Source: Polynucleobacter sp. AP-Melu-500A-A1
GTDB taxonomy: Bacteria > Pseudomonadota > Gammaproteobacteria > Burkholderiales > Burkholderiaceae
NCBI RefSeq assembly: GCF_018882125.1
Contig: NZ_JACVOZ010000003.1
Span: 62,001-126,000, forward strand
DNA: 64,000 nt
Direction of reading: 5' to 3'
The notes beneath the pieces are model-generated. The model did no database searches. It was not told where the DNA came from and was given only the letters and a program-made list of their open reading frames with translations. Positions 1-64,000 of the stretch are shown here, in pieces; positions within the stretch are counted from its first letter, which is position 1; each line of letters opens with the position of its first letter. The position numbers and the translations under genes are program-made.

Positions 1-1480
1 CAACCAAGATCACGATATCGGTTGCCTTAGCGCCACGTGCTCGCATTGCCGTAAAGGCTTCGTGACCAGGGGTATCTAAAAAGGTAATCATGCCACGGGG
101 CGTTTCGACGTGATAGGCGCCGATATGTTGGGTAATACCACCCGCTTCACCTGTAGCCACTTTTGCCGCACGAATCTTATCGAGCAAAGAAGTCTTACCA
201 TGGTCCACGTGACCCATCACCGTAACTACTGGTGGACGTGGTAATAACTCTGCATCATGCCCATCAGTGCCAAGATCTAAATCCGGATCATCTAATTTAG
301 CAGCATGCGCTTTATGGCCCATTTCTTCAACGATGATCATTGCGGTATCTTGATCAAGCACTTGGTTGATGGTAACCATCTGACCCATACCCATCAACAA
401 TTTAATAACTTCTGCACTCTTCACCGCCATTGCATGCGCTAACTCCGCAACAGTAATGGTTTCAGGAACATGTACTTCATGAATCACTGGCTCTGTTGGA
501 ACTTGGAAGTTGGTATCTACGTTGGCCTCAGCGATTTGGCGTTGCTTTTTACGACCACCACCTGAACGCCAGCCACCCACACCACCAGATGAATCACCAC
601 GAGTCTTCAGACCTCCAGGCTTCTTGGCGCCCTCTTCTTGCCAAGTGGAAGATGTTTCAGAAGACTTAATCGTTTTGCCGCCAACTTTAGCTGGGGATTT
701 TTTCTTATCATCTGCACCTTCAGCCTTAGCAGGTTTATGCAGAGTTCCTTTTTTGGCTTCATCAGCAGCAACTTCACTAGGAGCCTTCAGAACTCGAGCT
801 GGAGTACTCATCATGTCACGAATGGCTAAAGCTTCTGCTTCAGCAGCAGCGCGACGAACACGAATATCTGCTAATTCTTTTTCTTTTGTTACCGCTAAGT
901 CCTTAGCAGCTTTTTCAGACTTGGCTTTTTTCTCTGCAGCTTGAGCATCATTTGAAATCTCAGATGCTTTATCAGCAACTACTGAAGCAGCCTCTTTTTG
1001 ACGAATCTCTGCTTCTGCTCTCATTTCCGCTTCTTGACGCGCCAATAACTCAGCTTGTCGCGTTGCTTCTGCTGCACGCTTTTCTAACTCATCTTCTGAA
1101 AGAATGGGTTTCACTGGAGCAGCAGGAGTAGCAGTTTTTGCTGGCTTTTCTACTGGCGCATCAGCAACTGCAGCTTCCTCACCGCGTTTAACTAAAACAC
1201 GCTTCTTGCGCACCTCAACCTGAACGGTACGTGTACGTCCAGCAGAATCTGCCTGGCGTATCTCGGAGTTCTCACGCTTGATTAATGTAATCTTTTTGCG
1301 AGCCCCAGTATCAGCATTGCCATGCGCTTTTTGCAAATGCTCAAGCAGGACTGTTTTGTCCTTTTCGGTAATGCTATCGTCCTCAGAACCTTTATCGATC
1401 CCAGCTGCCTTTAACTGATCTAAAAGATCAACTGAAGTTCGTTTGAGCTCTTTAGCGAGTACTTTTACTGTTGTTGCCAT
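1..1480 (-). CDS. infB: Translation initiation factor IF-2, N-terminal part (runs off the left edge)
   Basis: IF-2 is the GTPase that places initiator tRNA on the 30S subunit and promotes subunit joining. About 493 codons are visible, from the ATG at 1480 to the window edge. The N-terminus begins [12 protein letters not shown], typical of the IF2 N-terminal domain, followed by a long charged Ala/Glu/Lys-rich linker and a Gly/Arg-rich stretch. Near residue 420 comes the G1 motif GHVDHGKTS, then the switch motif [10 protein letters not shown] and G3 DTPGHEAF. The remaining G domain and the fMet-tRNA-binding domains lie outside the window. It follows nusA by 13 bases in the same direction, the conserved rimP-nusA-infB order. 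Confidence 0.97.
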
Positions 1481-1493
1481 GCACTACTTCCTC

Positions 1494-2975
1494 TCATGAA
1501 GTAAACCAGTGTTCGCGCGCTTTCATGATGAGCGTTTTCGCAGTTTCTTCGTCAATTTGTGTCGCCTCAACCAGCTCATCAACAGCCAGTTCAGCAAGGT
1601 CGTCACGGGTATGAACTTGATTTTCAGCAAGCTTTGCAATCAGTTCACTTGTCATTCCTTCTAAGGAAAGCAAGTCCTGTGAAACTTCACCGATGCGCTC
1701 TTCTTTTGCTAACTCCATCGTTAACAATGAATCGCGAGCACGATTACGCAGTTCATTTACAGTGTCTTCGTCAAAAGAGTCAATCTCTAACATCTCTGAA
1801 AGCGGAACGTAAGCAACCTCTTCCAGGGTGTTAAAGCCCTCTTCGATCAAGATATCAGCTACTTCTTGGTCAACATCCAATTTGTCCATGAATAATTGAC
1901 GCACTGAAGAAGCTTCTTTTTCTGTTTTCTCAGCAGACTCTTCTGGAGTCATGATATTGATTTGCCAACCAGTCAAGTCGCTAGCTAAGCGAACATTTTG
2001 TCCGCTTCGTCCAATAGCGATTGCTAAGTTTTCTTCATCAACCACCACATCCATTGCATGACGCTCTTCATCAACCACAATGGAAGAAACTTGTGCGGGA
2101 GCCAAAGCACCAATCACAAATTGTGCAGGATCTTCAGACCACAACACAATATCAACTGCTTCACCAGCAACTTCATTGCGCACTGCGGTCACACGAGTAC
2201 CACGCACACCAACGCAGGTACCGATTGGGTCAATACGTTTGTCATAAGTGACTACGGCGATCTTGGCACGAATACCAGGGTCACGAGCAGCACCTTTAAT
2301 CTCCAGTAAGCCCTGTTCCATCTCAGGAACTTCGTTCTCGAATAACTTAATCAAGAAGTCTGGGCAAGTACGTGAGAGTTCGATCTGTGGGCCACGTGCT
2401 TCACGATCAACTTTGAGGATATAAGCACGGACACGATCACCAGAACGTAAATTCTCTTTTGGGATCATTTGATCACGACGTAATAGCGCTTCGACACGAC
2501 CAGATTCAATAATCAAACCATTTTTATCAGCACGTTTAACGGTACCAGTCATGACTTTTTCGCCACGCTCAAGGTAATCATTGAGAATCTGCTCACGTTC
2601 AGCATCACGAATACGTTGCAAGATCACTTGCTTAGCAGCTTGTGCGCCAATCCGGCCAAATGCTAATGACTCGATCTGCTCTTCGATATAGTCGCCTACT
2701 TCCATATCGGCAAGCTGCTCTTGAGCTTCAAATTGCAAAATTTCTTTATCTGGCTCTTGCAATCCTGCTTCGTTTGGCACCACCAACCAGCGACGATACG
2801 TCTCGTATTCACCAGTTTCTCTGTCAATGGATACACGAATATCAACATCTTCAGTTGGATAACGTTTTTTAGTGGCGGATGCTAACGCCATTTCGAGCGC
2901 CTCAAACACAATTGCTTGATCAACGTTCTTTTCACGCGCTAAGGCGTCTGCCAACATGAGAACTTCTCGGCTCAT
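1494..2975 (-). CDS. nusA: Transcription termination/antitermination factor NusA
   Basis: NusA binds RNA polymerase and nascent RNA and modulates pausing, termination and antitermination. The 493-residue product has the full proteobacterial architecture: an N-terminal polymerase-binding domain (about 1-125), an S1 domain (about 135-200), two KH domains showing GVRG and GRSG loops, and two C-terminal acidic repeat domains. Length is normal for the family. The ATG overlaps the rimP stop in an ATGA junction, so translation is probably coupled, and infB follows closely. Confidence 0.98.
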
Positions 2976-3463
2976 GACTTTCTTCCTTTGAAATCAATAA
3001 CAGGGACCAACCGAGTCTTGTCGACCTCGGCCAAAGAAAACTCCAATTGAGAGGGCTGACCATCAGCACCCTCGAACACCAAACCAAATTTTGCATCGGG
3101 CGAATTCAATTCACCACTCAGCAAACCTTGTAACACACCACGAAAATTCTTACGATCACTAACTGCCACTCGCAATTTCAAATCTACTTCCATTCCAGCA
3201 AAGCGCTCGAAATCTGCTGCTGACTTCACCGGGCGATCTAAACCTGGTGAAGATATCTCAAGACGTTCATAAGGAATGTTCTCAACTGGTAATGAATAAC
3301 TCAGCTGATGACTTACCTTTTCACAATCCAGAACATTAATTAAACGCTCGTAATCTGGGTTTTCAATCGTGACGCGCAGCAATCCTCCGGCTTCACGCTC
3401 GATATCGACTAGCGTGTAGCCCAAGTTTTCCAGCTCTGCAGAAATAACCTGCTGATCCTTCAC
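2972..3463 (-). CDS. rimP: Ribosome maturation factor RimP
   Basis: RimP assists 30S subunit maturation. The 163-residue protein shows the family's N-terminal alpha/beta domain with LGYTLVDIE and the signature [10 protein letters not shown] near residues 67-76, followed by the SH3-like C-terminal domain. The start is GTG at 3463, preceded by a GGGAAG ribosome-binding site about six bases away; an upstream ATG is out of frame. It is the first gene of rimP-nusA-infB and lies just behind a terminator that isolates it from rluB, so its promoter is probably in or around that short gap. Confidence 0.96.
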
Positions 3464-3487
3464 AACTTCCCTTCATACCAAAATGGC

Positions 3488-3513
3488 AAAAAAAAATGGG
3501 CTTCAAAGCCCAT
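3488..3513 (-). terminator. Intrinsic terminator after rluB, ahead of rimP
   Basis: An 8-bp stem (ATGGGCTT / AAGCCCAT, 3496-3513) is followed on the minus strand by a run of about nine T. It sits between rluB and rimP, both leftward, so it most likely ends the scpB-rluB transcript. If the rimP promoter lies upstream of it, it could act as an attenuator instead. Confidence 0.8.
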
Positions 3514-3580
3514 ATTCTCGAAATTCAGAACAGGCCGACTTACGTTGATCGCAACATCAGTCGGTAATAACTAAAAACTA

Positions 3581-3598
3581 ACTGCAGAATTCTGCAGT
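3581..3598. repeat. Perfect 18-bp palindrome downstream of rluB
   Basis: The sequence ACTGCAGAATTCTGCAGT is fully self-complementary. It lies 43 bases past the rluB stop, with a short T-rich tract (AGTTTTTAG) on the minus-strand side. It may be a first weak terminator for rluB or a dimer-protein binding site; the sequence alone does not decide. Confidence 0.6.
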
Positions 3599-3640
3599 AA
3601 GAGCAAAATTATAGCTGATTTAGGGGAAAACTGTTAGTAA

Positions 3641-5389
3641 TCAGAAGCTTTCGCTAGGGTTTCGAGGCTTTCTCGGACCCTTATTGAAGGGTTTTCTCCC
3701 TTTTGGTGCGCTTCTTTTAGGTCCATTTCCAGGACTTTGGGGATTAGCTGTCACAAAAGCGGACTGGTCATGGTGGACTTTTTTTACTTTATTGCGGTTT
3801 TGTCCTTGGCCACCCTGCCCCCCTTGACCAGTTTGTCCAGGTCTACCGCCTTGAGTACGACCCCTGAAAGGTCCGCGCCCTTCACCTGAACCACCGCCGG
3901 TTTTACCACCACGACCTTGATGGGTTAGACCATTGTGACCACTTGCCAGTGTCAGTGCATCACGTGAACCCCAATAAGAAACCGAGGTTTGCATTGGATC
4001 CGGCTGAAAGTCACCACTCTGAGAGGAGTGACGGTCACGGCCCTGTGAATTTGGATTACGGCCTTTATCTTGCGGTTGTGGCATCTTTAAACCCGCAGAC
4101 TTCATCAAGTTATAAATACCGCCAGCCTCAATCTCCTCCCATTTGCCTCGCCTTAAGCGTGGGGGTAATAAGAAAATGCCATAACGAGTTCGGATTAAGC
4201 GAGATACCGTGTGACCAACTGCTTCAAACATACGACGCACTTCGCGATTACGACCCTCGCTTAATGCAACGTGGTACCAACGGTTGGCACCGTCACCACC
4301 ACCCATCGATAAGCGTAAGAATTTAGCCTGACCATCATCTAGCGTAATACCGCTCTTTAATTGCGCAGTATTTTCTTGACTTAACTCACCTAGAATGCGC
4401 ACAGCATATTCGCGCTCAACACCATAACGTGGATGCATCAAGCGATTCGCTAACTCACCAGAAGTGGTAAATAACAAAAGACCTTCAGTATTAAAGTCCA
4501 GGCGACCCACCGCAATCCAACGTCCTTGACGCGGCTTTGGTAAACGGTCAAATACGGTTGGACGACCTTCAGGATCAGACTGACTCACGATCTCGCCAGC
4601 AGGCTTGTGATACATGATGACGCGTGGCGGCTTAGTTTGAATCTTGCGATGAACCGGTTTGCCATTGATACGTACTTGATCTGTTGGGCCAATGCGTTGA
4701 CCGATATGCGCAGGAAGACCATTGACGGATACGCGCCCTTGAATAATCAAGTCTTCCATATCCCGACGTGAGCCCATACCAACGTCAGCTAATACTTTAT
4801 GGAGTTTGACCGTATCTTCATCATCAGCATCATCATCAAGACCATCTAGGTCGGACCATACTTCATCGCGCATACTCAGCGGCAATTCATCTACATTGGC
4901 AAACTGCAAATTGCTCATCTCTTCTTCAGTGGGAACATCAGAATCTTCATCATCGCTAGAGCGCGAAGCTCGCTGTGCACGACGCTCAGCACCAGTTTGA
5001 TGTGAGATCTCGCTTTCATTTAAACCATCAGGATTTTTTATTTCTAATGCCTCTGGTGCGTCTAATGCCGCATCAAATTCACCTGAGACTACAGAAGCAA
5101 ATAAAGCTTCTATGTCTGCAGGATTTGGAGCCAGCTTGACGGAATGATTTCCACTACCCTCTCTAGGGGCGCCCGAAGAATCCCCTTCACGGCGGGGCTT
5201 ATCTTTATTGAAGGATCGCTTTTTGTTGAATGGGTGTTTGCCTGTTCCTTGGCGACGTGGACGGCGTTCGCCACCGTCCCGACCTTCAGGCTTGGCGCCA
5301 CCATCTGGCGATGAGGGGCCCTCTGAATTGCTTGGGGCTGCCGATGGATTTATTACCGGAGATGAATCGTTTTCGTTTGAGCTTGTCAT
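3641..5389 (-). CDS. rluB: 23S rRNA pseudouridine synthase RluB with long disordered tails
   Basis: RluB-type enzymes convert U2605 of 23S rRNA (E. coli numbering) to pseudouridine. An S4 RNA-binding domain spans about residues 194-247. The catalytic core follows, with the RsuA-family motif GRLDFNTEG at 295-303 (catalytic Asp298), ending near residue 430. At 582 residues it is far longer than the roughly 290-residue E. coli enzyme. The extra length is a Ser/Asp/Arg-rich N-terminal extension of about 190 residues and a Gly/Arg/Gln-rich RGG-like tail of about 150, both probably disordered and RNA-contacting. It starts six bases after scpB, so the two are likely cotranscribed. Confidence 0.94.
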
Positions 5390-5395
5390 TAATAA

Positions 5396-6118
5396 TTATT
5401 TTGCTTTGTCTGAGTTTTCATCAGACTCTGGGATAACTTCTTCTATTTCTACGCTTACTGTTTCAGTGATCTCCACTGTCCTTGTCTCTTCCAAAACCTC
5501 AACTTCAAGAATGACTTGATCACCCTCATTGATTACTACCGTTTCCACAGTAGCTTCTGGATCAAATTCCATTACTGCTTGACCTAGTTGCGGAGCAGCT
5601 GCCATCGGTGCAGCATCCTCTAAGATCGGCAAGCTTTGTAAATTTGTCAAACTCAGATCATCTAAAAATTGTTTGGTGGTCGCATAAAGACCCGGCCTTC
5701 CAATGGTTTCTTTATGGCCAATAACTTCAACCCAACCACGATCTTCCAATTGCTTCATCACATTACTACTCACAGCAACACCACGAATTTCTTCAATCTC
5801 GCCTCGGGTTACGGGCTGACGATAAGCAATGATGGCAAGGGTTTCCATCACGGCACGAGAATATTTAGGTGGCTTCTCTGGCGTTAAACGATCAAGGTAC
5901 TCACGCATGGATAAACGACTTTGAAAACGCCAACCAGTCGCTATATGCACTAGCTCCATTCCCTTGTCATCCCATGCGCGTTGAATCTCTACCAAGACCT
6001 CATTAATTTCAGTAGGAGTGACATCCTCGACAAATAAACGAGACATATCAGTCACTGAGAGTGGTTCCTGCGCGCACAGGAGGGCTGTTTCAATTACGCG
6101 CTTGTTGTGATCGTCCAT
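5396..6118 (-). CDS. scpB: Segregation and condensation protein ScpB
   Basis: ScpB is the winged-helix kleisin-interacting subunit of the SMC-ScpAB condensin. The 240-residue protein has the two ScpB winged-helix domains and the conserved segments [14 protein letters not shown] and [10 protein letters not shown] within the first 170 residues. The last 70 residues are an acidic Glu/Val-rich tail, which is commonly variable. rluB follows after six bases, a frequent bacterial pairing. A short hairpin lies in its leader. Confidence 0.95.
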
Positions 6119-6130
6119 AAAAGTCGGGCT

Positions 6131-6148
6131 ATCAGGAATACTCCTGAT
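6131..6148 (-). other. Small hairpin in the scpB leader
   Basis: Two 7-base arms (ATCAGGA / TCCTGAT) enclose a 4-base loop, ending 12 bases before the scpB ATG. I see no clear ribosome-binding site between hairpin and start, and the only AGGAG-like sequence is inside the stem. It may tune translation, but it may also be chance. Confidence 0.3.
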
Positions 6149-6310
6149 TGAGCTTTAAATAATGTATTTCAGTAATGGGTTTTGGGTGTTCTTTAACTAC
6201 TTAGGACAATTTATCTCATGAATTCTTGTTAGAAGATATGTCCGCACTGAAACGAAGTCCTTTTCGTTCACCGTGCGCTCATTATAAGGTAGGCTCAATA
6301 CAATAGCTAT

Positions 6311-7228
6311 ATGCATGAATTTTTAAACCAAGAAACTACCCCACCACCCCAATCTCAGGCAAGGCGACGGGTTTTGGGCATTGGAGCAGCATTAGGAGGT
6401 CTCCTAGGGGCTGGAAGCTTAAGTTCCTGTAGCCTATTGAGCCCTCATAAGCCCGTAGTCGGCCTAGTCCTTGGCGCGGGAGCAGCTCGGGGATTTGCCC
6501 ATGTTGGCGTGATTAAAGCCCTGGAAGCCCAAGGTATTCGGCCAGATATTGTCGTGGGTAGCAGCGCTGGTAGTGTTATAGCCGCCCTATTTGCCTCTGG
6601 AGTAGCGGGTAATGAACTGAACCGCCTCGCCCTCAATCTGGATGAAGCAACGATTGCGGACTGGGGTCTCCCTTTTGCTGGCCGGTTTGGTGGCCTAATT
6701 AAAGGAGATGCATTGCAAAATATGGTGAACCGAGAGGTGCAAAACAAAACCATCGAACAAATGCGTATCCCTCTCGGAATCGTTGCCACCGAACTGCAAT
6801 CCGGCAAGGGAATTTTATTTCGCACAGGCAATACTGGTTTGGCAGTAAGAGCATCCTGTAGTGTTCCGGGTGTATTTCAGCCAGCGGTAATTAGCGGCAA
6901 GGAGTATGTTGATGGTGGGCTAGTAGCGCCAGTACCTGTGAGCTATGCCAGACAGATGGGTGCGACCTTGGTTATTGCAGTCAATATCTCTTCTGAGCCC
7001 ATACACCAAGATGCTAGTGGCACTCTTGGGGTTTTACAGCAAACCATCTCCATCATGCAAAGAAGTATTAATCAATACGAACTGAAGAGTGCTGACATCG
7101 TCATTCAACCTCACCTATTGCAAATGGCTAGCGGTGATTTCAAATCCAGAAATGCAGCGATCCTTGCGGGTGAAATCGCAGCGCAGGAGCAAATGGCGCT
7201 GATTAAAGAAAAGTTAAAGGCTGCGTGA
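6311..7228 (+). CDS. Patatin-like phospholipase, predicted Tat-exported lipoprotein (RssA-like)
   Basis: The 305-residue protein belongs to the bacterial patatin/RssA family of Ser-Asp dyad acyl hydrolases. It shows the oxyanion loop GAGAARG, the nucleophile elbow GSSAG and the catalytic aspartate in DGGLV. Before the domain is an N-terminus with ARRRVLG, a hydrophobic run and the lipobox-like LSSC. Together these suggest twin-arginine export followed by lipidation, placing it on the periplasmic face of a membrane. Its 3' end overlaps the convergent NlpC/P60 gene by 15 bases. Substrate is not predictable; membrane phospholipid is the family default. Confidence 0.88.
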   Translation: MHEFLNQETTPPPQSQARRRVLGIGAALGGLLGAGSLSSCSLLSPHKPVVGLVLGAGAARGFAHVGVIKALEAQGIRPDIVVGSSAGSVIAALFASGVAGNELNRLALNLDEATIADWGLPFAGRFGGLIKGDALQNMVNREVQNKTIEQMRIPLGIVATELQSGKGILFRTGNTGLAVRASCSVPGVFQPAVISGKEYVDGGLVAPVPVSYARQMGATLVIAVNISSEPIHQDASGTLGVLQQTISIMQRSINQYELKSADIVIQPHLLQMASGDFKSRNAAILAGEIAAQEQMALIKEKLKAA

Positions 7229-7867
7229 TTTACGCTTGAGATTTTTAACTTCGTTTAGAAGCTCTTGACGTTCAGCATCGTTCAAATTGTCACTTCCATC
7301 TAAACGGCGCGCACCATCAAAACGCTTATCCCAATAAAGGCTGCCAAGGTCATCGACACGAACGCTGGTTCCCTTAGAGGGTGAATGAATAAATTTGTTA
7401 TCGCCCACATAAATGCCGACGTGAGAGAACGTTAAGCGCATCGTATTAAAAAATACAAGGTCACCAGGCTGTAATTCCTCACGATTAATGGGCTTACCTA
7501 CACGACTCATTTGAGTTGATTTACGCGGGAGCAAAAAACCCAACTTGTCTTTAAATACATAGCCAACGAAACTGCTGCCGTCTAAGCCAGACTGTGGCAA
7601 CTCGGCATCCCAGCGATAACGCACGCCAATGACTTCCATGGCACGATTAATTAATTCGTCTGACTTGCCTGTTACGGTATCAACCAAGCGATCGGAAACT
7701 CGAGAGATATAGGACTTCCCTGCCTGAAACATACTTTCTTTGGGCACTACCAATTCAGGAGCAGCTTCTACTACTGTATCTGCAGCCTGCGCAGAAATGG
7801 CGGCCGCAAAATACAAGGCGAGCAAGCTAGCAGCCAGCTTTGGGGAGAGAGTGTTTTTCAACGACAT
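7214..7867 (-). CDS. NlpC/P60-family periplasmic protein lacking the catalytic cysteine
   Basis: NlpC/P60 proteins are usually papain-like endopeptidases that cut peptidoglycan stem peptides. This 217-residue protein has a signal peptide (about 1-28, ending SAQAA) and a C-terminal NlpC/P60 domain with LQPGDLVFF, FSHVGIYVGD (His149) and FIHSP. The nucleophile motif, normally D-C-S-G, reads D-G-S-S: residue 97 (codon 7577-7579) is Gly (GGC) where TGC is expected. The rest of the fold and the general-base histidine are intact, so it may be a non-catalytic peptidoglycan-binding protein rather than a decaying gene. It sits next to the yejABEF operon. Confidence 0.88.
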   Translation of the reverse strand: MSLKNTLSPKLAASLLALYFAAAISAQAADTVVEAAPELVVPKESMFQAGKSYISRVSDRLVDTVTGKSDELINRAMEVIGVRYRWDAELPQSGLDGSSFVGYVFKDKLGFLLPRKSTQMSRVGKPINREELQPGDLVFFNTMRLTFSHVGIYVGDNKFIHSPSKGTSVRVDDLGSLYWDKRFDGARRLDGSDNLNDAERQELLNEVKNLKRKSRSL

Positions 7868-8004
7868 CGCAACAGTTTAACAAAGAACCTATCATTAACC
7901 AAGTTTTGACTTTAGACTTAAGTCATTGTTTCTAATGGAAAATTTGCATTAATTTAGAGCAAATGCACCAAATTAGCCCATTAGGGCGATGAATTTGCAT
8001 GAAT

Positions 8005-9678
8005 CTAAACCAAAGCAGCAGCTGCAAATAACTCCTTGGTATAGACCTGTTTGGGATGCTTTATCAGCGTTTCTGTATCTCCAAATTCAATCACCTTGCC
8101 ATCTTTCAAGACCATGATTTCATGAGACATCGCCCTAATCACTGCTAAATCATGACTAATCATGAGATAGGCCAGGTTGTACTTCTTCTGTAATTCCGAC
8201 AATAACGCCAACACTTGTTTCTGAATAGAAACATCTAATGCTGAAGTGGGCTCATCTAAAACCAAAATTTGTGGACGTAGAATCAATGCTCTTGCAATAG
8301 CAATTCGTTGTCTCTGGCCTCCAGAAAATTCATGAGGGTAACGCGTCAGTGCTGAGCGTTCTATGCCCACTTCGCGCAACATATCCAGTACACGGGACTC
8401 ACGTTCAGCACTTGTAAGTTTTGGAAAGTGAATATCCAAGCCTTCAGAAATAATTTGCATGACATTCATGCGCGGCGAAAGCGATCCAAAAGGATCTTGA
8501 AAGATGACTTGTAAACTAGAACGCATAGCGCGTCGGGAGGCAGGTTTGAGCGTTTGCCAATCATCACCCAGCACATCAACTTCGCCAGTGACTTGAGCAG
8601 CAGAATCCCCTAGTAATCCCAGTACTGCCATTCCTAAGGTCGTTTTTCCAGAGCCTGACTCGCCAATCACGCCGATGGTTTGACCTTGCTTTAACGCAAA
8701 GCTAACCTTGCGTAATACCTTATGTGGGGGAGCCTTCTTAAACCATGAAGTAGATTCTTGACTTGGGTACGCAACAGAAAGCTCTTCTGTTTTTAAAAGC
8801 ACGGGGGCCAAAGGAATAACCGGTACCAAATTACGGACTGGTTCGCTGTTCACCAGGGCACGAGTATAGGCATCGCTTGGGTGTTCAAACACTTGCTTGG
8901 TGGCACCCGACTCCATCAAGTTACCTTGATTTAGTACGGCAACCCGCTGCGCAAAGTGTTTTACTAAATTCAGATCATGCGTAATTAATAAGATTCCCAT
9001 ACCACCATGGTCTTTAGACTCTTCCTGTAGCTCGATGAGTAACTCCAAAATCTGCAATCGCAAACTCACATCCAGAGCAGTAGTTGGCTCATCTGCAATC
9101 AAGAGGCGTGGCTTACAGGCCAGTGCCATTGCAATCATGGCGCGCTGTCTTTGACCGCCAGAGAGTTGATGGGGGTAGGAATGAATTCGGCGCTCGGGCT
9201 CAGGGATACCTGTTTTTCTTAATAAATCAACCGCAGCGTCTACACAATCCGCTTTAGAAATTAAGGGTTGATAAATCTGTACTGCTTCAATAATTTGATT
9301 GCCAACCGTAAACAGAGGATTCAGAGCAGTCATCGGCTCTTGAAACACCATGGCAATTTCACGCCCTCGAATCTGTCGAATGTCTTGGATCGGTAACTTT
9401 AATAAATCCACCGTGCCACGCTCACCTTGTTGATTCCATAAGATACGACCTGATACCTGCGCACCTTCAGGCTCTAGTCTAAGCGGAGCAAGCGCAGTTA
9501 AGGTTTTACCAGAACCCGACTCCCCGACTAAGGCCACTCGTTCGCCTATACCTATTTCCAAATCTATATTTTTTACTGCAAACTTTTCACGACGGCCAGA
9601 ACCAAAAGAAATACTGAGATCTTCGTACTTTAATAAAGGAACCTTTGAACCTTGATCATGGATATGCGCCTTGCTCAT
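8005..9678 (-). CDS. yejF: Peptide ABC transporter, fused double ATPase (YejF type)
   Basis: This is the cytoplasmic ATPase of an oligopeptide importer, with two complete ABC cassettes in one 557-residue chain. Each half has Walker A (GESGSGKT), a LSGGQRQR or FSGGQRQR signature and Walker B followed by DEP (LLIADEPT, ILVLDEPT). Such fusion is characteristic of the YejF/GsiA subfamily. The ATG overlaps the yejE stop (ATGA). In E. coli the Yej system takes up microcin C-type peptides, and related systems import muropeptides; which substrate applies here is not visible. Confidence 0.94.
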   Translation of the reverse strand: MSKAHIHDQGSKVPLLKYEDLSISFGSGRREKFAVKNIDLEIGIGERVALVGESGSGKTLTALAPLRLEPEGAQVSGRILWNQQGERGTVDLLKLPIQDIRQIRGREIAMVFQEPMTALNPLFTVGNQIIEAVQIYQPLISKADCVDAAVDLLRKTGIPEPERRIHSYPHQLSGGQRQRAMIAMALACKPRLLIADEPTTALDVSLRLQILELLIELQEESKDHGGMGILLITHDLNLVKHFAQRVAVLNQGNLMESGATKQVFEHPSDAYTRALVNSEPVRNLVPVIPLAPVLLKTEELSVAYPSQESTSWFKKAPPHKVLRKVSFALKQGQTIGVIGESGSGKTTLGMAVLGLLGDSAAQVTGEVDVLGDDWQTLKPASRRAMRSSLQVIFQDPFGSLSPRMNVMQIISEGLDIHFPKLTSAERESRVLDMLREVGIERSALTRYPHEFSGGQRQRIAIARALILRPQILVLDEPTSALDVSIQKQVLALLSELQKKYNLAYLMISHDLAVIRAMSHEIMVLKDGKVIEFGDTETLIKHPKQVYTKELFAAAALV

Positions 9679-10700
9679 GAACGTCCTCCACTGATCAATC
9701 CCGACTTACGTGAATCAAATGCATCACGCAGGGCTTCGCCCATAAAGGTGAGTAAGAGTAAGGTGGCAACGAGGACCACGAAGGTAGAGAGTGAGATCCA
9801 CCATGCGTCTAGATTGCTTTTGCCTTGAGAGAGCAACTCCCCCAAGCTTGGGGTGCCTGGGGGTACACCCAAACCTAAAAAATCTAAGCTAGTGAGTGAA
9901 AGAATGGCGGCGCTCATCCTAAAAGGTAGAAAGGTAATAACGGGTGTCAAACTATTTGGCAGAATGTGTCGCCACATAATCTGTAGATTCGTTAACCCCA
10001 AGGCACGTGCAGCACGCACATATTCCAAAGCACGATTACGGAAAAATTCTGCACGTACATAATCTGATAAGCCCATCCATCCAAAGGCTGCTAACAAAAT
10101 AATCAATAGCCAAATACTGGGATTGAAAATAGAGGCAAAGATGATGAGTAGATAAAGCTCTGGCATAGCTGACCAAATCTCGATTAAGCGCTGCGAGACC
10201 AAATCAAACTTACCTCCAAAGAAACCCATTAAGGATCCCGTAATAATCCCTACACTCACTCCAACAATGGTCAGAGCTAAACCAAACAAGATAGATAAAC
10301 GAAAGCCGTAAATTAAGCGCGCCAATACGTCTCGTCCTCGATCATCCGTGCCCAACCAATTTTCCCAAGAAGGTGGCGCAGGATTAGGAACTTTTGAGAA
10401 GTAGTTCAAGGTTTCATAGCTATATGGAATCGGCGGATAAATTGCCCAATTGCCATTGCTAGTGATATTGCGCCGGATATCAGGGTCTAAGAAATCTGTC
10501 GGCGTAGCAAAATCTCCACCAAATACTGTCTCAGGTTGAAACTTGATAATCGGGAAATAGAGATGGCCTTGATAGCTCACTACTAAAGGCTTGTCATTAG
10601 CAATCAGTTCAGCGCATAGAGAGATGCCAAAGAGAATCGAAAAGATCCATAAGCTGGAATATCCCATCCGACTATTTTTGAAGCGATGCCAGCGACTCAT
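9675..10700 (-). CDS. yejE: Peptide ABC transporter permease (YejE type)
   Basis: Second inner-membrane permease of the Yej importer, 341 residues. It has an N-terminal membrane helix, a large periplasmic loop containing the family phrase WLGTDDRGRDVLARL, and five further helices. The EAA loop (EYVRAARALGLTNLQIMWRH) contacts the ATPase. It overlaps yejB upstream and yejF downstream by four bases each. A strong GGAGGAGG ribosome-binding site precedes the ATG at 10700. Confidence 0.94.
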   Translation of the reverse strand: MSRWHRFKNSRMGYSSLWIFSILFGISLCAELIANDKPLVVSYQGHLYFPIIKFQPETVFGGDFATPTDFLDPDIRRNITSNGNWAIYPPIPYSYETLNYFSKVPNPAPPSWENWLGTDDRGRDVLARLIYGFRLSILFGLALTIVGVSVGIITGSLMGFFGGKFDLVSQRLIEIWSAMPELYLLIIFASIFNPSIWLLIILLAAFGWMGLSDYVRAEFFRNRALEYVRAARALGLTNLQIMWRHILPNSLTPVITFLPFRMSAAILSLTSLDFLGLGVPPGTPSLGELLSQGKSNLDAWWISLSTFVVLVATLLLLTFMGEALRDAFDSRKSGLISGGRS

Positions 10701-11773
10701 GAGCCTCCTCCGGCACCAAACTGAATGCGTGGATCAACATAGACATAACAAAGATCTGATATCAGCTTGGTAAATAATCCAATCAAGGTAAAGAGATATA
10801 GGGTGCCAAATACCACAGGGTAATCGCGACGCATCACTGACTCATAAGACAGTAAACCAAGTCCATCCAGGGAGAATAAGGTTTCTATCAGCAATGACCC
10901 TGTAAAAAAGGCTCCAATAAATGCAGCAGGAAATCCCGTTACCAAAGGTAGTAATGCATTTCTAAAAACATGCTTCCACAAGACTTGTTTTTCAGTAAGA
11001 CCCTTTGCTCTAGCAGTCAAAACATATTGCTTGCGAATTTCTTCTAAAAAAGAATTTTTTGTCAGCATCGTTACCACTGCAAAGCTCCCTAGAACAGAGG
11101 CGGTGATCGGCAACACTAAATGCCATAGGTAATCCATCACCTTACCCATCAGACTTAAGTCACTCCAGTTATCTGAAGTAAGACCCCGTAAAGGAAATAT
11201 TTGTAAGAAACTACCGCCGCCAAAAATCACGAGTAAGAGTACGCCAAGTACAAAGCCTGGGATCGCATAACCAACTAATATCATCGTACTCGTCACCGCA
11301 TCAAAACGAGAACCGTCCCGAACGGCTTTTGCAATGCCTAATGGTATCGATACCAAGTAGGTCAGGAAAAAAGTCCATAAGCCAATGCTAATGGATACCG
11401 GAAGTTTAGAAACCACCAATTGCCAAACACTTTGATGCTGGTAATAACTTTGCCCTAAATCAAACTGAGCAAATCGTTTTAGCATCATGAAATAACGCTC
11501 TATTGGGGGCTTATCAAATCCATATAAAGCTTTTACTTCCGCTAAACGTTCAGCATCTATTCCCTGGCGGCCACGATAGTTGCTACCACCGCCAGATGAC
11601 TCTGCTCCACTAACACCGGCATCGCCCTTTCCTTTGAGCTCCAACATCATTTGCTCAACTGGACCACCTGGAACAAATTGCACTACCGCAAAAGTGAGAG
11701 TGAGAACACCCAATAAGGTTGGGATCATGAGCAACACGCGCTTCAGAATGTAAGACCACATTTGCCCTTGCAT
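10697..11773 (-). CDS. yejB: Peptide ABC transporter permease (YejB type)
   Basis: First permease of the Yej importer. The N-terminus MWSYILKRVLLMIPTLLGVL is the usual DppB/YejB start helix, and an EAA loop (YVLTARAKGLTEKQVLWKH) is present. An upstream in-frame ATG at 11812 lies inside yejA. I prefer the ATG at 11773, which shares a base with the yejA stop (TAATG) and has an AAAGGGGG ribosome-binding site about nine bases ahead. This gives 358 residues. It includes a Gly/Ser-rich insertion near residues 50-70 of the periplasmic loop. Confidence 0.93.
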   Translation of the reverse strand: MQGQMWSYILKRVLLMIPTLLGVLTLTFAVVQFVPGGPVEQMMLELKGKGDAGVSGAESSGGGSNYRGRQGIDAERLAEVKALYGFDKPPIERYFMMLKRFAQFDLGQSYYQHQSVWQLVVSKLPVSISIGLWTFFLTYLVSIPLGIAKAVRDGSRFDAVTSTMILVGYAIPGFVLGVLLLVIFGGGSFLQIFPLRGLTSDNWSDLSLMGKVMDYLWHLVLPITASVLGSFAVVTMLTKNSFLEEIRKQYVLTARAKGLTEKQVLWKHVFRNALLPLVTGFPAAFIGAFFTGSLLIETLFSLDGLGLLSYESVMRRDYPVVFGTLYLFTLIGLFTKLISDLCYVYVDPRIQFGAGGGS

Positions 11774-13644
11774 TATTGACTGCCCCCTTTCCACCAGTTC
11801 ATCAAAATCCATCCTTCAGCCCTGTAATATAAGGGGGGATCTGGATATTGCATTTCTTTACGATACGCAATGCGGTGTGTCGGGTTGTACCACTGAGGGA
11901 TGACAAAATAACTATTCCATAAGACGCGGTCTAGAGATCTCGTCGCAGCTCGTAACTGTTCACGCGTCTCTGCTTTGGTGATTGCCTCTACCAAAGCATC
12001 AACTACTGGCGACTGAATACCAATCACATTATCAGAACCCTTTTCTTTAGCGGCCTGACTACCGAAGCGATCCCAAAGTTCATTACCTGGACTTTGGGAA
12101 TCTGGAAAACGAATCGTCGTCATATCAAAATCATATTCGTCCATGCGTTTTTGGTGCAGGGCAAAATCGCTGGTCCGTATATCTACCTGAATACCTAATT
12201 TTTCCAAGTTTCGTACGTAAGCCGAGATCACTCTTAAGAAGAAAGGGCCATCTTCCACCATCTCAAACCGAAATGCTTCCCCTTTTTCATTGCGTAAGGC
12301 GCCATCACGATACTGCCATCCAGCGTGCATCAAGAGCTCTCTGGCCTTGCGCAAATTTTGACGAAGGCTTCCCGGAGGCTCGGTAGATGGTGCCGGCGGC
12401 ATTGGACCAAAAACGGCATCTGGCACCCATTGGGGATATTTTTCTTTGAGCGGCTTTAGTAATTTCAACTCTGCTTCTGTCGGTTTTCGTGGGCCATCAA
12501 AATTAGCACTGAGATCACTATTGGTGAAGTAACTGTTAATACGACTGTATTGATCAAAAAAGAGTTGTCGGTTTAGCCATTCAAAATCTAAGGCATAACC
12601 GAGCGCTTGACGCACTCGTGGATCTTGAAAGAGTGGTCGACGTAAATTCACAGCAAAGCCCTGCATACCAGCGCCGTTGTGATTTAAGAATGATTTCTTA
12701 AGTAAGGTGCCGTCATTAAAACGAGGACCAACATAACTTTTTGCCCAATTCTTCGCGCGATATTCCACTAAGGCATCAAACTCACCCGCCTTAAATGCTT
12801 CTAGGCGAACAGCATCGTCGCTATAAAGTTTGTAAACAATTCGATCAAAGTTAAAAAAGCCTATACGCACATTTAATGTCTTGCCACCTTCATCCGCCCA
12901 ATAATGAGGATTACGCTTAAAGATCATGGTCTTACCTGCTTTATAAGACTCAATTAAGTAAGGCCCACTAGCGATAGGTAATTCGAAGCTTAATTTATCA
13001 AATGAGGTAATTGAGCCATCTGTTTTTTTACCCCAGTTACGCGAAAATACTGGCAGGGTACCAACCATCACGGGTAACTCTGGGTTGCGATTTTTGAAGT
13101 CGTAACGAATAACGCGATCGGATACTACTACTGCCTGTTTAACATCTGCATAGACAGTGCGAAATTGTGGATTCGCTAAGGGACTCATCAAAGTGTCGAA
13201 GCTATATTTAACATCGCTAGCCAGAATAGGACTGCCATCTGAAAATTTTGCTTCAGGTCGAATGCGAAAAGTCACTGACATCTTATCGGGAGCCACCGAT
13301 ATATCCTCTGCAATCAGACCGTAAGCACTAGAAACTTCATCCGCACTTCCAACGGCAAGTGACTCAAACATGAGTTCAGCAATACCAGGGGCATTCACAC
13401 CACGCAAAGTAAAAGGATTGAATTTGTCAAAACTGGTGCGCCTATCAGGATTGGGTAAGGTTAACGTTCCACCTCTTGGCGCATTGGGATTGACATAGTC
13501 AAAGTGACTAAAGCCATCAGCATATTTTGGTTTGCCATACTGCGCTATGCCCTGAGATGCCTGTGCCGAACTAAGCCCAAGCTCCAGCAGCAGCGCTGTC
13601 AGGCAAAAAAGGGAAATTTGGCGAATGGGGCTTAGTCTGGGCAT
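11773..13644 (-). CDS. yejA: Periplasmic peptide-binding protein (YejA type)
   Basis: Extracellular solute-binding protein family 5, about 620 residues, the receptor of the Yej importer. A signal peptide (MPRLSPIRQ... to SSAQA) precedes the mature domain. Family landmarks include FDKFNPFTLRG, FRIRPEAKFSDG and RVRQALGYALDFEWLN. The frame extends to a TTG at 13668, but the ATG at 13644 gives a normal signal peptide. Only about 50 bases separate it from divergent fabI, so both promoters must be packed in that gap. The order yejA-B-E-F with one- to four-base overlaps indicates one operon. Confidence 0.93.
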   Translation of the reverse strand: MPRLSPIRQISLFCLTALLLELGLSSAQASQGIAQYGKPKYADGFSHFDYVNPNAPRGGTLTLPNPDRRTSFDKFNPFTLRGVNAPGIAELMFESLAVGSADEVSSAYGLIAEDISVAPDKMSVTFRIRPEAKFSDGSPILASDVKYSFDTLMSPLANPQFRTVYADVKQAVVVSDRVIRYDFKNRNPELPVMVGTLPVFSRNWGKKTDGSITSFDKLSFELPIASGPYLIESYKAGKTMIFKRNPHYWADEGGKTLNVRIGFFNFDRIVYKLYSDDAVRLEAFKAGEFDALVEYRAKNWAKSYVGPRFNDGTLLKKSFLNHNGAGMQGFAVNLRRPLFQDPRVRQALGYALDFEWLNRQLFFDQYSRINSYFTNSDLSANFDGPRKPTEAELKLLKPLKEKYPQWVPDAVFGPMPPAPSTEPPGSLRQNLRKARELLMHAGWQYRDGALRNEKGEAFRFEMVEDGPFFLRVISAYVRNLEKLGIQVDIRTSDFALHQKRMDEYDFDMTTIRFPDSQSPGNELWDRFGSQAAKEKGSDNVIGIQSPVVDALVEAITKAETREQLRAATRSLDRVLWNSYFVIPQWYNPTHRIAYRKEMQYPDPPLYYRAEGWILMNWWKGGSQ

Positions 13645-13694
13645 ATATGCAACAATTGTAGTTAGCAAATCATATTTGAAGCAAAGGACACATC

Positions 13695-14480
13695 ATGGGT
13701 TTTCTCTCCGGCAAAAAAATTCTAATTACAGGCCTTCTTTCAAACCGGTCAATTGCCTATGGCATCGCTAAAGCATGCCACCGTGAAGGCGCCGATCTGG
13801 CATTTACCTACGTCGGCGAGCGTTTTAAGGACCGGATAGTTGATTTTGCTAAAGAATTTAATACTGAGCTGATTTTTGACTGCGATGTCGGTAGTGATGA
13901 GCAAATTTCCGCCCTATTTCGGGACTTGGCAAAATCCTGGCCCCAGTTTGATGGGTTTGTGCATGCCATCGGCTTTGCCCCGCGTGATGCAATTGCAGGT
14001 GATTTCTTAAAAGGCCTATCCCGTGAGGGCTTCAAAATTGCCCACGATATCTCCGCTTACAGTTTTCCAGCAATGGCTAAAGAGGCTTTGCCAATGCTGC
14101 GTGATAAATCAGCATTGCTTACCCTGACCTATCTAGGCTCAATGCGCAATGTCCCGAACTACAACACGATGGGTTTAGCTAAGGCTTCTTTAGAGGCATC
14201 TGTTCGATATCTTGCAGGTTCTGTTGGACCTAAAGGCATTCGCGTGAACGGAATCTCTGCTGGTCCAATCAAAACCTTAGCCGCTTCTGGAATTAAAGGT
14301 TTTGGCAAGATTCTAGAAGCTGTTGAGAAAACTGCGCCCCTACGTCGCAATGTAACGATTGATGACGTTGGTAATTCCGCTGCTTTCCTCATGTCTGATT
14401 TAGCGAACGGCATTACTGCTGAAATCATTTATGTCGATAACGGCTTTAGTCAAGTAGTTGGCGGAATGGAAGACGTTTGA
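13695..14480 (+). CDS. fabI: Enoyl-[acyl-carrier-protein] reductase (NADH)
   Basis: FabI reduces trans-2-enoyl-ACP in the last step of each fatty-acid elongation round. The 261-residue short-chain dehydrogenase has the FabI nucleotide loop [13 protein letters not shown] and the FabI-specific Y-x6-K active site (YNTMGLAK). It also has the C-terminal segment ENGITAE-like/VDNGFS typical of the family. An AAAGGA ribosome-binding site precedes the ATG. The stop overlaps the chrA start, so the two are likely cotranscribed. Confidence 0.96.
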
Positions 14481-15805
14481 GCGTTCCTTTTCGAGAGGCC
14501 CTTAAGTTCTGGGCTAAGCTTGGTTTCATCAGTTTTGGTGGGCCTGCAGGACAAATTGCAGTATTGCATCAAGAGTTAGTTGAAAAGCGTCGCTGGATTT
14601 CAGAGCGGCGCTTTTTACATGCGCTGAACTATTGCATGCTGCTTCCTGGACCAGAGGCACAACAGTTGGTCACCTATATAGGCTGGCTGATGCATCGCAG
14701 TTGGGGTGGAATTCTTGCAGGCACCCTCTTTGTGCTCCCCTCACTTTTTATTCTCATTGGCTTATCTTGGGTCTATCTAAGCTTTGGGCAAGTGCCCTGG
14801 ATAGCAGCTATCTTTTTCGGGATCAAACCTGCGGTGACAGCAATTGTTCTGCATGCTGCTGTTCGAATTGGTAAGCGAACCATTCATAACCAAGCCCTTC
14901 AGTGGATTGCCTTAGGCTCTTTCTTGGCCATCTTCATTCTCAATCTCTCTTTTCCAATCATCGTATTGATTGCAGGGGCGATTGGATTTTGGGGAGGTAA
15001 ACGCTATCCACAATACTTTACACAAGGCAATGCTCATGGGAAATCAGCTGACAAGCATTATGGTGAAGCCTTAATTGATGACAACACTCCAACACCAACT
15101 CATGCCTTGTTTAGTTATCAAAAAACGATTCGTCACAGCATCATTGCGCTGGGTTGCTGGCTTTTGCCAATACTAAGTCTGCTCTACATCTTTGGCTGGA
15201 AAACGCTATATCCACAGCTCGCTTGGTTTTTTACCAAAGCAGCACTCCTCACTTTTGGTGGCGCCTATGCAGTGCTACCCTATGTTTATCAAGGTGCTGT
15301 TGATCACTTTCACTGGCTTAGCGCAAATCAAATGATTGATGGATTGGCGCTTGGCGAAACAACGCCTGGACCACTCATCATGGTCGTTGCATTTGTCGGC
15401 TATCTTGCAGGTCATATTCAGCACCTGATTGGCACTAGTAATCCATTTTGGTTTGGCGTACTAGGAGCCTGCGTAGCTACATGGTTTACCTTTTTACCCT
15501 CTTTCTTTTTCATCTTGGTGGGTGGCCCTCTGATTGAATCCACTCACGGAAAACTGAGTTTCACTGCACCTTTAACTGCAATTACTGCAGCCGTGGTTGG
15601 TGTCATTGCTAATTTAGGACTATTTTTTGCTTATCACGTATTTTTACCTAGAGGATTTGGCGGCTCAATCTCTTGGATATCAATTGTTATCTGCATCTTG
15701 GCCGCAATTGCCCTATTTCGGTTTCAAAAAGGGGTAATGAGCGTTCTCGGTGGCAGTGCATTGGCTGGCTTATTGACTTATTTTGTCGCCACATTAATAG
15801 CATAA
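14477..15805 (+). CDS. chrA: Chromate transporter ChrA, two-domain form
   Basis: ChrA-family proteins export chromate, in some cases with sulfate as a related anion. The 442-residue membrane protein has two CHR domains, each opening with a similar phrase ([16 protein letters not shown] near the start and [18 protein letters not shown] near 240). The loop between halves is cytosolic and variable. The start is a TTG at 14477 overlapping the fabI stop; no ATG lies close to the conserved N-terminus, so a TTG start is likely. Actual chromate specificity is an inference from the family. Confidence 0.92.
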
Positions 15806-15827
15806 GACTTATCCTAAGATTGGCATA

Positions 15828-16712
15828 ATGGATCTTATGCGCATTGAACCCCAAACCATTACTCACCTACAAGAGTGGCTCGGCAAATCTGAGTTACTAA
15901 CTGATACCGTTACGGCCGCCCCCGTTCGCGCCTTATCGGCTACTTTAGACCGCGATGATCCCAGCCCAATATCTGGCAGCTTCTTGCCTGAGTTGTGGCA
16001 TTGGCTCTATTTTTTGCCACATGCACGAGAATCAGAAATTGGGCCAGATGGTCATCCTAAACGGGGCGGGTTTTTACCACCAGTTCCATTGCCACGTCGC
16101 ATGTGGGCTGGTAGCCGCATTCAATGGTTAGCGCCCTTATCTGTTGGCGATGATATCCAACGTGTGTCGACTATTAAATCCGTTATCCATAAAGCTGGGC
16201 GTACCGGTGATTTAATCTTTGTATTGGTGGAGCATCAAATCTCCAATCAACATGGTCTTGCCATTCTTGAAGAGCATGACATTGTGTATCGTGATGCGTC
16301 AGGTCCTGATGACAAACCCGTTGCTCCCACTGCCGCACCCGAAGATGCCGTGTGGAGTAAAACCATTACGCCAGATGATGTTCTACTGTTTCGCTACTCA
16401 GCTTTGACTTTCAATGGGCATCGCATTCATTACGATCGCAAATACGTTACTGAGGTTGAAGGCTATCCAGGATTGATTGTTCATGGCCCATTCATTGCGA
16501 CCTTGCTCGTAGATCTAGTGCGTCAAAGTATTCCAGGCTGCAAGTTAAAGAGTTTTGAATTCCGCGCTATTCGCCCGACCTTTGATATCAATATATTTAA
16601 AGTATCTGCTAAGCCTGACCTAGAAAAAGATCCTTCTGGCAAAACTATTGCCATATGGGCTCAAGACCATGAAGGCTGGCTTACCATGCAAGCCACTGCA
16701 GTCATTGCCTAA
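15828..16712 (+). CDS. MaoC/FAS1-like acyl-CoA hydratase (mesaconyl/itaconyl-CoA hydratase type)
   Basis: The 294-residue protein resembles HTD2-like double-hotdog hydratases such as itaconyl-CoA and mesaconyl-C4-CoA hydratases. The N-terminal half carries PLPRRMWAGSRIQW. The C-terminal half carries the catalytic hydratase motif FNGHRIHYDRKY near residue 190. A second in-frame ATG at 15837 may be the real start. It is followed within 20 bases by an MmgE/PrpD gene and then a CitE-like lyase. That context fits hydration of a C5 dicarboxylyl-CoA before cleavage. The exact substrate is inferred. Confidence 0.8.
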   Translation: MDLMRIEPQTITHLQEWLGKSELLTDTVTAAPVRALSATLDRDDPSPISGSFLPELWHWLYFLPHARESEIGPDGHPKRGGFLPPVPLPRRMWAGSRIQWLAPLSVGDDIQRVSTIKSVIHKAGRTGDLIFVLVEHQISNQHGLAILEEHDIVYRDASGPDDKPVAPTAAPEDAVWSKTITPDDVLLFRYSALTFNGHRIHYDRKYVTEVEGYPGLIVHGPFIATLLVDLVRQSIPGCKLKSFEFRAIRPTFDINIFKVSAKPDLEKDPSGKTIAIWAQDHEGWLTMQATAVIA

Positions 16713-16731
16713 CTCATTCTTATTCCCTTTT

Positions 16732-18108
16732 ATGACAACTCAACATTTATCCCAAGAGCTCGCAAGCTTTGCTTCAAACCTACAAGCCAAAGACATTCCC
16801 GCGGATGTCATGAATCGCGCTGAAGATTTATTAGTAGATTGGTTTGGCTCAGCCATTGCAGGCAAAGGGTCTCGCCCAGTTGAAATCATCACAAAGTTTG
16901 CAGAAAGCATGGGCGGCTTCAGTGCTGCTCATGCAGGACCTTCAGAGATTCTGATAACACGAAAAAAATCTAGTCCATTTTTAGCAGCAATGGCCAATGC
17001 TGCAGCATCTCATGTTGCCGAACAAGATGATGTTCATAATGGCTCGGTTTTTCATCCGGCTACCGTAGTATTTCCTTCGGCCCTTGCTTGTGCTCAAGCG
17101 ATAGGTGCATCTGGTGAAGATTTATTAGTAGCAGCAGTGGCAGGCTATGAAGTGGGTATTCGTGTTGGTGAATTTTTAGGGCGCTCACATTACAAAGTCT
17201 TTCACACTACTGGTACTGCTGGCACTATTGCCGCTGCAGCTGCTGTTGGTCATTTACTCAAACTTACTCCAGTGCAAATGCTCAATGCTTTTGGATCTGC
17301 AGGCACCCAATCTGCTGGACTTTGGGAATTCTTGCGCGATGCCGCTGACTCCAAACAATTGCATACCGCTCATGCAGCCTCTACCGGCTTAATGTCTGCT
17401 TATATAGCGCAGGCTGGCTTTACTGGTGCTCAACACATTCTCGAAGGCAAGCAAGGTATGGCGGCAGGCATGTCCAGTGATGCAGATCCTAGTAAATTAG
17501 TGGATCGCCTTGGCATTCGCTGGGCGCTTGCGGAAACGAGCTTTAAGTATCATGCATCTTGTAGGCATACCCACCCTGCTGCTGATGCTTTGCTCCAAGT
17601 GATGTTGGCATATAAACTAAAGCCCAGTGATATTGCTAAGGTTGAAACCTTAGTTCACCAGGGTGCAATTGATGTATTAGGTCCAGTTACTGACCCAGCC
17701 ACTGTTCATCAATCTAAGTTTTCCATGGGAACAGTTTTGGCCTTAATTGCGCACTACCAATTTGCTGGTTTACAAGAATTTGATCAACACTTTCATGATG
17801 ATGCTATTTGCCTCTTTCGTGATCGTGTGACTATGACGCTTGATCCTGAAGTTGATAGCGCTTACCCACAGCGTTGGATTGGCAAAGTTAAAGTGCACCT
17901 TCATGATGGCCAAATACTAGAGGGTCGCGTTGATGAGCCTAAGGGAGATCCAGGTAATACACTCAGTCGCACAGAAGTAACGGATAAAGCTATGCGCTTA
18001 GCCGATTTCAGTGGTGGTGCGAGTCCTGCTGAAATGCATACTGCCATTGATCTCTTGTGGAATATCCGCAAACAGGCCAAGATAAGCTCATTACTACCCC
18101 ATTCTTAA
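16732..18108 (+). CDS. MmgE/PrpD family protein
   Basis: The family includes 2-methylcitrate dehydratase and cis-aconitate decarboxylase. The 458-residue product begins MTTQHLSQELASFA. It contains the helical-domain landmarks HVAEQDDVHNGSVFHPATVV and GTAGTIAAAAAVGHLL, and the lid-domain segment KYHASCRHTHPAADAL. The open frame reaches back to 16648 inside the upstream gene, but the ATG at 16732 matches the family N-terminus. It lies in series with a hydratase upstream and a lyase 12 bases downstream. Dehydratase or decarboxylase activity cannot be told apart from sequence by eye. Confidence 0.88.
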   Translation: MTTQHLSQELASFASNLQAKDIPADVMNRAEDLLVDWFGSAIAGKGSRPVEIITKFAESMGGFSAAHAGPSEILITRKKSSPFLAAMANAAASHVAEQDDVHNGSVFHPATVVFPSALACAQAIGASGEDLLVAAVAGYEVGIRVGEFLGRSHYKVFHTTGTAGTIAAAAAVGHLLKLTPVQMLNAFGSAGTQSAGLWEFLRDAADSKQLHTAHAASTGLMSAYIAQAGFTGAQHILEGKQGMAAGMSSDADPSKLVDRLGIRWALAETSFKYHASCRHTHPAADALLQVMLAYKLKPSDIAKVETLVHQGAIDVLGPVTDPATVHQSKFSMGTVLALIAHYQFAGLQEFDQHFHDDAICLFRDRVTMTLDPEVDSAYPQRWIGKVKVHLHDGQILEGRVDEPKGDPGNTLSRTEVTDKAMRLADFSGGASPAEMHTAIDLLWNIRKQAKISSLLPHS

Positions 18109-18120
18109 TCATTCCATTCC

Positions 18121-18966
18121 ATGAACTCACCTGATAAAACACTAGCCTTTAGTAGCAACTTTTTATTTGTACCAGGCAGCCGCCCTGAACGTTTTTCTAA
18201 AGCATTAGATAGTGTTGCAAACGCAGTAGTGCTAGATCTAGAGGATGCTGTTCCCGAAGAAGATAAAGAAGAGGCGCGCAATGCCATTCGTTTAGCCTGG
18301 AAGAACTTTAGTGATGAGCAAAAAAATAGGCTTGTCATTAGGACAAACTCACCAGGAACGAAGTTCTATGCAGCCGATCTCATATTGGCCCAAGAGCTCA
18401 ATGTTTCTTGCATCCTCATTCCTAAAAGTGAATCCGATGATCAAATTAATGGAGCAGCCCTGATCTTGCCTAATACTGCCATCATCCCAATGATTGAAAC
18501 AGCACTCGGCTTAGATAACTTACGTGAACTTGCAAATTCCAATCAAGTCATTCGCCTAGCCTTAGGTAATCTTGATCTACAGGCTGACCTTGGCATGGTG
18601 TGTGACCCGGATGAAACTGAATTACAGACTGCGCGCTATCAAATTGTTCTGGCTTCACGCCTAGCCCAAATCGCCCCTCCGATTGATGGGGTTACTCCAT
18701 CCACAGATGACACTGTCCGAATTAATAATGATGCGCAGCGGGCCAAAAGAATGGGCTTTGGTGCAAAACTTTGCATACACCCCAAGCAAGTTGCCATCGT
18801 CAAGACAGCCTTTATGCCTTCTGATAAAGAGCTAGCCTGGGCTCAAAGGGTTATTGATGCAGATAAGGCCTCTCAGGGAGGCGCGATCAAATTAGATGGA
18901 CGAATGATTGACCGGCCAGTGGTGTTATTAGCGCAAAGGACACTTGCGCTTGCTGGTAAACACTAG
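18121..18966 (+). CDS. HpcH/HpaI (CitE-like) acyl-CoA lyase
   Basis: CitE-like lyases cleave malyl-CoA, citramalyl-CoA or related beta-hydroxyacyl-CoA esters, or hydrolyse them. The 281-residue TIM-barrel protein shows the family's FVPGSRPERF, the metal-binding VLDLEDAVP, the second acidic ligand around LALGNLDLQADLG, and CIHPKQV near the C-terminus. It immediately follows the MaoC-type and PrpD-type genes, so citramalyl-CoA or a close analogue is a reasonable substrate guess. There is no evident ribosome-binding site, and translational coupling is possible. Confidence 0.87.
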   Translation: MNSPDKTLAFSSNFLFVPGSRPERFSKALDSVANAVVLDLEDAVPEEDKEEARNAIRLAWKNFSDEQKNRLVIRTNSPGTKFYAADLILAQELNVSCILIPKSESDDQINGAALILPNTAIIPMIETALGLDNLRELANSNQVIRLALGNLDLQADLGMVCDPDETELQTARYQIVLASRLAQIAPPIDGVTPSTDDTVRINNDAQRAKRMGFGAKLCIHPKQVAIVKTAFMPSDKELAWAQRVIDADKASQGGAIKLDGRMIDRPVVLLAQRTLALAGKH

Positions 18967-19035
18967 GGCCTTACAATGCTAAGAAGGCCATATAAATGGC
19001 AAAATTAGCTTAGCAAGAAACTCATGGAGGCTGTT

Positions 19036-20028
19036 ATGAATATTAAGAAATCCCTCATCTCTGGAATCGTGGCCAGTGTTGTCACTTGCTCTTTATTGTT
19101 CAGCAATTCTGCACTCGCACAAAAAGATTGGCCCACCAAATCCATCACTTTGGTTGTTCCGTTTGCAGCAGGCGGCCCTACTGATTCAGTAGCACGTTTA
19201 ATCGCAGTTCCTATGGGTCAGACTCTAGGTCAAACCATTGTGGTTGAAAACGTCAATGGTGCAGGTGGCACGATTGCCTCTACTAAAGTAGCGCGCGCTG
19301 CTCCTGATGGCTACACCATTTATTTACACCACATGGGCATGGCTACTGCCAATGCCCTCTACGATAAACTACCCTATGACCCCCTCACCAGCTTTGAATA
19401 CATTGGCCAAGTAGCTGATGTACCCATGGTGCTCTTGGGTAAAAAAGATTTGCCGCCAAAGAACTTTAAAGAACTAGAAGCCTATATCAAAGCCAATGGG
19501 TCAAAAATCACTATGGCTAATGCTGGTCCTGGAGCTGTTTCCCAACTTTGTGGCTTGCTCTTTCAAAGTCGTCTAGGCGTCAAGCTCACCAATATTCCTT
19601 ACAAAGGAACTGGACCTGCTTTGACAGATTTATTAGGTGGTCAGGTAGATTTACTCTGTGACCAAACCACTCAGACAATTCCTTACATCAAAGATGGCAG
19701 CGTCAAAGCTTACGGTACTACTACCCTCAAACGTTTACCAGCAATTCCAAATGTTCCAACATTGGATGAACAAGGCTTCAAAGGCTTTGAAGTTAAGGTA
19801 TGGCATGGCATGTACGCTCCTAAAGGCGTTCCAAAACCAGTCTTGGACAAATTGAATGCCGCTCTTGTAAAAGCACTCAATTCTCCTGATGTGAAAAAAC
19901 GTCTAGAAGATGCAAATATTGATATCGTACCAAGCAAGAAGATCACTGCTGCCGGATTGAAAGACCATCTTGAAGCAGAAATTAATAAATGGGGTCCAGT
20001 GATTCGCAAATCGAATATTCCGGATTAA
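19036..20028 (+). CDS. Bug/TctC-family periplasmic solute-binding protein
   Basis: Tripartite-tricarboxylate-transporter receptor of the Bug family, about 330 residues. A signal peptide (MNIKKSLISG... to ALAQ) precedes KSITLVVPFAAGGPTDSVARL, the characteristic first-lobe loop. GAGGTIASTKVARAAPDGYT follows. I start at 19036, not 19024, because the GGAGG at 19026-19030 is then correctly spaced. It ends in a strong bidirectional terminator. It probably belongs with the upstream hydratase/PrpD/lyase genes as the receptor for their acid substrate, an inference from position only. Confidence 0.93.
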   Translation: MNIKKSLISGIVASVVTCSLLFSNSALAQKDWPTKSITLVVPFAAGGPTDSVARLIAVPMGQTLGQTIVVENVNGAGGTIASTKVARAAPDGYTIYLHHMGMATANALYDKLPYDPLTSFEYIGQVADVPMVLLGKKDLPPKNFKELEAYIKANGSKITMANAGPGAVSQLCGLLFQSRLGVKLTNIPYKGTGPALTDLLGGQVDLLCDQTTQTIPYIKDGSVKAYGTTTLKRLPAIPNVPTLDEQGFKGFEVKVWHGMYAPKGVPKPVLDKLNAALVKALNSPDVKKRLEDANIDIVPSKKITAAGLKDHLEAEINKWGPVIRKSNIPD

Positions 20029-20049
20029 TTAATTCTTAGATTTCTAAGC

Positions 20050-20083
20050 AAATAAATAGCCACCTTCGGGTGGCTATTTATTT
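20050..20083. terminator. Bidirectional intrinsic terminator with UUCG loop
   Basis: Two 15-base arms (20050-20064 and 20069-20083) pair perfectly around a TTCG tetraloop, with A-rich and T-rich ends. It lies between the convergent Bug gene and the class II aldolase gene and can stop both. Confidence 0.93.
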
Positions 20084-20096
20084 GGAATGTAAAAGC

Positions 20097-20912
20097 TTAT
20101 GGTTTTTTAACGCGCTCACTCCATAGCTGCCACGGTCTGCCAATGGTTTTTTCAATCGTTTCTTGAGCTTTTGCAGTTTCACCAACGGTCAAGTACTGAA
20201 CCTTTCCCATCTTCATTGCCTCAGACTGAATGCTGGCATTTTGAATGGCGTAGACCGCTCTAAATACTGCCTTCTTGATTGAGTCAGCTCCAGCTGCATA
20301 ACCATGACCTCGCATTAATACAAAGTATTGAGTACCCATTGTTTTTGATAGGGCATCTCCCAATTCAGGACTACTCACAAACATATCAGTATCAGGACTT
20401 GGCTTGGCAAAGTTCCGAATTTCAAAGATGGGGGCGCCCTCACCCAAAAATGAACTCATGTGATAAACCGGCTTTAGCTTAGAGCCCGTTAGGCCATAAG
20501 GCAGAATAGGTGCGGCATGGCCATGTATTACCGAGTTAATGTCCGGACGATTACGCAACACACTACTGTGAATAAAACGCTCACCATAAGCCACGCGCGT
20601 ATCGCCATTCAATGCTTTGCCATTCATGTCAAATTCCATGATGTCTTCCACCTTAACAACAGAAGGGGCAACACTTCTAGCCAAAAAGAAGGTATTCGGA
20701 TTGCCAGGGTTGCGGACGCTAATATGCCCATAACCATCCACCGCATTTTGGTCGTACAAAATATGATTGGCAATGACCAGTTCTTCAACTGCTGTTTTGA
20801 CGGCAGGATTTTGTTCCATCTGCTCTTGAACACTGGCCGCATTTGATGTTGTGGCCAGTGTTGCAGAAAGCAAAAAGCTTGCTGCGCTAAAAAATAGGGT
20901 TTTTTTCATCAT
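20097..20912 (-). CDS. Class II aldolase/adducin-family protein with signal peptide
   Basis: Class II aldolase/adducin proteins are zinc enzymes such as fuculose-phosphate aldolase and ribulose-phosphate epimerase. This 271-residue protein keeps the fold's metal-site phrases: GYGHISVRN, IHGHAAP (His-x-His) and LMRGHG. Unusually, the first 25 residues (MMKKTLFFSAASFLLSATLATTSNA) are a clear Sec signal peptide, so it is predicted to be periplasmic. Its ATG overlaps the stop of a Bug receptor gene (ATGA), linking it to uptake. The substrate is unknown; phosphorylated sugars are unlikely in the periplasm. Confidence 0.86.
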   Translation of the reverse strand: MMKKTLFFSAASFLLSATLATTSNAASVQEQMEQNPAVKTAVEELVIANHILYDQNAVDGYGHISVRNPGNPNTFFLARSVAPSVVKVEDIMEFDMNGKALNGDTRVAYGERFIHSSVLRNRPDINSVIHGHAAPILPYGLTGSKLKPVYHMSSFLGEGAPIFEIRNFAKPSPDTDMFVSSPELGDALSKTMGTQYFVLMRGHGYAAGADSIKKAVFRAVYAIQNASIQSEAMKMGKVQYLTVGETAKAQETIEKTIGRPWQLWSERVKKP

Positions 20913-21904
20913 TCAACCTTACCAATTTTCTTCACAATTTCACCCATCTGCGAAGATTCTTTATCCCAAAAGACTTTGAACTCTGGCGCATCAAGATACT
21001 GAATTGGGCTACCTGCCCCATTAATCACTGCTCGTACACGCTCATCATTAGCTGCTTGTTTAGCAGCATCACGTAATTTATTGGTAATTGCATCAGGTGT
21101 AGCACTTGGTACAAAGAGGCCAGCCCATTGGGAAAACTCAATTTTGACGCCCATCTCCTTAAAGCTTGGCACCTCAGGCATGCTAGCCAATCTCCCATCA
21201 CCCCAGTGCGCGAGAGCGCGTACCTTGCCTGCCTTGATTTGCTGAACTATTGATGAAGGCCCTGTAGCGAGCGCGTCTACTTGACCACCCAATAGACCAA
21301 CAATGGCAGGCCCAGCTCCGGTATAGGGAATGTGAACCATATAAAACTTCTCAGAAGACTTCAGCATCTCCATCGGCACATGCATCGTGCCGTAATTACC
21401 CGATGATCCAAAATTATATTTGCCAGGATTTGCGCGCATTGCTGCAACAAAAGATTTGTAGTCTTTCCATGGGCTATCTGCTCTCACAACCAAGACGGTT
21501 GGGTCAGCGGTAAACCGGGCTATAGGCTTTAGTTGGTTTAACTGAAAAGATTGCTCACGCCCCACAACCTTATCTGCCTCAGGAATAATGGAGATGGAAG
21601 ATAAAGCCATCAAGATGGTGTATCCATCAGGCTTGGACTTGGCTACCGCCGCCATACCAATACCACCGCCGGCCCCTGCTTTATTTTCGACTATGACTGA
21701 CTGACCTAAAATTCGAGATAAGGCCTCAGCTACGGGTCTCCCAACAGCATCCGCTACACCACCAGGCGGGAACGGCACCACCATCGTGATCGATTTTGTT
21801 GGCCAAGCCTCAGGTGCTTGGGCAAATACGGGGGCTACTTGGGAAACGAGTAAACCGGCGCCCAAAAAGGCTAGCAAACGAACAGCATTCATTTTTTGTC
21901 TCAT
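20909..21904 (-). CDS. Bug/TctC-family periplasmic solute-binding protein
   Basis: A second Bug receptor, 331 residues, with a signal peptide ending PVFAQ and the lobe-1 loop KSITMVVPFPPGGVADAVGRP. GAGGGIGMAAVAKSKPDGYT follows. A second methionine (residue 5, MNAVRLLAF) is an alternative start. It is cotranslated with the signal-peptide-bearing aldolase downstream (four-base overlap). It faces a divergent FAH-family gene across about 100 bases. No TctA or TctB membrane gene is nearby. Confidence 0.93.
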   Translation of the reverse strand: MRQKMNAVRLLAFLGAGLLVSQVAPVFAQAPEAWPTKSITMVVPFPPGGVADAVGRPVAEALSRILGQSVIVENKAGAGGGIGMAAVAKSKPDGYTILMALSSISIIPEADKVVGREQSFQLNQLKPIARFTADPTVLVVRADSPWKDYKSFVAAMRANPGKYNFGSSGNYGTMHVPMEMLKSSEKFYMVHIPYTGAGPAIVGLLGGQVDALATGPSSIVQQIKAGKVRALAHWGDGRLASMPEVPSFKEMGVKIEFSQWAGLFVPSATPDAITNKLRDAAKQAANDERVRAVINGAGSPIQYLDAPEFKVFWDKESSQMGEIVKKIGKVE

Positions 21905-22005
21905 AGTGGTTATTTAGTTATTATTTATATTCTTTATCCTACTACAAGATTCATCACAATAAATGGGGTCCTTCCTAGATAAGAACCCCAATGGAGATCG
22001 TTACC

Positions 22006-22893
22006 ATGAAATATGCAGCATTTTCTTTAAAAAATGAGCCTAGTAAAACACGCGTTGGCTCCATTTCAGCTGATGGCAAATCAGTAGATGAGTTTGATCT
22101 TGGGGTAGATGTTAGCGAAGATGGGGTTGTGGCTATTTTGCGGGCTGATTTAAATGGCACATTACCCAAGCCAACAACAACACATGATTTTTCTAATATT
22201 CGTTTACTAGCACCCGTTCCTAGACCCCGTAGAAATATTTTTTGCGTAGGTAAAAATTACCATGAGCATGCAAAAGAATTTTCTAACAGCGGATTTGATT
22301 CCAGTGCTAAGCCAGGTGAAGATATTCCTAGTCATGCCATTTTCTTCACCAAGCCACCAGAGTCTGTAACAGGACCCAATACCAATGTCATCATTCCTAC
22401 TGGTGTTTCAAGCGCGATTGATTACGAGGCTGAATTAACGATCGTGATTGGTAAAGGTGGCAAAGGCATTAGTGAAGCTGATGCCATGAAACATGTCTGG
22501 GGTTACACAGCAATTAATGATGTAACAGCGCGTGACTGGCAACAACGCCATAAACAATGGTTCTTAGGTAAGAGCTTTGATACCTTTTGCCCTATGGGCC
22601 CTTGGGTCGTCACTGCTGACCAAGTAGTGGCCAACGACATTTCGGTGAAGTGCTGGGTTAATGGTGAGTTACGCCAAAATTCTAATACCAAGGATTTTAT
22701 TTTTGATATTCCCAACATGATTGCCACCGTCTCTGCAGGCATTACGCTCTATCCTGGCGATCTCATTGCTACTGGAACTCCAGCGGGCGTGGGTATTGGA
22801 TTTAAGCCACCAAAATATTTGGTCAATGGTGATGTGGTAGTAGTTGAAATGGGCGGTATTGGCAAACTAGAAAATACTTTCATAGCCGGATAA
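22006..22893 (+). CDS. Fumarylacetoacetate hydrolase (FAH) family protein
   Basis: FAH-family enzymes cleave C-C bonds in, or decarboxylate or hydrate, 2-oxo acids using Mg2+. The protein has an N-terminal cap region and the catalytic FAH domain beginning IFCVGKNYHEHAKEF. The metal ligands are in AIDYEAELTIVIG and NDVTARDWQ. The C-terminal TGTPAGVGIGFKPPKYL is also typical. An ATG at 21991 opens the frame, but the ATG at 22006 has a well-spaced GGAG and gives 295 residues. It is divergent from a Bug gene, suggesting a shared carboxylate pathway. Confidence 0.9.
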   Translation: MKYAAFSLKNEPSKTRVGSISADGKSVDEFDLGVDVSEDGVVAILRADLNGTLPKPTTTHDFSNIRLLAPVPRPRRNIFCVGKNYHEHAKEFSNSGFDSSAKPGEDIPSHAIFFTKPPESVTGPNTNVIIPTGVSSAIDYEAELTIVIGKGGKGISEADAMKHVWGYTAINDVTARDWQQRHKQWFLGKSFDTFCPMGPWVVTADQVVANDISVKCWVNGELRQNSNTKDFIFDIPNMIATVSAGITLYPGDLIATGTPAGVGIGFKPPKYLVNGDVVVVEMGGIGKLENTFIAG

Positions 22894-22913
22894 ATAATCA
22901 GCTACTAGAAATC

Positions 22914-22936
22914 AAAGCCACCCTCGGGTGGCTTTT
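22914..22936. terminator. Bidirectional terminator between FAH gene and feoB
   Basis: Nine-base arms (AAAGCCACC / GGTGGCTTT) flank a CTCG loop, followed by T on the plus strand and preceded by A. It lies between two convergent genes and touches the feoB stop codon. Confidence 0.88.
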
Positions 22937-24850
22937 CTATGCAAGGCCAAAGAAGGATGCAACTCGATAGGTGATGAAGGCTGCTAAATAAGCCAAGCCA
23001 AATAAGTAGCTGAGCATAATGATAGGAATCTTCCAGCCACCAGTTTCACGTTTGACAGCTGCAATAGTGGATAGGCACTGAGGTGCAAACACAAACCATG
23101 CAAGAAGTGATAGAGCCGTTGCCAGGCTCCAGCTAGTGGAAATTAATGGTACCAATGCATCTGCTGCATCGGCACTGGAGCTAGATAAGGCATAGACCGT
23201 CGCTAATGAGCTCACCACTACCTCACGAGCAGCCATGCCGGGAACCAAAGCAATGCTGATCTGCCAATTAAATCCTATGGGAGCAAAAACATACGCTAAG
23301 GCTTGGCCTAGTATTCCGGCAAAACTGTATTGAATAGGCGATCCAGTTGCACCCTCTGGTGGCAGTGGAAAACTGGAGAGCGCCCACAAAGCAATCGTCA
23401 TGATCAAAATGATCCCGCCAACTCGACGCAAAAATATTTCAGCGCGCTGCCATAGACTAATTGCTAAGTTACCGACGCGAGGCAAATGATAACTAGGCAA
23501 CTCCATCATGAGAGCATTCATTTTGAACTGCTCACTAGTAAAGCGCTTGAGCACCCACGCAACAGCCATGGCACCCAAGATACCAGTCAGATACAGTAAA
23601 AACAATACTAGCCCCTGGAGATCAACGCCTACCCATAGCTTTTGCTCTGGAATGAAGGCAGAAATTAACAAGGCGTAAACCGGTAGGCGCGCAGAACAAG
23701 TCATCATTGGCGCAATTAATATTGTGATCAGTCGATCGCGGGAATTAGAAATACTGCGCGTTGCCATAATGCCCGGAATAGCACAGGCAAAACTAGATAA
23801 GAGCGGAATAAAAGACCTGCCTGATAGGCCGACAGATCCCATCACTCGATCTAATAAATAGGCTGCACGTGGTAAATAGCCGGACTCTTCTAGTAAAAGA
23901 ATAAAGAAAAAGAGAATTAAAATTTGCGGCAGGAAGATGATCACGCCACCTAAGCCTGCCAATATTCCATCAATCAGCAAGCTTCGTATCCAGGTATCTG
24001 GTAATAAGGTACTAATTTGTGAGCCTAAATATTCAATGGAGGACTTGATAAGCTCCATGGGTAATGTGGCCCAACTAAATACTGCCTGAAATATAAAAAA
24101 CAGTAATACCACCAAGATGATGGGGCCAAGTACAGGGTGCAAAAGAACGGAATCAAGACGATCACTCAATTGATCTGGAATAATTTTGTCCAGGCCTAAA
24201 CGCTGTAAAATTTTTTGAACTTGAATATTGTCAGATTCAGCATGCGCGATATGAGAAGCAACATTTTCCAAAGTGGCATCACTTGTACCGGTCTGCATAG
24301 CACTTAAGTTACGCCAATCTAAATTAGACAAAAATGATTTGATGGCATCTGCACCTTTTGCCTCAATGCCCACGCTGGTGAGCACTGGCAATCCCAACTC
24401 ATCCGAGAGGGCTGCTGTATCAATTTGCAAACCTTGGCGCTGCGCAATGTCGAGCATATTTAAGACCACAACACAAGGAAGCCCGAGACGTTTAGCAGCT
24501 AGCACTAAGCGCAAATTTCTCCTTAAGTTCATTGCACTTAAGACACAAATGACGAGATCAGGACGCTTCTCACCTTCCGCCCTACCTAAAAGGACATTGC
24601 AAGTAACCTTCTCATCCAATGATCGTGGATACAAACTGTAAGCACCAGGCAAATCCAAAATACGAATCTTTTTCCCAGAGCTCAAAGAGAGGCGCCCTTC
24701 TTTTCTCTCAACCGTAACTCCAGAGTAGTTGGCTACTTTTTGTCGACTGCTAGTTAAAAGATTAAATAGAGCGGTCTTGCCGCAATTAGGGTTACCTAAT
24801 AATGCGACAACGGGTTCATTTGAGAAAATATGAATCTTCGCTTCAGACAT
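22937..24850 (-). CDS. feoB: Ferrous iron transporter FeoB
   Basis: FeoB imports Fe2+ across the inner membrane. The N-terminal GTPase domain has G1 GNPNCGKTALFN, G3 DLPGAYSL and G4 NMLD. A helical insertion follows, then a polytopic C-terminal half with two Gate domains (for example FIPLLSSFACAIPGIMATR) and the FeoB core. The frame opens at 24865, but the ATG at 24850 (MSEAKIHIF) is preferred; the coding region then overlaps feoA by eight bases. Length (637 residues) is at the short end for the family. No feoC is visible. Confidence 0.95.
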   Translation of the reverse strand: MSEAKIHIFSNEPVVALLGNPNCGKTALFNLLTSSRQKVANYSGVTVERKEGRLSLSSGKKIRILDLPGAYSLYPRSLDEKVTCNVLLGRAEGEKRPDLVICVLSAMNLRRNLRLVLAAKRLGLPCVVVLNMLDIAQRQGLQIDTAALSDELGLPVLTSVGIEAKGADAIKSFLSNLDWRNLSAMQTGTSDATLENVASHIAHAESDNIQVQKILQRLGLDKIIPDQLSDRLDSVLLHPVLGPIILVVLLFFIFQAVFSWATLPMELIKSSIEYLGSQISTLLPDTWIRSLLIDGILAGLGGVIIFLPQILILFFFILLLEESGYLPRAAYLLDRVMGSVGLSGRSFIPLLSSFACAIPGIMATRSISNSRDRLITILIAPMMTCSARLPVYALLISAFIPEQKLWVGVDLQGLVLFLLYLTGILGAMAVAWVLKRFTSEQFKMNALMMELPSYHLPRVGNLAISLWQRAEIFLRRVGGIILIMTIALWALSSFPLPPEGATGSPIQYSFAGILGQALAYVFAPIGFNWQISIALVPGMAAREVVVSSLATVYALSSSSADAADALVPLISTSWSLATALSLLAWFVFAPQCLSTIAAVKRETGGWKIPIIMLSYLFGLAYLAAFITYRVASFFGLA

Positions 24851-25088
24851 TGGGCAAACATTCAACAGTGATCATTCGCGCTTCAGATTGACGAAGTGCA
24901 AAAGTAGAAGCTCCCACACGAACCATATAGGGACCTTTGCCCAATAAACCCTTACGTAATACGCTGACCTGTTCGCCCGGTAAAAAGCCGATATCCTCCA
25001 GTTGCCCCTTAATTTGTGGGGCACCCTTTGGAGCGTTAATTTCGCTAACTTGATACAAACTACCCAAATCAACTTGATCTAAATTCAT
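24843..25088 (-). CDS. feoA: Ferrous iron transport protein FeoA
   Basis: FeoA is a small cytoplasmic SH3-like protein needed for FeoB function. The 81-residue product has the expected GAPQIKGQLEDIGFLPGEQV and a beta-rich C-terminus (VRVGASTFALRQSEA). It overlaps feoB, and a Fur-box-like site lies 43-61 bases upstream of its start, so iron repression of the pair is likely. Confidence 0.93.
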   Translation of the reverse strand: MNLDQVDLGSLYQVSEINAPKGAPQIKGQLEDIGFLPGEQVSVLRKGLLGKGPYMVRVGASTFALRQSEARMITVECLPNV

Positions 25089-25130
25089 TCAATATGCTTT
25101 TTGATGAGCTAATACACCATTATATCCACT

Positions 25131-25149
25131 AATGAGAATGAATATCATT
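25131..25149. promoter_or_regulatory. Fur box upstream of feoAB
   Basis: AATGAGAATGAATATCATT resembles the 19-bp Fur consensus (GATAATGATAATCATTATC), including the conserved GAATG-type left half and ATCATT right half. Its position just upstream of feoA supports an iron-responsive operator. Confidence 0.75.
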
Positions 25150-25252
25150 TATAAAATATCCTCATCCCTGGCGTAATAATCAGCTATTTAACCCTCCTCT
25201 GACTTGATCTATGACAAAAAATCGGGGCTTAGGGCGGATATATAAAATCAGC

Positions 25253-25999
25253 TTAAGGTGTCGTGTAGCCAAACTTTTGCAAAATACTTTTAGCTTGCGG
25301 GCCTTGCATAAATCGATAAAGGTCAATCGCCTCTGCTGGCGCACCTTTGATTAAAACCATACGCTGTTTAATGGGTTCATATTGTTTACTGTCAAGCACT
25401 GTATAAGCAGTTTCACTGGTAAGTTCGGAAGAGTTTGCAAGCGAGAGAGCAGAAAAGCCAATATCTGCAGCTCCAGAAACAACATACATCGTGGCAACAC
25501 CAATATTGTCACCATAGATCAGCTTATCCTTCGCTAGATCCCATAAACCTTCCGCCTTGAGGTACTCAACAGCAGCCCTACCATAGGGCGCTAACTCTGG
25601 TTTTGCAATTGCCACTTTATTGGCTCTGCTGATCAATTTAGCAAGCTCAACCTTATTGGGACGAGACAAGGTGCTAAAAGATTTTTTGGATATTAAGGCT
25701 AACTTACCAATAGCATAGACACTGCCTTCATCAAGCGTTTTTCCGCTCTTGTATAACTCCAATGGAAAATGTTCATCCGCCGCAATAAAGAGCTTAAAAG
25801 GAGCGCCGTTCATAATTTGAGCAGCAAAGTTTCCTGAAGAGCCATAAACGACTCTCAAGTCAGATTTCTTCTTGGTCTGATATGCAGCGACGATTTCTGC
25901 AAATGCCTCTTTCATATTGCCAGCAACCGCAACCATCACTGGCTGAGCGCTAAGGCTTTGAGTACAAAGCAAGAAAAGGAAGGCAATGATGAAGCGCAA
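25253..25999 (-). CDS. modA: Molybdate ABC transporter substrate-binding protein (ModA)
   Basis: ModA binds molybdate or tungstate in the periplasm. The 248-residue protein has a signal peptide (MRFIIAFLFLLCTQSLSAQ) and typical ModA phrases: VAVAGNMKEAF, VYGSSGNFAAQI, GAPFKLFIAADEHFP and ARANKVAIAKPELAPYGRAA-like. The start is TTG at 25999, supported by an AGGAG ribosome-binding site six bases ahead. It lies 33 bases downstream of a ModE-like regulator in the same direction. No modB or modC is found in the window. Confidence 0.9.
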   Translation of the reverse strand: MRFIIAFLFLLCTQSLSAQPVMVAVAGNMKEAFAEIVAAYQTKKKSDLRVVYGSSGNFAAQIMNGAPFKLFIAADEHFPLELYKSGKTLDEGSVYAIGKLALISKKSFSTLSRPNKVELAKLISRANKVAIAKPELAPYGRAAVEYLKAEGLWDLAKDKLIYGDNIGVATMYVVSGAADIGFSALSLANSSELTSETAYTVLDSKQYEPIKQRMVLIKGAPAEAIDLYRFMQGPQAKSILQKFGYTTP

Positions 26000-26032
26000 A
26001 ATAGCTCCTAGTAGGGTAAATCTCGCTTTAGT

Positions 26033-27058
26033 TTATATCCAGCCAGTAATTTGCCGCTTTAATCCGATGGATTTATATCCAGCAATCTCTTCGGATAAGT
26101 GTCGAATGCGGCGCACCAAATTCTTCACATCCTTATTCAGCATCATCTCCTCAGACATAGCCATGAAAAATAATTCGTCCTTTAATTGAATAAAATCTAG
26201 GCCGTTCTCAATCGCGACGCTCTTTACGCCCACTCCAATATCTGCCTTTTTAGCGAGGATAGAAGTTGCAATTGCAGAATGGGTGAACTCCTCATGCCCA
26301 TACCCTTTGATTTTTTTGGGGTCGATTTTATCTTTAGTCAATATAGTATCCAAGAGCAGCCTTGTTCCAGAGCTCTTTTGTCTATTGATAAATCGAATGT
26401 TTGAACGTAATAAATCTCTCACGCCAGTAATACCGTGAGGATTGCCTTTTGCAATCATGAGACCTTGCACGCGCTTCATCAGTGGAAATATCTGCATACC
26501 CTCTTTTTGTAAGCGCTTGGCAATGATTTTAGAAGCTTGGGGATCGGATACATGGTATCCAGCAATATCTACCTCGTAGTTCAATAAGCGCTCTAATGCT
26601 TCTCCAGATCCAGCAGTAGTTAATTCAAATTTATCAATACCACTCACTGCCATTTGAATAATGGGATCACTACTGCTCGCAAACTTCCATTGCTTTTCTG
26701 ACTTATCCCTAAAGAGTGCAAAACCCTCCTCCAAGTGAGCAAGGCTAGTCTGTCCAAGACGCCTTGTCTTTTCGTCAAAGTCTTCTGTAAATTGAATGAG
26801 ATATCTTGCGTATTCAGAAAGCTGTGAACCATGCCCTCGGACACGATCCATTAAGGTAAAACCCAGCGCTGCCTCTACTTCGTTTACCTTTTGCCAAACA
26901 TTGCGATAGGATAATCCTGCCTTTTTACATGCTGACATTAAGGTTTTACCCTGGTCAATATCCTTAAGCAGGCCTGTTAGCCACACCAAATCTATGACTA
27001 CAGGGTCTTTACTGGCTTTGCTACCAAAGACCAAGGTTGGCCTAATCTGAATTCGCAT
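26033..27058 (-). CDS. ModE-type regulator fused to a periplasmic-binding-protein-like ligand domain
   Basis: The N-terminal 110 residues are a ModE/LysR-type winged helix-turn-helix (ISQGKTLMSACKKAGLSYRNVWQKV-like, then RVRGHGSQLS). The C-terminal 220 residues resemble the PBP-like domain of COG1910 molybdate-binding regulators (RFINRQKSSGTRLLLD, ADIGVGVKSVA) instead of the usual paired Mop domains. An ATG at 27097 opens the frame, but MRIQIRPTLVFG at 27058 matches the ModE N-terminus; this gives 341 residues. It is divergent from tupA and upstream of modA, so it probably senses molybdate/tungstate and controls both. Confidence 0.85.
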   Translation of the reverse strand: MRIQIRPTLVFGSKASKDPVVIDLVWLTGLLKDIDQGKTLMSACKKAGLSYRNVWQKVNEVEAALGFTLMDRVRGHGSQLSEYARYLIQFTEDFDEKTRRLGQTSLAHLEEGFALFRDKSEKQWKFASSSDPIIQMAVSGIDKFELTTAGSGEALERLLNYEVDIAGYHVSDPQASKIIAKRLQKEGMQIFPLMKRVQGLMIAKGNPHGITGVRDLLRSNIRFINRQKSSGTRLLLDTILTKDKIDPKKIKGYGHEEFTHSAIATSILAKKADIGVGVKSVAIENGLDFIQLKDELFFMAMSEEMMLNKDVKNLVRRIRHLSEEIAGYKSIGLKRQITGWI

Positions 27059-27078
27059 ATGTAATTTTTTGCATATTG

Positions 27079-27101
27079 ATATTTTGTAATATGACAAATA
27101 T
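27079..27101. promoter_or_regulatory. Candidate operator between the ModE-like regulator and tupA
   Basis: An imperfect dyad pairs ATATTTTGT with ACAAATAT around a 6-base centre. It lies in the 69-base divergent intergenic region, 27 bases upstream of the tupA ATG. A direct repeat GCATAT (27055, 27071) lies beside it. Binding by the neighbouring regulator is inferred from position; the dyad is not a textbook ModE box. Confidence 0.4.
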
Positions 27102-27127
27102 TAACTGATCACCCCCAAGGACAACAG

Positions 27128-27952
27128 ATGAAAGCTTTCTCAATCCGTTTTTTGGCACTTGTAATAACAATACTCAGCTTCATAAGTCAGCCAGTAAACG
27201 CTCAAGAAAAGAGCATTGTGGTTTCATCCACCACTTCTACTGAGCAATCTGGTCTATTTGGCTTCATTTTGCCCATCTTCAAAATGAAATCAGGGATTGA
27301 TGTCAAAGTGGTTGCAGTGGGAACTGGTCAAGCTCTTGATATTGGTCGCCGCGGAGATGCTGATGTAGTTTTTGTTCATGACAAACCTGCTGAGGAAAAA
27401 TTTGTTAGTGAAGGTTTTGCCACGCAGCGCAATGAAGTGATGTACAACGACTTCGTTTTAATTGGACCAAAATCTGATCCAGCAAAGATTGCTGGTGGCA
27501 AAGATATACAAGCGGCCTTCAAAAAAATAGCTGGCTCACAAGCACCATTCGTATCACGCGGCGATAAGAGTGGAACCCATGCTGCAGAATTACGCTATTG
27601 GAAAGATTCAGGCATCTCCCCAGCCCCAGGTTCATCTTGGTACAAGGAAACAGGCTCTGGCATGGGACCCGCTCTGAACACTGCTTCCGCGATGAATGGC
27701 TATATCCTTTCTGACCGCGCCACATGGCTCACTTTTAAGAACCGTGGAGATCTCGCCATTTTGGTTCAAGGTGACCCTAAGCTCTTTAATCAATATGGCG
27801 TGATGTTAGTCAACCCTGCCAAGTTTCCCAATGTTAAAAAGGCAGAAGGACAGGCATTTATCGATTGGATTCTCTCAAAGAATGGTCAAGACGTGATTGC
27901 TAGCTATCAAGTTGGTGGCGAACAACTATTCTTCCCAAATGCTAAGAAATAA
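27128..27952 (+). CDS. tupA: Tungstate-type ABC transporter substrate-binding protein (TupA-like)
   Basis: TupA binds tungstate with very high affinity. The 274-residue protein has a signal peptide ending VNAQ. Family motifs are VVSSTTSTEQSGLF, AVGTGQALDIGRRGDADVVFVHD, FVSRGDKSGTH and the tail region YQVGGEQLFFPNA. An AAGGAC ribosome-binding site precedes the ATG. It is followed after 18 bases by a molbindin. The expected TupB permease and TupC ATPase are absent from both sides. Confidence 0.9.
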   Translation: MKAFSIRFLALVITILSFISQPVNAQEKSIVVSSTTSTEQSGLFGFILPIFKMKSGIDVKVVAVGTGQALDIGRRGDADVVFVHDKPAEEKFVSEGFATQRNEVMYNDFVLIGPKSDPAKIAGGKDIQAAFKKIAGSQAPFVSRGDKSGTHAAELRYWKDSGISPAPGSSWYKETGSGMGPALNTASAMNGYILSDRATWLTFKNRGDLAILVQGDPKLFNQYGVMLVNPAKFPNVKKAEGQAFIDWILSKNGQDVIASYQVGGEQLFFPNAKK

Positions 27953-27970
27953 ACCAATAAAGGAGAAGTT

Positions 27971-28195
27971 ATGGAGCTAAAAGTTAAACTCAGCGCGCGC
28001 AATACGCTAAACGGAAAAGTCGTTGAACTCAAGATGGGTCAAACAACTTCACATGTGAAGATTGATATTGGTGGCGGGCACATTGTTACTGCATCTATTA
28101 CCAATGAGGCGGTTGACGAGCTTGACCTGAAAGTTGGTGATCAAGCTTGGGCAGTCATCAAAGCATCTGATGTCATGGTTGCTAAAAGCGCCTAA
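27971..28195 (+). CDS. Single-Mop molybdenum-binding protein (molbindin)
   Basis: Molbindins are small cytoplasmic TOBE/Mop-domain proteins that store or buffer molybdate/tungstate. The 74-residue product is one Mop domain: KLSARNTLNGKVVELKMGQTTSHVKI, then VTASITNEAVDELDLKVGDQAWAVIKASDVMV. A strong AAAGGAG ribosome-binding site precedes it. It is in operon with tupA and ends at a clear terminator. Oligomerisation would create the oxyanion sites. Confidence 0.92.
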   Translation: MELKVKLSARNTLNGKVVELKMGQTTSHVKIDIGGGHIVTASITNEAVDELDLKVGDQAWAVIKASDVMVAKSA

Positions 28196-28212
28196 TTGAA
28201 TTGATAGCAACT

Positions 28213-28238
28213 AAAAAGCCCGCTACTGCGGGCTTTTT
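28213..28238. terminator. Terminator after the molbindin gene
   Basis: Eleven-base arms (AAAAAGCCCGC / GCGGGCTTTTT) flank a TACT loop, giving A and T tracts on both sides. It separates the convergent molbindin and secreted-repeat-protein genes and can act in both directions. Confidence 0.92.
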
Positions 28239-28266
28239 CATACATAAACTACAGGATTCAGATTGT

Positions 28267-28848
28267 TTACTTCTTAGGTGTTACGAAACCAATTGCTGTA
28301 TCGTCCACAAACTCAATCATTACATCATCCCCTGCCTTGAACTTTTCAAGTCCGAGAACGCTTGGATCGACCTTCACTTGTTGCTTCTCACCATTAGGCA
28401 TGATGAATGTCACCTTACGGGACTTCTGATTAATACTAGCAATCTTCACTGTGGCATAAACAGTGTCAGTCGTTTCTTCAAATGGTTTTGCAGAGCCTTT
28501 GCCAGCAACAGTGATGGAGCGTACGCCAGAAACACCTGGCTTAGCATCTTTAACTGCAGCAGTCAGACCTACAGCAACCGCTTCAGCATGCTCAATCAAA
28601 AATACGTCACCCTTTTTAACTTTTTCCAAATCATTGATTTGTTTAGAAACATTCATTGTCGCCAAGTTGCCATTTGCATCTTTAAGAACAACAATGCGCT
28701 TCTTTACATCAACCGAATCAACAGTAGCATTCAACACAACGGCTTCAGCAGCTAGAGGCATCATTTTTGCTGGCGCTTGAGCAACTGCGGATACCGCATA
28801 AACAAGACCTGCAGAAGCAAATAAACTGGCAATGAGTGTTTTTTTCAA
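28267..28848 (-). CDS. Secreted protein with two tandem beta-type repeats, function unknown
   Basis: I do not recognise a named family. The 193-residue product has a signal peptide (MKKTLIASLFASAGLVYAVSAVAQA). The mature part contains two similar units of about 55 residues: ATVDSVDVKKRIVVLKDANG... ending EAVAVG (about 40-96), and ATVKIASINQKSRKVTFIMPNG... ending DTAIG (about 131-188). Each reads as a small beta-barrel in which a valine-rich strand pair is followed by K-x-GD. It stands alone between terminators, so context gives no function. Confidence 0.75.
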   Translation of the reverse strand: MKKTLIASLFASAGLVYAVSAVAQAPAKMMPLAAEAVVLNATVDSVDVKKRIVVLKDANGNLATMNVSKQINDLEKVKKGDVFLIEHAEAVAVGLTAAVKDAKPGVSGVRSITVAGKGSAKPFEETTDTVYATVKIASINQKSRKVTFIMPNGEKQQVKVDPSVLGLEKFKAGDDVMIEFVDDTAIGFVTPKK

Positions 28849-29029
28849 GATAACTCCTAATAAAGGGTGGGGTTTAAAGAAGCGTCCGCTAGGATGCTAC
28901 TTGAAGCATTGTAACCACGCTGTATTAAATTCCTAGCCCCCAGACCTTTGCCTTTCTAGATGATTGGCGGCTATTTTGGTAAATTAGCCTAAGCAATCGT
29001 CAAAATCGCAACATCAACAGAATTGGACC

Positions 29030-29461
29030 TTGGTGATATTGATTCAACCCTGGCAGGAAGCTTCTAAAGCAGCTTTTGCCATACGCCATAAAGTCTTCAT
29101 TGAAGAGCAAGGGGTCCCCGAAGACCTTGAGTTAGATGAATTCGATCAACTGGCAATGCACGCTCTTGCTTTTCAGGGGTCTGAGTGCGTTGGAACAGGC
29201 CGGCTTGTCAATATTGGCGGGCAAAATGGGCTAATTGGTCGGATGGCCGTTCTTCCCCGCTTTCGCAATAATGGGTTTGGGCGCGCCATTCTAAAAAAAC
29301 TGATGGATCAAGCACAGGAAGAGGGTATTGTGAACCTCATGCTCCACTCGCAAGTTACCGCCATCCCTTTTTATGAAAAACAAGGTTTTCAAATACAGGG
29401 AGGCATTTACGATGAAGCGGGTATTCCACATCGTAATATGATTCATCTATTACCGAAATAA
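29030..29461 (+). CDS. GNAT-family N-acetyltransferase
   Basis: The 143-residue protein has the GNAT acetyl-CoA loop in IGRMAVLPRFRNNGFGRAIL and the ElaA/YjcF-like opening AFAIRHKVFIEEQGVPEDLELDEFD, followed by a C-terminal beta-bulge GFQIQGGIYDEAGIPH. The substrate is unknown. The start is uncertain: TTG at 29030, GTG at 29033 or TTG at 29039 are possible, and no ATG is available near the conserved N-terminus. The thioesterase gene follows after 12 bases. Confidence 0.85.
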   Translation: MVILIQPWQEASKAAFAIRHKVFIEEQGVPEDLELDEFDQLAMHALAFQGSECVGTGRLVNIGGQNGLIGRMAVLPRFRNNGFGRAILKKLMDQAQEEGIVNLMLHSQVTAIPFYEKQGFQIQGGIYDEAGIPHRNMIHLLPK

Positions 29462-29473
29462 ACCTACTCTCGA

Positions 29474-29893
29474 ATGACTACTGCCCCTACTCCATATTTG
29501 CATCGCGTTTGTTACTCTGATACGGATGCGGCTGGCTTTGTGTACCACGGACGCTATCTAGAAATTTTTGAGCGCAGTCGCGCTGAATGGCTCTATCTAC
29601 GCGAACTCAGTCCCACCAAGCTAATCAATGAGTTTGGAATTCTGTTACCTGTTCGCGAGCTCACCATGCACTTTTATAAGCCTGGGCGCTTGGATGATCT
29701 ACTCTATATCGATCAAGTCATTGAACATCGAGGGCGTACTCGGGTTGCAGTTAAGCAAACCGCAAGTCGTATAGTTCACGAGGGCAATGGGGATGATTTA
29801 CAAATTATCGCTAGCGCCCTACTGCATATTGTTTGTGTTGATACTAAAACCTTGAAACCCAAAGCGATCCCAGATTGGTTATTTGTTGATTGA
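29474..29893 (+). CDS. YbgC/FadM-type acyl-CoA thioesterase
   Basis: A 139-residue single hotdog-fold thioesterase of the 4-hydroxybenzoyl-CoA/YbgC family. It has the catalytic motif YSDTDAAGFVYHGRYLEIFERSR, in which the Asp and downstream Tyr/His define the site. The usual partner genes (tolQRA) are not adjacent. It overlaps or abuts the next gene and follows a GNAT gene, so the three are probably one transcript. Chain-length preference is not predictable. Confidence 0.88.
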   Translation: MTTAPTPYLHRVCYSDTDAAGFVYHGRYLEIFERSRAEWLYLRELSPTKLINEFGILLPVRELTMHFYKPGRLDDLLYIDQVIEHRGRTRVAVKQTASRIVHEGNGDDLQIIASALLHIVCVDTKTLKPKAIPDWLFVD

Positions 29894-29900
29894 TCACAAT

Positions 29901-30482
29901 ATGGCTGATGGAAAATTACTACACTTTGTTAAAGAACTCACGCTTTTGCTAGAACAGCAAGCTAGCGAAGCAGAGATCTTTACCAAAGGAAAAAAGCTGT
30001 TAGAGAATTTAATTTCGGTTGATGATTGGTTGCCTGAAGAATTCACAAAACCGCACCCTCAGTATTATCAACAATACTTACTGTACGCAGATCCATTCGA
30101 TCGTTTTTCAATTGTGAGCTTTGTATGGGCTCCTGGTCAAAAGACGCCAGTTCACAATCACACTTTATGGGGAATGGTGGGTCAATTACGGGGTGAAGAA
30201 AAAGGAACGCATTACCATCAACAAGCCGATGGCAGTTATAAGGCTGGCTCATCTAGCATTTGCTCACCAGGACATGTGGATACGGTTTCACCAAATACGC
30301 ATGACATCCATGAGGTAGCCAATAACCATCAGGACCAGACCTCAATCAGTATTCATGTTTATGGAGGTAATATTGGCAAAGTTCAACGTGCAGTGTTTGA
30401 TCCAAGCACTGGAACTGAGAAGATCTTTATCTCCGGATACGCCAATACTCTGGTCCCAAACCTTTGGAGCCAGGTGAAATAG
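29901..30482 (+). CDS. Cysteine dioxygenase-family (thiol dioxygenase) protein
   Basis: Cupin-fold thiol dioxygenases oxidise cysteine or 3-mercaptopropionate to the sulfinate with Fe2+ held by three histidines. The ligands appear as HNHTLWG (the two-His motif) and HDIHEV, with the C-terminal SISIHVYGGNI also typical. The frame opens at a TTG at 29883, but the ATG at 29901 (MADGKLLHF) is preferred, giving 193 residues. Bacterial members of this length split between cysteine and 3-mercaptopropionate activity, and I cannot assign which. Confidence 0.87.
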   Translation: MADGKLLHFVKELTLLLEQQASEAEIFTKGKKLLENLISVDDWLPEEFTKPHPQYYQQYLLYADPFDRFSIVSFVWAPGQKTPVHNHTLWGMVGQLRGEEKGTHYHQQADGSYKAGSSSICSPGHVDTVSPNTHDIHEVANNHQDQTSISIHVYGGNIGKVQRAVFDPSTGTEKIFISGYANTLVPNLWSQVK

Positions 30483-30552
30483 TGAGTACAAGTAGCTAAT
30501 GACTTAAAATAGTGCTTCTTACTGCAAATGCTTTAGCGTGGCAGCTCACCCC

Positions 30553-30604
30553 ATTGGCCGGGATAGTCTTTTAATTGAATACGGGCCAATTTTTCATTGG
30601 TCCC
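30553..30604 (+). promoter_or_regulatory. Leader of rhlE with two mutually exclusive hairpins
   Basis: GGGCCAAT (30583-30590) can pair with ATTGGCC upstream (30553-30559) or with ATTGG-T-CCC downstream (30596-30604, one bulged T). The downstream hairpin ends one base before the rhlE ATG. No convincing ribosome-binding site is visible. A switch in start-site accessibility is possible, inferred only from base pairing. Confidence 0.45.
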
Positions 30605-30605
30605 T

Positions 30606-31898
30606 ATGTTATTTACAGAACTCGGTTTATCCGAACCCATTCTTCGCGCCATTGCCGAAGAAGGCTATACCAGCCCCACCCCCATCCAAGCTAAATCCAT
30701 CCCTGCTGTTTTAAAAGGTGGAGATCTTCTTGCTGCTGCTCAAACTGGCACAGGCAAAACAGCTGGGTTTACTTTACCCATCTTGCAGCGTCTTAGCAGT
30801 AGCAAAGCGAGTAGCGGAAAACGCTTATTGCGCGCATTAATTCTGACCCCTACCCGTGAATTAGCTGCTCAAGTTCAAGAGTCGGTTATGACCTATGGAA
30901 AATATACGGGCCTCAAGTCAGCAGTTATCTTTGGTGGTGTCGGTGCAAATCCGCAAATTAAAGCAATTGCTGCTGGCTTAGATATTTTGGTTGCCACTCC
31001 AGGCCGTCTCTTAGATTTAATGTCTCAAAAATGTGTCTCCTTAGATGCGGTTGAGATTTTAGTTTTAGACGAAGCCGATCGTATGCTCGATATGGGATTT
31101 TTACGTGATATCAAAAAGGTTTTGGCAGCCCTACCAAAGAAGCGTCAGAACCTCTTATTTTCAGCAACTTTTTCTGATGAAATTAAATCCTTAGCTGATG
31201 GATTGTTAAATGCTCCTGAGCTTATCGAGGTAGCGCGGAGTAATAGCGCTAATGAAGCCATTGCGCAATTAATTCATCCAGTTGATCGCACTAAGAAACA
31301 AGCACTGCTTGCTCATCTCATTAAAGGCAATAATTGGAAACAGGTTCTTGTCTTTACTCGTACTAAGCATGGCGCCAATAAGCTGGTCACTCAATTAGAA
31401 AAAGATGGCATCACGTGTATGGCTATCCATGGCAATAAAAGTCAAACTGCACGCACTAAAGCTTTAGCAGACTTTAAGGCAGGCAAGCTCACAGCCTTAG
31501 TTGCAACTGATATTGCTGCGCGGGGCATTGATATTGACCAGCTACCCCATGTAGTGAACTTTGACCTGCCAAATGTTTCAGAAGATTATGTTCATCGCAT
31601 TGGACGCACAGGCCGTGCTGGATCTAATGGTGTGGCAGTTTCTCTGGTGTGTGTGGATGAGCACCAGATGCTCAAAGATATCGAAAGACTGATTAAGCAA
31701 AAACTTCCACAAGAAGTGATCGCAGGGTTTGAACCTGATCCCAATGCTGTGGCACAACCGATTCAGTTGCGCAGCCAGCAGCACCAGCAATCCAGGAAGC
31801 CTAGCAGTCAAAAATCTGGCAGCAGCAATACTAATTCCACCCGCGGCAAACCTCCTACAAAGCGCAGCAGCCCGCCAAAGAAGAGTTTTAGTAGATAA
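30606..31898 (+). CDS. rhlE: DEAD-box ATP-dependent RNA helicase (RhlE type)
   Basis: RhlE-type helicases act in ribosome assembly and RNA turnover, often in the cold. The protein has the Q motif ([14 protein letters not shown]), Walker [36 protein letters not shown], and helicase motifs V and VI ([22 protein letters not shown]). A basic Ser/Gln/Arg tail of about 60 residues follows. The frame opens at TTG 30597, but the ATG at 30606 gives the family start [13 protein letters not shown]. The length is 430 residues. Confidence 0.94.
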
Positions 31899-31920
31899 AC
31901 CTAGGATTAAAATTATCCCT

Positions 31921-32973
31921 ATGAGCATCAACCAAGAACCTCGTCTTACCTCCCTATCGCATGGGGGTGGTTGTGGCTGCAAAATTTCCCCCGGCGCTCT
32001 CTCGGAGATTCTAAAGAACGTTCCACAACTTCCTTTCCCAAAAGAATTACTGATTGGTATCGAAACATCCGATGATGCGGCGGTGTACCAAATCAATGAC
32101 TCGCAGGCCATCGTAGCAACGACTGATTTTTTTATGCCGATTGTGGATGACCCTTTTGATTTTGGAAAAATTGCTGCCACTAATGCTATTAGCGATATTT
32201 ACGCAATGGGCGGTACACCATTATTTGCTCTAGCGCTTGTGGGTATGCCCGTTAAAGTCTTATCCAATAAAACTATTGCCCGGATTTTAGAGGGCGGATC
32301 TGAAGCATGTCGCAGCGCTGGAATACCAATAGCTGGCGGACATACGATTGATTCTGTTGAACCAATCTATGGTCTAGTTGCTATCGGAATAGTTGATCCC
32401 AAGCGTATTAAAAGCAATGCCTCTGCAAAAGCAGGTGATGTTCTCATCTTGGGTAAGCCATTAGGTGTTGGTATCTTATCAGCCGCACTCAAGAAAGATG
32501 TGCTGGGACCAGATAGTTATGCAGAAATGATTATGAACACCACCAAGCTCAATTCTGCTGGCCCTGACCTTGCAAAACTTTCAGGAGTTCATGCGCTAAC
32601 GGATGTTACTGGCTTTGGTTTGGCGGGGCACATGCTAGAGCTGGCAAGAGGCTCACGTTGCACAGCGCATATTGATTGGAGCCAAGTTCCCCTACTCTCT
32701 GATGTCCTTCAATTTGCAGAAGATGGAATTGTGACCGGCGCCTCAGGACGCAACTGGGAAAGCTACGGTCACGATGTTGTGATCCCTGCCAATTTCAGCG
32801 CAGCTCAGTTAGCGCTCTTAACTGACCCTCAAACTAGTGGTGGCCTATTGGTGTCATGCAGTCAAGAAGTCGTTGGAGAAGTATTGGAAATTTTTAATCA
32901 ACATCACTTTTTAGGCGCACGAGTCATTGGCCAAATGAGTAAAGCCCAAGAAAAACCTTTGGTCATTTCTTAA
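31921..32973 (+). CDS. selD: Selenide, water dikinase (selenophosphate synthase)
   Basis: SelD makes selenophosphate from selenide and ATP for selenocysteine or selenouridine synthesis. The active-site segment SHGGGCGCKI carries the catalytic residue as Cys18 with Lys21, so this is the cysteine rather than selenocysteine form. ATP-site motifs include ETSDDAAVY and GGHTIDS. The frame extends far upstream, but the ATG at 31921 matches the family start and gives 350 residues. It follows rhlE by 22 bases. Its stop overlaps that of the convergent dehydrogenase through a shared TTAA. No selA, selB or selU lies in the window. Confidence 0.94.
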   Translation: MSINQEPRLTSLSHGGGCGCKISPGALSEILKNVPQLPFPKELLIGIETSDDAAVYQINDSQAIVATTDFFMPIVDDPFDFGKIAATNAISDIYAMGGTPLFALALVGMPVKVLSNKTIARILEGGSEACRSAGIPIAGGHTIDSVEPIYGLVAIGIVDPKRIKSNASAKAGDVLILGKPLGVGILSAALKKDVLGPDSYAEMIMNTTKLNSAGPDLAKLSGVHALTDVTGFGLAGHMLELARGSRCTAHIDWSQVPLLSDVLQFAEDGIVTGASGRNWESYGHDVVIPANFSAAQLALLTDPQTSGGLLVSCSQEVVGEVLEIFNQHHFLGARVIGQMSKAQEKPLVIS

Positions 32974-33854
32974 TCCGCTTTCTGAAGATTAAAGACACTC
33001 GAGAAATCGAGCTGTCCATTCCCAGCCTTGCTATGACTTTCATATAGATGCTGAGCCATTTTTCCCAAAGGAATATTGGCTTCTAGGTTTTTGGCATTCT
33101 CTACCGCCAAGCCCAAATCTTTTAACATTAAATCTACGCCAAAGCCCCCTGCATAGCCTTTAGACGAGGGCACATTTTCCATTACGCCAGGACAGGGGTT
33201 GTACAACTCCAAAGCCCAATTGCGCCCAGAACTTTTAGACATGATGTCTGACAATACTTTGGGATCCATGCCATTAGCAATCCCTAAACGCAGAGCCTCA
33301 CTCGTTCCCAGCATCTGAATACCTAAGAGCATGTTGTTACAGACTTTAACTGTTTGACCGGCCCCACTGACCCCAGCATGAAATATATTCTTGCCCATTT
33401 TTTCTAGCAAAGGTCGTGCACGTTCCACATCCTCAGGATTTCCTCCCACCATAAAGGTCAAAGTACCAGCTTGCGCGCCTGCGGTTCCTCCTGAGACAGG
33501 AGCATCAATCATGGTGAAGCCCTTTTCTTTTGCAGCAGTAGCCACGGCCTGAGCAACCTTCGGCGAAATCGTAGAGCAATCGACTAGTAATGTTTCTGGA
33601 TTAGCATTGACCAATAGGCCATGTTCTCCTAGATATAGACCTTCCACATGCTTTGAGGCTGGCAGCATCGTGAATACAATCTCAGCATCTTTGGCTGTGG
33701 CGTTTGCATTAGGTGCTATCGCACCACCAGCCGCAGCAAATGCATCTAGCTGGCTCTTTACCAAATCAAATCCAATGACTTCATGCCCTGCTTTTAATAA
33801 ATTGAGCGCCATTGGTAAACCCATATTCCCTAAACCAATAAATCCGATTTTCAT
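32970..33854 (-). CDS. Beta-hydroxyacid dehydrogenase (3-hydroxyisobutyrate / tartronate semialdehyde reductase family)
   Basis: NAD(P)-dependent beta-hydroxyacid dehydrogenase of 294 residues. It has the Rossmann motif GFIGLGNMGLPMALNLLKAG at the N-terminus, the substrate-binding DAPVSGGTAGAQAGTL, and the catalytic-lysine segment GAGQTVKVCNNMLL. Members act on 3-hydroxyisobutyrate, tartronate semialdehyde, or related acids, and residues seen here do not decide. A small cupin gene lies 11 bases upstream in the same direction. Confidence 0.9.
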   Translation of the reverse strand: MKIGFIGLGNMGLPMALNLLKAGHEVIGFDLVKSQLDAFAAAGGAIAPNANATAKDAEIVFTMLPASKHVEGLYLGEHGLLVNANPETLLVDCSTISPKVAQAVATAAKEKGFTMIDAPVSGGTAGAQAGTLTFMVGGNPEDVERARPLLEKMGKNIFHAGVSGAGQTVKVCNNMLLGIQMLGTSEALRLGIANGMDPKVLSDIMSKSSGRNWALELYNPCPGVMENVPSSKGYAGGFGVDLMLKDLGLAVENAKNLEANIPLGKMAQHLYESHSKAGNGQLDFSSVFNLQKAD

Positions 33855-33865
33855 ATTGACCCTAA

Positions 33866-34144
33866 TTAAAAAGTTGATTGTTTTCTAGCAGCTAAGTAAT
33901 GCACGCCTTGTGGACCATAAGTTTCGGCATGCACCTGTTCATATTCCAAATGAAAAATATCGCCCGGGCCATAGGTTTTGATTTGATGTTCAAACATAAG
34001 ATCAATACTGCCACTTAAAACTAGCGCCTTAACTTCAAATGGATGCGTGTGATTATCTAAGTGTCCGTTTGGATCACGATGAACCTCTTCAGGCTCTGGA
34101 TAGGCCTCCCGCCTCAATAAGTAGATAAATTCTTCACGATCCAT
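33866..34144 (-). CDS. Small cupin-domain protein
   Basis: A 92-residue single-cupin protein with the first metal motif as HLDNHTHPFEVKALVLSG and the second as GDIFHLEYEQVHAE. Its role is unknown. It is upstream of, and probably cotranscribed with, the hydroxyacid dehydrogenase. Such cupins often bind small acids or act as isomerases, but nothing specific can be claimed. Confidence 0.8.
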   Translation of the reverse strand: MDREEFIYLLRREAYPEPEEVHRDPNGHLDNHTHPFEVKALVLSGSIDLMFEHQIKTYGPGDIFHLEYEQVHAETYGPQGVHYLAARKQSTF

Positions 34145-34201
34145 GTCTTTACTATAGCGCGGATATACACTCCTATCATTACGACAATCTAGTGAGGGCC
34201 T

Positions 34202-34519
34202 ATGTCAGTCAAAGTGATTGGTTTAATGGAATTGAAGGACCAAGAAGCATTTAGGCAATACCGTACTCAGGTAGGTCTAACGGTAGAGCGCTATCGAGGC
34301 AGCATCCAATCTCGGGGAGCTGTCACTGAACTCTTTTGGAATGAACTTGAATGTGCGCCCTTTAGTGCTTTTGTTGAATTGAACTTTCCTAGCTCAGAAG
34401 ATGCGCATGCATGGGCGCATAGTCCAGAATATCAAGATTTAGTTGCTATACGAAATAATGCGATGCAACTCACCCTCTTTGGGATCGATATCGAAGCTTC
34501 GCCTAAAAAAGAAGCCTAG
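34202..34519 (+). CDS. DUF1330-like ferredoxin-fold protein
   Basis: A 105-residue protein resembling DUF1330 dimeric alpha/beta-barrel proteins, with QEAFRQYRTQV near the N-terminus and FVELNFPSSEDAHAWAHSPEYQDLVAIR in the middle, the family's central strand-helix pattern. Function is unknown. It is divergent from the cupin/dehydrogenase pair by about 57 bases. Confidence 0.75.
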   Translation: MSVKVIGLMELKDQEAFRQYRTQVGLTVERYRGSIQSRGAVTELFWNELECAPFSAFVELNFPSSEDAHAWAHSPEYQDLVAIRNNAMQLTLFGIDIEASPKKEA

Positions 34520-34558
34520 CGTTTTAAGGCTAGGCTTTCTATTTACTTAGAGCAAAAA

Positions 34559-34747
34559 TTACTTCTTAGATTCCATTGCCTCTTTTGTAGCGGTGATTTC
34601 TTTGCGACGCTCTTTACAAGCGCCAGCAATTTCTTGCAAGGCCTTACGAGCACGTGCTGCAGATGCCTTAATTCCTTTTTCAATAAATTTTTCGTTTTCG
34701 GCTTTGTATGCTTCAAAAGCAGCTAACAATGTATCGTGTTGTGACAT
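34559..34747 (-). CDS. Small histone H1-like (Hc1-type) basic protein
   Basis: A 62-residue Lys/Ala/Glu-rich helical protein (start MSQHDTLLAAFEAY, ATG at 34747; an in-frame ATG at 34759 also exists). The central EKFIEKGIKASAARARKALQEI is reminiscent of the short Hc1/histone-H1-like family in beta- and gammaproteobacteria, which is thought to bind DNA. The C-terminus is charged. Stand-alone gene. Confidence 0.65.
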   Translation of the reverse strand: MSQHDTLLAAFEAYKAENEKFIEKGIKASAARARKALQEIAGACKERRKEITATKEAMESKK

Positions 34748-34910
34748 CGTGTCTCCCATTAATCTAAAAATTATTCATTCCTACAACGCAGTCAGTATAT
34801 CCCCATAAAAACGATAGAAATTAGCCTAATTCATCAGGGATAACGCTTAGAGAGCAGGGATCGGCCAAAATGGGTAAATTACTTAAAAAATGATCCTAGA
34901 GGAAAGCAAA

Positions 34911-35885
34911 ATGCTCAAAAAGCGCATTCTTTTTACCCTTACCATCCTACTGACCCTCACAGCAAATGCCCAGACGAGCTCCTGGCCCAACCCAGGAAAG
35001 CCAATCACCTTTATCAACCCTTTTCCCCCTGGTGGGGCCGTTGATGCCTTTGGGCGTCCGCTAGCTAAACAGCTTTCTTCTCAACTGGGAACCTCCATAG
35101 TGGTAGATAACCGCGGGGGGGCTGGTGGCACTCTTGGTGCTGCAGTTGCAGCAAAAATGGCGCCTGATGGATACACCTGGCTTCTTGGTGCAGTGCATCA
35201 CTCCATTGCCCCGAGTATGTATCCAAATTTGCCATATGACATTACAAAAGATTTTGAGCCGATTGCCATTATTGGCAGTGTTCCCCATGTCATTGTTGTT
35301 AATCCAAATAAGTTCCCAAAGAACGATCTCAAATCCATCATTGAAGAAATTCGCAAGAACCCAGGAAAATATAACTATGCCTCTACTGGTAATGGCACCT
35401 CTCAACACTTGACTGGTGAATTATTTAAGATGCAAAACAAATTATTTATTACCCATATTCCTTATCGAGGTACTGGCCCTGCGTTACAAGATGTAGTTGC
35501 AGGACAAGTAGATATGATGTTTGATACCTTAGCAGGCGCTGCTCCTTTTATTAAAAATGGTCAACTCATTGCCGTTGCTATTGCTAGCAGTAAACGAAGT
35601 GATGCTTTTCCTAATGTTCCCACTGCTCAAGAGCTAGGTATTTCCAACTTCGTTGTCTATAGCTGGTATGCAATGTGGGCGATCAAGGGTACACCTAAAG
35701 ACATTGTAGAAAAAATGAGTGCCGAGATACAAACAGCATTAGCCTCTCCAGAAATCAAAGAGCGCTGGGCTGGACTGGGTGCAAGCGTTCCCAAAATGAC
35801 ACGCGCCGAACTTTCGACCTACATCAGTCAAGAGGTAGTTCGCTGGAGTGAAGTCGTGAAAAAATCCAACGCTAAATTAGATTAA
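34911..35885 (+). CDS. Bug/TctC-family periplasmic solute-binding protein
   Basis: Third Bug receptor, 324 residues from the ATG at 34911, chosen over 34890 because GAGGAAAG is then well placed as ribosome-binding site. A signal peptide (MLKKRILFTLTILLTLTANAQ) precedes KPITFINPFPPGGAVDAFGRP. GAGGTLGAAVAAKMAPDGYT follows. It is 18 bases upstream of a four-rhodanese protein, suggesting a link to an organosulfur or related acid, but this is inferred from position. Confidence 0.93.
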   Translation: MLKKRILFTLTILLTLTANAQTSSWPNPGKPITFINPFPPGGAVDAFGRPLAKQLSSQLGTSIVVDNRGGAGGTLGAAVAAKMAPDGYTWLLGAVHHSIAPSMYPNLPYDITKDFEPIAIIGSVPHVIVVNPNKFPKNDLKSIIEEIRKNPGKYNYASTGNGTSQHLTGELFKMQNKLFITHIPYRGTGPALQDVVAGQVDMMFDTLAGAAPFIKNGQLIAVAIASSKRSDAFPNVPTAQELGISNFVVYSWYAMWAIKGTPKDIVEKMSAEIQTALASPEIKERWAGLGASVPKMTRAELSTYISQEVVRWSEVVKKSNAKLD

Positions 35886-35903
35886 CTTTAAATTCACAAA
35901 GAT

Positions 35904-37490
35904 ATGATGAGTATTAAAACCAAAGACTATGCATTTATACGCAATAAACTTCTCAATAAAGAGGAAATTGCCTTTCTGGATGTACGTGAAGAAGATCCAC
36001 ATGCACAAGAGCACCCTCTTTTTGCCGCTAACCTGCCTTTATCACGTATTGAAATAGATGCATTTAGCAAACTTCCACGCAAAGATATTCCTATCGTCAC
36101 ATTAGATGATGGTGAGGGATATGCGCAGCTAGCTGCAGAGCGTTTGATTGCACTTGGCTATAGCGATGTATCTCAATTTGCTGGTGGCGTTGCCAGTTGG
36201 AAAACTGCTGGCGGTGAAGTATTTAAGGATGTCAATGTACCCAGTAAATCCTTTGGTGAGTTTGTTGAATCAAAACGGCATACACCTTCCCTATCGGCGC
36301 AAGAAGTAAAGAAAATGCTGGATGCCAAAGAGGATGTTGTGGTGGTAGACGTACGTCGCTTTGACGAATATCACACAATGAGTATTCCTACAGGCATTAG
36401 TGTGCCGGGTGCTGAGTTAGTGCTTCGAGTCCCAGAGCTAGCGCCTAATTCTCAAACTAAGATTATTGTAAATTGTGCAGGTAGAACTCGCAGCATTATT
36501 GGAACGCAATCCTTAATCAATGCTGGCATACCCAATGAGGTGAATGCCCTACGTAATGGCACCATTGGCTGGACACTCGCTGGACAAGAATTGGATAAAG
36601 GACAAACTCGGAGGTTTACCGAGGTAAGCGAAGGTACCGCAAATACAGCTGCAGATCGAGCGCGTGATGTTGCTAATCGCGCTGGGGTTAAAAGGGCTAG
36701 CCTGGCTGATGTAGAAAACTGGAAAGGACAAAAAGATCGCACCACTTACTTCTTTGATACCCGCACTCCAGAAGAATATGAAGAAGGTCATCTCCCGGGA
36801 TTTCGTTCCGTGCCAGGTGGTCAACTCGTCCAAGAGACAGAGATGGTTGCTCCAGTTCGAGGTGCACGTATTGTGCTTGCCGATCCAAGTGGTGTGAGAG
36901 CCAATATGCCAGCATCATGGTTAGCCCAAATGGCTTGGGATGTATATGTTTTAGATGGCTTGCAAAAAGAACATTTTACTGAAAGAGGTGTTTGGTGCAG
37001 CCCATTACCATCACTCCCCCATGTCAATACCGTGGATGCTAAAACGGCATCGACCTGGTTAAAAACAGATAGCAATACGATTGCCATTGATCTGAGCACC
37101 TACGCAAATTATGTCAAGGGTCATATTCCAGGGAGTTGGTATGCCCTTCGCTCGCAACTAACAGATGTGCTAAAAAATATTCCTCAGGCAGACCGTTATC
37201 TACTTACAAGCACTCCTAGTGAGCTCGCTATATTTGCTGCAGCAGAATTTGAAGCCCTCAGTAAAGCTGGGGTCTATGTACTAGAGGGAGGCACTAAAGC
37301 TTGGTTAGATGCTGGGCTCGAATCAGAAAAAGGTCCAAGTCATTTAGCTTCACCTGCCTTGGATCGATATAAGCGCCCGTATGAAGGTACTAGTGTTGAT
37401 ATAAAAGCAATGCAAGCTTATTTAGATTGGGAATTTGGGCTTGTAGAGCAACTTGCTAAGGATGGCACTCACCACTTTTGGGTTCTCTAG
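35904..37490 (+). CDS. Protein of four tandem rhodanese domains, one with an active-site cysteine
   Basis: Rhodanese domains transfer sulfane sulfur through a cysteine. This 528-residue cytoplasmic protein has four such domains. Only the second (about 125-225) keeps the nucleophile, in VNCAGRTR (Cys191). Domain 1 (about 8-105) has TLDDGEG at that loop, domain 3 (about 265-355) has LADPSGVR, and domain 4 (about 380-475) has LTSTPSEL. The inactive domains are likely structural. Four-domain arrangement matches a known proteobacterial family. It probably shares a transcript with the Bug gene upstream. Confidence 0.88.
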   Translation: MMSIKTKDYAFIRNKLLNKEEIAFLDVREEDPHAQEHPLFAANLPLSRIEIDAFSKLPRKDIPIVTLDDGEGYAQLAAERLIALGYSDVSQFAGGVASWKTAGGEVFKDVNVPSKSFGEFVESKRHTPSLSAQEVKKMLDAKEDVVVVDVRRFDEYHTMSIPTGISVPGAELVLRVPELAPNSQTKIIVNCAGRTRSIIGTQSLINAGIPNEVNALRNGTIGWTLAGQELDKGQTRRFTEVSEGTANTAADRARDVANRAGVKRASLADVENWKGQKDRTTYFFDTRTPEEYEEGHLPGFRSVPGGQLVQETEMVAPVRGARIVLADPSGVRANMPASWLAQMAWDVYVLDGLQKEHFTERGVWCSPLPSLPHVNTVDAKTASTWLKTDSNTIAIDLSTYANYVKGHIPGSWYALRSQLTDVLKNIPQADRYLLTSTPSELAIFAAAEFEALSKAGVYVLEGGTKAWLDAGLESEKGPSHLASPALDRYKRPYEGTSVDIKAMQAYLDWEFGLVEQLAKDGTHHFWVL

Positions 37491-37795
37491 ATTTGCGCCG
37501 AAAATACCAATTCCCTATCCTGCTGATTGCTTTCATGGGTCTCACCGCGTGTGAGCGTGATAACTACACCACTTGGAATTGCGCATCTTCTGCAGAGCCT
37601 AAGATTTCGATGATTCTCAAAAAGGCGCAAATGCAATTTCAGGATCTGAAGTTAGATTATTGTGGAAGCCTAGGCGAGCGTAGTTACTTTGCACAAAAAT
37701 GTCCCGCTAATATCGATGAGTCAACCTTTACCTTTACCCAATCAACAGGAGCACTTCTGGGAAATGGTCAACATTTTCAGTGCAGCGCACTATAA
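37478..37795 (+). CDS. Small predicted lipoprotein, function unknown
   Basis: No recognised family. A hydrophobic stretch (FPILLIAFMGLTAC) ends in a good lipobox with Cys25, followed by a short mature part containing four cysteines. The start is either TTG at 37478, inside the rhodanese stop region, or TTG at 37493, just after that stop; the second is nearer to the signal peptide. The ORF is clean and followed closely by the next small gene. Confidence 0.6.
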   Translation: MGSLDLRRKYQFPILLIAFMGLTACERDNYTTWNCASSAEPKISMILKKAQMQFQDLKLDYCGSLGERSYFAQKCPANIDESTFTFTQSTGALLGNGQHFQCSAL

Positions 37796-37799
37796 ACTT

Positions 37800-38021
37800 A
37801 TGAACCCCATTAGCCCAAAGAAATTACTGCTCAGTAAATGGACCGCCGTTCATCCCATTGCCAAACAAAAACACTTTTTAGTCAGTAAAGTTATTCTTCC
37901 TGATAAACCTGAACAGGCTATCGAGTTTGTCGAGCTTGAGGCTGTCTATAGCAAGCAAAGTTCGCAAATTCCCTGGCGCGAACTTCTGAATTCTGATCGG
38001 TGGATACAGGGCTGGAAATAA
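37800..38021 (+). CDS. TIGR02450-family small tryptophan-containing protein
   Basis: A 73-residue protein with KLLLSKWTAVHPIAKQKHFLVSKVI and the C-terminal WRELLNSDRWIQGWK, the pattern of the TIGR02450 family of short proteins with unknown function. The ATG at 37800 is chosen because the conserved region begins right after it; the frame upstream overlaps the lipoprotein gene. Confidence 0.75.
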   Translation: MNPISPKKLLLSKWTAVHPIAKQKHFLVSKVILPDKPEQAIEFVELEAVYSKQSSQIPWRELLNSDRWIQGWK

Positions 38022-38025
38022 AAAA

Positions 38026-38052
38026 GCTGCCACTTATTTTCATAAGGGCAGC
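38026..38052 (-). terminator. Terminator for the phasin-like gene
   Basis: An 11-bp stem (GCTGCC-a-CTTAT / ATAAG-GGCAGC, one bulge) is followed on the minus strand by TTTTTTATTT. It lies between the convergent TIGR02450 and phasin-like genes and is best oriented for the latter. Confidence 0.8.
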
Positions 38053-38076
38053 ATAGTTTAATAAAAGTAAATTCTT

Positions 38077-38595
38077 TTACTTTTTTCCACCAGACGATTT
38101 CTTTACAAGATCATCTATGTTCTTTTCGGCAGCTTCTGCTACCTGGTTAACAATTTTTCTACCTTCTTTAAACATATTCTGTCCAGTAGCAGACATTTCA
38201 TTAACCACTTTAGATAACTTATCTGCGTGAGCTGGCATTTTATTTTCAGCATCCTGTAGCCAATTCACTAAAGAGCTGCGAACTTGCTCAAGGTGTTTTT
38301 CAGTTTCATCGGCAGCGCCTTCGCTAATATCCTTGAGTACTGATTTCACCTTCTTTTGGTAAGAAGCTGCTCGCTTAGTGGCTTCTTTCGCCGCTTCTGC
38401 TTGCAAGTCCTTTAACTTCTCCATGTCATGTTTAGCGGCAGATTTAGCGCTATCCAAGGCATTTTTCATGCTCCATTCCATCTCAGCAATATGATGCTCA
38501 CTTAATTGTTTAGCGGCATATAGCAGCTTATGCGAATACTCAAAAAGCTCTTTTGCTTTTTCTCTTTGCCATTTTTGTAGATCATTTGCGTCCAT
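38077..38595 (-). CDS. Phasin-like amphipathic helical protein
   Basis: The 172-residue product is almost entirely charged helix and heptad-like, with many Lys/Glu/Ala and no predicted export signal. It resembles phasin_2-type proteins that coat polyhydroxyalkanoate granules, for example NALDSAKSAAKHDMEKLKDLQAEAAKEA. The C-terminal KKSSGGKK is basic. No PHA synthase is in the window; a 3-hydroxybutyrate dehydrogenase lies 24 kb away. The call is by composition, so treat it as tentative. Confidence 0.6.
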   Translation of the reverse strand: MDANDLQKWQREKAKELFEYSHKLLYAAKQLSEHHIAEMEWSMKNALDSAKSAAKHDMEKLKDLQAEAAKEATKRAASYQKKVKSVLKDISEGAADETEKHLEQVRSSLVNWLQDAENKMPAHADKLSKVVNEMSATGQNMFKEGRKIVNQVAEAAEKNIDDLVKKSSGGKK

Positions 38596-38702
38596 TTTGA
38601 CTCTCCCTTAAAGTAAGCGTTCCTGAAGTACCCTCCATATACTCTAAACCCAAAATCTGTAAGTGCCAATTCCCCCCTTTATCTAGGTATTAAAATGGGA
38701 GG

Positions 38703-39060
38703 ATGAGTGAACCAAAATGCCTCTATGACAGCATTGGCGGAATCGATAAAGTCGAGGAATTGGTCGATCGTTTCTATGACCTCATGGTCCTAGATCCCAG
38801 CTTGACTGAGTTGCGGGCTATGCATCCTCAGGACATCTCTAGCTCAAGAGAGAAATTGAAATTTTTTCTAACCGGCTGGATGGGCGGTCCTGACATCTAC
38901 TCCCCAAAATATGGCCATCCCATGCTAAGAGCGCAATCAATGGTTGACGTGCATGTATCAAGCCTTGGAAGATTGCGGTATTGATGGGAGCATCGCCAAA
39001 CAGCTAGAAGAATCTTTTTTCAATACGGCTGACTGGATGCGTAATCAAGCCAACGAATAA
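38703..39060 (+). pseudogene. Group II truncated hemoglobin, broken by an internal frameshifting deletion
   Basis: The first 78 codons read as a trHb2 globin (YDSIGGIDKVEELVDRFYDLM, FFLTGWMGGPDIYSPKYGHPMLRA). The ORF stops at 38984. The missing C-terminus continues in the next frame from about 38929 (ERNQWLTCMYQALEDCGIDGS... NQANE) to a TAA at 39060. The family segment between LRA and ERNQW, holding the proximal histidine (RHLPF in relatives), is gone. A GAGCGC at 38929-38934 fits a microhomology deletion of length congruent to 2 modulo 3. The ORF product lacks the heme-ligating His. An assembly error is possible. Confidence 0.75.
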
Positions 39061-39170
39061 ATCGGCTTACTCCAGTAACCCGCAAAGTATTGTGGGATTT
39101 ATTGTGAAATATATTCCCCTGAGGTACTTAGCTAAACTAAATATTGTGATGTCTTGTTAATGGTAAAAAA

Positions 39171-39932
39171 ATGATTGAAAGCTTCCTGCAACTTATTAGC
39201 GACCCAAATGCCTGGATAGCCTTCTTAACGCTCTCCGCCCTTGAAATTATCTTGGGTATAGATAACATTATTTTCATTAGCGTCATCGCCAATCGCCTTC
39301 CCATTGAGATACGGGAAAAGGTTCGTCGCTTTGGCTTGATATTTGCCCTGGTAACCCGCATTCTTCTATTGCTGAGTCTATCTTGGGTCATGGGCTTAAC
39401 TAAGCCGCTATTTACCCTGTTAGATCAATCGATCAGCGGTAGAGATTTAATATTATTATTGGGCGGCTTCTTTTTGATATGGAAAGCCTCAAAAGAAATC
39501 TATACTGAAGTAGAGGTCGGAGATCATACAGAGGGTGAGGGGAATAGTCATATTTCTCACACCAATAAATCAATGTCCGCTTTGTTTGTAGGTTCTGTTC
39601 TGCAAATTGGACTACTCGATATCATCTTCTCGCTAGATAGCGTCATTACTGCAGTAGGCATGGTTGATGAAATTAGCATCATGATCGCCGCAGTTATGGC
39701 CTCCGTGATGATCATGCTGGTTGCCGCAAAACCGATTGGTGATTTTGTGCATCGGCATCCTTCTATCAAAGTATTAGCGCTCTCTTTTCTGACGGTAGTC
39801 GGCGTAGTACTTATTGCTGAGGGTATGGGAATGCATATTCCCAAGGGATATGTCTACGTAGCAATGGCATTCTCCTTATCTGTAGAGCTTTTAAATATTC
39901 GCTCAAGAGAGAAAAAGAAAAAGTTGAAGTAA
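39171..39932 (+). CDS. TerC-family integral membrane protein
   Basis: TerC/YgaP-type proteins export metal ions such as manganese, or act in tellurite resistance. The 253-residue protein has seven or so helices and the family motif ALEIILGIDNIIFISVIANRLP, with the second signature LDIIFSLDSVITAVGM. The acidic residues in these phrases (GIDN, SLDS) are the presumed metal ligands. It stands alone; I do not see a manganese riboswitch in the short leader. Confidence 0.9.
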   Translation: MIESFLQLISDPNAWIAFLTLSALEIILGIDNIIFISVIANRLPIEIREKVRRFGLIFALVTRILLLLSLSWVMGLTKPLFTLLDQSISGRDLILLLGGFFLIWKASKEIYTEVEVGDHTEGEGNSHISHTNKSMSALFVGSVLQIGLLDIIFSLDSVITAVGMVDEISIMIAAVMASVMIMLVAAKPIGDFVHRHPSIKVLALSFLTVVGVVLIAEGMGMHIPKGYVYVAMAFSLSVELLNIRSREKKKKLK

Positions 39933-39949
39933 GGAACATGGATATTGGT

Positions 39950-41167
39950 TTACAGTGCTTGGGCACAAACAAAACCACTTGCCCAGGCCCACTGGAAATT
40001 GTGTCCTCCTAAGTGGCCAGTAACATCCACACACTCACCAATGAAGAATAAACCTGAATGCTTGCGTGACATCATGGTTTGACCATCTAAGTCTTTTGTA
40101 TCTACGCCACCCAGCATTACTTCAGCCTTTTTCCATCCTAAGGTTCCTGCTGGTTTAACAGACCAATTCGTCAGTAATTCTTTTAGAGAATGTCGATCTT
40201 TTTTTGATACTTCAGCCCACTTTTTGCCAAGTAAGTTTTTTTGCTCGGCAAATATTTTTGCTAAACGCTGAGGTAGGACAGAAGCTAATATAGTTTCTGT
40301 GAGCTTTAGGCGATTCTCTTCATGATTAAATAGCTCATCGCAATTAAATCCACCAGGACGTTCTAAGGCCCCAAGCCAATCAATATGCAATGGCTCACCC
40401 TCCACCCAATAGCTACTGGCTTGCAAGACTGCTGGACCAGATAAACCCTTATGAGTCAGCAGTAGATCTTCATTAAATCGGCTAGCCCCATAACGATGCC
40501 CCTTAGACCCTGCAGCAATTCTGACGGGAACGCCAAGTCCCGCCAATTCATTGAGCTTCCCAAAGGTTTCAGCGGTAAAGGACAAGGGCACTAAAGCTGG
40601 CCTTGGTTCAATCACATTTAAACCAAGCTGCTTGGCAATATCCAATGAATATGGTGTAGCCCCAATTGCAGGAACAGGTAATCCACCAGTTGCCATGACT
40701 ACTGCTTTTGCTCTTTCTATCCCTTGCTGCGTTTGTACAAGCCAGTCTGTACCATCGCGTCCTAGAGACTGCACAGATACTGGATGGCGAATGATCACTT
40801 TTCCTTTTACACACTCAGCCATGAGCATCTCAATTATTTGCTTGGCAGAGTCATCGCAAAAAAGTTGTCCCTGATGTTTCTCGTGATAGTCGATCCTATG
40901 TGATGCAACGAGTTTGATGAATTCTGATGAGGGGTAGCGCGCCAATGCACTTTTGACAAAATGAGGATTTAAAGAAAGAAAATTGGCGGGACTACTATGC
41001 TTATTTGTGAAATTACAACGACCTCCTCCACTAATACGAATCTTCTCTCCCAATACTTCAGCATGGTCCAGCACTAAAATCTTTTTACCTAATTGCCCCG
41101 CAATGCCTGCACAGAATAAACCAGCTGCACCACCACCAATAATGATGGCATCCCATATTTTGCTCAT
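39950..41167 (-). CDS. HI0933/BaiN-family NAD(P)/FAD-dependent oxidoreductase
   Basis: A 405-residue flavoprotein of the HI0933 (YhiN/BaiN) family. It has the FAD Rossmann motif IIGGGAAGLFCAGIAGQLGKK near the N-terminus, ISGGGRCNFTN, and the C-terminal ECVDVTGHLGGHNFQWAWASG. The substrate is unknown for most members; BaiN in gut bacteria reduces bile acids, but that is not implied here. It begins four bases after the ion channel gene, so they may be cotranscribed. Confidence 0.9.
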   Translation of the reverse strand: MSKIWDAIIIGGGAAGLFCAGIAGQLGKKILVLDHAEVLGEKIRISGGGRCNFTNKHSSPANFLSLNPHFVKSALARYPSSEFIKLVASHRIDYHEKHQGQLFCDDSAKQIIEMLMAECVKGKVIIRHPVSVQSLGRDGTDWLVQTQQGIERAKAVVMATGGLPVPAIGATPYSLDIAKQLGLNVIEPRPALVPLSFTAETFGKLNELAGLGVPVRIAAGSKGHRYGASRFNEDLLLTHKGLSGPAVLQASSYWVEGEPLHIDWLGALERPGGFNCDELFNHEENRLKLTETILASVLPQRLAKIFAEQKNLLGKKWAEVSKKDRHSLKELLTNWSVKPAGTLGWKKAEVMLGGVDTKDLDGQTMMSRKHSGLFFIGECVDVTGHLGGHNFQWAWASGFVCAQAL

Positions 41168-41170
41168 GAA

Positions 41171-41680
41171 TTAATTAAAGCGATCAATGATTTCAGAGGA
41201 GAGCTTGAGTTTTTCCATGTGTAGCTTGGTATAGGCTTGACGAAAATTTTTAGTCATCGTAATCATGACGGATGCTGTCCAGGCAAAAGCAAACATACCC
41301 GAGAACGCAATAATCACTGCCAGCATCTTCCAACCACTGGGTAGGATGTCTTCCATAAAGCCCATGGCCGTATAGGTGCTTCCACTAAACAAAATACTGT
41401 CACCCAGATCCGGTAATAAACGAAATAAATATATAGCCAGCCCCCAGATCACAATCTCAATGAGATGGGCTAAAAATAAACCAAACACACTGATATAAAA
41501 ACAAATAGCGACTGATGAATATCTCTTCTCAGAAAGATATAAGAAGGTTTTTACTTCGTAGCGTTTGGCAATTTGCAGTAGCGCAAAACCATGAAATATC
41601 ATGACTACCACGAGCATGGAAGCGCCTAAAAGGTAGGCCGGTAAATCAAGAGAAGTTTCGAGGGCTTGTTGTGTATTCAT
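41171..41680 (-). CDS. Two-helix-pore ion channel-like membrane protein
   Basis: The 169-residue protein has about four hydrophobic helices and a pore-loop-like STYTAMGFMED between helices three and four. The canonical potassium filter TVGYGD is not kept, so ion selectivity is unclear. The C-terminal 35 residues are a charged cytoplasmic helix. Similar uncharacterised channel-like proteins occur in betaproteobacteria. Neighbours give no clue beyond a possible transcript with the flavoprotein. Confidence 0.7.
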   Translation of the reverse strand: MNTQQALETSLDLPAYLLGASMLVVVMIFHGFALLQIAKRYEVKTFLYLSEKRYSSVAICFYISVFGLFLAHLIEIVIWGLAIYLFRLLPDLGDSILFSGSTYTAMGFMEDILPSGWKMLAVIIAFSGMFAFAWTASVMITMTKNFRQAYTKLHMEKLKLSSEIIDRFN

Positions 41681-41710
41681 GGTCGAAGGTTGTTGGTCAT
41701 TTTACAGGGG

Positions 41711-42571
41711 CTACTCAGCTAGGCTATACCAATCGCGAATAATGCCCCATGCCTCTGGGGCGGTTTCGACAAAATGTACCCCTTCCAGATCTGCCTGGTC
41801 AATCACCCCAAATTCAATCATTTGCTTGAAATTGACCATCTCCGTCCAAAATGACTTGCTCACTAAAATTACTGGAAAGCGAGCAACCTTTTTCGTCTGC
41901 ATTAAGGTCAGCACTTCAAATAACTCGTCAAAAGATCCAAAGCCTCCTGGAAAAGCGACAATTGCCCTTGCCCTGAGCATGAAGTGCATCTTGCGCAATG
42001 CAAAGTAATGAAACCGGAAACTTAAGCCAGGGCTAATGTAGGGATTCGGATGCTGCTCTCTTGGCAAGCTAATATTAAAACCAATCGTTTCATCACCTGC
42101 CTCAAAAGCACCGCGATTGGCAGCTTCCATAATTCCAGGGCCACCACCTGTGCAAATATATAACTTATTCATGCCCTCTGATTGTGTCGCGTTGTACTGA
42201 GCCACGATGCCACCAAATTCTCTAGCTGATTCGTAATACTTACTGTGGAGTACTGCTTTCTTAGCAATCTCTAGGGCCTCAGGACTTGAAGCTTTTGCTT
42301 CCATATCTAAGGCGTGTTCATAACTGATAAACCGGGTAGAACCAAAGACAGTGATAGTGTGATCAATACCATGTTCATTTAGCAGAATTTCTGGCTTGAG
42401 CAACTCCAGTTCAAAGCGGATACCGATGGTTTCTGGACGCGCAAGAAAAGCCTCATCGTCAAAGGCAAATTTATAAGAATCTATCGAACTTTCTTCAGAC
42501 ATCTGGCTTTTTTTAAGACTTAAAAAATCTGTGATCGTCTGAGAATTATTAATTGGGAGCTTCGCGCTCAT
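41711..42571 (-). CDS. LOG-family (lysine decarboxylase-like) Rossmann protein
   Basis: LOG-family proteins are nucleotide phosphoribohydrolases; the plant members release cytokinins. The 286-residue protein shows the family motifs GGGPGIMEAANRGA and PGGFGSFDELFEVL, with the PGG-G-[ST]-DE signature complete. An N-terminal extension of about 80 residues is charged. It is one of the long TIGR00730 forms; the bacterial role is probably purine nucleotide turnover. Confidence 0.9.
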   Translation of the reverse strand: MSAKLPINNSQTITDFLSLKKSQMSEESSIDSYKFAFDDEAFLARPETIGIRFELELLKPEILLNEHGIDHTITVFGSTRFISYEHALDMEAKASSPEALEIAKKAVLHSKYYESAREFGGIVAQYNATQSEGMNKLYICTGGGPGIMEAANRGAFEAGDETIGFNISLPREQHPNPYISPGLSFRFHYFALRKMHFMLRARAIVAFPGGFGSFDELFEVLTLMQTKKVARFPVILVSKSFWTEMVNFKQMIEFGVIDQADLEGVHFVETAPEAWGIIRDWYSLAE

Positions 42572-42665
42572 ACAGTAACCTTTGATGTCATCAATAATTT
42601 CATATTACTTTTAGGTGAAAAAATTCTCTATTCGCTTACTCAAAAGGAAACACTAGTATTAATAC

Positions 42666-42692
42666 CTAGCTTGCAAAAAAGAGCAAGCCTAG
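42666..42692. other. Hairpin upstream of a small membrane protein gene
   Basis: CTAGCTTGC (42666-42674) pairs with GCAAG-CCTAG (42683-42692) with one extra base, around an A-rich loop. There is no T tract on either strand. Probably a structured leader or chance; not called a terminator. Confidence 0.3.
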
Positions 42693-42766
42693 GGCTTGTA
42701 TGGATTTACGCTGCCCTCAAGAAGGGTTAGTATTACAAGAATTTCAACCAAATCGAAGGAAAAGCA

Positions 42767-42970
42767 ATGAGTAACCGCTCAATCATCATCATGGTACTGG
42801 TATTAGTTGGTGCCACCGCCTATTTACTCCTTAAAGGCGACGGCAACATTGATATGGGTGGCGAGAAGCACGGCGCAGAAGCTACTCATGTTGAAGAAGC
42901 CAAAAAAGATGCTCCAGCAGCGGCTCCAACTGCCCCGACAGCAGCTCCAGCAGCAGACGCAAAGAAATAA
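42767..42970 (+). CDS. Small single-helix membrane protein with Ala/Pro tail
   Basis: A 67-residue protein with an N-terminal helix (SIIIMVLVLVGATAYLLL) followed by a charged, then Ala/Pro-rich tail ending ADAKK. A GAAGGA ribosome-binding site precedes the ATG. The family is unknown to me; the topology suggests anchoring with a flexible tail. It ends at a strong terminator, so it is transcribed independently. Confidence 0.65.
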   Translation: MSNRSIIIMVLVLVGATAYLLLKGDGNIDMGGEKHGAEATHVEEAKKDAPAAAPTAPTAAPAADAKK

Positions 42971-42990
42971 TCCTCATCCAAGGAAAATTA

Positions 42991-43016
42991 AACCGCGGTT
43001 CGCCGCGGTTTTTTTA
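42991..43016 (+). terminator. Terminator after the small membrane protein gene
   Basis: Eight-base arms AACCGCGG / CCGCGGTT enclose a TTCG tetraloop, followed by seven or more T. A strong plus-strand terminator, just before the solute-binding-protein gene. Confidence 0.93.
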
Positions 43017-43028
43017 TATCATTACCCT

Positions 43029-43826
43029 ATGAAAATTGCCCTAAGCCTCCTCTTTATCTTTTTTTCACAAACAAGCTTTTCCCAGCCTATGAACAAAATT
43101 GATCCAAAATTGATTCAATCCTTTGCGCCAACTGGCATCCTAAGAGTCGGTATCAATTTGGGCAACCCTGTTTTAGCTGGCCTTGATGCTGTCTCCCAAA
43201 AACCGAAAGGGATCAGCATTGACATTGCCAATGAAATTGGCAAGCGGTCTGGAATCCCAGTAGAGTTGATTCCTTTTCAATCTGCAGGAGCAACTGTAGA
43301 CGCAATCAAGACAGGCAATATCGATTTGGTTTTTGTTGCTATAGATCCAGTCCGTGGAGCAGATGTCAGCTATACGCCCCCTTATATTCAGATCGAAGGC
43401 GCTTATATGGTGAAAGCAGACTCACCATTAAAGACCAATGAAGAAGTTGATCGCTCTAGCGTAGAAATCGTAGTGGGTAAAGGTAGTGCCTATGATTTAT
43501 TTCTCACTCGTGAAATTAAAAATGCTGCGATCCTACATGCTGCTAGTTCCCAGGCTGTCATTGATGATTTTATGGCTGGTAAAGGTAATGTAGCAGCAGG
43601 CGTAAAGCAGCAATTAGAAAGTGATGCTAAACGCTATCAAGGCTTGCGTATGCTACCCGGTCGCTTTATGGTGATCAACCAAGCAATTGGAATCCCCAAA
43701 GCACGCTCTGAATATGAAAAGACTACCGCTTACTTAAGTAGCATCATTACAGACTTAAAGTCCTCTGGCTTCGTTGCTGAATCTATGAAGCGTCATAATA
43801 TTCAGGGTGCAAAGGTAGCTGATTAA
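43029..43826 (+). CDS. Family 3 extracellular solute-binding protein (amino-acid-type)
   Basis: A 265-residue periplasmic binding protein of the SBP_bac_3 family. A signal peptide (MKIALSLLFIFFSQTSFSQ) precedes GILRVGINLGNPVLAG. KGISIDIANEIGKRSGIPVELIPF and VDLVFVAIDPVRG-like motifs follow. The frame extends to 42807, but the ATG at 43029 starts the signal peptide. No permease or ATPase gene is adjacent, so it may be a stand-alone receptor. Ligand unknown. Confidence 0.85.
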   Translation: MKIALSLLFIFFSQTSFSQPMNKIDPKLIQSFAPTGILRVGINLGNPVLAGLDAVSQKPKGISIDIANEIGKRSGIPVELIPFQSAGATVDAIKTGNIDLVFVAIDPVRGADVSYTPPYIQIEGAYMVKADSPLKTNEEVDRSSVEIVVGKGSAYDLFLTREIKNAAILHAASSQAVIDDFMAGKGNVAAGVKQQLESDAKRYQGLRMLPGRFMVINQAIGIPKARSEYEKTTAYLSSIITDLKSSGFVAESMKRHNIQGAKVAD

Positions 43827-43851
43827 CTTAAGAAGCTCGAGCGCCAGAAAG

Positions 43852-44736
43852 ATGATTCATTCACCAACTAAGCTCAATGCTCTTTTAATAGCATCCCGCC
43901 TGAAACGTAGTCCGGCAGAACATAAGGGAGATGCTGGGAAGGTAGTGTTGATTGGGGGTGCAACTGGAATGGCGGGTGCACTCTTATTAGCGGGTAATGC
44001 TTGTATGCATCTGGGTGCAGGTTGGACTATCCTGGAAATGCTAGATCCCAGTTCTGCTCATGCTTGCATAGATCATCCAGAGCTCATGATTCGGCTAGCG
44101 AACCTAGAAGCAATGAATGGTCTGCACAACATTAAACCTGATGTCATTGCAATTGGGCCAGGTCTTGGAAATTCAGCATTGGCACTACGCAGTCTTGAGA
44201 AGGTTTTTGATATTCCTAGCATTCCCTTAATCATTGATGCAGATGCTCTGAACCTCATAGCCTCTTCAAAAGACCTACTCAAGGCTTTACAAAATCGTAA
44301 TCAACAATTTCCGGGCCTTACTGTTATTACCCCTCACCCTGGTGAAGCAGCAAAATTATTAAAAATCAGTGGGGCAGATATTCAATCCAACAGACTAGCT
44401 TGTGTTGAGAAATTAGTAGAACTGACTCGTTCGATTGTGGTCTTAAAAGGTCAACATACCTTAATTGCTTCCCCTGAATACCCTACTGCGCAATGCGAAG
44501 ACGGAAATCCCGGCATGGGAACGGGAGGCATGGGCGATATTCTCACCGGTAGCATTGCGGCAATTGCTGCTCAAGGGGTACGCCATCATCTTAACCTTTG
44601 GGAGTCTTCGGGAATCGCCGTTCAACTCCATGCCCTTGCAGCTGATAACTTAGTAAGCAAAGGAGTTGGTCCTATTGGTCTTACTCCATCAGAAACGATT
44701 CTGGAGATGAGAAGCTTACTCAATAAGCTTTTATAA
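43852..44736 (+). CDS. nnrD: ADP-dependent (S)-NAD(P)H-hydrate dehydratase
   Basis: NnrD repairs hydrated NAD(P)H using ADP. The 294-residue ribokinase-fold protein has the repair-family motifs KGDAGKVVLIGGATGMAGA, AIGPGLGN, TPHPGEAAKLL and GNPGMGTGGMGDILTG (catalytic loop with Asp). Only the dehydratase domain is present; the NnrE epimerase domain that is fused in E. coli must be encoded elsewhere. The DMT exporter begins five bases later. Confidence 0.92.
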   Translation: MIHSPTKLNALLIASRLKRSPAEHKGDAGKVVLIGGATGMAGALLLAGNACMHLGAGWTILEMLDPSSAHACIDHPELMIRLANLEAMNGLHNIKPDVIAIGPGLGNSALALRSLEKVFDIPSIPLIIDADALNLIASSKDLLKALQNRNQQFPGLTVITPHPGEAAKLLKISGADIQSNRLACVEKLVELTRSIVVLKGQHTLIASPEYPTAQCEDGNPGMGTGGMGDILTGSIAAIAAQGVRHHLNLWESSGIAVQLHALAADNLVSKGVGPIGLTPSETILEMRSLLNKLL

Positions 44737-44741
44737 ATCTT

Positions 44742-45719
44742 ATGCATCCAGCAAGTGCAGAGCATCAACGTCGCAGTTACATCTATGGCATTCTCATGGC
44801 CGCCATTGGCTCAATGCTATTTTCTGGAAAAGCGGTACTGATTAAGTTTGCCTATGCCGATGGCGCCAATGCTGAGACGCTCATTGCTCTTCGGATGTTG
44901 ATGGCATTTCCGATGTTTTACTCCATCTATTGGTGGCACTCACGCAAAAGATCAATGAGCCCCCTTACCTGGCTTGATCGAGGGAAGTTAATTGGCTTGG
45001 GATTTTTGGGCTATTTTCTTTCAAGTTATGTCGATTTTCTTGGACTCCAATACATCTCTGTAGGTCTAGAGAGAATTGTTTTATATCTCACGCCAACGAT
45101 TGTTTTACTAATTTCATACTTTGTTTTACAAAAACCAATTTCTCGCTTGCAATGGTATGCCTTAGTTGTCGGCTATCTTGGGGTAATCATTGTATTTATT
45201 CAAGATGCTAGCTCTACCGGAATCCGCGCCTGGATAGGAATGCTTCTAGTATTCTCTAGCGCTTGCTTCTATGCGGTCTATATGATTGGCGCTGGAGAAA
45301 TGGTCAAGCGAATTGGTAGCGTTCGCTTGGTGTTTTATGCAAGTTCGGCATCGGCTGTATTTAGCATTACTCAATCACTAATTTATAGCCCTACTGCAAT
45401 GCTTGAACAACTTCCTCAGATTTATTGGCTAAGCCTACTCAATGCAAGTTTGTGCACCGTAATTCCGATGCTGATGATTATGGTATCCATTAATCGGATT
45501 GGGTCACCCCTAGTTGCACAGGCAGGCATATTGGGCCCGGTCTCGACTGTTTTTATGGGGTATATCTTTTTATCAGAGCCCATCACCTGGATGCAAATTG
45601 GTGGAATGTTGCTAGTAATTGCCGCAATGTGGTTATTGGTCCACAATAACCCACCAAGCAAAAAGCCGTCAGACAAAAATAAATCTGATGACTTTGATGG
45701 AGCCGAACCCCTAAATTAA
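44742..45719 (+). CDS. EamA-family (DMT) membrane transporter
   Basis: A 325-residue ten-helix drug/metabolite transporter with two EamA repeats, each opening with a helix like GILMAAIGSMLFSGKAVLIKFAY and IGMLLVFSSACFYAVYMI. The C-terminal 25 residues are charged (KKPSDKNKSDD). Substrate unknown; members export amino acids or related metabolites. It follows nnrD closely. Confidence 0.9.
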   Translation: MHPASAEHQRRSYIYGILMAAIGSMLFSGKAVLIKFAYADGANAETLIALRMLMAFPMFYSIYWWHSRKRSMSPLTWLDRGKLIGLGFLGYFLSSYVDFLGLQYISVGLERIVLYLTPTIVLLISYFVLQKPISRLQWYALVVGYLGVIIVFIQDASSTGIRAWIGMLLVFSSACFYAVYMIGAGEMVKRIGSVRLVFYASSASAVFSITQSLIYSPTAMLEQLPQIYWLSLLNASLCTVIPMLMIMVSINRIGSPLVAQAGILGPVSTVFMGYIFLSEPITWMQIGGMLLVIAAMWLLVHNNPPSKKPSDKNKSDDFDGAEPLN

Positions 45720-45738
45720 CAAAGGGGTTAATACCTAA

Positions 45739-46008
45739 TTACTGAGCAGCTGGTGTTGCAGCCGGCTGTGAGGCAGCTTTAGCTTTTTTCTTAGACTTCT
45801 TCTTCGCTTTTTTCTCGGCTTTTGCATCTTTCTTGGATTTCTTAGTCTTTTTAACAACGGGCTGTTCGGCTGGTGCTGGGCTTGGAGCGGTAGCGGGTGC
45901 AGCAACTGGCGCCGGAGCTGGATCTGCAGCTTTTACTGACAATGGAGATAAGCCAATGGCAGCAGAGATTAATGAAGCAAGACTTAAGCGTGTAAGACGA
46001 GAAATCAT
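45739..46008 (-). CDS. Secreted Ala/Pro-rich protein with lysine-rich tail
   Basis: The ATG at 46008 (MISRLTRLSLASL) gives an 89-residue protein. It has a signal peptide ending SVKA, a Pro/Ala linker and a lysine-dense segment (KKTKKSKKDAKAEKK) before a second Ala-rich end. Composition suggests a disordered periplasmic protein that may bind acidic polymers. No family recognised, and convergent with the DMT gene. Confidence 0.6.
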   Translation of the reverse strand: MISRLTRLSLASLISAAIGLSPLSVKAADPAPAPVAAPATAPSPAPAEQPVVKKTKKSKKDAKAEKKAKKKSKKKAKAASQPAATPAAQ

Positions 46009-46157
46009 GAGATTCTCCATTGATGTTTGTTGATAATTTGATAATACTCAAAATATTGACTTAAATACTTTTTTCTAGAAGCTTGTTTATGAATGATTTT
46101 CCAAACGCTATCTTTACAGGGCTGCAAGATTACTCCAAACCTACTAGCGCGAAAATA

Positions 46158-46183
46158 AAAAGGCCATCTTTCGATGGCCTTTT
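46158..46183. terminator. Terminator after the aminotransferase gene
   Basis: Eleven-base arms AAAAGGCCATC / GATGGCCTTTT around a TTTC loop. It lies 21 bases past the leftward aminotransferase stop; on the minus strand T bases follow, so it likely ends the tcu-type transcript. Confidence 0.9.
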
Positions 46184-46203
46184 AAATACGCTGTCAAATA
46201 AGC

Positions 46204-47352
46204 TTAAGCTGGTATGGCCTCAGCTTCAGTGATTTTCTCTAAAGCATTAGCAAGGCTCTCAACCGTACGATCTACATTGGCCAGTTTTTCTAAGCCAAAC
46301 AAGCCAATACGAAACGTTCGGAAATCTGGCCGTTCATCACATTGCAATGGAACACCGGCTGCAGTTTGCAAGCCTAAGGCTATAAATTTCTTACCAGACT
46401 GAATATCTGGATCCTTGGTATAACTCACTACTACACCTGGGGCTTGAAAGCCTTTAGCAGAGACAGAGTCATATCCCTTGGATACTAATAATTGACGCAC
46501 CTTGTTACCAAGCTCAATTTGCTTTGCTTTTAATGCAGCAAAACCTAGCGCCTGTGTTTCTTTCATGACATTACGCAAAATCTTTAAAGCATCAGTAGGC
46601 ATGGTGGTGTGATACACATGTCCGCCCTTTTCGTAGGCCTCCATGATTTGGAGCCATTTTTTTAGATCCATCGAGAAGCTAGTACTTTGAGTGCTATCAA
46701 TAGCCTCACGAGCTCTATCACCAAGCGCAATCAAGGCGCAACAAGGTGAACTACTCCAACCCTTTTGTGGTGCTGTAATCACAACATCCACATTGCATGC
46801 TTTCATATCAACCCAGATCGCACCAGAAGCGATGCAATCGAGAACAAATAAACCATTCACTGAGCGAACAGCTTGACCCACAGTCTTGAGATAATCATCC
46901 GGCAAAATGATTCCAGCAGAGGTTTCAACATGAGGAGCAAAAACTACTGCTGGCTTTTCTTTTTTAATGAAGGCAACCACTTCTTCAATAGGAGCAGGAG
47001 CAAAAACACCTTGTGTAGTGTCTTCTAATTGCTTGCCTTTCAGAACAGTTATGTCATTCGTAATATTGGCTAAATCAAAAATTTGTGTCCAGCGATAGCT
47101 AAACCAACCATTACGCAAAACCAAACACTTCTGCTGATTTGCGAATTGGCGAGCAACCGCTTCCATACCAAAAGTACCGCTACCAGGAACGATGACTGCC
47201 GAGTTAGCGTTATAAGCATCTTTGAGGGTGCTCGAAATATCAACCATCACACGCTTGAACTCTTCAGACATATGATTTAGTGAGCGATCGGTGTAAACAA
47301 CCGAGAACTCCAACAATCCATCTGGATCAACATTTGGTAGTAAGCCTGGCAT
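46204..47352 (-). CDS. Class V aminotransferase (alanine-glyoxylate / serine-pyruvate type)
   Basis: A 382-residue PLP enzyme of the AGT/SPT family. VPGSGTFGMEAVARQF binds phosphate, FVLDCIASGAIWVDMKAC supplies the aspartate near the pyridine nitrogen, and TAPQKGWSS holds the Schiff-base lysine. It ends a leftward series tcuA-tcuB-FAH-Bug-aminotransferase with short gaps (54 bases to the Bug gene). The amino donor cannot be assigned from the sequence. Confidence 0.87.
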   Translation of the reverse strand: MPGLLPNVDPDGLLEFSVVYTDRSLNHMSEEFKRVMVDISSTLKDAYNANSAVIVPGSGTFGMEAVARQFANQQKCLVLRNGWFSYRWTQIFDLANITNDITVLKGKQLEDTTQGVFAPAPIEEVVAFIKKEKPAVVFAPHVETSAGIILPDDYLKTVGQAVRSVNGLFVLDCIASGAIWVDMKACNVDVVITAPQKGWSSSPCCALIALGDRAREAIDSTQSTSFSMDLKKWLQIMEAYEKGGHVYHTTMPTDALKILRNVMKETQALGFAALKAKQIELGNKVRQLLVSKGYDSVSAKGFQAPGVVVSYTKDPDIQSGKKFIALGLQTAAGVPLQCDERPDFRTFRIGLFGLEKLANVDRTVESLANALEKITEAEAIPA

Positions 47353-47406
47353 GGTAATTTCCTAAGAATTTCTGTGATAAGCCTTAAATGATACAGATTT
47401 AAGTAT

Positions 47407-48357
47407 TTATTGCACTGCAACCTTATTTTCTTTGATCAATTTTGCCCATTTGGCTTGATCTAAGCGCAGAAAAGCCGAAAATTCCTCGGCACTACCGGAA
47501 GCAGGGTCACTCCCCCGCTCCAACATGGCTTTACGAATCTTGTCCTGACCCAATACAAACATCACTGTTTGGTTAATTTTTTGCACCACTTGCTTTGGGG
47601 TATTGGCCGGAGCAAATAAACCAAACCAACCCACCGCACTATAGCCAGTCAAACCCGCCTCAGAAACGGTTGGCATAGAAGGTAAGGCTTCAGAACGCTT
47701 TGCACCCGTTTGAGCTAAGGCAGTGAGCTTGCCAGATTCAATTTGAGGCATCACGGTTTGCGCAGGGGCAAACATTAAGTCAATATGACCAGCCAATAAA
47801 TCAGTTAAGGCTTGGCCAGTTCCCTTGTAAGGAACATGCAACAAAGTGACCCCTGCCATTGCAGCAAAGAGTTCGCCCGCTAAATGGGATGCTGATCCAG
47901 GACCGGATGAACCATAGCGAACTTTTCCTGGATTTGCTTTAGCGTAAGCAATTAAAGCTTTGATGGAAGTAATATTCAGAGAGGGATTAATGGTCACCAC
48001 ATAAGGTGATGCAGACACTAAAGCTACCGGCACGAACTGCGCAATGTTTTTTTCTGTGACAGCAGCAGTTGATCCCATCAATAGGGTGTAGCCATCCGCA
48101 GGAGATTGAGCTACTACATCTGCACCGATGAAACCGCTTGCTCCCGGACGATTTTCAATCACCAATGATTGCTTCCATATCTCGCCGATCATGGGAGCAA
48201 TGATGCGAATTAAGGTATCAGCACCACCTCCTGGAGGAAAGGGCACAATGACTTTAATCGATTTGCTTGGATAGATATCTGCTGCACTAGCGCTTTGTGG
48301 AGCAAGCAAGACAATACAGAGCAAGATCCCACGTAGAAGTAACTTACTGATTTTCAT
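47407..48357 (-). CDS. Bug/TctC-family periplasmic solute-binding protein
   Basis: Fourth Bug receptor, 316 residues, with a signal peptide ending ASAAD and the loop KSIKVIVPFPPGGGADTLIRI. GASGFIGADVVAQSPADGYT follows. Its ATG overlaps the FAH stop by four bases. Next to tcuAB, it is a good candidate receptor for citrate, tricarballylate or a related acid, although TctAB is not in the window. Confidence 0.93.
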   Translation of the reverse strand: MKISKLLLRGILLCIVLLAPQSASAADIYPSKSIKVIVPFPPGGGADTLIRIIAPMIGEIWKQSLVIENRPGASGFIGADVVAQSPADGYTLLMGSTAAVTEKNIAQFVPVALVSASPYVVTINPSLNITSIKALIAYAKANPGKVRYGSSGPGSASHLAGELFAAMAGVTLLHVPYKGTGQALTDLLAGHIDLMFAPAQTVMPQIESGKLTALAQTGAKRSEALPSMPTVSEAGLTGYSAVGWFGLFAPANTPKQVVQKINQTVMFVLGQDKIRKAMLERGSDPASGSAEEFSAFLRLDQAKWAKLIKENKVAVQ

Positions 48358-49283
48358 TCTATGATGGTAGTGCGTAGCACAGAAATGCCATCAATAGCAC
48401 ACTCCACAACGTCACCGGGCTTTAAGTAAAGCTCCTCTGCATTCTCCTTGCCAACAGCCACACCACCTGGCGCACCCGTAGAAAACATGTCACCCGCCTC
48501 AATGGGAATGAAGCGAGAAAAATGCTCCAAGATATCCGAGATTTTCCAAATTTGATCAGCCGTATTGACGCGCATCCGCTCTTGCCCGTTAACAGAGCAA
48601 GTCATCCATAAGTCATAGACATTGGGAATTTCATCAATCGTTACGATCTCAGGTCCTAAAGGGCCAAAGCCAGGAATATTTTTTGCAGTCCAAAAGCGAG
48701 AGCCCGAAGCCACCTCGCGCAATTGCAAATCGCGGCAGGTCAAATCATTGAGTATGGTAACCCCGGCAACATAGCTCAGTGCGTCTGCCTTTTTAGCCCC
48801 TAAGGCCCTTTTTCCCATAACAAATACCAATTCAGGCTCGTAATCAAGATGGGTGATCCCCTTAGGGCGCACTACTTTGGCTTCATGGCCAACCAAACAG
48901 GAGTTGAGCTTAATAAATGAAGTTGGTTCCTGTGGAATCTCTTTAATCAAATTTGTGCGCTTTAGCTCCTCTAGATGCGTACGATAATTTTTTCCAACGC
49001 AAAGAAACTTTTCAGCGTCAGTAATCGGAGGTAAAAAACTAATGCTCTTGGCGCTAATGAGTAATGCCGAATGATCTTCGACGGAAGCCACCCAAGACTT
49101 AGCCTGCTCCATCACACCATTACCAGCGCGCAAAAAAGATCGCATATCCGCTGGAAAATTGGAAATACCAAGCTTCTTAGTGACATCTGCAAAGGGTAAG
49201 ACTTGATCGCCTGAGGAGTTAGGTATACGTGCGCCAATTTCATGCTGGCTTGCGCCCGAGCGTGTAAAGGTAATCAGTCTCAT
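48354..49283 (-). CDS. Fumarylacetoacetate hydrolase (FAH) family protein
   Basis: A 309-residue FAH-fold enzyme. The core opens with FLCVGKNYRTHLEEL, metal ligands lie in HLDYEPELVFVMG and NDLTCRDLQLR, and the C-terminal region is GDMFSTGAPGGVAVG. The N-terminal 90 residues form the family cap. Cotranslated with the downstream Bug gene. In this context it may cleave or decarboxylate a 2-oxo acid from the TcuA product; that step is inferred. Confidence 0.88.
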   Translation of the reverse strand: MRLITFTRSGASQHEIGARIPNSSGDQVLPFADVTKKLGISNFPADMRSFLRAGNGVMEQAKSWVASVEDHSALLISAKSISFLPPITDAEKFLCVGKNYRTHLEELKRTNLIKEIPQEPTSFIKLNSCLVGHEAKVVRPKGITHLDYEPELVFVMGKRALGAKKADALSYVAGVTILNDLTCRDLQLREVASGSRFWTAKNIPGFGPLGPEIVTIDEIPNVYDLWMTCSVNGQERMRVNTADQIWKISDILEHFSRFIPIEAGDMFSTGAPGGVAVGKENAEELYLKPGDVVECAIDGISVLRTTIIE

Positions 49284-49335
49284 GGTTCTGCTACTTTCTG
49301 TTGTTGTCTGCTATTTTTTTATTAATACTCTGAAA

Positions 49336-50481
49336 TTACTCTGTGCCAAGTTGCATATTACTTTTCTGGCGCTTTTCAATTGAATTCTTAAGCAAGGCAA
49401 CCATTCTATAAAAACCATGACCAAACTTACCATAAGGCATCGTTAAAAATAAACCCATCACAAATCCTAAATGCACTGCAAGTAAAGTTGCCATACCACT
49501 AGTATCGCGATAGACAAGTAATAGCAAACCTGAGGCGCTCACTAAAAACAGCAGCACGATAAATGCTCTATCCATGGGCTTTTGTGTAGCGTCTCCATGC
49601 GCAGAATTTCTTTTTAGATTGAGGTAGAGTAATCCTGCGGGGCCAAGCAACAAACCAATTCCACCCAATGTGCCAAAAATCACTGGCAAACTCGTGAGAT
49701 CGTAAGGTGCATGTAAATCTAAAAAATAGTGATAGAAGGTCGCAATACTAGTAGAGGCAAAGCACAACATGAAGCCGTAAAAAGTCATGTGGTGGAAACG
49801 TTTACGCCAAAGGGTAAAGGCGTCATCTTCATTATTACACCCCTCACCATGACCGCCACCAAGGTATTTTAAAGTCAGGGCATCATGAGTTGCTTCAGAG
49901 GCAGCGCTTGCCGAAATCGTCCCAGCAGAAATATCTTTCCAAAAATGAACTAGGCCAATGGCAATTGCAAGTAACGCAAAGCCGAAGACCAGGCCAAACA
50001 TCAACGCAAGCGTATTGTGCGAAAAGACGGCATAAAAGTTAGCGTCTAGAGGGCCTGAAGCTAAGGATCCGTTCAGGAAAGAGCTCAGGATCAAGAAGAA
50101 TGCAATTGAAAGTGATACCGCTAGTGAAACGGTGATGCCATTACTTTTATAGAGAGTACCAAAGGCCTGAGGCCACGCATAAGTGATGAAGGTATCTTTA
50201 CGAAGCTGGGCCATCACACGCGGAATATTGACGCCAAACTCATGGGGGGGTGCGTATTGGCAAGCATGAAGACAGGCACCACAGTTATGGCAAAGATTCG
50301 CTAAGTAGTTCACTACGCTGGGCGTAAATTCAATACGACGGGTCATCGCAGGAAAGACGGCACAAAAACCTTCGCAATAGCGACAGGCGTTACAGATCTG
50401 CAGCATGCGGTCTGCTTCTGACTCCGGCGTTCCTTTGGCTAAATTGCTAGCCTCTTGAATCAAAGAATTAAGCTGCTGCAT
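49336..50481 (-). CDS. tcuB: Tricarballylate/citrate utilization protein TcuB
   Basis: TcuB re-oxidises the flavin of TcuA and passes electrons to the membrane chain. The 381-residue protein has two ferredoxin-type cysteine clusters in the first 80 residues ([11 protein letters not shown] and [11 protein letters not shown]), then about six membrane helices with histidines for heme. It overlaps the tcuA end by 14 bases. The membrane-bound iron-sulfur/cytochrome layout is characteristic of TcuB. Confidence 0.93.
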
Positions 50482-51880
50482 GCGCTAACTCCACTCCGTA
50501 TTGCTTGGCAGCTTGAGCAGCTTGCGTGCCAGCAATGCGTCCAAATACCGTACCAATCGTCATACCAATGCCGGCGGCATATCCCTTACCTAAAACATTT
50601 CCGGCCATCATTTCTCCGGCAACAAATAAATTTTTACTTGCTTCATTATTAAAGCGAACCGCAGCAGTATCATCCGTCTTCAAACCTAAATAGGTGAATG
50701 TCACGCCAGGTCGAACAGCGTAACCATAGAAAGGTCCAGTATCAATTGGTAAAGCCCAATGGGTCTTTTCTGGTTCTATGCCTTCGGTATGACAGTCATC
50801 CAAAATAGTATGATTAAAGTTACCTACTCGACATGCAGCATTGTATGCTTTCACTGTTTCTTGCAGCGCCTTAGAATCGAGACCCAACTTGGTGGCCATC
50901 TCGTCTAGGCTATCGGCTTTTTCACCAGGAAATACTGGCGGCATAAAACGGCCCAATACTTTTGAATCAATAATGCAGTAGCCTATCTGGCCGGGCTGAT
51001 GTGCAACTAGTCTGCCCCAAAATGCATAACGCTTAGGCCAAAAATCCTCACCTTCATCTGAGAAGCGTTGAGCATGTTTGTTAACCACAATACCAAACGG
51101 AACGCCATCGATACGGGTACAAATGCCACCATCATATAAAGGTGCGCGTGCATCTACTGCAACCATATGAGCCTGAGTTGCATCACTGACTGAATCAGCT
51201 CCCATTGCAATAAGTTGCTTCAGTAAAACACCTTCGTTGTATCGGGAGCCGCGAATTAAGAAGTTATCGGCTGGATATTCGCCATACTGATTCATACCCC
51301 AAGCCTCTTTGAGCCATTCACGATTAGACTCGAAGCCGCCAGCAGCCAATACGCAAGCCTTTGCTTCAATGCGTTCATCACCAACATAGGCTGCGACAAA
51401 TTCTCCATTACGAATTTCAATCGATGAGGCAGGAGATTCGTAGCGAATCTCAATCCCTAACTTCTCGGCACTGCGATAGTAAGCATTAATTAAGGCTTTA
51501 CCACCACCCATGAAAAATGCGTTTGTACGCGAAAGATTCAGCGTACCAGACAAGGGTGCCTGAAAGCGCACGCCATGGTGAGTCATCCAACCTCGGCAGT
51601 TAGCAGAAGAGCGAATAACGAGTCTGGCTAATTTCTCATCGGTAATACCGCTAGTGACCTTGACAACATCCTGCCAATACTCCTCTTCATGATAGGACTC
51701 TAGCATCACATCCTGAGGCTCATCATGCATTGCGCGAATATTACGGGTATGAGAAGAATTGCCACCACGCCATTCTTTGGGAGCAGCTTCAAGCACCATT
51801 ACGCTGGCACCGGCCTCCCTTGCCATTAAAGCGGCACAAAGAGCTGCATTACCACCACCAATTACAAGAACATCGACCAT
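50468..51880 (-). CDS. tcuA: FAD-dependent tricarballylate dehydrogenase TcuA
   Basis: TcuA oxidises tricarballylate to cis-aconitate. The 470-residue flavoprotein of the fumarate reductase/succinate dehydrogenase family has the FAD motif [22 protein letters not shown] and [11 protein letters not shown]. It also has the C-terminal [28 protein letters not shown]. Its ATG lies 78 bases from the DMT gene upstream. With tcuB it should form the oxidation module; a related tricarboxylate is possible as substrate. Confidence 0.9.
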
Positions 51881-51958
51881 ATATTGTGAAAATCAAGAAA
51901 GCAAAAGAAGTAACTGTACTGTTTTTTTGCGATCCTTACCTAGTTCAGGATCAAGACA

Positions 51959-52873
51959 TTAAATCTTAGCAGCTCGGCCTTTTGTTGATGAGACCCATAT
52001 ACCGGCAGCAATCAAGGCAAAAGCTACTCCATGAAATAAGCCGGGTGGTTCTCCCAGAATGGCTGCTGATAAAAGGGCTGTGAATAAAGGGATGAAATTA
52101 CCAAAAAAGGCAGCCATTGTTGGCCCAGCGCCGTATACCCCCAAACCCCAGCAACGATAGGCAATCAATGAGGGGCCAATCGCGACAAACAAAATAAGTG
52201 CTCCAGTCCAGAGATTGAGATCAACATAGGCATGTCCTGCAGCGATTTCAAAGCTGTCAAAAAAACCTGTCCACAGCAAGCCCACTAAAACTTGGGCCAT
52301 TAAAAAATCAGCCCAAGGCCATTGACGCTCTGAACTTGCCCCGGGGCGACTGAGCATCCAACTATAAAAAGCCCAAAGGATTGTGGCTAGCATGATTAGC
52401 AAATCACCCACTACCATCTGCATTGACATCAAAGCGCTTAGATCACCTCTAGTCAATACCACTGATACACCCACCATAGAGACTGCTGCGCCGATAACCT
52501 GCAGAGCGCTAGGCTTCACTTGATAAAAAACGGCACCGATAAATAACATCCATATGGGCATACTTGCACCAATTAATGTGACGTTGATGGCTGATGACGT
52601 CTGAAGTGCAAGGTAAAGAAGGACGTTATAGCTTCCCACCCCAAATAAGCCAAGCAGTAAAAAACGAACTTTATTTTTCCATAAGGGGCTGCTAGGCTTA
52701 AAGACATGCCATCCAAAAGGCAACAAAAGCAAGGCTGCCAGCCCCCAACGCAAGGCGCTTAAAGTAATAGGAGAAACACTACCTACCAGCGCGCGTCCAG
52801 AAACAGCGTTACCAGCCCATAAGGCGGTAGCTACCAATAAATAGAAAACAGTCGAGAGCTTAAGCTGGGACAT
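51959..52873 (-). CDS. EamA-family (DMT) membrane transporter
   Basis: A 304-residue ten-helix exporter with two EamA domains (VFYLLVATALWAGNAVSGRALV at the start and GDLLIMLATILWAFYSWML in the second half). It lies upstream of tcuA in the same direction, but the 78-base gap leaves room for a separate promoter. The substrate is unknown. Confidence 0.88.
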   Translation of the reverse strand: MSQLKLSTVFYLLVATALWAGNAVSGRALVGSVSPITLSALRWGLAALLLLPFGWHVFKPSSPLWKNKVRFLLLGLFGVGSYNVLLYLALQTSSAINVTLIGASMPIWMLFIGAVFYQVKPSALQVIGAAVSMVGVSVVLTRGDLSALMSMQMVVGDLLIMLATILWAFYSWMLSRPGASSERQWPWADFLMAQVLVGLLWTGFFDSFEIAAGHAYVDLNLWTGALILFVAIGPSLIAYRCWGLGVYGAGPTMAAFFGNFIPLFTALLSAAILGEPPGLFHGVAFALIAAGIWVSSTKGRAAKI

Positions 52874-53006
52874 TTAGGGGATTCAAGGGCAAATCGGTGT
52901 TCAAGGGGCCCAAGCAAGGGATACCATAGCATTGTAGAAACAAATGCTGCGTATTGCTAAGATAGAGCATAAACAATGTCATGTTCCATAAATAGAAGGA
53001 TACATA

Positions 53007-54152
53007 GTGGCAATCATCACCAATATTGAAGACTTACGAGTACTTCATAAAAAACGCACTCCCAAGATGTTTTATGACTATGCTGATTCTGGCTCTTGGA
53101 CTGAGTCTACCTACCGTGCCAATGAATCAGATTTTCAAAAAATAAAATTCCGCCAGCGCGTTGCTGTTGATATGAATAATCGCACAACCAAAACCACCAT
53201 GGTTGGTCAAGAAGTCATCATGCCTGTTGCACTGGCGCCAACTGGGCTGACCGGTATGCAACATGCTGATGGAGAAATTCTTGCTGCTATTGCCGCAGAA
53301 AAATTTGGTGTGCCCTTTTGCTTGTCTACGATGAGTATTTGCTCAATTGAAGATGTTGCTGAACGCACCACCAAACCATTTTGGTTTCAGCTCTATGTCA
53401 TGAAGGATCGCGGATTTATTGAACGCCTGATTGAGCGCGCTAAAGCTGCCAAATGTTCTGCGCTCGTCCTAACCCTGGATCTGCAAATTCTAGGGCAACG
53501 CCATAAAGATATAAAGAATGGTCTGACCGCCCCACCCAAACTGACTATCGCCAATATGATCAATATGGCCACGAAACCACGCTGGTGTATGGGAATGATG
53601 ATGACGCCTCGCAGAACCTTTCGCAATATCGTGGGTCATGCATCGGGAGTTGGCGACATGTCCTCTCTATCGTCATGGACGGCCGAGCAATTTGATCCGG
53701 GCTTAAGTTGGGCAGATGTTGAGTGGATTAAAAAACTCTGGGGTGGCAAGCTCATCATCAAAGGTATTTTGGATGAAGAAGATGCCCGACTAGCAGCAAA
53801 TACTGGTGCCGATGCTTTGATAGTCTCTAACCATGGTGGGCGTCAGTTAGATGGCGCCGTTTCTAGCATTGCTGCCCTCCCAGGCATCGTAAACGCAGTA
53901 GGCAAGGATATAGAAGTCTGGATGGATGGTGGCATTCGCTCAGGTCAAGATGTTCTTAAGGCTTGGGCACTTGGCGCTCGCGGCACGATGATTGGACGCC
54001 CCTTTCTTTATGGCTTGGGTGCCATGGGTGAGGCGGGTGTTACCAAGTGCCTTGATATCATCCAAAATGAATTAGATATCACGATGGCACACGTTGGTCA
54101 TCGTGATATTCAAAATGTAACGACTGACATTTTGTACCCAGGAACTTTTTAA
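53007..54152 (+). CDS. FMN-dependent alpha-hydroxy acid dehydrogenase (LldD-like)
   Basis: A 381-residue TIM-barrel flavoenzyme of the lactate dehydrogenase/glycolate oxidase family. It shows FWFQLYVMKDRGF, LVLTLDLQILGQRHKD, the catalytic-histidine loop SNHGGRQLDG and the FMN-phosphate site WMDGGIRSGQDVLKAWALGARGTMIGRP. A GTG start at 53007 has an AGAAGGA ribosome-binding site. The hydroxyacid oxidised is probably lactate-like, but glycolate or mandelate-type acids cannot be excluded. Confidence 0.9.
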   Translation: MAIITNIEDLRVLHKKRTPKMFYDYADSGSWTESTYRANESDFQKIKFRQRVAVDMNNRTTKTTMVGQEVIMPVALAPTGLTGMQHADGEILAAIAAEKFGVPFCLSTMSICSIEDVAERTTKPFWFQLYVMKDRGFIERLIERAKAAKCSALVLTLDLQILGQRHKDIKNGLTAPPKLTIANMINMATKPRWCMGMMMTPRRTFRNIVGHASGVGDMSSLSSWTAEQFDPGLSWADVEWIKKLWGGKLIIKGILDEEDARLAANTGADALIVSNHGGRQLDGAVSSIAALPGIVNAVGKDIEVWMDGGIRSGQDVLKAWALGARGTMIGRPFLYGLGAMGEAGVTKCLDIIQNELDITMAHVGHRDIQNVTTDILYPGTF

Positions 54153-54203
54153 ATTAAATACTTACTTAACCACCCTATCATCCTCTTTGGGGCTTCTTTT
54201 GTC

Positions 54204-54947
54204 GTGTTTTCGCTCGCGGTTTGGTTTGGCAATGCTTATCTGAGCCGCTATCGTACAAAAGATAGTGAGACCTCACAAGACTTGGGCGTTATTCAAACGG
54301 CAACCCTCACCCTCCTTGCTTTAATTATTGGCTTTACTTTCTCGATGGCGATTGACCGTCATGATCAACGAGAAATTTTAGAAGAAGGAGAAGCCAATGC
54401 GATCGGTACCGAGTTCCTCAGAGCTGACTTCTTACCTGCCAGCTCAGCAGCTAAAACAAAAGATTTACTGAGTCAATATTTAGATCAACGTATTTTGTTT
54501 TATACCAAACAACCATCAGAGATAGTGGTCAACATTCGGCAAAAGACAGATGAGTTACAACATGCTTTATGGAGTGAAATTCTTCCACATGCTCGCTCCA
54601 CTCATACGCCTGTAATGGCTTTAGTGGTATCTGGCATGAATGATGTTTTGAATTCTCAAGGATATGTTCAAGCTGCATGGTGGAATCGCATCCCTAACAC
54701 TGCCTGGGCCCTGATGGCTAGCATGGCTATATGCGCCAATATGATCGTTGGTTTTGGCGCACGCAACTTTAAAAAGAACACTGGTTTATTTCTCATTTTC
54801 CCCTTTGTCATTGCAGTCTCTTTTTTCTTAATTGCTGACATTGATAGCCCAAGAGGTGGCGTGATTCGTATTGAACCTAAGAATTTAATTACCCTCCAAG
54901 AATCTTTAAAATCTCAATTGCCCGCATCTTTAAACATCACTAAATAG
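54204..54947 (+). CDS. DUF4239-like membrane protein; true N-terminus uncertain
   Basis: A 247-residue bestrophin-like DUF4239 protein. It has helices near the N-terminus (ATLTLLALIIGFTFSMAID), a charged helical middle (QREILEEGEANAIGTEFLR) and two C-terminal helices, NMIVGFGARN and the loop PFVIAVSFFLIADIDSPRGG. The GTG at 54204 leaves the first helix half-length. The same frame runs open to 54153 and encodes a full helix (LLNHPIILFGASF) with no standard start codon. An ATT start coupled to the lldD stop is one possibility. Confidence 0.7.
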   Translation: MFSLAVWFGNAYLSRYRTKDSETSQDLGVIQTATLTLLALIIGFTFSMAIDRHDQREILEEGEANAIGTEFLRADFLPASSAAKTKDLLSQYLDQRILFYTKQPSEIVVNIRQKTDELQHALWSEILPHARSTHTPVMALVVSGMNDVLNSQGYVQAAWWNRIPNTAWALMASMAICANMIVGFGARNFKKNTGLFLIFPFVIAVSFFLIADIDSPRGGVIRIEPKNLITLQESLKSQLPASLNITK

Positions 54948-54956
54948 GCCATACAT

Positions 54957-55148
54957 ATGAAAAGAGTAGTAGATGTTTATAAAAACCGCGGTCGTGAACT
55001 CATCTGGACTTATGTCATTGACCTTCGAAATGATGATGAATTTCATCCAGGACAGGCAGACTTTGAGGTAGAAGCGCTCCGACTCTCGCAAATTGATAAA
55101 AGAGGGGCTGCGAACGAGCTTAGCGCCAAAGTTAGACTCAATAATTAG
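54957..55148 (+). CDS. Small hypothetical protein
   Basis: A 63-residue soluble protein, beta-rich in the first half (GRELIWTYVIDLRNDDEFH) and helical after. No family recognised. The ATG is nine bases after the DUF4239 stop, suggesting a shared transcript. It ends before the Fur-site region. Confidence 0.5.
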   Translation: MKRVVDVYKNRGRELIWTYVIDLRNDDEFHPGQADFEVEALRLSQIDKRGAANELSAKVRLNN

Positions 55149-55209
55149 GGCTTACCCCCGCTTTTGAGTGCCTTGGGGCTGAATTGACCCCATAGCTTGC
55201 ATTTACAAT

Positions 55210-55249
55210 AAGAATGATTATCATTTATATTTGATAATCATTCTCATTG
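55210..55249. promoter_or_regulatory. Double Fur-box region upstream of the cytochrome b561 gene
   Basis: A 10-bp perfect inverted repeat, AATGATTATC (55213-55222) and GATAATCATT (55233-55242), spaced by ten bases. Each half, with its flank, reads as a Fur-like site (AAGAATGATTATCATTT and TTTGATAATCATTCTCATT). It starts 59 bases upstream of the cytochrome b561 ATG, so iron repression is likely. Confidence 0.8.
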
Positions 55250-55268
55250 TTAAATCATTGTTAAATAT

Positions 55269-55811
55269 ATGCAAACTAAACACTATCACCCCGCCTCCAT
55301 CTTCCTGCATTGGTTTGTTTTTCTCCTGGTAATAGCTGCATTCATTGCCATTGAATTAAAAGGGCAATTCCCAAAGGGAAGCGAGCCACGCGAACTTTGT
55401 AAAACTGTTCATGGTGTATTTGGACAACTTATTTTTATAGCGATGGCTATCCGATTGATGATCCGCTTAGTTTATGGCGCTCCTAAGCCTATAAACCCAA
55501 AACCCTTATTCACATCATTAGCTAGAGCAATGCATTGGCTAATGTACGCACTACTATTGATATCACCCATATTTGGCATACTTTATTTTCAGTATGGTGG
55601 TAAAGAAATTCATTTCTTTGGATTAGTATGGCCACAGTTAGTTACGCCTAATCCAGAGATGAAAAAGACAGTAGAAGGAATTCATGAATTCTTAGGAAAC
55701 TCGCTGTATTTCTTAATTGGAATACATGCTTTGGCTGGCTTATGGCAACATTACATCTTGAAAGACGATACACTTCGTCGCATGTTAAATAAGATTAAAG
55801 CGCAAGCTTAA
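55269..55811 (+). CDS. Cytochrome b561-family di-heme membrane protein
   Basis: A 180-residue four-helix cytochrome b561. Heme-ligand histidines lie at the expected places: HPASIFLHWF (helix 1), KTVHGVFGQ (helix 2), ARAMHWLMY (helix 3) and IHEFLGNS plus GIHALAGLWQHYI (helix 4). These proteins transfer electrons from ubiquinol to periplasmic acceptors or superoxide. A double Fur site upstream is notable and suggests expression when iron is scarce. Confidence 0.9.
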   Translation: MQTKHYHPASIFLHWFVFLLVIAAFIAIELKGQFPKGSEPRELCKTVHGVFGQLIFIAMAIRLMIRLVYGAPKPINPKPLFTSLARAMHWLMYALLLISPIFGILYFQYGGKEIHFFGLVWPQLVTPNPEMKKTVEGIHEFLGNSLYFLIGIHALAGLWQHYILKDDTLRRMLNKIKAQA

Positions 55812-55823
55812 GGATTGCTCAGA

Positions 55824-56000
55824 ATGAAACCGCTCTCTAAAAAAGCGAAGATGGCTATTGGCTGGACCATATTAATGACCGTTGTTGGAACCGCTATGCT
55901 GCATCAATGGCAGTTCTTTGCAATGGGTTGCGTATCAATTGCCTTACTTCTCATCGCAAATCATTACGACCTTCTGAAGGATCCAGAGGATAAAAAATAA
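55824..56000 (+). CDS. Small two-helix membrane protein
   Basis: From the ATG at 55824 (MKPLSKKAKMAIG) the product has 58 residues and two hydrophobic segments, AIGWTILMTVVGTAML and FFAMGCVSIALLLIANHY. A TTG at 55815 is an alternative start. Follows the cytochrome b561 gene by 12 bases and may belong to that Fur-controlled transcript. Function unknown. Confidence 0.55.
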   Translation: MKPLSKKAKMAIGWTILMTVVGTAMLHQWQFFAMGCVSIALLLIANHYDLLKDPEDKK

Positions 56001-56029
56001 GGCCTCTACTCACTTAAGAAAGAGGCCTT
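55999..56029 (-). terminator. Terminator for the leftward Old Yellow Enzyme gene
   Basis: Nine-base arms AAGGCCTCT / AGAGGCCTT enclose a 13-base loop, and the minus strand continues with TATTTTTTAT. It lies between the convergent small membrane protein and OYE genes. Confidence 0.8.
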
Positions 56030-56057
56030 AGGTTCTGCAATATGCAGAAATAGATTC

Positions 56058-57158
56058 TTATAGGGTTGGGTAATCTATATATCCAACTTCTTGACCACCA
56101 TAAAAGCTCGCTCGGTCATACGGATTGAGCGCAGCATTTTGTTGAAACCGCTCAGCCAAATCTGGATTAGAGATATATAAACGTCCGTAAGCGACTGCAT
56201 CGGCTAAGCCATCTTCTAATACCTTCTCCCCCATTGCTTGATCATAACCTCCAGCAGTCATAAATTTACCTTGATAAGCAGCGCGGAATATTTCTGAGGT
56301 TATCGGTGCATCTTCAAAGACTTGATCGCCGCCACCCGCACTAGTAGAACGCGGTTCAATCATATGCAAATACGCTAAGTTATAGCCATTCAATTTTTTA
56401 ATCACAGCATTGAACAAAGCTACTGGATCACTGTCGCTAATATCATTGAAGGTGCCATATGGAGAAAGACGAAGGCCAATACGATCACTAGGAAACACTT
56501 TTGCAACAGCCTCAATCACTTCTCCCAAGATGCGCAAGCGATTCTCTATCGAGCCGCCGTATTGATCCTGACGTTGATTGGTTTTATCTTGTAAAAATTG
56601 GTCCAGTAAATAACCATTTGCTGCATGAATCTCAACCCCATCAAAGCCAGCTGCTTTAGCATTTTGAGCAGCTAATTCATACTCCTTGAGTAAGCGAGCA
56701 ATATCTTCAATGCTCATCGCTTTGGGTACCTCGTAATCATAGAGCTGCCAATCGGCTCCATAGGTTTGTCCGGCAGGAGGAATTGCAGACGGAGCCTCTG
56801 GAGCACCATGCTCAGGGTGCAATGATGAATGGGAGATGCGTCCAACATGCCACAACTGCGAAACAATAGATCCACCCTTGGCATGAACAGCCTCAACAAT
56901 TTCTTTCCACGCTGAGGTCTGCTCAGCCGTGTAAATACCAGGAGTGGCAGGATAGCCCATGCCAATTGGTGAAATTTGAGTTGCTTCAGTAATAATGAGT
57001 CCAGCGCTCGCACGCTGAGCATAGTAGGTTTTCGCTAAAGGATTGGGTACATGCCCAGTAACTGCTCGCATCCTAGTAAGAGGTGCCATCACTAAGCGAT
57101 TTTTCAATTGAATTGCGCCAAGGTTGATGGGGGTAAACATAATTTCTTTGCCGGACAT
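56058..57158 (-). CDS. Old Yellow Enzyme-family NADH:flavin oxidoreductase (NemA-like)
   Basis: OYE enzymes reduce activated alkenes with an FMN cofactor. The 366-residue TIM barrel opens with LKNRLVMAPLTRMRA, holds the substrate-activating pair as VEIHAANGYLLDQFLQ, and closes with the FMN-phosphate loop AVAYGRLYISNPDL. An internal methionine (MFTPINLGAIQL) may be the real start. It lies 75 bases downstream of oxyR in the same direction, consistent with oxidative or electrophile-stress control. Confidence 0.9.
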   Translation of the reverse strand: MSGKEIMFTPINLGAIQLKNRLVMAPLTRMRAVTGHVPNPLAKTYYAQRASAGLIITEATQISPIGMGYPATPGIYTAEQTSAWKEIVEAVHAKGGSIVSQLWHVGRISHSSLHPEHGAPEAPSAIPPAGQTYGADWQLYDYEVPKAMSIEDIARLLKEYELAAQNAKAAGFDGVEIHAANGYLLDQFLQDKTNQRQDQYGGSIENRLRILGEVIEAVAKVFPSDRIGLRLSPYGTFNDISDSDPVALFNAVIKKLNGYNLAYLHMIEPRSTSAGGGDQVFEDAPITSEIFRAAYQGKFMTAGGYDQAMGEKVLEDGLADAVAYGRLYISNPDLAERFQQNAALNPYDRASFYGGQEVGYIDYPTL

Positions 57159-57233
57159 GTGGTTCTTTCTATTTACTGATAATGATTTGAATACGTGACT
57201 GTAACAAGCTTTAGGGGAAAGTATAAGGTGGGC

Positions 57234-58166
57234 CTAGGAAAGCTGGTGTGCATGCTTTATCGACGAGCTATCGCCTGAACATTCTTCAATGCAGCTAGAG
57301 AGTGCTAAAAATTCTTCTTGATGTGCAGTAGATGCTCTAGCAACCAAAGCTATCACCCTTTTAGGGGCAGGTGCAGCCAGCGGACGAGATACTAAATCAG
57401 AATTATTAAGTAAGCCGCCCTTAATTGCCATCTCAGGTAAGAGCGCTATGCCCAAGCCAGACTCTACCATCTGAATGAGAGTCAATAAGCTGGTAGCCTC
57501 ATAACCATCAGCATTGCGAATGTCAGATTTTTTACAGGCCTGCATACTGTGTTCTCGTATGCAATGTCCTTCCTCCAGCAGCAATAAACGATCAGCCATC
57601 TTAATCGGCAATGTAATTTCTTTTGCCTTCAAAGCTGGATCATTACTTTTAGCAACCAAGTAAAACTCATCATTGAATAATTCTTTGACGAGTAAATTAC
57701 CTAGCTCATAAGGTAAAGCAATTAAAGCAAAGTCTAATTGATGATCAGCAAGTCTTGATAAGAGGTTTGCGGTTAAATCCTCTCGCAAGGTAATTTTCAA
57801 ATCCGGAAAACGCTTGCGAATCTTGGGCATCACTAAAGGCAATAGAAATGGTGCAATAGTTGGAATGACTCCCAAGCGAATCGTTGCCGACATCGGCTTT
57901 CCAAGGGATTCAGAACGCTGAACTAAATCTTCAGAGGCTGCCAAAATGGTCTTAGCGCGCCCCAATACCTCGAGACCCGCAGGAGTAATGGAGACATTTT
58001 GACGATCGCGTTCAAACAGTTGAACCCCAAGACTTTCTTCTAGCTCTTTTAATCCAGCGCTCAAAGTCGATTGCCCCACAAAGCAAGTTTCGGCTGCGCG
58101 AGTGAAATTAAGCTCCTTAGCGAGGGCCACCAAGTAACTTAACTGCCTTAAGGATGGTAAGTAGGC
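57234..58166 (-). CDS. oxyR: LysR-type peroxide regulator OxyR
   Basis: OxyR senses peroxide through a reversible disulfide. The 310-residue protein (ATG at 58166, MAYLPSLRQLSYLV; the frame runs to 58247) has the LysR helix-turn-helix (AAETCFVGQSTLSAGLKELE). Its effector domain contains GHCIREHSMQAC, with Cys203 and Cys212 nine residues apart, exactly as in E. coli OxyR (Cys199/Cys208). It is divergent from rubredoxin and upstream of an OYE gene. Confidence 0.9.
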   Translation of the reverse strand, partial: AYLPSLRQLSYLVALAKELNFTRAAETCFVGQSTLSAGLKELEESLGVQLFERDRQNVSITPAGLEVLGRAKTILAASEDLVQRSESLGKPMSATIRLGVIPTIAPFLLPLVMPKIRKRFPDLKITLREDLTANLLSRLADHQLDFALIALPYELGNLLVKELFNDEFYLVAKSNDPALKAKEITLPIKMADRLLLLEEGHCIREHSMQACKKSDIRNADGYEATSLLTLIQMVESGLGIALLPEMAIKGGLLNNSDLVSRPLAAPAPKRVIALVARASTAHQEEFLALSSCIEECSGDSSSIKHAHQLS

Positions 58167-58411
58167 CATAGGCTCTCTTGATCGATTTATTTGATTAATA
58201 ATATCATTACTATTCATTGGACTGATAAATGAATATGTCACACTCATCTCAATAATTAAGCGAGCATTAAGACTTGGCTAAAAGATCTTTTCGCTATTGA
58301 TTAAAGCGGAAAAAAATTAGCTCACTTAGAAAAGATAGCAAAGGCATTTGCGGCTCAGTGAGCAGTAAAGCGCAATTAAATTTAAAATTGAGTATCTTTT
58401 AAGGAAATACC

Positions 58412-58579
58412 ATGAAAACTTGGCAATGTATCGTATGTGGATTTATTTATGATGAATCAAAAGGCTTGCCTGAAGATGGTATCGCCCCTGGAACACTCTG
58501 GGCTGATATCCCGGAAAGTTGGGAGTGTCCAGATTGTGGAGTTGCAAAATCTGATTTTGAAATGGTTCAGGTAGGCTAA
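58412..58579 (+). CDS. Rubredoxin
   Basis: A 55-residue iron protein. The two CxxC loops are CIVCG (residues 6-9) and CPDCG (39-42), with the hydrophobic core residues typical of rubredoxins. Starts at ATG 58412 with an AAGGAAA ribosome-binding site. Its reductase follows 38 bases later. The pair passes electrons from NAD(P)H to an oxidase, peroxide/superoxide reductase or alkane hydroxylase; none of these is adjacent. Confidence 0.95.
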
Positions 58580-58617
58580 ACAATTCATCTTATAAGGCCT
58601 TACTAGGGAGCCCAGCT

Positions 58618-59784
58618 TTGGATCAAAAAACAGCAGTATCCCAATCCATCACCATCATTGGTAGTGGCTTGGCTGGATACACCGTGATTCGTGAAATTCG
58701 AAAATTGGATAAGGCAATACCCATTACCCTCATCACCAAGGAGCCTGGTTACTTTTACTCTAAACCCATGCTTTCTACTGCCCTCGCCAACAAAAAGGAT
58801 GCTGCGCAATTGATATCCACGCCGCAAGAAGGCATGGCTACTCAACTAGAAATTTCTATTCTGTCGCATACAGAAGTAAATACAATTGATACAAATGGGC
58901 AAAGTATTAGCACTAACCAAGGCTCATTTTCTTACGGCAAATTAGTTCTTGCATTGGGTGCCGACCAAATCCGCTTGCCGCTGCAAGGTGACGCGGCTAA
59001 TGAAGTCATTACTGTGAATGGCCTAGAGGATTACGCCAAATTTCGCCAACTCATTGACGGCAAAAAAAGAGTGGCTATTATCGGCGCCGGATTAATTGGT
59101 TGTGAGTTTGCAAATGATCTAGTCGCGGGTGGATATGAAGTAGATGTCATAGATTTATCACCTCAAGTCCTAGGACGCTTGTTGCCCCCAGAGGCAGCAA
59201 CTGTGCTTCAAGAAAAATTGAGTGCTATTGGCGTTCGCTGGCACTTTGCTACTACCCTGCAAAGCATCGACCGCAATAATGATGCCCTTGAAATTACCCT
59301 TGCTAATGGTACTCGCTTGATAAGTGATGCAGTGCTATCAGCGGTAGGTTTAAAACCAAGATTAGATTTAGCAAAATCTGCTGGCATACGAACTAACGTA
59401 GGAATTGTGGTCAATCGTGAACTCGAGACCAGTCAAAAAAATATCTTCGCAATTGGTGATTGCGCTGAAGTAGATGGCTTAGTGCTTCCCTACGTCATGC
59501 CAATCATGCAAGCTGCTAGAGCTCTAGCTCCGACCTTAATTGGCCAGACTACAGCCGTGAACTATCCGGCAATGCCTGTGATGGTCAAGACTCCCGCATT
59601 ACCTACTGTGGTCTCTCCGCCGGCTAAAGGCGCTTCTGGGAACTGGAAAACGACTATGGTTAACGGCAGCGTTGAATCACGCTTTGAATCTCCTGATGGC
59701 AAATTACTGGGCTTTGCCCTCATGGGATCTGCTACCGCACTGCGTGCTGCACTTACGAAAGAGTTGCCTCCCCTACTGGGATAA
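58618..59784 (+). CDS. Rubredoxin--NAD(+) reductase family flavoprotein
   Basis: A 388-residue FAD/NAD protein. The FAD motif is IIGSGLAGYTVIREIRK, the second Rossmann is VAIIGAGLIGCEFANDLVAGGYEVDVID, and the FAD-ribityl aspartate lies in NIFAIGDCAEVDG. A TTG at 58618 is the probable start, with GGGAG upstream; no ATG is close enough. Its position right after rubredoxin supports the assignment over other pyridine nucleotide-disulfide reductases. Confidence 0.88.
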   Translation: MDQKTAVSQSITIIGSGLAGYTVIREIRKLDKAIPITLITKEPGYFYSKPMLSTALANKKDAAQLISTPQEGMATQLEISILSHTEVNTIDTNGQSISTNQGSFSYGKLVLALGADQIRLPLQGDAANEVITVNGLEDYAKFRQLIDGKKRVAIIGAGLIGCEFANDLVAGGYEVDVIDLSPQVLGRLLPPEAATVLQEKLSAIGVRWHFATTLQSIDRNNDALEITLANGTRLISDAVLSAVGLKPRLDLAKSAGIRTNVGIVVNRELETSQKNIFAIGDCAEVDGLVLPYVMPIMQAARALAPTLIGQTTAVNYPAMPVMVKTPALPTVVSPPAKGASGNWKTTMVNGSVESRFESPDGKLLGFALMGSATALRAALTKELPPLLG

Positions 59785-59804
59785 ATCCTCCGCTGCCGTA
59801 TAAC

Positions 59805-59833
59805 AAAAAGGCCCGCTATAAACGGGCCTTTTT
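59805..59833. terminator. Bidirectional terminator between the reductase and membrane-protein genes
   Basis: Eleven-base arms AAAAAGGCCCG / CGGGCCTTTTT around CTATAAA. It lies between convergent genes, with A and T runs built into the stem on each side. Confidence 0.93.
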
Positions 59834-59862
59834 ACGATCAGAGAATGACTCTGCTTGGCGAT

Positions 59863-60456
59863 TTATGAAACGATCACAAACCAAGATGTGTTGTGGGATT
59901 GAGCACTCATCAAGAACAACATTGGCACTGAAAGTAATGTGTTCAAACGAGAAGTCAACATCGCTACACGTGCAGATTTAGCTTTTACATCAGCTTCAAC
60001 AGTCACAATGCCTAAGGCACGCTTTTGGTTTGGCCAAATAATGAACCAAACGTTGAAAGCCATAATGAGAGCAATCCACATACCTAAACCAATTGCGCGG
60101 AATGGCGCTTGCAATGTAAAGGCTTGGTGCAAGTAACCGCTCAATGCAGCCACAATCAAACCTGTCAACACGGTAAACAAGGCCGCATAACGAAACCAAA
60201 ATAAAGCAGCAGGGGCAATTACCTTACTGATTGCTGGTTTTTGCTCGTCAGGGATTTTTGGCATCGATGGAATTTGTACAAAGTTAAAGTACCAAAGCAA
60301 ACCAATCCACATCACACCGCACATCACGTGTAACCAACGGAAAATGAAAGGCAATTCAGCGGAAGCAAAGTTATTGCCAAAAGCCAAGATAATGATGAAG
60401 AGGAGCACAAAACCAGCAAATACTGTGCGCCCTAATGAAGTAAAAATTGAAGCCAT
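59863..60456 (-). CDS. PuuD-type (urate hydroxylase N-terminal-like) membrane protein
   Basis: The 197-residue protein has five hydrophobic helices and the histidine-containing phrase FRWLHVMCGVMWIGLLWYFNF and later LGMWIALIMAFNVWFIIWPNQK. This is the pattern of the membrane domain found at the N-terminus of PuuD-like urate hydroxylases. Here only that domain is present, with no cytochrome c domain, so urate oxidation should not be assumed. A well-spaced GGAGATCC ribosome-binding site precedes the ATG. Confidence 0.7.
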   Translation of the reverse strand: MASIFTSLGRTVFAGFVLLFIIILAFGNNFASAELPFIFRWLHVMCGVMWIGLLWYFNFVQIPSMPKIPDEQKPAISKVIAPAALFWFRYAALFTVLTGLIVAALSGYLHQAFTLQAPFRAIGLGMWIALIMAFNVWFIIWPNQKRALGIVTVEADVKAKSARVAMLTSRLNTLLSVPMLFLMSAQSHNTSWFVIVS

Positions 60457-60601
60457 GAAAGGATCTCCTTTATATAAGAATTCGGAGTAACTATAAACGA
60501 TTCCGCTAACTTTGTATGATCTGAGGTAAAAATGGATTTCTTACTTAAAATAGGTACAAAGCCCAATTTGGGGCATAAATAGGCACTCAATACGAGGCAT
60601 T

Positions 60602-61546
60602 ATGACAATTGACTCAGCTTCAATAGCTCGCAAAAGACTCTACATTCAAGAGGTAGTGACACGGGATGGCTTTCAAGCAGAAAACAGCTTTATTCCAACG
60701 GAAGAAAAGATTGCTCTGATTAATCGCTTAAGCCGCGCCGGTTATGCCAAGATTGAAGTGAGCTCTTTTACTAGTCCTAAGGCAATTCCGATGCTCGCTG
60801 ATGCTGAAGCGGTCATGAAAGGTATTGAGCGAGTACCGGGTGTCGAATACACCGTACTCATTCCAAACCTCAAAGGTGCTGAGCGTGCCATTAGTGTTGG
60901 CGTAGATGAATTTAATTTAGTCATGTCTGTGAGCGAAGTACACAATAAAGCTAACCTCAAAATGGCTCGTGAAGATTCTTTTATTGCCCTAAGCTCAGTG
61001 ATTGATTTAGCGCACGCTAATAAAATCCCCACTAATATCTCCTTATCGACTAGCTTTGGATGCCCCATGTCAGGCATCATTTCACTTGATGATCTGATGA
61101 ACTGGATTGATCGTTTTGCAGCAGTGGGCGTTAGAGGGATCACCATTTGCGATACTACTGGTATGGCGAATCCCGCTCAAGTTCAGGCTGTCTGTGAGGC
61201 TGCTCAATCGAAGTACCCACATTTACAGTGGACTCTCCATTTTCACAATACAAGAGGGATGGGTCTGGCCAATGCTCTAGCCGCAGTCAATAGTGGAATA
61301 GATCGCTTTGACTCCTCACTCGGTGGCTTAGGAGGCTGTCCATACGCCCCTGGAGCAACCGGTAATATCTGTACCGAAGAAATGGTGCATATGTTTGATC
61401 TCATGGGCTTTGATACTCAAATCGATATTGACGCCCTTTTAGCCTGCTCTAAAGACCTGCAATCCTTAATCGGCCGCCCGCTCCCAAGTCAGCTATTAAT
61501 GGCTGGAAAAGTAGATAAACTACACACAGCACCTTGCCAACCATAA
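60602..61546 (+). CDS. Hydroxymethylglutaryl-CoA lyase family protein
   Basis: HMG-CoA lyase splits HMG-CoA (or a related 3-hydroxyacyl-CoA) into acetyl-CoA and acetoacetate. The 314-residue TIM barrel has EVVTRDGFQAE (Arg/Asp), the metal-ligand HFHNTRGMGLANALAA and the catalytic-cysteine loop GGLGGCPYAPGATGN. The length matches the family. It is 23 bases ahead of a Bug gene, and a 3-hydroxybutyrate dehydrogenase lies 1 kb further; ketone-type acids fit this grouping. Confidence 0.88.
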   Translation: MTIDSASIARKRLYIQEVVTRDGFQAENSFIPTEEKIALINRLSRAGYAKIEVSSFTSPKAIPMLADAEAVMKGIERVPGVEYTVLIPNLKGAERAISVGVDEFNLVMSVSEVHNKANLKMAREDSFIALSSVIDLAHANKIPTNISLSTSFGCPMSGIISLDDLMNWIDRFAAVGVRGITICDTTGMANPAQVQAVCEAAQSKYPHLQWTLHFHNTRGMGLANALAAVNSGIDRFDSSLGGLGGCPYAPGATGNICTEEMVHMFDLMGFDTQIDIDALLACSKDLQSLIGRPLPSQLLMAGKVDKLHTAPCQP

Positions 61547-61569
61547 AATTTAAAGCTCGAGATATCCAT

Positions 61570-62550
61570 ATGCGATTAAATCATCTGTATAAAGCGTTTG
61601 TTGTATTTAGCCTGGCTATCTTAGGATGCCTTCCATATGCTCATGCTCAGGAATTTCCGCCAAAGAAAACGATTACGATCGTGGTTGGCTTTGCTCCTGG
61701 CGGCTCAGCCGATAGCGCTGCCCGCCTTATTGCAAAAAAGCTTAGCGAAGATCTTGGGCAAAACGTCATTGTTGATAACAAGCCTGGAGCGGGTGGCAAT
61801 ATCGCGCATGCTTATACAGCCAATGCGACTCCTGATGGATCGGTTATTTTATTTGGCTCTATTGGACCGCTTTCAATTGCGCCACATCTGATGAAACTTC
61901 CATATGATCCTCAAAAGGATTTAGCACCCATCACGATGGGCGTTACCTTCCCTAATGTTTTGGTAGTTATCCCAGAATTAGGCGTTAAGAATTTCAAAGA
62001 ATATGTTGCTATGGCCAAGAAAAATCCTGGCAAGATAACCTTTGCTTCTACAGGCAGCGGTTCTGCTTCTCACCTTCAAGGCGAACTCTTAAACGTACGC
62101 GCTGATATTGATACTATCCACGTTCCTTATAAAGGTGGTAGTCCTGCTATGGTTGATCTCCTTGGGGGACGGGTCTCGTCCTATTACTCCGCTTTGGCTA
62201 CCGCTGATCCTTACATCAAGAATGGCAAGCTTATTCCGATTGCAACGACTGGCTTAAAGCGTGCACCTACACTGCCAAACGTTCCGACGATCGCAGAATC
62301 TGGTTATCCAGGATTTGATGCTGTGAATTGGTATGCCTTTGTTGCGCCTGGAAAAACACCCGATGTCATAGTTGAAAAGTGGAATAAAGCCTTAGTAGCC
62401 GTGCTAAATGACAAAGCAACGAACAAGCAATTAGCCGAGCATGGCTTAACTCCAAACCCTAGTAGCCGTGAAGATCTCGCTAAATATATTGCCAGTCAAT
62501 CTGCCACCTGGGGCAAGATTATTTCTGATAGAAAAATTACAGCCGAGTAA
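61570..62550 (+). CDS. Bug/TctC-family periplasmic solute-binding protein
   Basis: Fifth Bug receptor, 326 residues from the ATG at 61570 (the frame opens at 61534 within the upstream gene). A signal peptide (MRLNHLYKAFVVFSLAIL to AHAQ) precedes KTITIVVGFAPGGSADSAARLI. GAGGNIAHAYTANATPDGSV follows. Linked to the HMG-CoA lyase-like gene by a 23-base gap. Confidence 0.93.
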   Translation: MRLNHLYKAFVVFSLAILGCLPYAHAQEFPPKKTITIVVGFAPGGSADSAARLIAKKLSEDLGQNVIVDNKPGAGGNIAHAYTANATPDGSVILFGSIGPLSIAPHLMKLPYDPQKDLAPITMGVTFPNVLVVIPELGVKNFKEYVAMAKKNPGKITFASTGSGSASHLQGELLNVRADIDTIHVPYKGGSPAMVDLLGGRVSSYYSALATADPYIKNGKLIPIATTGLKRAPTLPNVPTIAESGYPGFDAVNWYAFVAPGKTPDVIVEKWNKALVAVLNDKATNKQLAEHGLTPNPSSREDLAKYIASQSATWGKIISDRKITAE

Positions 62551-62591
62551 ATTGCTCGGCTGTATAGTGATGCGGAGTGCGCACTAAGAAA

Positions 62592-63368
62592 TTATTGCGC
62601 CACCCAACCGCCATCCATATTCCAGGCTACGCCACGGACCTCAGAGGCATCTGGCCCACAGAGAAATACTGCCAAGGCCGCGAGATGTTCAGGAGTAACA
62701 AATTCACCTGAGGGCTGCTTTTCAGATAAGAGTGCTTGCTTTGCCGCATCATTGGAAATTCCTTCGCGCTCAGCACGTGCATCCACCTGCTTTTGCACCA
62801 AAGGCGTTAAGACCCAACCTGGGCAAATGGCATTACAAGTAATACCAGTGCGTGCATTTTCCAAAGCAGTCACTTTGGTTAATCCAATGATGCCGTGCTT
62901 AGCTGCAATATAAGCCACCTTTTGTGTAGAAGCCACTAGGCCATGGACAGAGGCAATATTAATAATGCGCCCCCAATTGCGCTTTTTCATACCAGGCAAT
63001 GCATGGTGGATTGTATGGAAAGCGGAGCTTAAATTAATCGCAATAATGGCATCCCACTTATCAGCAGGAAAATCTTCGATATTTGCCGTATGTTGAATTC
63101 CCGCATTATTCACCAAGATGTCCAAAGTGCCGAAACGCTTTTCAGTTTGCTTAATGAGATCTTCAATTTCAGCGGGCTTAGTCATATCAGCGCCGTGATA
63201 ATCGACTTCGACACCGCAGGCTTTAATTTGCGCTAATGCGTCATCTTTTTCGCCAAAGCCATTGGCCATAATATTGACACCCTGCTTTGCCAAACCAATC
63301 GCTATTCCTAAACCAATACCGCTAGTCGAACCTGTTACCAGGGCTGTTTTACCTTTTAATGTGGACAT
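62592..63368 (-). CDS. 3-hydroxybutyrate dehydrogenase (short-chain dehydrogenase)
   Basis: A 258-residue SDR with ALVTGSTSGIGLGIA (dinucleotide motif), NNAGIQHTANIEDFP, and the Y-x3-K active site in VAYIAAKHG. The C-terminal KQPSGEFVTPEHLAALAVFLCG and WNMDGGWVAQ are closely like bacterial D-3-hydroxybutyrate dehydrogenases (BdhA/HbdH). The enzyme oxidises 3-hydroxybutyrate to acetoacetate. It is convergent with the Bug gene. Confidence 0.9.
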   Translation of the reverse strand: MSTLKGKTALVTGSTSGIGLGIAIGLAKQGVNIMANGFGEKDDALAQIKACGVEVDYHGADMTKPAEIEDLIKQTEKRFGTLDILVNNAGIQHTANIEDFPADKWDAIIAINLSSAFHTIHHALPGMKKRNWGRIINIASVHGLVASTQKVAYIAAKHGIIGLTKVTALENARTGITCNAICPGWVLTPLVQKQVDARAEREGISNDAAKQALLSEKQPSGEFVTPEHLAALAVFLCGPDASEVRGVAWNMDGGWVAQ

Positions 63369-63495
63369 ATCTTCGATACCGTATCAAGTTAACCATAGAG
63401 TCATTCAATACAGACCCTTAAGCACTTGATGTTACAGGATGCCAAGCTCCTATGAGGATGGGGTATGCACCAAGAAAAAGTTCCAAACTAAAAAA

Positions 63496-64000
63496 CTAGA
63501 TCTTTTTTAGTGCGCGCAGGATCTTTTCACAAGTAATTGGCTGATCAAAGACGTTTACATTAAATGGTGCAAGGGCATCATTAATTGCGTTTTGAACCGC
63601 ACCCGGTGCACCCGCAGTACCAGCCTCACCCGCGCCCTTTGCACCCAACTTGGATGATTGAGTGGGGGTTTCTACGTGAGCCACTTCAATATCGGGCATT
63701 TCATTGGCCATGGGTACTAAATAGTCTGCCATGCTGCCATTGCGCAGTAAGCCACTATCGTCATACAAACATTCTTCAAACAAAACACCACCAATACCTT
63801 GCACAATTGCCCCACGAACTTGTTCATCAACTAACATGGGATTAAGTACTCGTCCACAATCTTCAACAGCCCAATGCTTAAGCAATTTAACAAAGCCAGT
63901 TTCAGGATCTACTTCTACATATGAAGCTTGAACGCCATTGGTAAAGATAAATGGATAGTCTTTTTGCGTGTAATGACGCGTCACCATCAGATCCGCTGAA
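63496..64000 (-). CDS. Molybdenum hydroxylase large subunit (CoxL/XdhB-type), C-terminal end (runs off the right edge)
   Basis: The reading frame runs open to the window end: residues before the first Met (SADL) are in frame, so this is the C-terminal 167 residues of a longer protein. DYPFIFTNGVQASYVEVD, KHWAVEDCGRVLNPMLVDEQVRGAIVQGIGG and LGAKGAGEAGTAGAPGAVQNAINDAL are the molybdopterin domain of the xanthine dehydrogenase/CO dehydrogenase family. The GAGEAG segment carries the catalytic glutamate. It is a plausible client of the Mo/W uptake genes 36 kb away. Confidence 0.9.
   Translation of the reverse strand, partial: SADLMVTRHYTQKDYPFIFTNGVQASYVEVDPETGFVKLLKHWAVEDCGRVLNPMLVDEQVRGAIVQGIGGVLFEECLYDDSGLLRNGSMADYLVPMANEMPDIEVAHVETPTQSSKLGAKGAGEAGTAGAPGAVQNAINDALAPFNVNVFDQPITCEKILRALKKI

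Follow-up and report, generated by a model that had tools for sequence, protein, structure and literature searches.

A truncated haemoglobin gene of a freshwater Polynucleobacter, probably inactivated by a single recent 35-nt deletion

The 64,000-nt stretch of DNA analysed here (the window) belongs to a freshwater Polynucleobacter bacterium and contains, at positions 38703–39060, a group II truncated haemoglobin (trHb2) gene split over two reading frames. Very probably, the gene has been inactivated by a single 35-nt deletion, with a short-repeat route around the motif GAGCGC as its probable origin; the break appears recent and isolated, and the gene itself dispensable and repeatedly lost in the genus. 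According to the proposed course of events, a formerly working gene was broken in this species or strain, most likely through short repeats around GAGCGC, either by slippage or by end-joining; 12 residues including the proximal histidine would have been lost and the frame shifted, leaving a 93-residue fragment. Since both the histidine segment and the frame are lost, this product should not hold haem. The locus is a well-supported new, young and ordinary pseudogene, the cause of which was correctly guessed in a preliminary description of the window.

The coordinates of the two frames and of the flanking genes are given in Table 1. The first frame is colinear with the family from its start codon to the junction and then continues out of frame; the second frame, ERNQWLTCMYQALED...NQANE, resumes at family residue 90. 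The start codon, junction motif and terminal stop codon are located where the preliminary description had placed them, and the Pfam Bac_globin profile (PF01152) matches both pieces: the first frame at profile positions 2–73 (E = 1.7e-22), and the second at positions 83–121 of 121 (E = 0.0046; 17.6 bits, which alone is below the 21-bit cut-off). The profile is not matched as a whole domain; the two matching pieces are in different frames and the middle of the profile is absent.

Table 1. Features of the split trHb2 gene and its flanks (window positions)
Feature	Position	Strand	Description
Phasin-like gene, divergent neighbour	38077..38595	-	Intact, 172 aa; phasin name is the authors' reading, zero NCBIfam models matched
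trHb2 N-terminal part	38703..38933	+	77 codons (family residues 1–77) from ATG at 38703, MSEPK...GHPMLRA; frame intact, tyrosine at residue 25 retained
GAGCGC at deletion junction	38929..38934	+	35-nt segment with the proximal histidine gone here
Out-of-frame tail of first ORF	38934..38984	+	TGA at 38982–38984; ORF total 93 residues
trHb2 C-terminal remnant, other frame	38935..39060	+	NQWLTCMYQ...NQANE, TAA at 39058–39060; tryptophan at family residue 92 retained
TerC-like membrane protein gene, downstream	39171..39932	+	Intact, 253 aa; NCBIfam TIGR03716/TIGR03717 below cut-off

The reference set comprised 130 full-length copies from 129 Polynucleobacter genomes, one of which (G182) gives two. 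All of these copies align gap-free to one 129-residue copy and all possess a histidine at residue 79, as well as Tyr25 and Trp92, which we take to be the TyrB10- and TrpG8-type positions; the division of the window gene into two frames is, therefore, not a matter of chance. Both the tyrosine and the tryptophan are retained in the window remnants, and the segment with the histidine is missing. Relative to G103, the intact copy with the best alignment score, the window gene differs by a sole indel, a deletion of 35 nt with zero inserted bases. This is one codon more than the approximately 32 bases proposed earlier; the earlier frame argument stands, as 35 is congruent to 2 modulo 3. The original length is likewise better put at 130 residues than at the 129 first suggested, since the window copy ends one residue past the 129-residue query copy. 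In-frame stop codons are present in three of the 130 copies (G031 at codon 8, G017 at codon 49 and G037 at codon 127), and the alignment of G104 opens with a stop codon.

Removal of the proximal histidine by a deletion, as originally claimed, is supported by comparison with relatives. The lost segment is present in all 130 copies, including that of the nearest species (G136), which excludes the possibility that all relatives share the short form. Orthologues at the same site, where the phasin–globin neighbourhood is kept, are full length in G136, G103 and G159. From the alignment and general knowledge of the family, the missing histidine is assigned to position F8; a published family analysis of truncated haemoglobins (PMC4720485) describes HisF8 as a strictly conserved residue that coordinates the haem. 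Across the histidine segment, the intact G103 protein aligns with 18 different sequences of solved structure (E ≤ 0.001), the best being 5v3t (1.3e-28). The window gene retains the TyrB10-/TrpG8-type residues of group II (O-type) truncated haemoglobins of PF01152 (PDB 5v3t, 2bkm, 1ux8 and 2bmm) but, unlike them, has lost both its continuous reading frame and a 35-nt segment that includes the proximal histidine.

As with short-repeat deletions in bacteria, the deletion is simple, contains no inserted bases and has a short possible homology at the junction. The preliminary description had called it a microhomology-type event; the alignment shows a deletion without insertion, and microhomology is plausible rather than proven, two GAGCGC sites being present in only one of 130 relatives. 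That relative, G037, is an intact-length copy of the kind that the description had proposed to look for, with GAGCGC at both ends of the segment, the two copies lying exactly 35 nt apart. GAGCGC occupies the right-hand site in 39 of the 130 copies and the left-hand site in six, and the GAGCGC retained in the window could derive from either end of the lost segment. The window junction shares 6–8 bases with the right-hand flank in 55 of 130 relatives, including eight bases in G103, the next nearest relative; the nearest species, G136, has GAACGC at this site and shares only three bases. When the two sites of each relative are compared with each other, the number of shared bases is 0 in 88 copies, 1 in 38, 2 in one, 4 in two and 6 in one (n = 130), which, with at most one base in 126 of 130, speaks against a frequent repeat at exactly these points in the genus. 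As a control, only eight of 47308 other positions match the window junction over at least six bases; this is weak evidence of microhomology, because the junction bases in the window may come from the right-hand copy. A short-repeat (microhomology) deletion is the likely route, and the cases that could be constructed cover repeats of about 2–8 nt.

The lesion is confined to the globin. A screen for decay set the window against ORFs, each 90 residues or longer, of the corresponding regions in two other genomes: 108 from G103, of which 88 gave hits, and 109 from G095, of which 52 did. The globin alone among gene-like ORFs was matched in two or more frames; the sole other multi-frame case was a short ORF on the strand opposite a whole gene. 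Cases marked as short comprised antisense ORFs, small ORFs, genes truncated by the window edge and, from G103, a 286-residue ORF whose counterpart, at window positions 29030–29893 and likewise in G095, is two adjacent ORFs. General decay of the window is ruled out, no other real gene being frame-broken relative to G103 and G095; since the globin alone is affected among gene-like ORFs, the window is not decaying and the lesion is isolated. Endosymbiotic Polynucleobacter necessarius (Euplotes symbionts), which is described as having many pseudogenes in a genome of about 1.6 Mbp (PMC5018217), belongs to the same genus and likewise shows inactivation by small lesions. In contrast, the genome studied here is 2.29 Mb in size, the neighbours of the globin are whole and a single lesion is seen rather than genome-wide decay. 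Searches of the open-licence literature listed no paper on this gene in Polynucleobacter.

The age of the break can be approached through constraint. Where a ratio was obtained, dN/dS (NG86) between the window gene and nine intact copies was 0.021–0.057, against 0.015–0.071 among intact copies; many of the pairs were saturated or gave no estimate. The window gene departs at two residues from positions conserved in at least 90% of copies, the median being one. Relative-rate tests against six outgroups assign 5–7 unique residues to the window and 2–4 to G136; the window exceeds G136 in all six tests, none of them significant (p = 0.096–0.74). Both halves are about as constrained as intact copies, which suggests that the break is young; synonymous divergence between the window and G136 is near saturation (about 1 to 2), and a long period of neutrality is unlikely, as many more changes would then be expected. 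Of the period since the window and G136 diverged, the break may cover only a short fraction, perhaps less than one tenth.

Near-unchanged constraint in both halves is also expected under an error of assembly or consensus, which would have skipped 35 nt between short repeats of a gene that is intact in the strain. The absence of clear relaxation in either half, the wholeness of the surrounding genes and the division of the assembly into 10 contigs (2,286,920 bases) agree with such an error; however, the repeat is at most about 8 nt, far below the length of the words usual in assembly, completeness and contamination of the genome are put at 99.99% and 0.06%, and the unique residues, although not significantly in excess, are more numerous in the window than in G136 in every comparison. 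In addition, the same gene is similarly broken in isolation in another species, G017, by a stop codon amid neighbours without stops. An artefact is considered unlikely, yet it is the risk that the main reading carries. A loss that preceded the split from the nearest relatives would also account for the broken reading frame, but G136 and G103 are full length and the remnant does not carry the changes of long neutrality, having few more unique residues than G136; full-length sister copies together with near-normal constraint rule out an old pseudogene, and such an origin is given practically no weight.

Low dN/dS of each half in its own frame could further be read as a sign that the short form is still used, either as a functional 93-residue fragment or, through ribosomal frameshifting, as a joined product of about 118 residues that lacks the histidine of the F helix. 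The short form is found in zero other species, none of the 130 copies lacking the segment, and the haem-ligating histidine is strictly conserved in the family according to the analysis cited above (PMC4720485); the low dN/dS is accounted for by the recency of the break. Continued use of the short form is, on this evidence, very improbable. Programmed frameshifting was rejected as a candidate: relatives are without the short form, and inspection by sight revealed no obvious slippery run at CTAAGAGCGC. A recent inactivating deletion remains the preferred reading.

The broken globin of the window is most readily understood as an instance of a wider pattern, the repeated loss of a dispensable gene. 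A PF01152 match is present in 137 of 186 genus genomes (the genome studied here, G000, included), or in 112 of the 144 genomes with at least 90% completeness and at most 5% contamination. Broken copies were found in six genomes: the 35-nt deletion in G000, stop codons in G017 and G031, a 1-nt deletion in G036, several indels in G051 and 1-nt indels in G147. The globin is absent at a further set of 18 loci that retain the phasin. The gap between phasin and TerC is 511–644 or 1531–1587 nt in 53 intact loci and 161–246 or 1172–1235 nt in the 12 of these 18 globin-less loci for which the retrieved sequence also includes TerC, as expected if the globin alone had dropped out of two gene arrangements. 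For loci with a gap of about 1.2 kb, substitution of another gene for the globin was considered and rejected, this gap corresponding to the 1.5-kb arrangement minus the globin.

In a phasin tree, the window joins G136 (SH-aLRT 93) and then G103 (99), both with an intact globin. At least 15 changes between the intact and lost states are needed on this tree, and when only well-supported branches are used, the intact label still requires at least 10; the tree was built by a quick search from one short gene (125 rows, 513 columns), with 53 of 122 inner branches weakly supported, and does not separate loss from regain by transfer. The loss counts cover loci whose retrieved sequence contains a phasin match at 60% identity or more, G051 being kept at 55%; G037, with its stop at codon 127 of 129, was scored as intact, and G151, where the globin runs off the contig, is in the tree and was counted as neither lost nor intact. 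In G031, G036 and G051, breakage extends to further genes around the globin; in G017 the neighbours are without stops, and one gene is hit, at one of its ends, in two overlapping frames. In G031 and G051 (loci L142 and L144), both the phasin and TerC genes next to the broken globin are broken or truncated. The phasin gene of G037 (G037:C1:1210729-1211163) contains six in-frame stops, and the adjoining globin stops three codons before the usual end.

G000 yields a single PF01152 match, the broken gene, and no other intact copy; a second, weaker PF01152 match is present in some other species of the genus. The classical globin and flavohaemoglobin profile (PF00042) has no match in any of the 186 genus genomes, the present one included, and matches 3 of 14 control genomes. 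Since the only PF01152 gene is broken and PF00042 is absent, the strain seems to be without a working globin. A broader proposal, tentative and somewhat short of probable, is that the lone trHb2 of Polynucleobacter is niche-dependent and repeatedly switched off in both free-living and decaying genomes; the window would then record a switch-off within the life of the species, possibly a strain polymorphism. If this is true, the losses amount to natural replicate experiments on the role of a lone bacterial trHb2. Species pairs with and without the gene (G000/G136, G003/G139 and G017/G071) could reveal the purpose of a lone truncated haemoglobin, because most of these genomes apparently have no globin other than trHb2, and this gene has been lost many times.

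The flanks of the globin have features of their own. A block, ACTCTAAACCCAAA...TGCCAAT, is located at 38641–38670 between the phasin and the globin; it is present at 95 of 172 loci, including other arrangements, persists where the globin is gone, and may be a promoter or operator of the phasin gene. In many species, the globin site and TerC are separated by a gene of about 325 residues (L034:1947-2924, L182:1894-2886 and L229:849-1823), which by sight encodes a tripartite tricarboxylate-type binding protein; it is missing in the window arrangement. The TerC-like gene is also patchy, matches with E ≤ 1e-30 being confined to 92 of the 186 genus genomes. Phasin-like matches number seven in G000 and one to five in the other genomes listed.
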